Below, piece after piece: positions 1-21,037 of a stretch of DNA of 21,037 nucleotides. Position numbers and translations under genes: made by a program. The stretch is from a virus, in IMG/VR virus record IMGVR_UViG_3300043446_003241, positions 1 to 21,037 of that record. One strand, given 5' to 3'. The notes beneath the pieces were generated by a model. The model made no database searches. It was not told the origin of the DNA and worked only from the letters and a program-made list of their open reading frames with translations. How positions within the stretch are numbered: position 1 is the first letter of the stretch; each line of letters opens with the position of its first letter.

Positions 1-1
1 T

Positions 2-283
<282 letters not shown>

Positions 284-301
284 TTCGAAAAGGACTAGGA
301 C

Positions 302-1870
302 ATGGCGACCAAATTTAGCCCAGAAGATTTGAGGTTCGCTGGTAGCTTGTCGGGGATCAATCCTGCCGAGCTTGAGCCAGATGCACTTCAGAAGTACCAA
401 AAAACCATTGAGGAGCAGATTGCTGCCCTTGAGCAGCGCTATGCCGAGCCCAACTGGTTCAAAGTCGCTGCCGGGTTTGCCAAGCCGCAACTCGGCGGCT
501 TTCTTGCGTCTCTTGGATCTGCTGCAGAGGCCATGGGCGAAACCGTGGAGCAGCAGCGCGAGCAGATGCTACCGATTGCCCAGATGAAGGTGGCTGTCGA
601 GCAAGCCAACCTGCTTTTGGGTTCCAAGAAAAAGCAAGACCAACTGTTCCAAGAATGGCGCGCCTCAGGCAAGCCCATGGACGAGGCGACGTACACACGG
701 ATTGCCTCTCTTGATCCGCAGGGCACAGAGACGCCCGTTTCCAAAGCTGCGAAGCAATACTGGGAGCAGGCTCGCCAACGTGTCGGTGCAGCCACTGAGG
801 CTGAAGCAGCAGCGTCCAAATATCCCAAGTTGGATGAGGCGTTTAGTGCGTACATCAGCGCCGCAGCAGATCCAAAAGCAGATCCGTCTGTTGTGGAGCA
901 ACGCAACAAAACAGTGTTGACGCAACTCAACGCAGCCAAGCCTCCACAAACTGATCAAGCGCAATGGGACGGAATGTCTCGCCTTCAGAAGATGGAAGAA
1001 GTGGAACGGTATGCTCGCGCACAGCGTGAGGCCGGTATGGGCGCTGAGGCAACCTTCCAACAGCAGGCATCACAGGCACCGAGTCGGCTGTCTTTGCTCG
1101 GGTCAATTCGCGACCTTGCTCTTGGTGTCGGCCTCAAGGATGTCACCAAGAAGGTCGATGGCAAAGACGTCACGGTCAATGGTCAGCAGCAGATGGCTGC
1201 ATTGCTCAACTACTTCGGTGGCAACAACCCGTTCGAAGTGCTGGCGCGTGCTGCTGCTGATGGCAAGCTGGGAGAAAAGCTGGCCGACATCGACAAGTAC
1301 GCTCGTCAGAACGCCATGTCGCCTGCGGCCCGGGATCACTTCCAGAAGCTATCGAAGCTGCTGGCCGAGAACCAAGTGTCTCTGCGCAATTCGACGCTCA
1401 ACCCCACCGATGCATCGTCCATGCTGCAGCAGGCCGGTTCTCCCAACATTGGCAACTCGCAGACCGCACTGGCGTCCTTGGTTGACCTCATGGGTCACAG
1501 TGAGCAAAACGCCATCGAGCGGTACAAATACGTGCTCGACAATCGCATCCCGTATCGTCAACTGGGTGTTGATCCCGGCTATCTGCAAAAGCAGGCCAAG
1601 TACGCTGACGAGCACCGTCAAATTGCAACGAGCAATCCGCTCATCAAAACGCCGAGCTGGTACAACCCGGCACGCAGTGTTGCAGGTGAAGGCCAGACCA
1701 CTGTGGCACCAGCGGGTGGGACTACTGCTGCACCGGCCACGCCAGCATCTCCTGCGGCCCCTGCTGGAGCTGCACCCAGTCGTCCCGCTGCGGCGCGTAC
1801 AAATGAGCGCGTGATTGGTGGCAAAACGTATGTGCGGCAAGCTGATGGGTCTTGGAAAATCAAGGAGTAA
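302..1870 (+). CDS. Putative virion structural protein, Ala/Gln-rich (522 aa)
   Basis: This is a long, well-formed ORF starting at ATG 302 with an AGGA-type ribosome binding site (AAAAGGACTAGGAC) just upstream. The protein is Ala/Gln-rich and largely helical, with a coiled-coil-like stretch at about residues 28-46. A Pro/Ala/Thr-rich linker (about 465-500) leads to a short conserved-looking C-terminus (GGKTYVRQADGSW). There is no signal peptide or membrane segment. It ends 2 bp before the next gene, a putative virion-associated hydrolase/ejection protein. Position at the end of the structural operon and this composition suggest an internal virion or tail-associated protein. I do not recognise a specific family, so the structural role is inferred from context. 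Confidence 0.65.
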   Translation: MATKFSPEDLRFAGSLSGINPAELEPDALQKYQKTIEEQIAALEQRYAEPNWFKVAAGFAKPQLGGFLASLGSAAEAMGETVEQQREQMLPIAQMKVAVEQANLLLGSKKKQDQLFQEWRASGKPMDEATYTRIASLDPQGTETPVSKAAKQYWEQARQRVGAATEAEAAASKYPKLDEAFSAYISAAADPKADPSVVEQRNKTVLTQLNAAKPPQTDQAQWDGMSRLQKMEEVERYARAQREAGMGAEATFQQQASQAPSRLSLLGSIRDLALGVGLKDVTKKVDGKDVTVNGQQQMAALLNYFGGNNPFEVLARAAADGKLGEKLADIDKYARQNAMSPAARDHFQKLSKLLAENQVSLRNSTLNPTDASSMLQQAGSPNIGNSQTALASLVDLMGHSEQNAIERYKYVLDNRIPYRQLGVDPGYLQKQAKYADEHRQIATSNPLIKTPSWYNPARSVAGEGQTTVAPAGGTTAAPATPASPAAPAGAAPSRPAAARTNERVIGGKTYVRQADGSWKIKE

Positions 1871-1872
1871 GC

Positions 1873-3225
1873 ATGGAATCGCGTGCCGACTTCAACAACA
1901 ACCCCGGCAATCTTCGGCCACCGAAGGATGTGACCTACGAAGGTCAGATTGGTGTTGATGACAAAGGTTTTGCCATCTTTGAAACGCCTGCGTTTGGTGA
2001 GAGGGCGCTGAAGAACGACATCAAGATCAAGATCGAGAAGGGCATCAACACGCCTGAGAAGTTCATCGACATGTACGCCCCCAAAGGAAAGGATGCGTAT
2101 GGAGATGAAAACTCTGAAGAGGGTCGTGAGAACTACAAAATTTGGTTGGCGCACAAGCTTGGTTTGAAGAGCACGACAGACCCGTTTCCTGACGATGCGC
2201 TGGACAAGCTGCCCGGGGCCATCAAGGCCTTTGAGGGTGGCACGTGGAACAAGCCCGACGAGAAAAAGGATGAGGTCAAGTCTGATAGCACTGAAGTTGC
2301 TGCGGCTGACAGTGGTGATCGGGTTGAGTCTGCTGGAGGTTCTGAAGTCCCGGGCTACATGGATGAGGTCAAGCCTTTTGCTGGGATTGTTGGCGGCGGT
2401 ATTGGCACAGGCATTGCCACAAGTGTTGAGACTGGCAAAAAATTGGCTCCTCTCGTGCCAAATATCATCAACGCCATAAATCCCAAGGCACAGGTCAATC
2501 CCATGCAACCGCAGTCCCGCTGGAGTCTGCAGCGGTACCTGAACAGCCAGATCCCCGGCAACCTGCAGATGTCGCTGACTGACCTTGAGAAAGTGTCTGG
2601 CGGCAACAAGATCCGCACGATGTCCGAGGTGCAGAACGCATTGAAGGCCATCCAGAAGGTCGATGCAGAGCGGATAGCCAAGACTGCCTCGATTGATCCG
2701 AAGACAGGCATGCCGCGCAAGATTTACACAACGGTGCCCGGGCGTGCGCCGGTTGATCTGACGCAGTTTGAGGTCAAGCCTACAGGGCCCGTGAGACAGG
2801 CTTTGAGCCGCGAGCTGTCATCGGCTGGAGAGCTGACTCGGGCTGTGGCACCGTCGGTTGGCCGCATTGCCATGGGTGGTCTTGGCGGCGCTGGCGCTGT
2901 GATGTCTGGCCTCGATGCCTATGAACTCTCAAAGAAGATTGAAGAGGACAAAAAGAAGGGCATCAAGCACGAAACCATCATGGGCATGACGCCTGATGAG
3001 TGGCGTTTGAGAACCAAGCAAGCGGCCACTGTTGGTGGTGCGATGAGCATGTGGCCTGCAGGAATTACCCAGCTCGGTGGATTGGCGCTGTCGTCGCCTG
3101 AATTGGCGTGGTCAATCTACGACTGGTACAAGAATCGCGGAAATACTGGATCACCGGCTGCAGGCGCACCTACTGGCGGGGGACTACCTGCAGCAGGCGA
3201 TCCAGAAAGGCTATCTCCGCAGTGA
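1873..3225 (+). CDS. Virion-associated protein with N-terminal NPGNLR (P5-like, peptidoglycan-hydrolase) domain
   Basis: The chosen start is ATG 1873, with AAGGAG 5 bp upstream; a TTG 21 bp earlier is less likely. Residues 1-100 carry the NNNPGNLRPP motif, then a Gly/aromatic segment (FAIFETPAFGERAL) and a helical part, the pattern of the NPGN(L/I)R domain found in phage structural protein P5 and related muralytic virion proteins. Residues about 110-160 are acidic and linker-like. The rest contains several Gly-rich hydrophobic stretches (such as GIVGGGIGTGIATS and AMGGLGGAGAVMSG), as in proteins that enter or cross membranes during DNA ejection. The tail is Gly/Pro/Ala-rich. Inference: a minor virion or ejection protein that locally opens the cell wall. 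The domain call is fairly sure; the role is less so. Confidence 0.65.
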   Translation: MESRADFNNNPGNLRPPKDVTYEGQIGVDDKGFAIFETPAFGERALKNDIKIKIEKGINTPEKFIDMYAPKGKDAYGDENSEEGRENYKIWLAHKLGLKSTTDPFPDDALDKLPGAIKAFEGGTWNKPDEKKDEVKSDSTEVAAADSGDRVESAGGSEVPGYMDEVKPFAGIVGGGIGTGIATSVETGKKLAPLVPNIINAINPKAQVNPMQPQSRWSLQRYLNSQIPGNLQMSLTDLEKVSGGNKIRTMSEVQNALKAIQKVDAERIAKTASIDPKTGMPRKIYTTVPGRAPVDLTQFEVKPTGPVRQALSRELSSAGELTRAVAPSVGRIAMGGLGGAGAVMSGLDAYELSKKIEEDKKKGIKHETIMGMTPDEWRLRTKQAATVGGAMSMWPAGITQLGGLALSSPELAWSIYDWYKNRGNTGSPAAGAPTGGGLPAAGDPERLSPQ

Positions 3226-3251
3226 TCATGCCGACCGTCTCCTCGGCATGA
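3226..3251 (+). other. Perfect 9-bp inverted repeat after the virion operon
   Basis: TCATGCCGA (3226-3234) pairs perfectly with TCGGCATGA (3243-3251) around an 8-nt loop, immediately after the stop codon at 3223-3225. No T tract follows. It may protect the 3' end of the virion mRNA or cooperate with the terminator 24 bp downstream. Confidence 0.6.
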
Positions 3252-3274
3252 GGGCATTGCAGTTGCCCATGTTG

Positions 3275-3311
3275 GGCCCCCTCGGGCCACTACCTGAGGG
3301 GGCCTTTTTTT
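3275..3311 (+). terminator. Intrinsic terminator between convergent operons
   Basis: GGCCCCCTC (3275-3283) pairs perfectly with GAGGGGGCC (3296-3304), with a 12-nt loop, followed by seven T. This is a textbook rho-independent terminator for the rightward virion operon. The leftward operon ends against its T tract: the stop codon of the 21-aa micro-ORF is at 3310-3312. Confidence 0.92.
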
Positions 3312-3375
3312 AGGACGAGAAGATGGCGATCACGACGGCAATTTTGATCCCGATGATGATCGCGGCCCAGATCAT
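3310..3375 (-). CDS. 21-aa hydrophobic micro-protein (single membrane segment)
   Basis: The minus-strand ORF starts at ATG 3375-3373 and overlaps the stop codon of the upstream gene in an ATGA arrangement, the same coupling used elsewhere in this operon. A purine-rich stretch (CAGGGGCAAGGC) precedes the start. The peptide is MIWAAIIIGIKIAVVIAIFSS: almost entirely hydrophobic, with one Lys, long enough to span a membrane once. It ends with TAA inside the terminator T tract. Support is the coupling, the composition and the position at the operon end. At 21 codons it could still be chance. If real, a membrane-acting peptide is likely; no function can be named. Confidence 0.45.
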   Translation of the reverse strand: MIWAAIIIGIKIAVVIAIFSS

Positions 3376-3596
3376 GCCTTGCCCCTGACCTGCTCGATCC
3401 TCTCGGCCACAAGGCTGTTGACCGCCTTTGCAACCTTTAAGCACTCAGCACGCTCGACCTTGGCGATCTTGGGCGCTGCAGCGTTGATGAATGCGTTTGC
3501 CAGCTTCACCAAGTCATCGCGCAGAAAGTTGTAGTCCTCCTCCAACTTGGCATTGATGAAGGTCTCTGTGATCTCTTCAGTGGTCAAGTACGTCAT
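3372..3596 (-). CDS. Small helical protein of unknown function (74 aa)
   Basis: The start is ATG 3596-3594, which overlaps the upstream stop (ATGA) and has GAAAGG just upstream. A longer frame to 3653 would run deep into the neighbour and is rejected. The product is charged and mostly helical (TTEEITETFINAKLEEDYNF, later AECLKVAKAVNSLV), without cysteines, membrane segments or a recognisable motif. It lies in the leftward operon downstream of the exonuclease and SSB-like genes, so it is probably expressed early with them. I do not recognise the family. Confidence 0.75.
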   Translation of the reverse strand: MTYLTTEEITETFINAKLEEDYNFLRDDLVKLANAFINAAAPKIAKVERAECLKVAKAVNSLVAERIEQVRGKA

Positions 3597-3826
3597 GCCG
3601 CAACCTTTCTTCCGGGGCGTGCGCGAGGCGTGCCGTCTTTCTTGTAACCCCACGGTGCCTCTTTTGACTTGGCCTTTGGCTTAGTTTCCAGCGACTTGCG
3701 CAAGCGACTGTTCTTGGGCAATGGCTCACTGCGCCTGTCCAGAATTTCGTTGAAGAGAAATTTGTACAGGATGTTGAGCAAAGTCGAAGCTTGCTCAGTC
3801 GTGAGGGTCAGGGTGACGGTGCTCAT
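3593..3826 (-). CDS. Small basic protein with AT-hook-like C-terminus (77 aa)
   Basis: ATG at 3826 shares its A with the stop of the upstream gene (TGATG), giving translational coupling. The first 30 residues form a hydrophobic helix-rich segment (TTEQASTLLNILYKFLFNEI). The C-terminal half is strongly basic and ends in GYKKDGTPRARPGRK, which resembles the Pro-Gly-Arg core of AT-hooks in many small phage and bacterial DNA-binding proteins. Inference: DNA binding is plausible; no specific role can be assigned. Confidence 0.75.
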   Translation of the reverse strand: MSTVTLTLTTEQASTLLNILYKFLFNEILDRRSEPLPKNSRLRKSLETKPKAKSKEAPWGYKKDGTPRARPGRKVAA

Positions 3827-4038
3827 CACTTGATCTCCAGTTGTTCAGGTGCCGGGGCAGAGGCCAACTCAATCTTGATGCCCTTGGACATTAACTGCGC
3901 GACATCGATTGCCTTGGCGACATCGACGGCGTATTGCTTGCCTGCGACATGACGCAGGGCCTGTGCTTGGCTGGTGGCCTGCACGAGATGCTCGGCACCA
4001 TTGCCGGTGACTTTGTAGATGCGTTGTTCAGTAGCCAT
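3826..4038 (-). CDS. Conserved small phage protein (70 aa)
   Basis: ATG 4038-4036 is preceded by AAGGAG at 6 bp spacing, which favours it over the longer frame to 4059. The sequence (RIYKV..., then an Ala-rich helix with QALRHVA and a C-terminal KGIKIE strand) resembles a small family common in proteobacterial phages and prophages, with an N-terminal strand and a central helix. Function is unknown. The gene sits directly downstream of the exonuclease and upstream of the basic 77-aa protein. Confidence 0.75.
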   Translation of the reverse strand: MATEQRIYKVTGNGAEHLVQATSQAQALRHVAGKQYAVDVAKAIDVAQLMSKGIKIELASAPAPEQLEIK

Positions 4039-4048
4039 GGTTCGCTCC

Positions 4049-4837
4049 TTATAGGCCAAAGTTGTTTTTGAGTTTCCAGAATTGCAGGAGACACTTGAAC
4101 ATCTCCCACCCCTTCGTAAGTTCGCCTTCAGGCCACTCGACGATCTTTACGAGTCCCGGGTGCGTGCGGGACACAAACACGTTTGCACATCGTGCGTGAT
4201 GCAGGCCAAGGCCATGCCGGTAGGCAGCAAGCTGCATGAGGTGCTCGTCGTAGGCATCGACCTTGTCGTCGGGGCCGAAGTCCTTTGACTTGGCGTCCAG
4301 CACGATGCCGGTGGGCGCGTACTGGTCAGGGTTGCAATGCATGTCAACCTTGCCACCGTACCCGATGGGGTCGGCAAAGCTGCGCTCGACCAGCCACTCT
4401 TGGCACGGGTGCGTGTTGAAGTGGTTGAACACGCTCTCCTCAAAGCGCAGCGCGATCTCTTTGTGCTCGACCTCCTTCTTCCCGGCGTACCACTGCTCAA
4501 TGGATTCGTGGATGCGCGTGCCCAGCTCTGCAGCCTGTTTGCCGGTCTCCTTGGAGTCGGCCACGATGCGTGCGATGTAGGCCTTCTCAGGCTCGTCTGG
4601 GGCCTTTGGCAGGGTCAGTGCTGCGAGGAGCATCTGCTCCAGCTTCCACTGCTCCAGACCGGGCTTGGCGGCGATCTTGAGAATCGTGCTCACAGAGGGC
4701 ACCAGATTCATCTTGCGTGCGTCCCTGAGGGTCGTGGGGCGGTCTGAGCCGTCCTTGGCCTTCACGGTGTACTGGGGCCCACCGTCCTGCTGGTACCAGT
4801 GAACTGATTCTGCTGATCTGGCAATGATTGTTGTCAT
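4049..4837 (-). CDS. PD-(D/E)XK family exonuclease/nuclease (262 aa)
   Basis: The product has the ordered motifs of RecB/Cas4-like PD-(D/E)XK phage nucleases: GTRIHESIE (His110), WLVERSF (Glu151), GGKVDMHC (Asp165), VLDAKSKDF (Asp181, Lys183) and HLMQLAAYR (Gln202, Tyr206). These are the expected metal-binding and catalytic positions. Four base pairs overlap the upstream gene. In the same operon an SSB-like protein is made first, so a role in DNA-end processing, recombination or degradation of host DNA is likely. It lacks the cysteine cluster of Cas4. Length is normal for phage exonucleases of this type, and the motif set looks intact. Confidence 0.87.
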   Translation of the reverse strand: MTTIIARSAESVHWYQQDGGPQYTVKAKDGSDRPTTLRDARKMNLVPSVSTILKIAAKPGLEQWKLEQMLLAALTLPKAPDEPEKAYIARIVADSKETGKQAAELGTRIHESIEQWYAGKKEVEHKEIALRFEESVFNHFNTHPCQEWLVERSFADPIGYGGKVDMHCNPDQYAPTGIVLDAKSKDFGPDDKVDAYDEHLMQLAAYRHGLGLHHARCANVFVSRTHPGLVKIVEWPEGELTKGWEMFKCLLQFWKLKNNFGL

Positions 4838-5109
4838 GTGTTCTCCTTTTCAATTTGTACATCGCGCCATTCGCCGCCCTTCAGCTCCACTGTCTGGTAT
4901 CCATGTCCGTCAGAGAATGTGCGAAACGGTGCCCACCACTGCTGGAGGATGCGCACGACCTTCCCAACGTTTTCACCGTGCTCACGAGTAGGAATTACCC
5001 GTTCCACAAAACGTAGTCTGTGAGTTGGCACCATTGAGGGTGACGTTTCAACTGGCACTTTGGCATCGTGCCATCCGGCCATCTTGGGCATGGTTTCAAA
5101 GTCGTCCAT
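4834..5109 (-). CDS. Small protein of unknown function (91 aa)
   Basis: ATG 5109-5107 has GGAGTG about 6 bp upstream and shares its A with the stop of the preceding gene (TGATG). The longer frame to 5265 is rejected because it lies over the small membrane gene. The protein is mixed alpha/beta: LRFVERVIPTREHGENVGK, then a tryptophan-rich strand region (LQQWWAPF) and an acidic/basic end (GGEWRDVQIEKENT). No known motif is visible. It overlaps the exonuclease start by 4 bp and is probably co-translated with it. Confidence 0.7.
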   Translation of the reverse strand: MDDFETMPKMAGWHDAKVPVETSPSMVPTHRLRFVERVIPTREHGENVGKVVRILQQWWAPFRTFSDGHGYQTVELKGGEWRDVQIEKENT

Positions 5110-5276
5110 CAGAACACTCCAAACCACACGCCCGTGCCATGCACGCACCCGACGGGGAAGAAGATCGCGCCGACGAGCAGAAGCATCCATTTGCTGCTGC
5201 TGATCGATACGATGACATGGGTCAGCCAAGCCAGCCCAGTCCAGATCAAAAGCGCTACGCTCCAAAAGCTATCCAT
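5109..5276 (-). CDS. Small integral membrane protein (55 aa)
   Basis: ATG 5276-5274 follows a good ribosome binding site (GAGGAGA, 6 bp spacing), 10 bp after the SSB-like gene. Two hydrophobic segments (about residues 4-24 and 31-53) are joined by a short Ser/Lys turn, indicating two membrane passes. The stop overlaps the next ATG by one base. In a phage early operon such proteins can act in membrane remodelling, superinfection exclusion or lysis control; none of these is shown here. Confidence 0.7.
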   Translation of the reverse strand: MDSFWSVALLIWTGLAWLTHVIVSISSSKWMLLLVGAIFFPVGCVHGTGVWFGVF

Positions 5277-5286
5277 GGTTGTCTCC

Positions 5287-5934
5287 TCAGAAGGGGATAT
5301 CGTCGTCTTCCATCTCGGCTGCAGGCGCTTTGGACGCTGCAGGAGCTGGCGTGCTGCCACCTTGCATCTTCTGCCACTCAGGGCTCGATGTGATCTTAGC
5401 CTTGAGGTTGTCGCTGAAGGTCTCAAACAGGGCCATGTCGGGCTCCTGCAGGTTGAACATCTCGTTCTTGTTGACTGCTTGCGGCAGGCCGTTTTGCTTG
5501 ATGATTGCAGGCACCGGTGTGACGCCGTTGATGTTGGCGTAGGTCTTGCCATTCTGGCCTTCGCGTTCGATCACGTTGAGCATGCACCATGCACCCAAGA
5601 TGTTCTTGAGGTCAAAGCGACGCATCTCCTCTTGCGTAAAAGGCTTGCCACGCCATGACTGCAGGTCGAGCCGCAGGTTGGCCTTCTCAGACCATGACAG
5701 GGTGTAGTTCTTGAAGATGGCAAAGGGTCTGCCGTCGTTCATCTTCAGGGGTTGACCGTTGTCATCAGATCCGTGGATCTCCCAGCCGATCATGATCTTG
5801 TGGAGGTACTTGGTCTGGCCCATGTACTCGGACTTCTGGGTGCCCAGATCCACGATTCGGTAGCACCGTGCGAGGTGCATACCCGACGGACAACGCTCAA
5901 AGTTGCCGCCCTTGTCTTCGACGTAAAAACTCAT
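5287..5934 (-). CDS. Single-stranded DNA-binding-like protein (215 aa)
   Basis: ATG 5934-5932 has AAGGAG 6 bp upstream. The body is beta-rich with alternating aromatic and basic residues (GQTKYLHKIMIGWEI, FAIFKNYTLSWSEKANLRL). An Ala/Pro linker leads to the acidic tip MEDDDIPF, matching the C-terminal peptide (DDDIPF) by which bacterial SSB recruits repair and replication proteins. The tail and the neighbouring nuclease support a phage SSB that coats single strands. I cannot assign the core to the classical SSB family by sequence, so the fold is inferred. It is the first gene of the leftward operon, right behind the divergent promoter. Confidence 0.65.
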   Translation of the reverse strand: MSFYVEDKGGNFERCPSGMHLARCYRIVDLGTQKSEYMGQTKYLHKIMIGWEIHGSDDNGQPLKMNDGRPFAIFKNYTLSWSEKANLRLDLQSWRGKPFTQEEMRRFDLKNILGAWCMLNVIEREGQNGKTYANINGVTPVPAIIKQNGLPQAVNKNEMFNLQEPDMALFETFSDNLKAKITSSPEWQKMQGGSTPAPAASKAPAAEMEDDDIPF

Positions 5935-5971
5935 CTTTGCTCCTTGTAAACAGTCCCGTAGGACAACCACC

Positions 5972-5986
5972 CGGTCAACGCGACCG
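5972..5986 (-). other. 5'-terminal hairpin of the leftward transcript
   Basis: Read leftward, CGGTC-GCGTT-GACCG forms a perfect 5-bp stem starting 7 nt after the predicted -10 (5999-5994). This is the same spacing at which hairpins follow four of the rightward promoters. It probably sits at the very 5' end of the leftward mRNA. Confidence 0.5.
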
Positions 5987-5993
5987 TGAAAAG

Positions 5994-6012
5994 ACTGTAA
6001 CACGGAATTTGA
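5994..6012 (-). promoter_or_regulatory. Leftward extended -10 promoter with 17-bp operator-like dyad
   Basis: On the minus strand, TCAAATTCCGTGTTACA (6012-5996) matches the rightward site at 11179-11195 in 15 of 17 bases. It contains TG-T-TACAGT, an extended -10. It drives the SSB/exonuclease operon and overlaps the rightward site (6008-6024) by 5 bp. Confidence 0.55.
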
Positions 6013-6026
6013 TTCTGTGCTAGACT
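6008..6026 (+). promoter_or_regulatory. Rightward promoter/operator copy 1
   Basis: TTTGATTCTGTGCTAGA is a degenerate copy of the 17-bp dyad, with extended -10 TG-C-TAGACT (6021-6026). It lies 44 bp before the HTH regulator gene and back to back with the leftward copy, which gives a lambda-like divergent switch region. Confidence 0.55.
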
Positions 6027-6069
6027 TTTTGCATGTGCTGTCCCATGAGGTCAGCAGGAAAGGAGAGAG

Positions 6070-6270
6070 ATGAACCTAAAACAGTACTTCAAAGACGAGC
6101 CCTACGGGGCCAAGAAAGAGATGGCCGAGTACCTTGGGATCACACCTACATGGCTGGGACTACTGATCCGCAAAGCACGACGACCGTCACCGAAACTTGC
6201 CAAAGAAATTGAGAAGGCCACACAAGGCCTCGTGACTGCCAAAGAACTGCGCCCTGATTTGTTTGACTGA
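6070..6270 (+). CDS. YdaS/Cro-like helix-turn-helix regulator (66 aa)
   Basis: ATG 6070 follows a GGAAAGGAGAGAG ribosome binding site. Residues about 13-36 form a helix-turn-helix (KKEMAEYLGITPTWLGLLIR). The C-terminus, with an IEKAT helix and the ending LRPDLFD, is typical of YdaS/Cro-type phage regulators. It is the first rightward gene beyond the divergent promoter, the position Cro occupies in lambdoid phages. Inference: it binds the 17-bp dyads upstream of itself and of the other gene blocks, setting early/late or leftward/rightward expression. No partner CI-like repressor is visible in the window. Confidence 0.8.
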   Translation: MNLKQYFKDEPYGAKKEMAEYLGITPTWLGLLIRKARRPSPKLAKEIEKATQGLVTAKELRPDLFD

Positions 6271-6287
6271 CCCGCTGTTGGGTTTTT
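6270..6287 (+). terminator. Weak attenuator-like hairpin after the HTH gene
   Basis: ACCC (6270-6273) pairs with GGGT (6280-6283) around a 6-nt loop, followed by a TTTTT run, just before the ParB-like gene. The stem is only 4 bp, so at most partial termination is expected. Confidence 0.3.
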
Positions 6288-6298
6288 AAGGAGATGTG

Positions 6299-7096
6299 AT
6301 GAAGAAGATGAAACTGGATGCGATATGCATCGATGGAGGCACACAGTGCCGCGTGGTGATCGACCAACCAACGGTCTACAACTACGTGGAGCACATGAAG
6401 GACGGAGACGAGTTTCCCCCGCTGGAGACCGTCTTTGATGGAGCCACGCACTGGCTGACCGATGGCTTCCATCGCTGGCATGCGTACAGGATCCTCGGCA
6501 TCAAGGAGGTGGAGGTCAAGTACAGACCCGGGACGAAAGAAGACGCAATCCTCGCTGCACTCAAGGCCAACGCCAAGCACGGCAAGACCCTGACCAACGA
6601 GGACAAGCGCAACAAGGTCACCATGGCCCTGTCGATCCCGGGCTACGCTGAGAAGTCCAACTACGAGATCGCCAAGCTGTGCGAGCTGTCACAGTCCTTT
6701 GTGGCCTCAGTTCGCGACCCCAAGGTCAAAGAGCGGCAAGACAAGAACCGCCAGAAGGCCGCAGAGAAGAAGGCCGGTGTTGCTAGTCCGACTAGTACTC
6801 CACCCGCCCCTACTAGTCCGACTAGTAGTGAGCCTGATCCGCATGCAGGTGCAACGCCTGATGATGACGAGATCAAGGCTGCAGAGCTGGCCCATCAAGC
6901 TGACGTCGAGGCCATGTACAAGCTGTTGGAGGCCGACGAGCCCCTGAAAGCAGCACACGATGAAATCAAGCGACTCAACCACCTCAACTCCCAGTTGGAG
7001 ATCCGTCTCCATGGGCTGATGAACGAGCGCAACGAGGCCGTGAAAATGGTCAAGAAGCTGCAGAAGGAACTCGACAAGTCGAAAGGCAAAAAATGA
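6299..7096 (+). CDS. ParB/Sulfiredoxin-domain (ParB-like) protein (265 aa)
   Basis: ATG 6299 is used, with AAGGAG 5 bp upstream; GTG 6296 is less likely. The N-terminal 90 residues have the ParB-like nuclease/CTPase fold signature: TDGFHRWHAYRILG and then ALKANAKHGKTLTNEDKR. A short helical domain resembling the ParB HTH follows (YEIAKLCELSQSFVASVR). A low-complexity Ser/Thr/Pro linker carries two copies of the CTAGTCCGACTAG palindrome. The C-terminus is a charged coiled coil (about residues 215-262). It overlaps the helicase start by 4 bp. Phage ParB-like proteins next to helicase and primase are often linked to replication or DNA binding; the exact role here is unknown. Confidence 0.8.
   Translation: MKKMKLDAICIDGGTQCRVVIDQPTVYNYVEHMKDGDEFPPLETVFDGATHWLTDGFHRWHAYRILGIKEVEVKYRPGTKEDAILAALKANAKHGKTLTNEDKRNKVTMALSIPGYAEKSNYEIAKLCELSQSFVASVRDPKVKERQDKNRQKAAEKKAGVASPTSTPPAPTSPTSSEPDPHAGATPDDDEIKAAELAHQADVEAMYKLLEADEPLKAAHDEIKRLNHLNSQLEIRLHGLMNERNEAVKMVKKLQKELDKSKGKK
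6783..6795 (+). repeat. Dispersed palindrome copy 1 (CTAGTCCGACTAG)
   Basis: A 5-bp inverted repeat CTAGT/ACTAG around CCG. It is one of five copies in the window. In this frame it encodes Ala-Ser-Pro-Thr-Ser in the linker of the ParB-like protein. Confidence 0.85.
6812..6826 (+). repeat. Dispersed palindrome copy 2
   Basis: ACTAGTCCGACTAGT, extended by one base pair on each side, 16 bp after copy 1 and in the same orientation. The tandem pair makes the linker read SPTS...SPTS. Confidence 0.85.
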
Positions 7097-8619
7097 ACCA
7101 AGCAGTCCTAGCGCCGAGTGAGCGCGATGATGGATTCCCTCCCCCGCGTGACTTCCAAATCACTGCGCACGACGCCCTGCGTCAGGGGTTCCGTGAGGGC
7201 CACAAGAACCAGATCATCATGGCCCCTACGGGTGCCGGGAAGACCTACCTCGGTCTTCGGGTGTGCAACGAGGCCATCCAGCGCGGCAAGCGTGCGGTGT
7301 TCCTGTGTGACCGCACCACGCTGATCAACCAGACCTCTGCGGTGGCCGACCGCTATGGCCTGAACGAGCACGGCATCATCCAAGCCAACCACTGGCGGCG
7401 GCGTCCTGAGGAGCTGCTGCAGATCGCCAGCGTGCAGACCATTGCCAAACGGCAGTTCTGGCCTCAGGTGGACGTTCTGGTGGTCGACGAGGCCCACACC
7501 ACGTACAAGGCGTGGACGGAGTTCGCCAAGGAGACCAAGGCAGTCGTGATTGGGTTGTCGGCCACACCCTTCACTGCGGGGCTGGGCAAGATCTTCACGA
7601 ACCTTGTGAACGCCACCACGATGTACGAACTCACGCAGATCGGTGTGCTGGTGCCCATGCGGATCTTCTCGTGCCACAAGCCCGACATGACCGGCGCTGA
7701 GATCAAGGGCGGCGAGTGGACTGACAAGGCCGCTGAGGAGCGCGGCATGGAGATCATCGGGGACGTCGTCTCCGACTGGCACAAGCATGGCGAGAACCGC
7801 AAGACCATTGTCTTTGGTGCCACCATCAAGCACTGCGAGGAGCTGTGCAGGCAGTTCATCAGCTCCGGCGTGATGGCCGCTGTGTTCACGAGCGACACCA
7901 CCGACAAGGAGCGCGAGCTGCTGCTGCAGGAGTACCGCAAGCCTGACAGTCACCTCAGGGTGCTGATCAGCGTCGAGGCCTTGGCAAAGGGCTTTGATGT
8001 GCCTGACGTCGGATGCATCTGCGATGCGCGGCCACTGCGCAAGAGCCTGAGCACGGCCATCCAGATGTGGGGCCGGGGCCTGCGGTCGTCACTTGAGACT
8101 GGCAAGAAGGACTGCCACCTGCTGGACTTCAGCGGCAACATCATCCGGTTCTTTGAGGACTTCAACGACATCTACTTCAACGGGCTCGACAAGCTGGACG
8201 ACGGCGACAAGCTCGACAAGAAAGTGCGCACGGCTGAGGAGTTTGAGAAGAAGGGTTGCCCCCGCTGCGGCTACACGCCCTTCCACAAGCGGTGCATGGC
8301 CTGCGGATACGAGAAAGTCAGCAAGCAGATCAGCGAGGCGCTGCCGGGTCACATGAAGGAGATCTTCATTGGTGAGGGCAAAAACAAGAAAAAGCTTGCC
8401 GACAACGCCGAGCACCTGTGGAATCAGGTCTGTGCCTATGCGAGGATCTACAGCAAGCCTGAGAAGCAGTCAGGGCGTGCGTGGCACCTGTTTCGGCAGA
8501 TCACCGGCCAAGAGACCCAGTGGTCGTTTCACAAGGCCCCTCAGGTTGAGATCACGCGCAACGTACTGAACAAAATCAAGCAGATGAACATCGCATTCAA
8601 GAAGGGGACAGGAGCATGA
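7093..8619 (+). CDS. Superfamily 2 DEAD/DEAH-type helicase with zinc ribbon (508 aa)
   Basis: All core SF2 motifs are present: Walker A APTGAGKT (44-51), DEAH box VVDEAHTTY (132-135), motif III SATPF (156-160), motif V ALAKGFDVPDV and motif VI QMWGRGLR (324-331) with the arginine finger. A four-Cys zinc ribbon follows the helicase core (CPRCG...CMACG, Cys389/392/401/404). The C-terminal 100 residues are a phage-specific tail. ATG 7093 overlaps the ParB-like stop by 4 bp. With the primase downstream, this enzyme likely unwinds DNA for phage replication, although UvsW/RecG-like recombination roles are possible. It appears full length and intact. Confidence 0.92.
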   Translation: MNQAVLAPSERDDGFPPPRDFQITAHDALRQGFREGHKNQIIMAPTGAGKTYLGLRVCNEAIQRGKRAVFLCDRTTLINQTSAVADRYGLNEHGIIQANHWRRRPEELLQIASVQTIAKRQFWPQVDVLVVDEAHTTYKAWTEFAKETKAVVIGLSATPFTAGLGKIFTNLVNATTMYELTQIGVLVPMRIFSCHKPDMTGAEIKGGEWTDKAAEERGMEIIGDVVSDWHKHGENRKTIVFGATIKHCEELCRQFISSGVMAAVFTSDTTDKERELLLQEYRKPDSHLRVLISVEALAKGFDVPDVGCICDARPLRKSLSTAIQMWGRGLRSSLETGKKDCHLLDFSGNIIRFFEDFNDIYFNGLDKLDDGDKLDKKVRTAEEFEKKGCPRCGYTPFHKRCMACGYEKVSKQISEALPGHMKEIFIGEGKNKKKLADNAEHLWNQVCAYARIYSKPEKQSGRAWHLFRQITGQETQWSFHKAPQVEITRNVLNKIKQMNIAFKKGTGA

Positions 8620-8900
8620 AAGAAGACATCATCCGCATGGCGCGGGAGGCTGGTGCCCTTAATCTTCACATTGGTGAATGGGTGCTTTTTGGTGATGCAA
8701 GTATTGAGCGTTTTGCCGAGCTTGTCGCTGCTGCGGAGCGAAACAAACTAGCGCAGTGGATGATTCAACACAGCTATGCCACGGGGCACGGTGACACGAT
8801 GGAAGACTTGCTGAAAGAGCTTGAGTGGCAAATAAATGAACGAATCAATGCTTGGGAGCGCTCCCTTGCGGAGGCCATCCGAGCAAGGGGGCAAAAATGA
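8616..8900 (+). CDS. Conserved small phage protein (94 aa)
   Basis: ATG 8616 overlaps the helicase stop (ATGA) and the gene's own stop overlaps the primase start, so it is translated between the two. The pattern MKEDIIRMAREAG..., then IERFAELVAAAER and a helical end, is that of a very common uncharacterised family in proteobacterial phages and prophages. No catalytic motif is visible. Its fixed place between helicase and primase suggests an accessory replication factor, but this is inference from position only. Confidence 0.8.
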   Translation: MKEDIIRMAREAGALNLHIGEWVLFGDASIERFAELVAAAERNKLAQWMIQHSYATGHGDTMEDLLKELEWQINERINAWERSLAEAIRARGQK

Positions 8901-9769
8901 CTGACTTCATCACCTTTGCCCGGGCCCATGGTGTCGAGATTGACCCCGGGCGGCTGTACCCCTCAGACAAGATCAAGCGGTGCGGCACGGTCGAGAAGCC
9001 CCGGTCGGGCAACGGGGCCTACTTTTGGGATGGCGAGCGCGGCTGGGTCATGGACTGGTCAGGAGAGGCCAGAGTCGTTTGGTACCAGTCGGACAAGGCC
9101 AAGCCTTGGACGCCCGAAGAAAAGCGCCTGTGGGCCCAGAAAAGGGCCTCTGCGGCCTCGGATCAGGAGCGCAAGTACCAGCAGGCTGCGCTGCAGGCCG
9201 ACATGACCCTGCGCTCGGCCATCGTTGACCACCACCCTTACCTTGAGGTCAAGGGGTTCAAGGACGACAAAGGGCTGGTTTTGGGCGACAAACTGCTGAT
9301 CCCCATGCGCAACGTCTCGACCAACAAGTTGCAGGGCTACCAGTCCATTTGGTGGAACATGGATGAGGTCAAGTACGAAAAGAAGATGATGACCGGCATG
9401 AGGGCCAAGAATGCGGTGTTTTGGCTCGGCCAGCGCGACGCAGACGAGATCTGGCTGGTGGAGGGCTATGCCACCGGTTTGAGCGTGCGTGCGGCCCTGA
9501 GAAGCTGCGGCATGTCCGGCTCTGTGGTGGTGGCCTTCAGCGCCTCCAACCTCGTGCAGGTGGCCGACCAGATCCCGGGGCGGCGGTTTGTGTTTGCGGA
9601 CAATGACGAGTCAAAGACCGGCGAGAAGGCCGCTATACAGACCGGCCTGCCGTGGACGATGGCCGATGAGAAGGGCTGGGACGCCAACGACCTGCATGCG
9701 CACCACGGCCTGTTTGCGGTGGTCAAGAAGATGATGCTGTGCAGGAGGGTGGAAAAAGCCCACGCTTGA
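8897..9769 (+). CDS. TOPRIM-domain DNA primase (290 aa)
   Basis: ATG 8897 overlaps the upstream stop by 4 bp. An upstream in-frame ATG at 8852 is rejected because it lies inside the previous gene. The N-terminal region (GRLYPSDKIKRCG...GNGAYFWDGERGWVMDW) resembles the start of phage TOPRIM primases. The TOPRIM core is intact: WLVEGYATGLS (Glu189), FVFADNDES (Asp235, Asp237) and WDANDLH (Asp262/265). Primer synthesis on the lagging strand is the expected role, alongside the separate helicase. Its TGA stop lies within the -35 element of the next promoter (TTGACA at 9766), so primase and ncRNA genes abut without spare sequence. Confidence 0.88.
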   Translation: MTDFITFARAHGVEIDPGRLYPSDKIKRCGTVEKPRSGNGAYFWDGERGWVMDWSGEARVVWYQSDKAKPWTPEEKRLWAQKRASAASDQERKYQQAALQADMTLRSAIVDHHPYLEVKGFKDDKGLVLGDKLLIPMRNVSTNKLQGYQSIWWNMDEVKYEKKMMTGMRAKNAVFWLGQRDADEIWLVEGYATGLSVRAALRSCGMSGSVVVAFSASNLVQVADQIPGRRFVFADNDESKTGEKAAIQTGLPWTMADEKGWDANDLHAHHGLFAVVKKMMLCRRVEKAHA

Positions 9770-9793
9770 CACGACTTCCCGACGTCGTAAAAT
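9766..9793 (+). promoter_or_regulatory. Strong sigma70-like promoter of the ncRNA, with dyad in the spacer
   Basis: Perfect -35 TTGACA (9766-9771), a 16-bp spacer and -10 TAAAAT (9788-9793). An inverted repeat ACGAC (9771-9775)/GTCGT (9784-9788) fills the spacer and may be an operator. The predicted transcription start is near 9800. Confidence 0.7.
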
Positions 9794-9799
9794 TCGGGC

Positions 9800-9922
9800 A
9801 TTGCTAGGTGTGAGAGCCGTCGCAATTGAGCCGTTAAGCCTGATCCCGACCCCGTTCTGGGGTAGCCGCTGACCCAAAAAGTCGACGGTTCTCTCACCGG
9901 GGTCAGACTTAACGGCTTTTTT
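9800..9922 (+). ncRNA. Putative phage ncRNA with two interleaved long stems and terminator
   Basis: No ORF is present. From the predicted start the RNA holds stem A (9810-9822 with 9883-9897: 13 bp, 2-nt bulge), hairpin C (ACCCC 9849-9853 with GGGGT 9859-9863) and stem B (9829-9848 with 9898-9917: 20 positions, one mismatch, one G-T). Stem B runs straight into six T and is an intrinsic terminator. A and B are interleaved, so they form either a tight pseudoknot or two alternative folds. CTGACCC (9869-9875) competes for the same GGGTCAG (9900-9906) used by B, as in a switch. Own promoter plus terminator suggest a free RNA of about 120 nt. It matches no family I can recognise. Confidence 0.72.
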
Positions 9923-9929
9923 GTTTTCC

Positions 9930-10213
9930 ACGCCCTGCACGTACTCCGCACGAAAGTAGGGGCCGCAAGTGGGGCTGCTCGGAAGAAAACCGCGACACGG
10001 TATGCCGCAAGGCTAGGGGGCAGTTCCCGAATAATCCGTGCGGCTGGTCGAATCATCAAGCCGAGGGGCAGACGGTATCCAATCCGTCGCATGATGATCC
10101 TGTTCAACAGGGGTGAAGCACCTTCCCTCTCTACTCCTCACTGGGGTAGGGGGGTCTTTGGGTGAAAGGATTGATAGGGATCAAGAAGGGGGCCGGTCGG
10201 GCTCCATTTTTTT
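9930..10213 (+). ncRNA. Second structured noncoding region ending in a terminator
   Basis: About 280 bp without a credible ORF but rich in hairpins: 9932-9940/9969-9975 (7 bp), 9990-10000/10036-10043 (8 bp with bulge) enclosing GCC-GCAA-GGC (10004-10013), 10040-10062, GACGG/CCGTC (10071-10088), CCTG/CAGG (10099-10111), GGTG/CACC (10112-10122) and CTACTCC/GGGGTAG (10131-10149). It ends with an intrinsic terminator (10189-10213). No clear promoter of its own is seen, so it may be made by read-through from 9800, giving a single RNA of about 410 nt. Not recognised as tRNA, tmRNA or RNase P. Confidence 0.5.
10189..10213 (+). terminator. Intrinsic terminator of the noncoding region
   Basis: GGGGCC (10189-10194) pairs with GGCTCC (10200-10205), including one G-T pair, around a 5-nt loop, followed by A and seven T. 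It insulates the next promoter 10 bp downstream. Confidence 0.7.
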
Positions 10214-10222
10214 GCGCGAGAA

Positions 10223-10241
10223 TGTAATTGAGTGTTAGACT
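10223..10241 (+). promoter_or_regulatory. Promoter/operator copy 2, before the oxygenase gene
   Basis: TGTAATTGAGTGTTAGA (10223-10239), with extended -10 TG-T-TAGACT (10236-10241). The left half-site is degenerate and no clear 5' hairpin follows, unlike the other copies. Confidence 0.5.
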
Positions 10242-10266
10242 GACAGCAGATTTTGAAAGGTGAAGA

Positions 10267-10956
10267 ATGAGTCAAGACCAACTGATCGAGCAGTACTATT
10301 TCCAGACGCCCGTGTACCTTGTGAAGAAGCCGGAATTCCTGCCGGTGGTCAATGCGGTGTCTCAACGGTACATCGAGAGATCGAGGGCTCGCAAGAAAAA
10401 CAAGAACCCTGTGATGGTGATGTCGGGCAGCTACATGAACGAGCCTGAGATTGCCGAATTTGCGAAGTACGTGTCTCAGACTGGCTGGAACATTCTGTCC
10501 GCGCAGGGTTACCGCATGGAAGATCTGGTGACCTACTTCACCGAGATGTGGACGCAAGAGCACAACCACATGTCCTCGATGGAGACCCACGTTCACGGCC
10601 ACGGCGTGCAGATCAGCGCCTTCTACTTCCTCGATGCGCCAGAGAACTCATGCAAGCTGGTGGTTCACGATCCGCGCCCGGGCAAGGTAATTGTTAACCT
10701 GCACCAGAAGGACGCACGTCAGGTCACTGAAGCATCGCACCAGATCGTGTTCAAGCCTGAGCCCGGGTTGCTGGTGTTCATCAATTCTTGGGTGCCCCAC
10801 AGCTTCACCAAGAACTTCAGCAAGCAGCCCTTGCGGTTTGTCCACATCAACATGTCCGTGGCACTGAGCCCTGAGGCATTGGAGCGCATCAAGAATGGCG
10901 AGGTGCCCAAGAAGGTGTGCAAGATGAAGAACAAGAAGTCAGTTGAAGTCCTATGA
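10267..10956 (+). CDS. Putative 2-oxoglutarate-Fe(II) oxygenase (229 aa)
   Basis: ATG 10267 follows GAAAGGTGAAG. The double-stranded beta-helix signature of the phage 2OG-Fe(II) oxygenase family (2OG-FeII_Oxy_5 type) is visible. It comprises a His-rich first ligand region (METHVHGHGVQISAFYFL, His108-112), a central HDPR, and GLLVFINSWVPHSF with the distal His178, followed by RFVHINMSV, where Arg190 fits the co-substrate site. Such enzymes hydroxylate proteins or nucleobases; the substrate is unknown. Related genes are common in aquatic phages. It is the first gene behind promoter copy 2 and overlaps the next gene by 4 bp. Confidence 0.8.
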   Translation: MSQDQLIEQYYFQTPVYLVKKPEFLPVVNAVSQRYIERSRARKKNKNPVMVMSGSYMNEPEIAEFAKYVSQTGWNILSAQGYRMEDLVTYFTEMWTQEHNHMSSMETHVHGHGVQISAFYFLDAPENSCKLVVHDPRPGKVIVNLHQKDARQVTEASHQIVFKPEPGLLVFINSWVPHSFTKNFSKQPLRFVHINMSVALSPEALERIKNGEVPKKVCKMKNKKSVEVL

Positions 10957-11177
10957 AAATCAGGATTCGTTTCAACAAGTCCCGGGGCCAACCGGGGCGC
11001 GGAACGATGGAGCATGTCTGGCGAGTCTTCGCAGGCGACACCGAGTACCTTGCCAAACACGTGGTGATCAACGTGCCCTGCCGCAGCGAGAAGGAATGCT
11101 GCAGCGAAGACTGGAACATCGTCTGCGATGGCACGCTGCAGATCGACCGCCCGACGGCCACAATAATCGTTGCATGA
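10953..11177 (+). CDS. Small protein of unknown function (74 aa)
   Basis: ATG 10953 overlaps the oxygenase stop (ATGA). The product is basic at the start (MKIRIRFNKSRGQPGRGT), then beta-rich with four cysteines clustered around CRSEKECCSEDWNIVC, ending in a hydrophobic strand (TATIIVA). The Cys cluster could bind a metal. Coupling to the oxygenase suggests a related job, but no family is recognised. The gene ends just before promoter copy 3. Confidence 0.7.
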   Translation: MKIRIRFNKSRGQPGRGTMEHVWRVFAGDTEYLAKHVVINVPCRSEKECCSEDWNIVCDGTLQIDRPTATIIVA

Positions 11178-11178
11178 A

Positions 11179-11197
11179 TCTAATTCCGTGTTAGACT
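11179..11197 (+). promoter_or_regulatory. Promoter/operator copy 3
   Basis: TCTAATTCCGTGTTAGA (11179-11195), with extended -10 TG-T-TAGACT (11192-11197) and a weak -35 (TTGCAT, 11170-11175) overlapping the previous gene's end. Confidence 0.65.
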
Positions 11198-11201
11198 CTC
11201 G

Positions 11202-11220
11202 GCACCACGCTGTAGTGGGC
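11202..11220 (+). other. 5'-leader hairpin behind copy 3
   Basis: CCAC (11205-11208) pairs with GTGG (11215-11218) around a 6-nt loop, extendable by G-C and C-G with a bulged A. It starts 7 nt after the -10. The stem sequence differs from the CTGC/GCAG stems behind copies 4-6, but loop size and position agree. Confidence 0.5.
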
Positions 11221-11231
11221 AAGGAGATGAC

Positions 11232-11519
11232 ATGGAATTGGATGAACTGGAAAAAGCTGCAAAGCGCCACGAGAAGAGGCGCAAGCGTTTCGTTGAAGAG
11301 GGCCTGAGCGAAGACGAAGCTTGGGATCTGGCCGAGAAGCTCTTTGACCGGGATCGAGACACCTTAGACGACCGTCGGGTGTGCTTTGAGTGCAGCAACT
11401 ATGTAGACCAGTCCAAGGTCTGCCTGAAGATGCGCGACGTTCTGGGCAAGCCCCAGCGGCCCCTGAGGTTCATCCTGCAGCGGTGCCCTGACTTCTCTTT
11501 GCGGGAGGTCAAGAAATGA
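11232..11519 (+). CDS. Small protein with Cys4 zinc-binding-like motif (95 aa)
   Basis: ATG 11232 follows AAGGAGATGAC. The first half is a charged helix (ELEKAAKRHEKRRKRFVEEG, then an acidic stretch). The second half has four cysteines, CFEC...VC...RCPDF, that could bind one zinc ion, in the arrangement seen in small phage and plasmid proteins with a C-terminal CP-D-F motif. Function is unknown; nucleic-acid binding is plausible given the basic helix. It is the first gene of the block behind promoter copy 3 and overlaps the next gene by 4 bp. Confidence 0.75.
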   Translation: MELDELEKAAKRHEKRRKRFVEEGLSEDEAWDLAEKLFDRDRDTLDDRRVCFECSNYVDQSKVCLKMRDVLGKPQRPLRFILQRCPDFSLREVKK

Positions 11520-11794
11520 ACCCGTGGAACACTGAGTCCGAGACCTTCGCCCACTGGCTGGGCATGCAGGCGTCTCCGACCATTCTGCCCAATCAAGTCG
11601 GCGTCGTGGGTGACATCCTCGACCGCCTTGGCAATGGCGACCTGATCTGTGTGATGTTCAACTGTAGTGGCGAGCCTGCCATGAAGGCCTTGAACATGCT
11701 CAAGCACCGATACGAAGAAGAGCGGTACGCCCTCGACGAAATGAACAGAACGCAATACCCGGAGGATGAAGATGAAACGACTGATTGGGGTTGA
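11516..11794 (+). CDS. Small acidic protein of unknown function (92 aa)
   Basis: ATG 11516 overlaps the upstream stop (ATGA). The sequence begins MNPWNTESETFAHWLGMQAS, has a helical middle (VVGDILDRLGNGDLICVMF) and ends in a strongly acidic tail (PEDEDETTDWG). The last 23 bp overlap the start of the RuvC-like gene in another frame, and this tail carries that gene's ribosome binding site. No recognised family. The tight coupling points to co-expression with the resolvase. Confidence 0.7.
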   Translation: MNPWNTESETFAHWLGMQASPTILPNQVGVVGDILDRLGNGDLICVMFNCSGEPAMKALNMLKHRYEEERYALDEMNRTQYPEDEDETTDWG

Positions 11795-12224
11795 TCCCGG
11801 CGCTTCAGGCGCACTGGTGCTGTTAGAAGATGGCGTGCCCATCGAGTGGATGCTGATGCCAACCATGAAAGTTGGATCGGCCACCCGGGTTAATGGATCT
11901 GCTGTGGCCGCGTTCTTCATGGACTCTAAGGCTGAGTATGTGTACATCGAGCAAGTAGGTGCCATGCCCGGGCAAGGCGTGTCCTCGATGTTCAACTTCG
12001 GCCACAGCGTCGGCACCGTGATTGGCGTGATGTCTACGTTGATGCTTCCCTATGACTTGGTGACACCTCAGGCATGGAAGAAGGCTGCAGGCCTGATCGG
12101 TACCGACAAGGACGCCGCCAGATCCCGGGCCATTCAACTGTGGCCTGACTGGCGCGAGCTGGACAAAAAAGGTGCAGGCCAAGCGCTGGCTGATGCCGCG
12201 CTGATTGCGAGGTACGGAAAATGA
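11772..12224 (+). CDS. RuvC-like Holliday junction resolvase (150 aa)
   Basis: ATG 11772 is chosen because GGAGG (11761-11765) lies 6 bp before it; the ATG at 11766 would have no spacing. The RNase H-fold resolvase motifs are visible: strand 1 RLIGVDPGASGAL (Asp8), YVYIEQVGAMPGQG (Glu60) and the C-terminal helix QALADAALIARY (Asp141). Where many members have an acidic residue or His three positions before the last Asp there is Ala138, so one ligand may be supplied differently. The expected role is cleavage of branched DNA during replication and before packaging, with the Ref-like nuclease and exonuclease nearby. Confidence 0.83.
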   Translation: MKRLIGVDPGASGALVLLEDGVPIEWMLMPTMKVGSATRVNGSAVAAFFMDSKAEYVYIEQVGAMPGQGVSSMFNFGHSVGTVIGVMSTLMLPYDLVTPQAWKKAAGLIGTDKDAARSRAIQLWPDWRELDKKGAGQALADAALIARYGK

Positions 12225-12901
12225 CACCCTTGATTCAAGAGATGGTGGCGCTGTCGCCTGAGGATGCCGTAAATTTTCACTGGTTCGACATGACAGCCGC
12301 GTACAAGCACGAGCAGGCCGTCAGTGGTGAGATCCTCGAAAAGCCTTTGCCTTACCCCAAGACCGCACTGGTGTGCGCCTACGAAGACAAGAAGGCCTTG
12401 CTGATGGTCAACCGTATCGGCACCGTCACTGGGGTGCTTGGTTGGCTCATGGAAAAGAAGTCCTACAAGCGCACCACGCCATTCACCTACGTGGTTACAC
12501 CCGAGGGTGTGCAGTGCAGGCACTTAGACGGGACGAAGTTTGATTACCGCACCAGCCCAGCCACGGGCGTGATTGCTTTCATTGCATCATTTCTTGAGTC
12601 GCTGGAGCATAAGCCTGCAACCGGCCACCTGCCCCTCAAGCGCCCCAACTGGGAAAAGAAAATCCGGCAGGGCAAGGTGCCGACATATGACTGGACTACG
12701 GTGGTGATCGAGCCCTCAAAACTTAAGAACGATCCGCAGGGCGGCACTCATGCCAGCCCAAGGTGGCACGAGCGCAGGGGGCACTGGCGAACGATGAAGA
12801 GCGGCAAAAAGGTCTGGGTCAAGAATTGCGAGGTGGGCGACAAAACGCTCGGAGCGGTGTTCCACGATTACAAGATCAAAGAGGTTTTGCATGAAGCCTG
12901 A
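12221..12901 (+). CDS. Conserved phage protein with C-terminal HASPRxHxRRGHWR motif (226 aa)
   Basis: ATG 12221 overlaps the resolvase stop (ATGA). The N-terminal two thirds are an alpha/beta region of no known function. The C-terminal 60 residues contain THASPRWHERRGHWRTMKSG, then a tryptophan/valine strand (KKVWVKNCEVGD) and a KDY-like end (FHDYKI). This arrangement is frequent in uncharacterised phage proteins. The His/Arg cluster suggests a nucleic-acid or metal site, but no activity is known to me. The 3' end overlaps the next gene by 11 bp. Confidence 0.78.
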   Translation: MTPLIQEMVALSPEDAVNFHWFDMTAAYKHEQAVSGEILEKPLPYPKTALVCAYEDKKALLMVNRIGTVTGVLGWLMEKKSYKRTTPFTYVVTPEGVQCRHLDGTKFDYRTSPATGVIAFIASFLESLEHKPATGHLPLKRPNWEKKIRQGKVPTYDWTTVVIEPSKLKNDPQGGTHASPRWHERRGHWRTMKSGKKVWVKNCEVGDKTLGAVFHDYKIKEVLHEA

Positions 12902-13190
12902 CAAGGACTTCGTGGCCGCTCAGGCAGATCGCATGCGGGAGATCGTCCAGCAGCGCCAATCCCTGAGCCGCGATGACCTTGAGTATGTCGTCGAGAAGGT
13001 TGCAACTCTGCGCGACCAGCGGCTGCAGCAGTGCGTTGCAGAGCTGATTGGCTGGGGTGACGACGAGCGTGCAGAGCTGGAGACGTTTGTGGCAATTGCA
13101 ATCGAGGTGATGAAGCGCACAAGGGTGAGCACGTTGCGCGAGTGCGCACGCATCGTTGAGATCAGATATCTCGTGAAGGATCTGAAATGA
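12891..13190 (+). CDS. Small helical protein of unknown function (99 aa)
   Basis: ATG 12891 lies inside the end of the previous gene (11-bp overlap). The product is mostly helical and charged, with DRMREIVQQRQSLSRDDLEY followed by a Leu/Glu-rich segment (ERAELETFVAIAIEVMKR). A C-terminal helix with a single Cys (LRECARIVEI) recalls other small phage proteins. No catalytic motif is seen. Its stop overlaps the start of a 52-aa membrane protein (ATGA). Confidence 0.72.
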   Translation: MKPDKDFVAAQADRMREIVQQRQSLSRDDLEYVVEKVATLRDQRLQQCVAELIGWGDDERAELETFVAIAIEVMKRTRVSTLRECARIVEIRYLVKDLK

Positions 13191-13345
13191 CGCTGGCAGA
13201 AATTCTCATTCCTATTGGCGTGTTCATCGGCGCAATTTGGTGGGCCTGCACAGCCAACTGGGGCGCTTGTGGAGAGTGCAACTACAACTGCAGGCAAGGG
13301 CGCGATTGTCCGTTGCGCAAAACGAAATATAAGGAGGAAATATGA
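13187..13345 (+). CDS. Small membrane protein with Cys-rich tail (52 aa)
   Basis: ATG 13187 overlaps the upstream stop (ATGA), and the TGA stop (13343-13345) overlaps the next ATG, so the gene fits exactly between its neighbours. Residues about 3-20 form one hydrophobic segment (LAEILIPIGVFIGAIWWA). The rest is polar with five further cysteines (Cys21, 28, 31, 35 and 41; motif CGECNYNC) and a basic end (LRKTKYKEE) that also carries the AAGGAGG ribosome binding site of the next gene. Function unknown. Confidence 0.65.
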   Translation: MTLAEILIPIGVFIGAIWWACTANWGACGECNYNCRQGRDCPLRKTKYKEEI

Positions 13346-13686
13346 CCGACCAGAAGGACATCAATGACGCCGTGGATTTTCTGTACACCCACGGCAAGAA
13401 GTACGCCGAGGCCAAGGCCCACCGCACGTACCTTGAGGAGTACCGCAAAAGCCAGAAGGCAATGCTCATGAAGTCGGCCATGGCTGATGGCCGCGCCAAG
13501 ACGGCTGCAGCAGCCGAGATCGAGGCCTACTCCGACCCAACCTACGTGAAGATGCTGGAGGGCCTAGAAGCGGCTGTAGAGCGCGAGGAGCAGTTGAGGT
13601 GGGCCTTGGTATCAGCGCAGGCCCGAATCGACGTCTGGCGGTCTCAGGAGGCCTCCAATCGCACCATGGACAAAGTAACAATGTAG
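13342..13686 (+). CDS. Conserved phage coiled-coil protein (114 aa)
   Basis: ATG 13342 has a strong AAGGAGG site and overlaps the upstream stop. The sequence is highly helical; the C-terminal half (EAYSDPTYVKMLEGLEAAVE, then LRWALVSAQARIDVWRSQEA) is a pattern I know from uncharacterised proteins in many phages of proteobacteria. Such proteins often sit in replication/recombination modules. No enzymatic motif is visible. Complete and well supported as a gene. Confidence 0.82.
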   Translation: MTDQKDINDAVDFLYTHGKKYAEAKAHRTYLEEYRKSQKAMLMKSAMADGRAKTAAAAEIEAYSDPTYVKMLEGLEAAVEREEQLRWALVSAQARIDVWRSQEASNRTMDKVTM

Positions 13687-13696
13687 GGAGAACGAG

Positions 13697-13990
13697 ATGA
13701 AACCAATCAATGAAGTGGAAGTGTTTCGCAAAGAAAAGCTGGCCTGTGATCATCGGCTGGCGGTCATGATGATGATTCAACAGCAGATCGATGTTGTTGG
13801 CGACCTCATGAGTCGTCACAAAGAGTTGGTGAAATCGCCCCTGTCATACAACATGTGCGCCGGATTGATCGATCAACTCAAGACCCATGCGCACACAGCA
13901 TTCAACGATGGAGCGCCAGCCGCTCCCGGTGTTGATGGCAGTTCGCAAGTTCCATACTTTCGATTCCCAGACGACATCATTGGCCTATGA
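13697..13990 (+). CDS. Small protein of unknown function (97 aa)
   Basis: ATG 13697 follows GGGAGAACGAG, 10 bp after the previous stop. The protein has a Met-rich helical N-terminal half (HRLAVMMMIQQQIDVVGDLM) and a Pro/Gly-rich C-terminus (GAPAAPGVDG...FRFPDDIIGL). The stop overlaps the nuclease start (ATGA). No known family is recognised. Coupling suggests co-expression with the downstream Ref-like nuclease. Confidence 0.72.
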   Translation: MKPINEVEVFRKEKLACDHRLAVMMMIQQQIDVVGDLMSRHKELVKSPLSYNMCAGLIDQLKTHAHTAFNDGAPAAPGVDGSSQVPYFRFPDDIIGL

Positions 13991-14268
13991 ATTCCAAGAT
14001 GAACAGCAACGAGCGCCGTTGGGTTGCGCTGGTCAAAGAGCAACCCTGCAGCGTGTGCGGCACCCCGGGCCCAAGCGACGCCCACCACATCAAGCAGGGC
14101 CTGCACTACACCTGTGTGGCCCTATGCAAGAGCTGCCACCAAGGCAGCAAGATGGGCTGGCACGGAGAGAAGAGGGCATGGGCCATCGCCAAGATGGAAG
14201 AGCTGGACGCCTTGAACGTCACCATTGCCAACGTGTTTGCTAGTCGGACTAGTACCGTAGGCAAGTAG
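13987..14268 (+). CDS. Ref-like (RecA-dependent) HNH-type nuclease (93 aa)
   Basis: ATG 13987 overlaps the upstream stop. The Cys/His arrangement CSVCGTPGPSDAHHIKQG ... LCKSCHQGSKMGWHG (Cys21/24, His33/34, Cys47/50, His51, His59) matches the recombination-enhancement nuclease family (Ref of phage P1 and relatives), including the diagnostic HQGS-MGWHG segment. Ref cleaves DNA at RecA-made displacement loops, so a recombination or host-takeover role is likely. The protein is the compact nuclease core without the long N-terminal arm of P1 Ref. The last codons (VFASRTSTVGK) include a copy of the dispersed palindrome, which appears to extend the C-terminus. Confidence 0.82.
   Translation: MNSKMNSNERRWVALVKEQPCSVCGTPGPSDAHHIKQGLHYTCVALCKSCHQGSKMGWHGEKRAWAIAKMEELDALNVTIANVFASRTSTVGK
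14240..14252 (+). repeat. Dispersed palindrome copy 3 (CTAGTCGGACTAG)
   Basis: Same 5-bp arms with a CGG centre, so it is in the opposite orientation to copies 1, 2 and 4. It lies within the last ten codons of the Ref-like gene. Confidence 0.85.
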
Positions 14269-14313
14269 CAAAAATACAACACAACATAGGGAAAGCACCT
14301 AGAAAAAAAAGTG

Positions 14314-14344
14314 TTGACACCAGAATCTAACTTTGTGTTAGACT
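14314..14344 (+). promoter_or_regulatory. Promoter/operator copy 4
   Basis: An A tract (14303-14310) precedes a perfect -35 TTGACA (14314-14319). The dyad TCTAACTTTGTGTTAGA (14326-14342) and -10 TAGACT (14339-14344) follow, with a spacer of 18-19 bp. Palindrome arms are perfect (TCTAAC/GTTAGA). Confidence 0.78.
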
Positions 14345-14352
14345 TCGTACCA

Positions 14353-14366
14353 CTGCAACGTCGCAG
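14353..14366 (+). other. 5'-leader hairpin behind copy 4
   Basis: CTGC-AACGTC-GCAG, starting 8 nt after the -10. The AGGAGAT ribosome binding site follows at 14374-14380. Confidence 0.5.
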
Positions 14367-14385
14367 GTTTATCTAGGAGATCGAA

Positions 14386-14703
14386 ATGACTGAAGTTCAA
14401 GCCACCATCCAAGCCATCGCCGCCGTCGAGTCTTTGACCAGCGACATCGATGCGCTCTACGTTCTCGACCAACAAGCCAAGGCGCTGGCCGAGCAAGTCA
14501 AGAAGATGAAGATCGCTATCGCCAACAAGTATGGCGAAGGCAATCACAAGGGCGAGTTGCACGAGGTGGACGTCAAGCTGGTTGCTGTGTCTGGCACCGT
14601 TGACTACGACAAGTTGTGTGTTGCATACGGCATCACCAAAGAAGTTCTCGACACCTTCCGCAAAGAAGGCCGCGCCGACATCAAGGTGTCCCCCAAGAAG
14701 TAA
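14386..14703 (+). CDS. Small protein of unknown function (105 aa)
   Basis: ATG 14386 follows a strong AGGAGAT site in the leader of promoter copy 4. The N-terminal half is a helix/coiled coil (ALYVLDQQAKALAEQVKKMK). The C-terminal half has strands and a helix (HEVDVKLVAVSGTVDYDKLC, later GITKEVLDTFRKEG) and a basic end. As the first gene behind a strong promoter it is probably abundant. I do not recognise a family. A DNA-binding or replication-accessory role would fit the charge pattern but is not shown. Confidence 0.78.
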   Translation: MTEVQATIQAIAAVESLTSDIDALYVLDQQAKALAEQVKKMKIAIANKYGEGNHKGELHEVDVKLVAVSGTVDYDKLCVAYGITKEVLDTFRKEGRADIKVSPKK

Positions 14704-14709
14704 ACCACG

Positions 14710-14723
14710 GGGGCTACGGCCCC
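14710..14723 (+). other. Intercistronic UACG-tetraloop hairpin 1
   Basis: GGGGC-TACG-GCCCC: a 5-bp GC stem with a stable UNCG-type loop, 4 nt before AGGAGA. First of three similar hairpin/ribosome-binding-site cassettes. Confidence 0.6.
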
Positions 14724-14738
14724 TATTAGGAGAACATC

Positions 14739-14909
14739 ATGCAAAAGCCACGTTTCATCATCTCTCGCTGGATCACCGTCCTCAGTGCCCGCCACCCCAA
14801 ATTTGGCGGTGGAATGATTGAGGTTGATTTGCCTGATACACCGTATCACCGCGCCATGTATCCAGAAGACCGCATCGTGCGTGTCTGGACTCAATTGCTG
14901 GAAGTGTAA
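14739..14909 (+). CDS. Small protein of unknown function (56 aa)
   Basis: ATG 14739 follows AGGAGAACATC behind hairpin cassette 1. The protein is beta-rich with several Trp/Arg residues (KPRFIISRWITVLSARHP, later MYPEDRIVRVWTQLLEV). There is no recognised motif. Its isolated but well-placed ribosome binding site and the hairpin on each side argue that it is real. Confidence 0.65.
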   Translation: MQKPRFIISRWITVLSARHPKFGGGMIEVDLPDTPYHRAMYPEDRIVRVWTQLLEV

Positions 14910-14914
14910 CAACC

Positions 14915-14928
14915 GGGGCTTCGGCCCC
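14915..14928 (+). other. Intercistronic UUCG-tetraloop hairpin 2
   Basis: GGGGC-TTCG-GCCCC: same position and stem as hairpin 1, with a UUCG loop. AGGAGA follows at 14935-14940. Confidence 0.6.
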
Positions 14929-14946
14929 TTTCAGAGGAGAACACAA

Positions 14947-15132
14947 ATGCTCACAGAAAAAGACATCGCCGACGTCGTGGATCTGCTAAAGATGGTGGAA
15001 GGCGCTTCCGTTAAGCAATGGCAAGATGCAGAGTTCGTCGGCAGGATGGGTGCCCATGCCTTTATTGTGGGTATGCCGCTTCGCATGGAGTTGGCCGTTA
15101 TGAACGTCTCAGATGCACAACGCGAGGAGTAA
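14947..15132 (+). CDS. Small protein of unknown function (61 aa)
   Basis: ATG 14947 follows AGGAGAACACAA. The longer frame from 14818 is rejected because it runs over the previous gene and the hairpin. The protein begins with an acidic helix (TEKDIADVVDLLKMVEG) and has a hydrophobic middle (GAHAFIVGMPLRMELAVM) too short and broken to be a sure membrane segment. Function is unknown. Its end provides the GAGGAG ribosome binding site for the next gene 3 bp downstream. Confidence 0.7.
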   Translation: MLTEKDIADVVDLLKMVEGASVKQWQDAEFVGRMGAHAFIVGMPLRMELAVMNVSDAQREE

Positions 15133-15135
15133 AAA

Positions 15136-15375
15136 ATGGAAGACCTTCCCATCATCAACGTCTACTACGACCCGCCCCCGATCCCGGTGCCTAGCCTGTT
15201 TTGGGTGGCCTACATCTTTGACGAACGTGACGAAGACTCCTGCGAGGGTCGCGGCGCTACCGCTGAAGAGGCGGTGGCCGACTTCTTGAGCCAGCTAGAA
15301 GACCGGGGCGACACCCGTGAAGCGTTTCACATTGAGTTGGGGTATCACAGGAAAGATCATGACAAGAGTCACTGA
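15136..15375 (+). CDS. Small acidic protein of unknown function (79 aa)
   Basis: ATG 15136 follows GAGGAG with suitable spacing. The product is acidic: DPPPIPVPSLFWVAYIF is Pro-rich, then an acidic segment and a helix typical of small phage proteins (GATAEEAVADFLSQLEDRGD). The Trp/Ala/Asp pattern resembles short uncharacterised proteins with a WxA...EA-A-DFL motif. No enzyme motif is visible. It overlaps nothing and ends before hairpin cassette 3. Confidence 0.72.
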   Translation: MEDLPIINVYYDPPPIPVPSLFWVAYIFDERDEDSCEGRGATAEEAVADFLSQLEDRGDTREAFHIELGYHRKDHDKSH

Positions 15376-15387
15376 GAACTACAAACC

Positions 15388-15402
15388 GGGGGCACAGCCC
15401 CC
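15388..15402 (+). other. Intercistronic hairpin 3
   Basis: GGGGGC-ACA-GCCCCC: 6-bp stem, 3-nt loop, 4 nt before AGGAGAACACC. Same cassette as hairpins 1 and 2 but without a UNCG loop. Confidence 0.6.
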
Positions 15403-15417
15403 TTCTAGGAGAACACC

Positions 15418-15582
15418 ATGAAAGTCATATTCACCGAAGAAGAAGTCCAGCAGATCGTTTTGGAGTTCGTGCAGCGCACCTTGACTCCCAAGCTCAACAA
15501 CGTGCGCATCAGCAACTACTCGATGGACTACTGCATCGTCACCGTCGAGCAGCCTGAAGAACCCGCCACCACAACTGAGTGA
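15418..15582 (+). CDS. Small protein of unknown function (54 aa)
   Basis: ATG 15418 follows AGGAGAACACC behind hairpin 3. The protein starts with an acidic helix (FTEEEVQQIVLEFVQRTL), has a short basic loop and a strand (MDYCIVTVE), and ends with a polar tail (QPEEPATTTE). No family is recognised. The stop overlaps the GAGGAGACC ribosome binding site of the next gene. Confidence 0.68.
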   Translation: MKVIFTEEEVQQIVLEFVQRTLTPKLNNVRISNYSMDYCIVTVEQPEEPATTTE

Positions 15583-15592
15583 GGAGACCACC

Positions 15593-15982
15593 ATGCGCAT
15601 CGGATCTGAAACCGCCAGCCTCGTGAACCACCTGTACAGCCGCATGGTGGTGGGCGAGCCCGAGCCCTACGTGGGCATGCCTGCCACGCTGCTGTCGTGG
15701 ACTGACCGCAACCCGGCCACGGTGGTCGAGGTCAACATGACCAAGCGATACATCGTGGTGCAGGACGACAACTACCAGCGCATCGACTCCAACGGCATGA
15801 GCGAGTCGCAGGAGTACGAGTACACGCCCAACCCCGATGCACCCACAAGGATCTTCCGCAAAGACAAGAAGGGCCAATGGGTGCAGCATTACCTGAACCC
15901 TAAGACCAACCGATTGGTGCAGTCACGTGGGTGTGGATTGCGCCTTGGCAAGCGCGAGGCCTATTACGACTTCAGTTTTTGA
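15593..15982 (+). CDS. Conserved phage protein of unknown function (129 aa)
   Basis: ATG 15593 follows GAGGAGACCACC. The sequence VGMPATLLSWTDRNPATVVEV, then RYIVVQDDNYQRIDSNGMSE and EYEYTPNP belongs to a small beta-rich family I have seen in phages and plasmids of many bacteria, where the core reads WSDR-x4-TVxEV...NGMSExQxYEY. The C-terminus adds a Lys/Gln-rich strand and an aromatic end (AYYDFSF). No biochemical role is known to me. Confidence 0.75.
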   Translation: MRIGSETASLVNHLYSRMVVGEPEPYVGMPATLLSWTDRNPATVVEVNMTKRYIVVQDDNYQRIDSNGMSESQEYEYTPNPDAPTRIFRKDKKGQWVQHYLNPKTNRLVQSRGCGLRLGKREAYYDFSF

Positions 15983-15992
15983 GAAGACCACC

Positions 15993-16202
15993 ATGACGAG
16001 CACGAACTACATCTGGACGCCCACCGGCACTGACATCACGATTCGATGGCGCTTGCGCGGCTGGGTGCCCCCCAGTGAGCTGCAGGAGTACCAACAGAAG
16101 TGGAAATACTTCCAAGAGTTGCCCATGCGCAAGCTCGACGACAAAGGCAAAGCAGAATATGAAGAGCTGTTGAAACGAAACAAAGTAGCGAGGATCCGAT
16201 GA
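15993..16202 (+). CDS. Small protein of unknown function (69 aa)
   Basis: ATG 15993 follows GAGAAGACCACC, a weaker ribosome binding site; the longer frame from 15927 overlaps the previous gene and is rejected. The N-terminus is strand-rich (NYIWTPTGTDITIRWRLRGW). The C-terminus is a charged helix (LQEYQQKWKYFQEL, later ELLKRNKVARIR). The stop overlaps the next start (ATGA). Not recognised. Confidence 0.7.
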   Translation: MTSTNYIWTPTGTDITIRWRLRGWVPPSELQEYQQKWKYFQELPMRKLDDKGKAEYEELLKRNKVARIR

Positions 16203-16483
16203 GCGAGAAAAAAGAATTGAGCCAACTGGCTAAGACCCTGCTGAGTGGCGCAGGCCACATCACCACCTTCACTCAATCAGAGTTCGACGAGGCGCTGGCG
16301 CTGGCAAAGGCCGAGATCATGATGGTCGCCATCGAGACCACCAAGAAAGCCATCTTCATTGAACGCGACGAGTGCGCCAAGATCCTTGAAGCCGAGATGG
16401 CCGAGCAGGACATTGCAGTGCGTGGCGTGCTGGAAGCGCTGGCCGAGAGGATCCGCAACCGCATACCCGCGCAGAGGCAATGA
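16199..16483 (+). CDS. Small helical protein of unknown function (94 aa)
   Basis: ATG 16199 overlaps the upstream stop. The protein is almost all helix (SEFDEALALAKAEIMMVAI, then CAKILEAEMAEQDIAVRGVL) and ends in an Arg-rich tail (RIRNRIPAQRQ). The single-Cys helix with an ERDECAKILE motif resembles the C-terminal part of several small phage proteins. The stop TGA overlaps the start of a 34-aa membrane peptide. Function unknown. Confidence 0.7.
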   Translation: MSEKKELSQLAKTLLSGAGHITTFTQSEFDEALALAKAEIMMVAIETTKKAIFIERDECAKILEAEMAEQDIAVRGVLEALAERIRNRIPAQRQ

Positions 16484-16587
16484 TGGAAGACAAGAACTAC
16501 ACCTTCACGGACATGGCCTTCGCCGTGGTCTACACCTCAGCCTTTTTCGTCCTGTTGATGGACATCCTGTACTGGAGGCCAAATTGA
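16483..16587 (+). CDS. 34-aa single-pass membrane micro-protein
   Basis: ATG 16483 overlaps the upstream TGA by one base, and its own TGA (16585-16587) overlaps the TTG start of the next gene. After a short polar head (MEDKNYTFTD) residues 11-31 are hydrophobic and aromatic (MAFAVVYTSAFFVLLMDILYW), enough for one membrane pass. The GGAGG of the next gene lies within its last codons. Exact fit between neighbours supports it. Function unknown. Confidence 0.55.
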   Translation: MEDKNYTFTDMAFAVVYTSAFFVLLMDILYWRPN

Positions 16588-16910
16588 TTGATCCAAAAGA
16601 AGTCGAGCGCGTTGAGAAGATCCTCAACCAACTGGCCCCGCGCATTCAGCGCTGGATGACCAACCTCATGGAGAAGGAGGGCCACACCGTCACCCTGAGC
16701 GTCACTGCGAACTTGGGCACCAGCCTGCTGTCCTCGTGCCTGCTGATGGTGCTGCAGAAGAACGGCGACGTCGAGCAGTTCATGGCCTTGATGATGCGAG
16801 AGACCGGCAGCAAGTACCTCGGGGCCAAGGCCTTGGTGGACGCTGACCGCAACGCAGTGATGTCTGAGATGGTTCAAAGCGGCTGGGACACCTGCAGGCC
16901 CCTGCATTAG
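16584..16910 (+). CDS. Small helical protein with TTG start (108 aa)
   Basis: The chosen start is TTG 16584, because GGAGG (16574-16578) is 5 bp upstream and TTG overlaps the preceding stop (TTGA). No ATG occurs in this frame until residue 25, and longer forms run through two genes. The product is helical: IDPKEVERVEKILNQLAPRI, a Met-rich middle (LLSSCLLMVLQKNG, FMALMMRETGSKY) and a C-terminal EMVQSGWDTCRPL. The middle could be a buried hydrophobic helix rather than a membrane segment. Not recognised. It is the last gene before promoter copy 5. Confidence 0.65.
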   Translation: MIDPKEVERVEKILNQLAPRIQRWMTNLMEKEGHTVTLSVTANLGTSLLSSCLLMVLQKNGDVEQFMALMMRETGSKYLGAKALVDADRNAVMSEMVQSGWDTCRPLH

Positions 16911-16933
16911 GGTTTGTACCTATCTTTTGGGGC

Positions 16934-16964
16934 TTGCTGCAAGAATCTAACTTCATGTTAGAAT
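16934..16964 (+). promoter_or_regulatory. Promoter/operator copy 5
   Basis: Weak -35 TTGCTG (16934-16939), dyad TCTAACTTCATGTTAGA (16946-16962) with perfect arms, and -10 TAGAAT (16959-16964). Confidence 0.72.
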
Positions 16965-16972
16965 CCTCCTCA

Positions 16973-16986
16973 CTGCACTGACGCAG
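16973..16986 (+). other. 5'-leader hairpin behind copy 5
   Basis: CTGC-ACTGAC-GCAG, 8 nt after the -10; the leader continues as in copies 4 and 6 with GGTTT and AGGAGAT. Confidence 0.5.
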
Positions 16987-17004
16987 GTTTAACAGGAGAT
17001 CAAC

Positions 17005-17880
17005 ATGAACGCAGCAACCAACCCCTTCGCCGATATGGCAGACGACCTCGACTTCTCCGCGCCCGTCGAGGCAGTGCGCAGCATGGCTGACATCGCCCAG
17101 CCCCGCTTCGCTACCATGAAAGCTGCGCCCACCGAGTACAGCCAGCCCTGCGGCAAGTGCGGTGGCTCCGGCATGTACTACGGCATGAGCCGCTACGGCT
17201 CCCGCTGCTTCGCCTGCAACGGCGCAGGCCACAAGATCTTCAAGACCAGCCCTGAGGCCCGTGCCAAGGCCCGTGAGCAGCGCGTAGAGCGCGAGCAGCG
17301 TGCCCAGCAGGCCAACCTGTCGGCTTTCGAGGCCGCGCAGCCTGCAGCCTTTGCATGGATGACCGCCAAGGCCCCCACCTTCGGGTTTGCCGCCTCCATG
17401 CTGCAGGCCCTGCAGAAGTATGGCTCCCTGACCGAGAGCCAATTGGCCGCTGTGCAGCGTTGCATGGACTCCGACGCCCAGCGTCAGGCCGAGCGTGCCC
17501 AGCGCCAGCAGGAGCGTGCTGCAGCCCCTGTGATCGCCCTGAACGCCCTGCACAGCGTCCTGCAGAAGCACGCCAAGTTCTACGCTGGCGACCTGACCCT
17601 GAGCCGCCGCCGCGACGATCAACTGGTCTGGATCAAGCACGCCAACGCCGAGAAAGTGATCGGGAAGATCGACAACGGCACCCTGACCCTGTGGAACCGC
17701 CCCGGCGTGGACAACAACGAGGTGCGCGAGATGCTCAACGAGTTCGAAGGCGCACCCCTGCAGTCGGCCATGAAGTACGGCAAGCTGTCTGGCCGCTGCT
17801 GCTCCTGCGGACGCGAGCTGACCAACGACGGCAGCATCGAGGCTGGAATCGGCCCGATCTGCGCCCAGAAGTTTTTTTGA
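17005..17880 (+). CDS. Zinc-finger protein with C-terminal DUF6011-like domain (291 aa)
   Basis: ATG 17005 follows AGGAGATCAAC behind promoter copy 5. A DnaJ-type zinc finger (CGKCGGSGMYYG...CFACNGAGHK, Cys49/52/68/71) sits near the N-terminus, followed by a long Ala/Gln/Arg helical region. The last 30 residues (GRCCSCGRELTNDGSIEAGI, then GPICAQKFF) match the DUF6011 pattern of a second zinc site. Two metal sites and a basic central region suggest a nucleic-acid-binding role. The gene ends in a T7 run (AAG TTT TTT TGA) immediately followed by an A tract, which is the upstream part of the next promoter. Confidence 0.8.
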   Translation: MNAATNPFADMADDLDFSAPVEAVRSMADIAQPRFATMKAAPTEYSQPCGKCGGSGMYYGMSRYGSRCFACNGAGHKIFKTSPEARAKAREQRVEREQRAQQANLSAFEAAQPAAFAWMTAKAPTFGFAASMLQALQKYGSLTESQLAAVQRCMDSDAQRQAERAQRQQERAAAPVIALNALHSVLQKHAKFYAGDLTLSRRRDDQLVWIKHANAEKVIGKIDNGTLTLWNRPGVDNNEVREMLNEFEGAPLQSAMKYGKLSGRCCSCGRELTNDGSIEAGIGPICAQKFF

Positions 17881-17889
17881 AAAAAAGTG

Positions 17890-17920
17890 TTGACGGGGGA
17901 ATCTAACTTCGTGTTAGAAT
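17890..17920 (+). promoter_or_regulatory. Promoter/operator copy 6
   Basis: An A tract precedes -35 TTGACG (17890-17895). The dyad TCTAACTTCGTGTTAGA (17902-17918) has perfect arms, and -10 TAGAAT is at 17915-17920. It is very similar to copy 4, including the AAAAAAAGTGTTGAC flank. Confidence 0.78.
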
Positions 17921-17927
17921 TCCCTCA

Positions 17928-17941
17928 CTGCAATCGAGCAG
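17928..17941 (+). other. 5'-leader hairpin behind copy 6
   Basis: CTGC-AATCGA-GCAG, 7 nt after the -10, followed by GGTTCAAACAAGGAG. Confidence 0.5.
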
Positions 17942-17961
17942 GTTCAAACAAGGAGTTAGAC

Positions 17962-18210
17962 ATGTCATACATCGCCGAGATCGAGACCCGAGTTGCAGGC
18001 ATCCCCTGCATCGTTGGCGTGGTCGAATACAACTGCGTCAAGGGAAGCTACAGCTACCACGCTGCCAGCGACTGGGACTACTACGGCTACACCGATCTGG
18101 ACTACGTGATCCTCGACCGCCGTGGCCGTCCGGCAGCATGGCTGGAGCGCAAGCTGGACGACGATATGCGTGCCGATATCGAGCGCGAGATCGCCGAGTA
18201 TTTCAACTGA
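17962..18210 (+). CDS. Conserved small phage protein (82 aa)
   Basis: ATG 17962 follows AAGGAG; a longer frame from 17887 would start upstream of the promoter's -10 and is rejected. The protein is beta-rich, with VAGIPCIVGVVEYN, the aromatic ASDWDYYGYTDLDYVILDRRG and a helical end (ERKLDDDMRADIEREIAEYF). The SDWDYYG...DRRG pattern occurs in other uncharacterised phage proteins. First gene behind promoter copy 6, so probably well expressed. Function unknown. Confidence 0.78.
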   Translation: MSYIAEIETRVAGIPCIVGVVEYNCVKGSYSYHAASDWDYYGYTDLDYVILDRRGRPAAWLERKLDDDMRADIEREIAEYFN

Positions 18211-18220
18211 GGAGAGCACC

Positions 18221-18439
18221 ATGCACAACGACATTCAAGTCTCACCCAGCATCAACGTGTCCTGCTATGGCCGTGGTCAGTGGATCATCTTTGCCAGCAC
18301 CGAGCACGAGGATGGCCGCTACCTTGGCTTCACCCGTGGCTTTGGTTCCAAGGTCAACGCCCTGAAGGTCGCACGCGAGTGGGCCAAGTTAACTACCGCG
18401 CAACTGCGCGACATCTGCAACAAAAGGAGCGAAGCATGA
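18221..18439 (+). CDS. Small protein of unknown function (72 aa)
   Basis: ATG 18221 follows GAGGAGAGCACC, 10 bp after the previous gene. The product is strand-rich at the start (SINVSCYGRGQWIIFASTEH), then basic and helical (VNALKVAREWAKLTTAQLRD). The stop overlaps the next start (ATGA). No family is recognised. Confidence 0.72.
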   Translation: MHNDIQVSPSINVSCYGRGQWIIFASTEHEDGRYLGFTRGFGSKVNALKVAREWAKLTTAQLRDICNKRSEA

Positions 18440-18630
18440 GCGAAGAACTGGAAACAAGCGTTAGAACCCAAGATGGTGGCCGTCTGTCATTGTCGGAGTG
18501 GGACGAGGGGGCGGTCTGGTTGCATCTATCGTTCCGGGGTGGCACCAGCCACACCATAATCGACCGCGAGGAGGCCCAGCAACTGCTGGCAGGCTTGCAG
18601 GCCATATTGGCAAAGGAAGTGGTGGCGTGA
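18436..18630 (+). CDS. Small protein of unknown function (64 aa)
   Basis: ATG 18436 overlaps the upstream stop. Two or three strands (GGRLSLSEWDEGAVWLHLSF) are followed by a helix of the type DREEAQQLLAGLQAIL, which resembles a small phage family with a C-terminal (A/E)QAxxLLxxLxxxL helix. It ends where a GTG start begins (GTGA overlap). Function unknown. Confidence 0.7.
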   Translation: MSEELETSVRTQDGGRLSLSEWDEGAVWLHLSFRGGTSHTIIDREEAQQLLAGLQAILAKEVVA

Positions 18631-18863
18631 GAACCATCCAAGAGCTTCGGGCAGAGATCGAGATCCGCAAGGCCCTCGGCTTGCCCCGCATCGAGCTGAC
18701 GCAGGAGGAGCGCATCGCGGCCTTCGGAGACCCTGCGCTGGCCCGGTGCAACCGAGACCCCTACGAGTACGAGCGCCACCTCGTGCAGCGCCTGAAGGAT
18801 GGCCTGCCGATGAGCATCCACGACAAACGCCGAGCAAGACGATTCATGAAGGAGAACGCATGA
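18627..18863 (+). CDS. Small basic protein with GTG start (78 aa)
   Basis: GTG 18627 overlaps the stop of the previous gene (GTGA), and AAAGGAAG lies about 8 bp upstream. The next in-frame ATG is near the C-terminus, so GTG is needed for a sensible product. It is helical and charged (TIQELRAEIEIRKALGLPRI, then an acidic/Asn segment and a basic end HDKRRARRFMKENA). Overlaps the next gene by 4 bp. Not recognised. Confidence 0.66.
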   Translation: MRTIQELRAEIEIRKALGLPRIELTQEERIAAFGDPALARCNRDPYEYERHLVQRLKDGLPMSIHDKRRARRFMKENA

Positions 18864-19144
18864 CCACCAAGAAGACAGCCGCGCCAGTGCGGCAAAAACC
18901 CGCCAAGAAGGCCGCAAAGCCTGCAGCTAAGGCCAAGGCACCAGCCCCGGCCAAAAAAGCCCCCAAGAAGGCCACAGAGGAGCAGTTCGACATGCCCATG
19001 GAGGTCAAGAACTGGATCGAGCGTGCCCAGAGCATCATGAACCACCAGAAGGGTGAGATCCTGCGCCTGAAGTCCGAGAACGCGGAGCTGAAGGCGTACA
19101 AGAAGTGGGCCGAGCACCGCATCCTGAGGAGCGATCATGAGTGA
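18860..19144 (+). CDS. Histone H1-like Lys/Ala/Pro-rich protein with coiled coil (94 aa)
   Basis: ATG 18860 overlaps the upstream stop and follows AAGGAGAACGC. Residues 1-38 are a Lys/Ala/Pro repeat tract (such as KPAKKAAKPAAKAKAPAPAK) like the tails of bacterial histone H1-like proteins and of AlgP. Residues 43-90 form a coiled coil (EGEILRLKSENAELKAYKKW type heptads). Inference: a basic tail that binds DNA or RNA on a dimerising helix. Overlaps the next gene by 8 bp. Confidence 0.75.
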   Translation: MTTKKTAAPVRQKPAKKAAKPAAKAKAPAPAKKAPKKATEEQFDMPMEVKNWIERAQSIMNHQKGEILRLKSENAELKAYKKWAEHRILRSDHE

Positions 19145-19373
19145 TACTAGTCCGACTAGCAACGAAGGCCCAGACTGCCAGCAGCGCATGGCAGAGACAC
19201 AAGGGGAGATCGTCACCGTGATCTGCCCAAAGCACGGAGAGCACGAGCACGCCATCCTCAGCAACATCAAAGGCCACGAAGGCGCATGGTGCCAACTGTG
19301 CTGGTTGGAATCCCTCGGCCCAAGCCTTCCATACCGCACCAATTTCAAAACTGATGACGAACCCGATAGTTAG
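19137..19373 (+). CDS. Small Cys/His protein carrying a repeat-derived N-terminus (78 aa)
   Basis: ATG 19137 lies in the end of the previous gene; the GAGGAGCG stretch there serves as ribosome binding site. Codons 3-8 (DTSPTS) are encoded by a copy of the CTAGTCCGACTAG palindrome, so the repeat sits in the translation-initiation region. The middle holds a possible zinc site (CPKHGEHEH ... WCQLCW). The C-terminus is acidic. Function unknown. Confidence 0.7.
   Translation: MSDTSPTSNEGPDCQQRMAETQGEIVTVICPKHGEHEHAILSNIKGHEGAWCQLCWLESLGPSLPYRTNFKTDDEPDS
19147..19159 (+). repeat. Dispersed palindrome copy 4 (CTAGTCCGACTAG)
   Basis: It begins 10 bp after the ATG of the 78-aa gene and could form a hairpin in the initiation region of that mRNA. 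Confidence 0.85.
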
Positions 19374-19385
19374 AGAGTAAACTCC

Positions 19386-19423
19386 GTCCCTGAATGCGCT
19401 GAAAGGATTGCGCGAGAAGGGAC
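19386..19423 (+). other. Two-step hairpin upstream of the terminase genes
   Basis: GTCCCT (19386-19391) pairs with AGGGAC (19418-19423) and GCGC (19396-19399) with GCGC (19410-19413), separated by a symmetric 4/4 internal loop (GAAT/GAGA), with a 10-nt apical loop. The AGAAGGG ribosome binding site for the next small ORF lies in its 3' arm. It could be a translational control element or a packaging recognition site; the sequence alone cannot decide. Confidence 0.45.
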
Positions 19424-19429
19424 TGAGAT

Positions 19430-19510
19430 ATGTCAGAGAAAATCGAATCAAAGTTAGCAGGCACTCACAGGGCCAGTAAAAAACCCAAGAATACTGGGGG
19501 CGAGATATGA
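19430..19510 (+). CDS. Possible 26-aa leader peptide before the small terminase
   Basis: ATG 19430, about 8 bp after AGAAGGG, runs to TGA 19508-19510, which overlaps the small terminase ATG (ATGA). The peptide is basic and polar (MSEKIESKLAGTHRASKKPK, then NTGGEI). Its value may be translational coupling rather than function of the product. Support is the exact overlap plus a plausible ribosome binding site; it is short enough to be chance. Confidence 0.4.
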   Translation: MSEKIESKLAGTHRASKKPKNTGGEI

Positions 19511-19872
19511 GTGCGCCCAAGAACAAGGGCGGCAGGCCTGCTGGAAGCCCCAACAAGACCACGATGGAGGCCAGACAGGCCATAGCCTCATTTGTGGACG
19601 GAAACGCTCACAGGCTCACTGAGTGGCTCGACCAAGTGGCCGCAGGGGTCAAGACAGTGGACAAGGAGACGGGCGAAGAGAAGTACGTCATTCCTCCCAA
19701 CCCGGCCAAAGCCTTCGACATGTTCCAGTCGGTGGTGGAGTACCACGTACCGAAGCTGGCACGCATGGAAGTGGCTGGTGACCGCAACAACCCGCTGGAG
19801 GTGGACGTCCACGTGAACGTCTTCGGGGAGCTGCTCAAGAACCTGAAGATGCAACGCCAGTCTGAAGGCTGA
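19507..19872 (+). CDS. terS: Putative small terminase subunit (121 aa)
   Basis: ATG 19507. The N-terminus (KNKGGRPAGSPNKTTMEARQ) is the basic GRP-GSPNK motif typical of small terminase/DUF5681-like DNA-packaging proteins. A helical middle (AIASFVDGNAHRLTEWLDQV) and a C-terminal helix (HVNVFGELLKNLKMQ) follow. It lies directly before the large subunit, 17 bp apart. It would recognise the phage packaging site and load the motor. The classification rests on the N-terminal motif and on gene order. Confidence 0.78.
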   Translation: MSAPKNKGGRPAGSPNKTTMEARQAIASFVDGNAHRLTEWLDQVAAGVKTVDKETGEEKYVIPPNPAKAFDMFQSVVEYHVPKLARMEVAGDRNNPLEVDVHVNVFGELLKNLKMQRQSEG

Positions 19873-19892
19873 CTACTAGTCGGACTAGCATG
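19864..19892 (+). promoter_or_regulatory. Bridged ribosome binding site of the large terminase gene
   Basis: GAAGG (19864-19868) is 21 nt from ATG 19890, too far for normal use, but a palindrome hairpin (19876-19888) lies between. Folding it would bring the effective spacing to about 8 nt. No closer ribosome binding site is visible. Confidence 0.45.
19876..19888 (+). repeat. Dispersed palindrome copy 5 (CTAGTCGGACTAG)
   Basis: CGG-centred, the same orientation as copy 3. It lies between the terminase genes, 1 bp before the large-subunit start codon. Confidence 0.85.
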
Positions 19893-21037
19893 GGCGCAGT
19901 TGACCTACTGATCCAAGACGACGGCCTGAAGGACGAGTTCGCCAAGCTGCCTGTGGAAAAGCAGGCAGTGATCAACTGGCAACTGAGCTGGCTGCAGAAG
20001 GCCCACGCCCACCAGATCGAGCCTGCAGGGGACTGGTGGAACATCTGGCTGCTGATGGCCGGACGCGGAGCCGGGAAGACCCGAGCAGCCGCCGAGACGC
20101 TGGCCGCATGGGCAGTGGAGCAGCCCGACACCCGCTGGCTGGTGTCCGCGCCCACCAGTGGCGACATCAGGGGCACCTGCTTTGAGGGCGACTCAGGCCT
20201 GCTGGAAGTGATCCCCAAGCCCCTGATCGCCGACTACAACAAGAGCCTGCACGAGCTGCGCCTGATCAACGGATCCTTCATCAAGGGCATCCCAGCCAGC
20301 GAGCCCGAGCGCTTCCGTGGCGGTCAGTGGCACGGCGCATGGCTGGACGAGCTGGCCGCGTGGGAGTACCTGCAGGACTCGTGGGACATGATCCAGTTCG
20401 CTGTGCGTCTGGGCCAGAAGACCAAGATCATCGCCTCGACCACACCGAAGCCCAAGCCCCTGATCATGGATCTGCTGGGCCGCGAGGGCGACGACGTCAC
20501 CGTTACCCGCGCCAGCACCTACGTCAACGTGGCGAACCTTGCGCCATCGTTTCAGAAGCAGATCCTGCAGTACGAGGGCACCAACCTCGGCAGGCAGGAG
20601 ATCCATGCCGAGATCATCGACCCTGAGGAGGGCGGCATCGTCAAGCGGGACTGGTTCCGGCTCTGGCCTGCCACCAAGCCGTTTCCCCGGCTGGAGTTCA
20701 TCATCCAGTCCTACGACTGCGCGACGTCCGACAAGACCTTCAACGACCCGACCGGCAGCATCACGCTGGGCGTGTTCAAGCCACTGGACGGCGGCATGTC
20801 CGTCCTGATCCTCGACTGCTGGCAAGACCACCTGCAGTACCCTGACCTGCGCCCCAAGGTGATCGAGGAGTACGAAACCGTCTACGGTGAGGGCAAGGCC
20901 CGGAAGCTGGTAGACCTGATCCTCGTGGAGGACAAGAGCGCAGGCATCAGCCTGATCCAAGACCTGCAGCGTGCCCACCTGCCGGTGCATGCCTACAACC
21001 CGGGCAAGGCCGACAAGGTGCAGCGCCTGTCCATCGT
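19890..21037 (+). CDS. terL: Large terminase subunit, 3' end outside window
   Basis: Open from ATG 19890 to the right edge (382 codons visible). The ATPase domain has Walker A GRGAGKT (58-64), Walker B AWLDELAAW (about 150-158) and the coupling motif IASTTPKP (181-188). The nuclease domain begins with IIQSYDCATSD (Asp276) and shows a second acidic site, LILVEDKSAG (Asp348); the third metal ligand lies beyond the edge. This is a complete, active-looking packaging motor of the terminase_6-like group. It pumps DNA into the prohead and cuts it. Confidence 0.93.
   Translation, partial: MGAVDLLIQDDGLKDEFAKLPVEKQAVINWQLSWLQKAHAHQIEPAGDWWNIWLLMAGRGAGKTRAAAETLAAWAVEQPDTRWLVSAPTSGDIRGTCFEGDSGLLEVIPKPLIADYNKSLHELRLINGSFIKGIPASEPERFRGGQWHGAWLDELAAWEYLQDSWDMIQFAVRLGQKTKIIASTTPKPKPLIMDLLGREGDDVTVTRASTYVNVANLAPSFQKQILQYEGTNLGRQEIHAEIIDPEEGGIVKRDWFRLWPATKPFPRLEFIIQSYDCATSDKTFNDPTGSITLGVFKPLDGGMSVLILDCWQDHLQYPDLRPKVIEEYETVYGEGKARKLVDLILVEDKSAGISLIQDLQRAHLPVHAYNPGKADKVQRLSI

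What the first reader, a model, noticed from the sequence alone, without database searches (positions are those of the whole stretch)
9766..9922. Standalone phage ncRNA with two long interleaved stems (pseudoknot or RNA switch)
A near-consensus promoter (TTGACA-N16-TAAAAT) is followed by about 120 nt with no ORF and a T tract. The RNA has two stems that cannot nest: A (9810-9822/9883-9897) and B (9829-9848/9898-9917, the terminator). The short 6-nt link between the 5' arms makes full coexistence strained, so A and B are probably alternative folds. A third pairing, CTGACCC (9869-9875) with GGGTCAG (9900-9906), competes with B because CTGATCCC and CTGACCC are near-duplicates. This is the layout of a regulated terminator or of a trans-acting RNA such as an antisense immunity RNA. 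I recognise no known class.
Basis: partly seen in the sequence, partly recalled or inferred. Interest (0 to 1): 0.82.

Follow-up and report, generated by a model that had tools for sequence, protein, structure and literature searches.

The report
New pseudoknotted small RNA of phages
An uncultured bacterial virus carries a short RNA gene that folds into a knot; relatives with very different sequences keep the same knot in about a hundred other viruses, nearly always just ahead of a second structured RNA, so it is a new RNA family whose job in infection is not yet known.

Summary
Window 9766-9922 is a near-consensus promoter followed by a ~123-nt RNA that ends in a 20-bp terminator helix (B). 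Rfam has no match. The same RNA occurs in at least 91 distinct viral loci, in two alignable subfamilies (48 and 43 members), plus several sequence-divergent types. Helix B and the crossing helix A both covary. The strongest covarying pair of the whole subfamily-I alignment is 9816-9891, inside A.

A is conserved as a 7-bp helix (9810-9816/9891-9897) between the loop of a 5' hairpin (P1) and the bases directly before the terminator's 3' arm. Conserved A, B and P1's outer stem share no bases, so a real pseudoknot is favoured over alternative folds. A different alternative does exist: the 5' strand also matches sequence just after the terminator, and could pair with it only on read-through.

Nearly every copy is followed within ~25 nt by a second structured RNA, sometimes Rfam's Betaproteobacteria-1. 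It was found only in phages. Function is unproven; the best guess is a compact, structure-acting phage sRNA in a two-RNA unit.

The parts
9766..9793 (+). sigma-70-type promoter, TTGACA (9766-9771) - 16 - TAAAAT (9788-9793); predicted start near 9800
   Evidence: same position conserved in 41 of 48 relatives
9800..9826 (+). P1, 5' hairpin (9800-9804/9822-9826); its loop carries the A 5' arm
   Evidence: fold; P1 partner-swap test 0/2000
9810..9816 (+). A 5' arm GTGAGAG
   Evidence: covariation
9830..9848 (+). B 5' arm (terminator helix), mismatch base at 9839
   Evidence: covariation
9849..9863 (+). P3 hairpin ACCCC-GTTCT-GGGGT
   Evidence: fold; kept in the alignment
9864..9890 (+). P4 hairpin, variable in sequence and length
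   Evidence: fold; position kept, sequence variable
9891..9897 (+). A' CTCTCAC, pseudoknot partner of 9810-9816, directly abutting B'
9898..9916 (+). B 3' arm, mismatch base at 9907
9917..9922 (+). U run of the intrinsic terminator, predicted 3' end of RNA1
   Evidence: sequence; invariant in relatives
9926..9939 (+). X'', complementary to the 5' strand 9802-9816; available only in a read-through transcript
9939..10212 (+). RNA2 type alpha: second structured RNA (9939-10164 aligned) and its terminator (10189-10212)

Best explanation
Window 9800-9922 encodes a stand-alone structured non-coding RNA (RNA1), a new phage RNA family. Shown by comparison: it has its own promoter; the loop of its 5' hairpin (A) pairs with the seven bases just before the terminator's 3' arm; and a roughly 20-bp terminator helix (B) with a mismatch 9 bp above the U run closes the molecule. 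Inferred: A, P1 and B coexist, with the P1-A stack lying alongside helix B, giving a compact RNA folded from its first to its last base with no long exposed seed. Inferred: it acts in trans through its shape, most likely by binding a protein or another RNA, rather than by antisense pairing to an mRNA. It is the promoter-proximal part of a two-RNA unit: most transcripts end at the U run and release RNA1, and read-through extends into RNA2. In a read-through transcript the 5' strand can swap from P1/A to X'' (9926-9939), turning RNA1 into a long hairpin at the 5' end of RNA2.
For: 48- and 43-member alignments with strong covariation in A, B and P1; promoter conserved; U run conserved; layout kept in 43 of 57 stretches downstream of the primase gene against 0 of 855 shuffles and in MW202753.1 with unrelated sequence; RNA2 follows nearly every copy, with no promoter found between the two in the window; RNA1 found with several gene neighbourhoods, so it does not serve one adjacent gene; in the window read-through fold X:X'' replaces P1 while B stays.
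Against: No expression data. Nothing identifies a binding partner. The constant RNA2 neighbour fits a leader role as well as a separate sRNA. Covariation shows that A and B are both selected, not that they form together. The X:X'' permutation test does not correct for relatedness, and about a third of the members lack a clear X''.
Confidence: 0.5

Rival explanations
1. RNA1 is mainly a leader (attenuator or 5' cap) that sets how much RNA2 is made or how stable it is; the terminated fragment is a by-product.
For: RNA2 follows at ~25 nt in nearly all copies and in mix-and-match combinations; no promoter between them in the window; X'' straddles the terminator and pairs with the 5' end.
Against: X'' is transcribed after the termination decision. 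RNA2 of the Betaproteobacteria-1 kind also occurs without RNA1 (L137).
Confidence: 0.3
2. One reading: A and B are mutually exclusive folds of a regulated terminator.
For: A and B cross and lie close together; pseudoknot and terminator are combined in known riboswitches such as the fluoride riboswitch (PMC11077080, abstract only).
Against: The conserved helices share no bases; A is only 7 bp and starts from a hairpin loop; the extension and the third pairing that created the conflict are not conserved.
Confidence: 0.07
3. A forms between molecules, so RNA1 dimerises or multimerises through loop-to-A' pairing.
For: Loop and A' are complementary in every molecule, so intermolecular pairing is possible; other large phage-associated RNAs (GOLLD, ROOL) form homo-oligomers (PMC12286853, abstract).
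Against: A' abuts B' with essentially no spacer, and the loop and A' change together within each RNA, which is what intramolecular pairing also predicts. Nothing tested here favours the dimer.
Confidence: 0.07
4. An antisense RNA acting on a phage or host mRNA (immunity or replication control).
For: Phage location next to the primase gene; promoter and terminator of a typical sRNA.
Against: The exposed loop varies freely as long as its own A' partner follows, which leaves no conserved seed. It is also found away from primase. No match to C4-type or other antisense families in Rfam.
Confidence: 0.06

Closest known systems
RydC (enterobacterial Hfq-dependent sRNA)
   Same: Small terminator-ended RNA whose two helices cross in a pseudoknot that is needed for its stability (PMC4337610).
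   Different: RydC is shorter (about 64 nt, from general knowledge) and exposes a 5' seed; RNA1 is ~105-130 nt, starts directly in a hairpin, has extra inner hairpins and a following RNA2. No sequence or Rfam relation.
Betaproteobacteria-1 RNA (Rfam RF02932)
   Same: A structured sRNA of the same loci; it is one of the kinds of RNA2 directly behind RNA1.
   Different: It is the neighbour, not RNA1; the window's own RNA2 is of another kind without an Rfam match.
Phage P1/P7 C4 and P4 CI antisense RNAs
   Same: Phage-encoded small RNAs with segments complementary to more than one other site (general knowledge).
   Different: Here the complementary sites lie inside or right after the RNA itself; no Rfam match; no repressed operon identified.
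Pseudoknotted transcriptional riboswitches (fluoride, ZTP, preQ1)
   Same: A pseudoknot coupled to an intrinsic terminator.
   Different: No conserved anti-terminator pairing, no downstream coding gene under control, and the knot and the terminator helix do not compete for bases.

Membership tests
Any of the 4227 Rfam 15 families | Covariance-model score above gathering threshold | tested here: not met
   No match for RNA1 at gathering threshold; best weak hits E 1.4 and 2.6 are chance-level
RydC-like Hfq-dependent sRNA | Terminator helix crossed by a second conserved helix | tested here: met
   A crosses B, both covary
RydC-like Hfq-dependent sRNA | Exposed conserved 5' seed that pairs with mRNAs | tested here: not met
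   P1 starts within a few bases of the predicted start and the loop is not conserved in sequence
RydC-like Hfq-dependent sRNA | Binding to Hfq | not testable with these tools
   A U run is present, but binding needs an experiment
Regulated terminator (attenuator or transcriptional riboswitch) | Conserved pairing that competes with the terminator helix | tested here: not met
   Third pairing not conserved; A and X:X'' leave B intact
Regulated terminator (attenuator or transcriptional riboswitch) | A regulated transcript downstream of the terminator | tested here: inconclusive
   RNA2 lies downstream without a promoter of its own in the window, but regulation cannot be seen from sequence
C4-type antisense immunity RNA | Match to the Rfam model | tested here: not met
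   No hit up to E = 5
C4-type antisense immunity RNA | Conserved antisense segments matching a target operon | tested here: not met
   The loop varies with its own A' partner rather than with an outside target; a genome-wide target search was not made
Type III toxin-antitoxin RNA (ToxI) | Tandem pseudoknot repeats before an endoribonuclease toxin gene | tested here: not met
   One copy, no tandem repeat seen; the next gene is a 2OG-Fe(II) oxygenase-like gene

The most novel reading that the evidence does not exclude
RNA1 and RNA2 are a mix-and-match two-RNA phage device. RNA1's 5' strand has three possible partners (its own hairpin, A' before the terminator, X'' after it), so the molecule is a pseudoknotted effector when terminated and a long 5' cap hairpin on RNA2 when read through.
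Probability: 0.25. Interest if true: 0.88.

Novelty: new variant of a known kind. Interest (0 to 1): 0.72.

Why it matters
It adds a widespread, strongly covarying RNA superfamily to phage biology, with a fold that is kept while the sequence diverges almost completely, and it gives an Rfam orphan (Betaproteobacteria-1) a constant genomic partner. Phage non-coding RNAs are under-annotated: a public record covers this RNA with a hypothetical protein gene. The loop-to-terminator pseudoknot makes clear, testable predictions for compensatory mutants.

Tried and rejected
Protein-coding: rejected, lengths vary without regard to multiples of three. Known Rfam class: none. Host-chromosome origin: the one genome-collection hit, L136, lacks the B' arm and is a chance match; only the subfamily-I pattern could be scanned there. 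Function tied to primase: rejected as a rule, because copies also lie near homologues of the parB/helicase genes, ruvC or terL. Named phages: only uncultured records MW202545.1 and MW202753.1 carry it; the cultured Acidovorax phage AP1 has RNA2 without RNA1; a subfamily-III query found nothing in plasmids. Literature: nothing found on this RNA; the two papers most likely to list it are not held.

Full report
What is there. The window (a 21-kb phage contig) has a helicase gene, a Toprim primase-like gene ending at 9769, then ~500 nt without a credible gene, then a 2OG-Fe(II) oxygenase-like gene at 10267. The promoter at 9766-9793 is an 11/12 consensus match. The RNA from about 9800 folds with z = -5.15 and no Rfam family fits it.

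Relatives. Eighty viral contigs encode the primase. The stretch behind it differs widely in sequence but keeps the layout A-B-A'-B'. With strict thresholds, 50 of 57 stretches hold a B helix ending in a T run (0 of 855 dinucleotide shuffles) and 43 hold A abutting B'; shuffling the 50 nt upstream of B leaves 11%. A pattern for the 5' half of B found 54 viral stretches, and every distinct member also had the 3' half and T run, except the chance hit L136. MW202753.1 holds yet another sequence with the same layout.

Covariation. In the 48-member alignment, an unguided mutual-information scan ranks 9816-9891 first: AT 16, GC 12, CG 12, TA 4. Helix B has 10 of 20 pairs with changes on both sides and 99.8% of cells paired. 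Helix A has 94.9% of cells paired and 52 double-changed cells, reached by 0 of 500 shuffles; the poor exceptions look like alignment slips, since each has a perfect A when read without the alignment. P1 strands match their own partners better than swapped ones, 0 of 2000. In the short subfamily A is 98.3% paired with 67 double-changed cells and 13 distinct loop/partner combinations; P1, B and the single inner hairpin are also kept.

Its helix B is exact and the first seven pairs of its A are the conserved ones. The next six pairs of its A, and its third pairing, are not conserved. The conserved A 5' arm sits inside the loop of P1 and ends 13 nt before B. Since conserved A, B and P1's outer stem share no bases, the simplest reading is one knotted fold. 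Rough geometry agrees: P1 plus A plus linker is about as long as helix B. This last point is inference.

The second partner of the 5' strand. Just after the U run lies X'' (9926-9939), complementary to the 5' strand. Own pairs beat swapped pairs in both subfamilies, 0 of 5000. This control does not remove relatedness, and about a third of members lack a clear X''. For the window, the predicted fold of the read-through RNA replaces P1 by X:X'' while B stays. X'' cannot decide termination, because it is made afterwards.

The neighbour RNA2. Nearly all copies (about 89 of 91) are followed by a second structured RNA of one of at least seven kinds (read together with the listed sequences). One kind is Rfam Betaproteobacteria-1; the window's kind, alpha, is unlisted but clearly structured, with 17 of 61 consensus pairs showing double changes. 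No promoter was found between the two RNAs in the window. RNA1 subfamilies and RNA2 kinds combine freely. The pair usually lies between primase and the oxygenase gene, and sometimes near homologues of the window's parB/helicase, ruvC or terL genes.

How it probably works. Supported by comparison: promoter, P1, A, B, U run and the RNA2 neighbour. Inferred: RNA1 is released by termination as a compact knotted RNA without an exposed seed and acts through its shape on a protein or another RNA; read-through makes RNA2, and the 5' strand then switches to X''. The leading rival is that RNA1 mainly serves as a leader controlling RNA2. Comparison alone cannot separate the two.

Novelty. RydC is the nearest architectural parallel (PMC4337610) but is not a relative. 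I found no description of this RNA in Rfam 15 or in the searchable papers. Published phage structured-RNA screens that could contain it were not available, so priority is unsettled.

Noticed in passing
window 9939-10212; e.g. L004:4400-4620, L044:3990-4207: RNA2 type alpha, an unlisted ~225-nt structured RNA; in L012, L016, L033 and L039 it carries a 130-165-nt extra arm at one place.
   Followed up: partly
L003:4074-4191, L005:4035-4152, L026:4691-4807, L055:3894-4017, L163:309-425 and others: Rfam Betaproteobacteria-1 RNA sits directly behind RNA1 in many phages, but also occurs without RNA1 (L054, L055; a similar sequence in Acidovorax phage AP1, L137).
   Followed up: partly
L003, L019, L053 downstream of primase: A sequence-divergent RNA1 type (AAACCCATTGG..GCGGGCTT) appears to hold a second crossing helix, CAGTG/CACTG in L003, CACTG/CAGTG in L019, CACAG/CTGTG in L053.
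   Followed up: no
L138:4233-4690 (MW202545.1) and L260:550-981 (MW202753.1): Public records annotate hypothetical protein genes over RNA1 and RNA2.
   Followed up: yes
L004, L021, L026, L138, L187 upstream of RNA1: tRNA genes share the same slot between primase and RNA1 (five tRNA-like genes by eye in L138).
   Followed up: partly
L026, L034, L039, L046 upstream of RNA1: Recurrent long hairpins closed by CCAACACGCATGGGG..CCCCAGCCGTGTTGG and GGGTTAGCGCC..AACACTGCTTTATGTG elements of unknown nature.
   Followed up: no
subfamily I 9839/9907; subfamily III alignment A2 columns 50-51/97-98: Helix B always has a mismatch about 9 bp above the U run: mostly U-U in subfamily I, a 2x2 CA/GU in subfamily III.
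   Followed up: partly
window 120-290: Low-complexity repeat at the contig start, open in several frames (Gly-, Cys- or Ala-rich).
   Followed up: no
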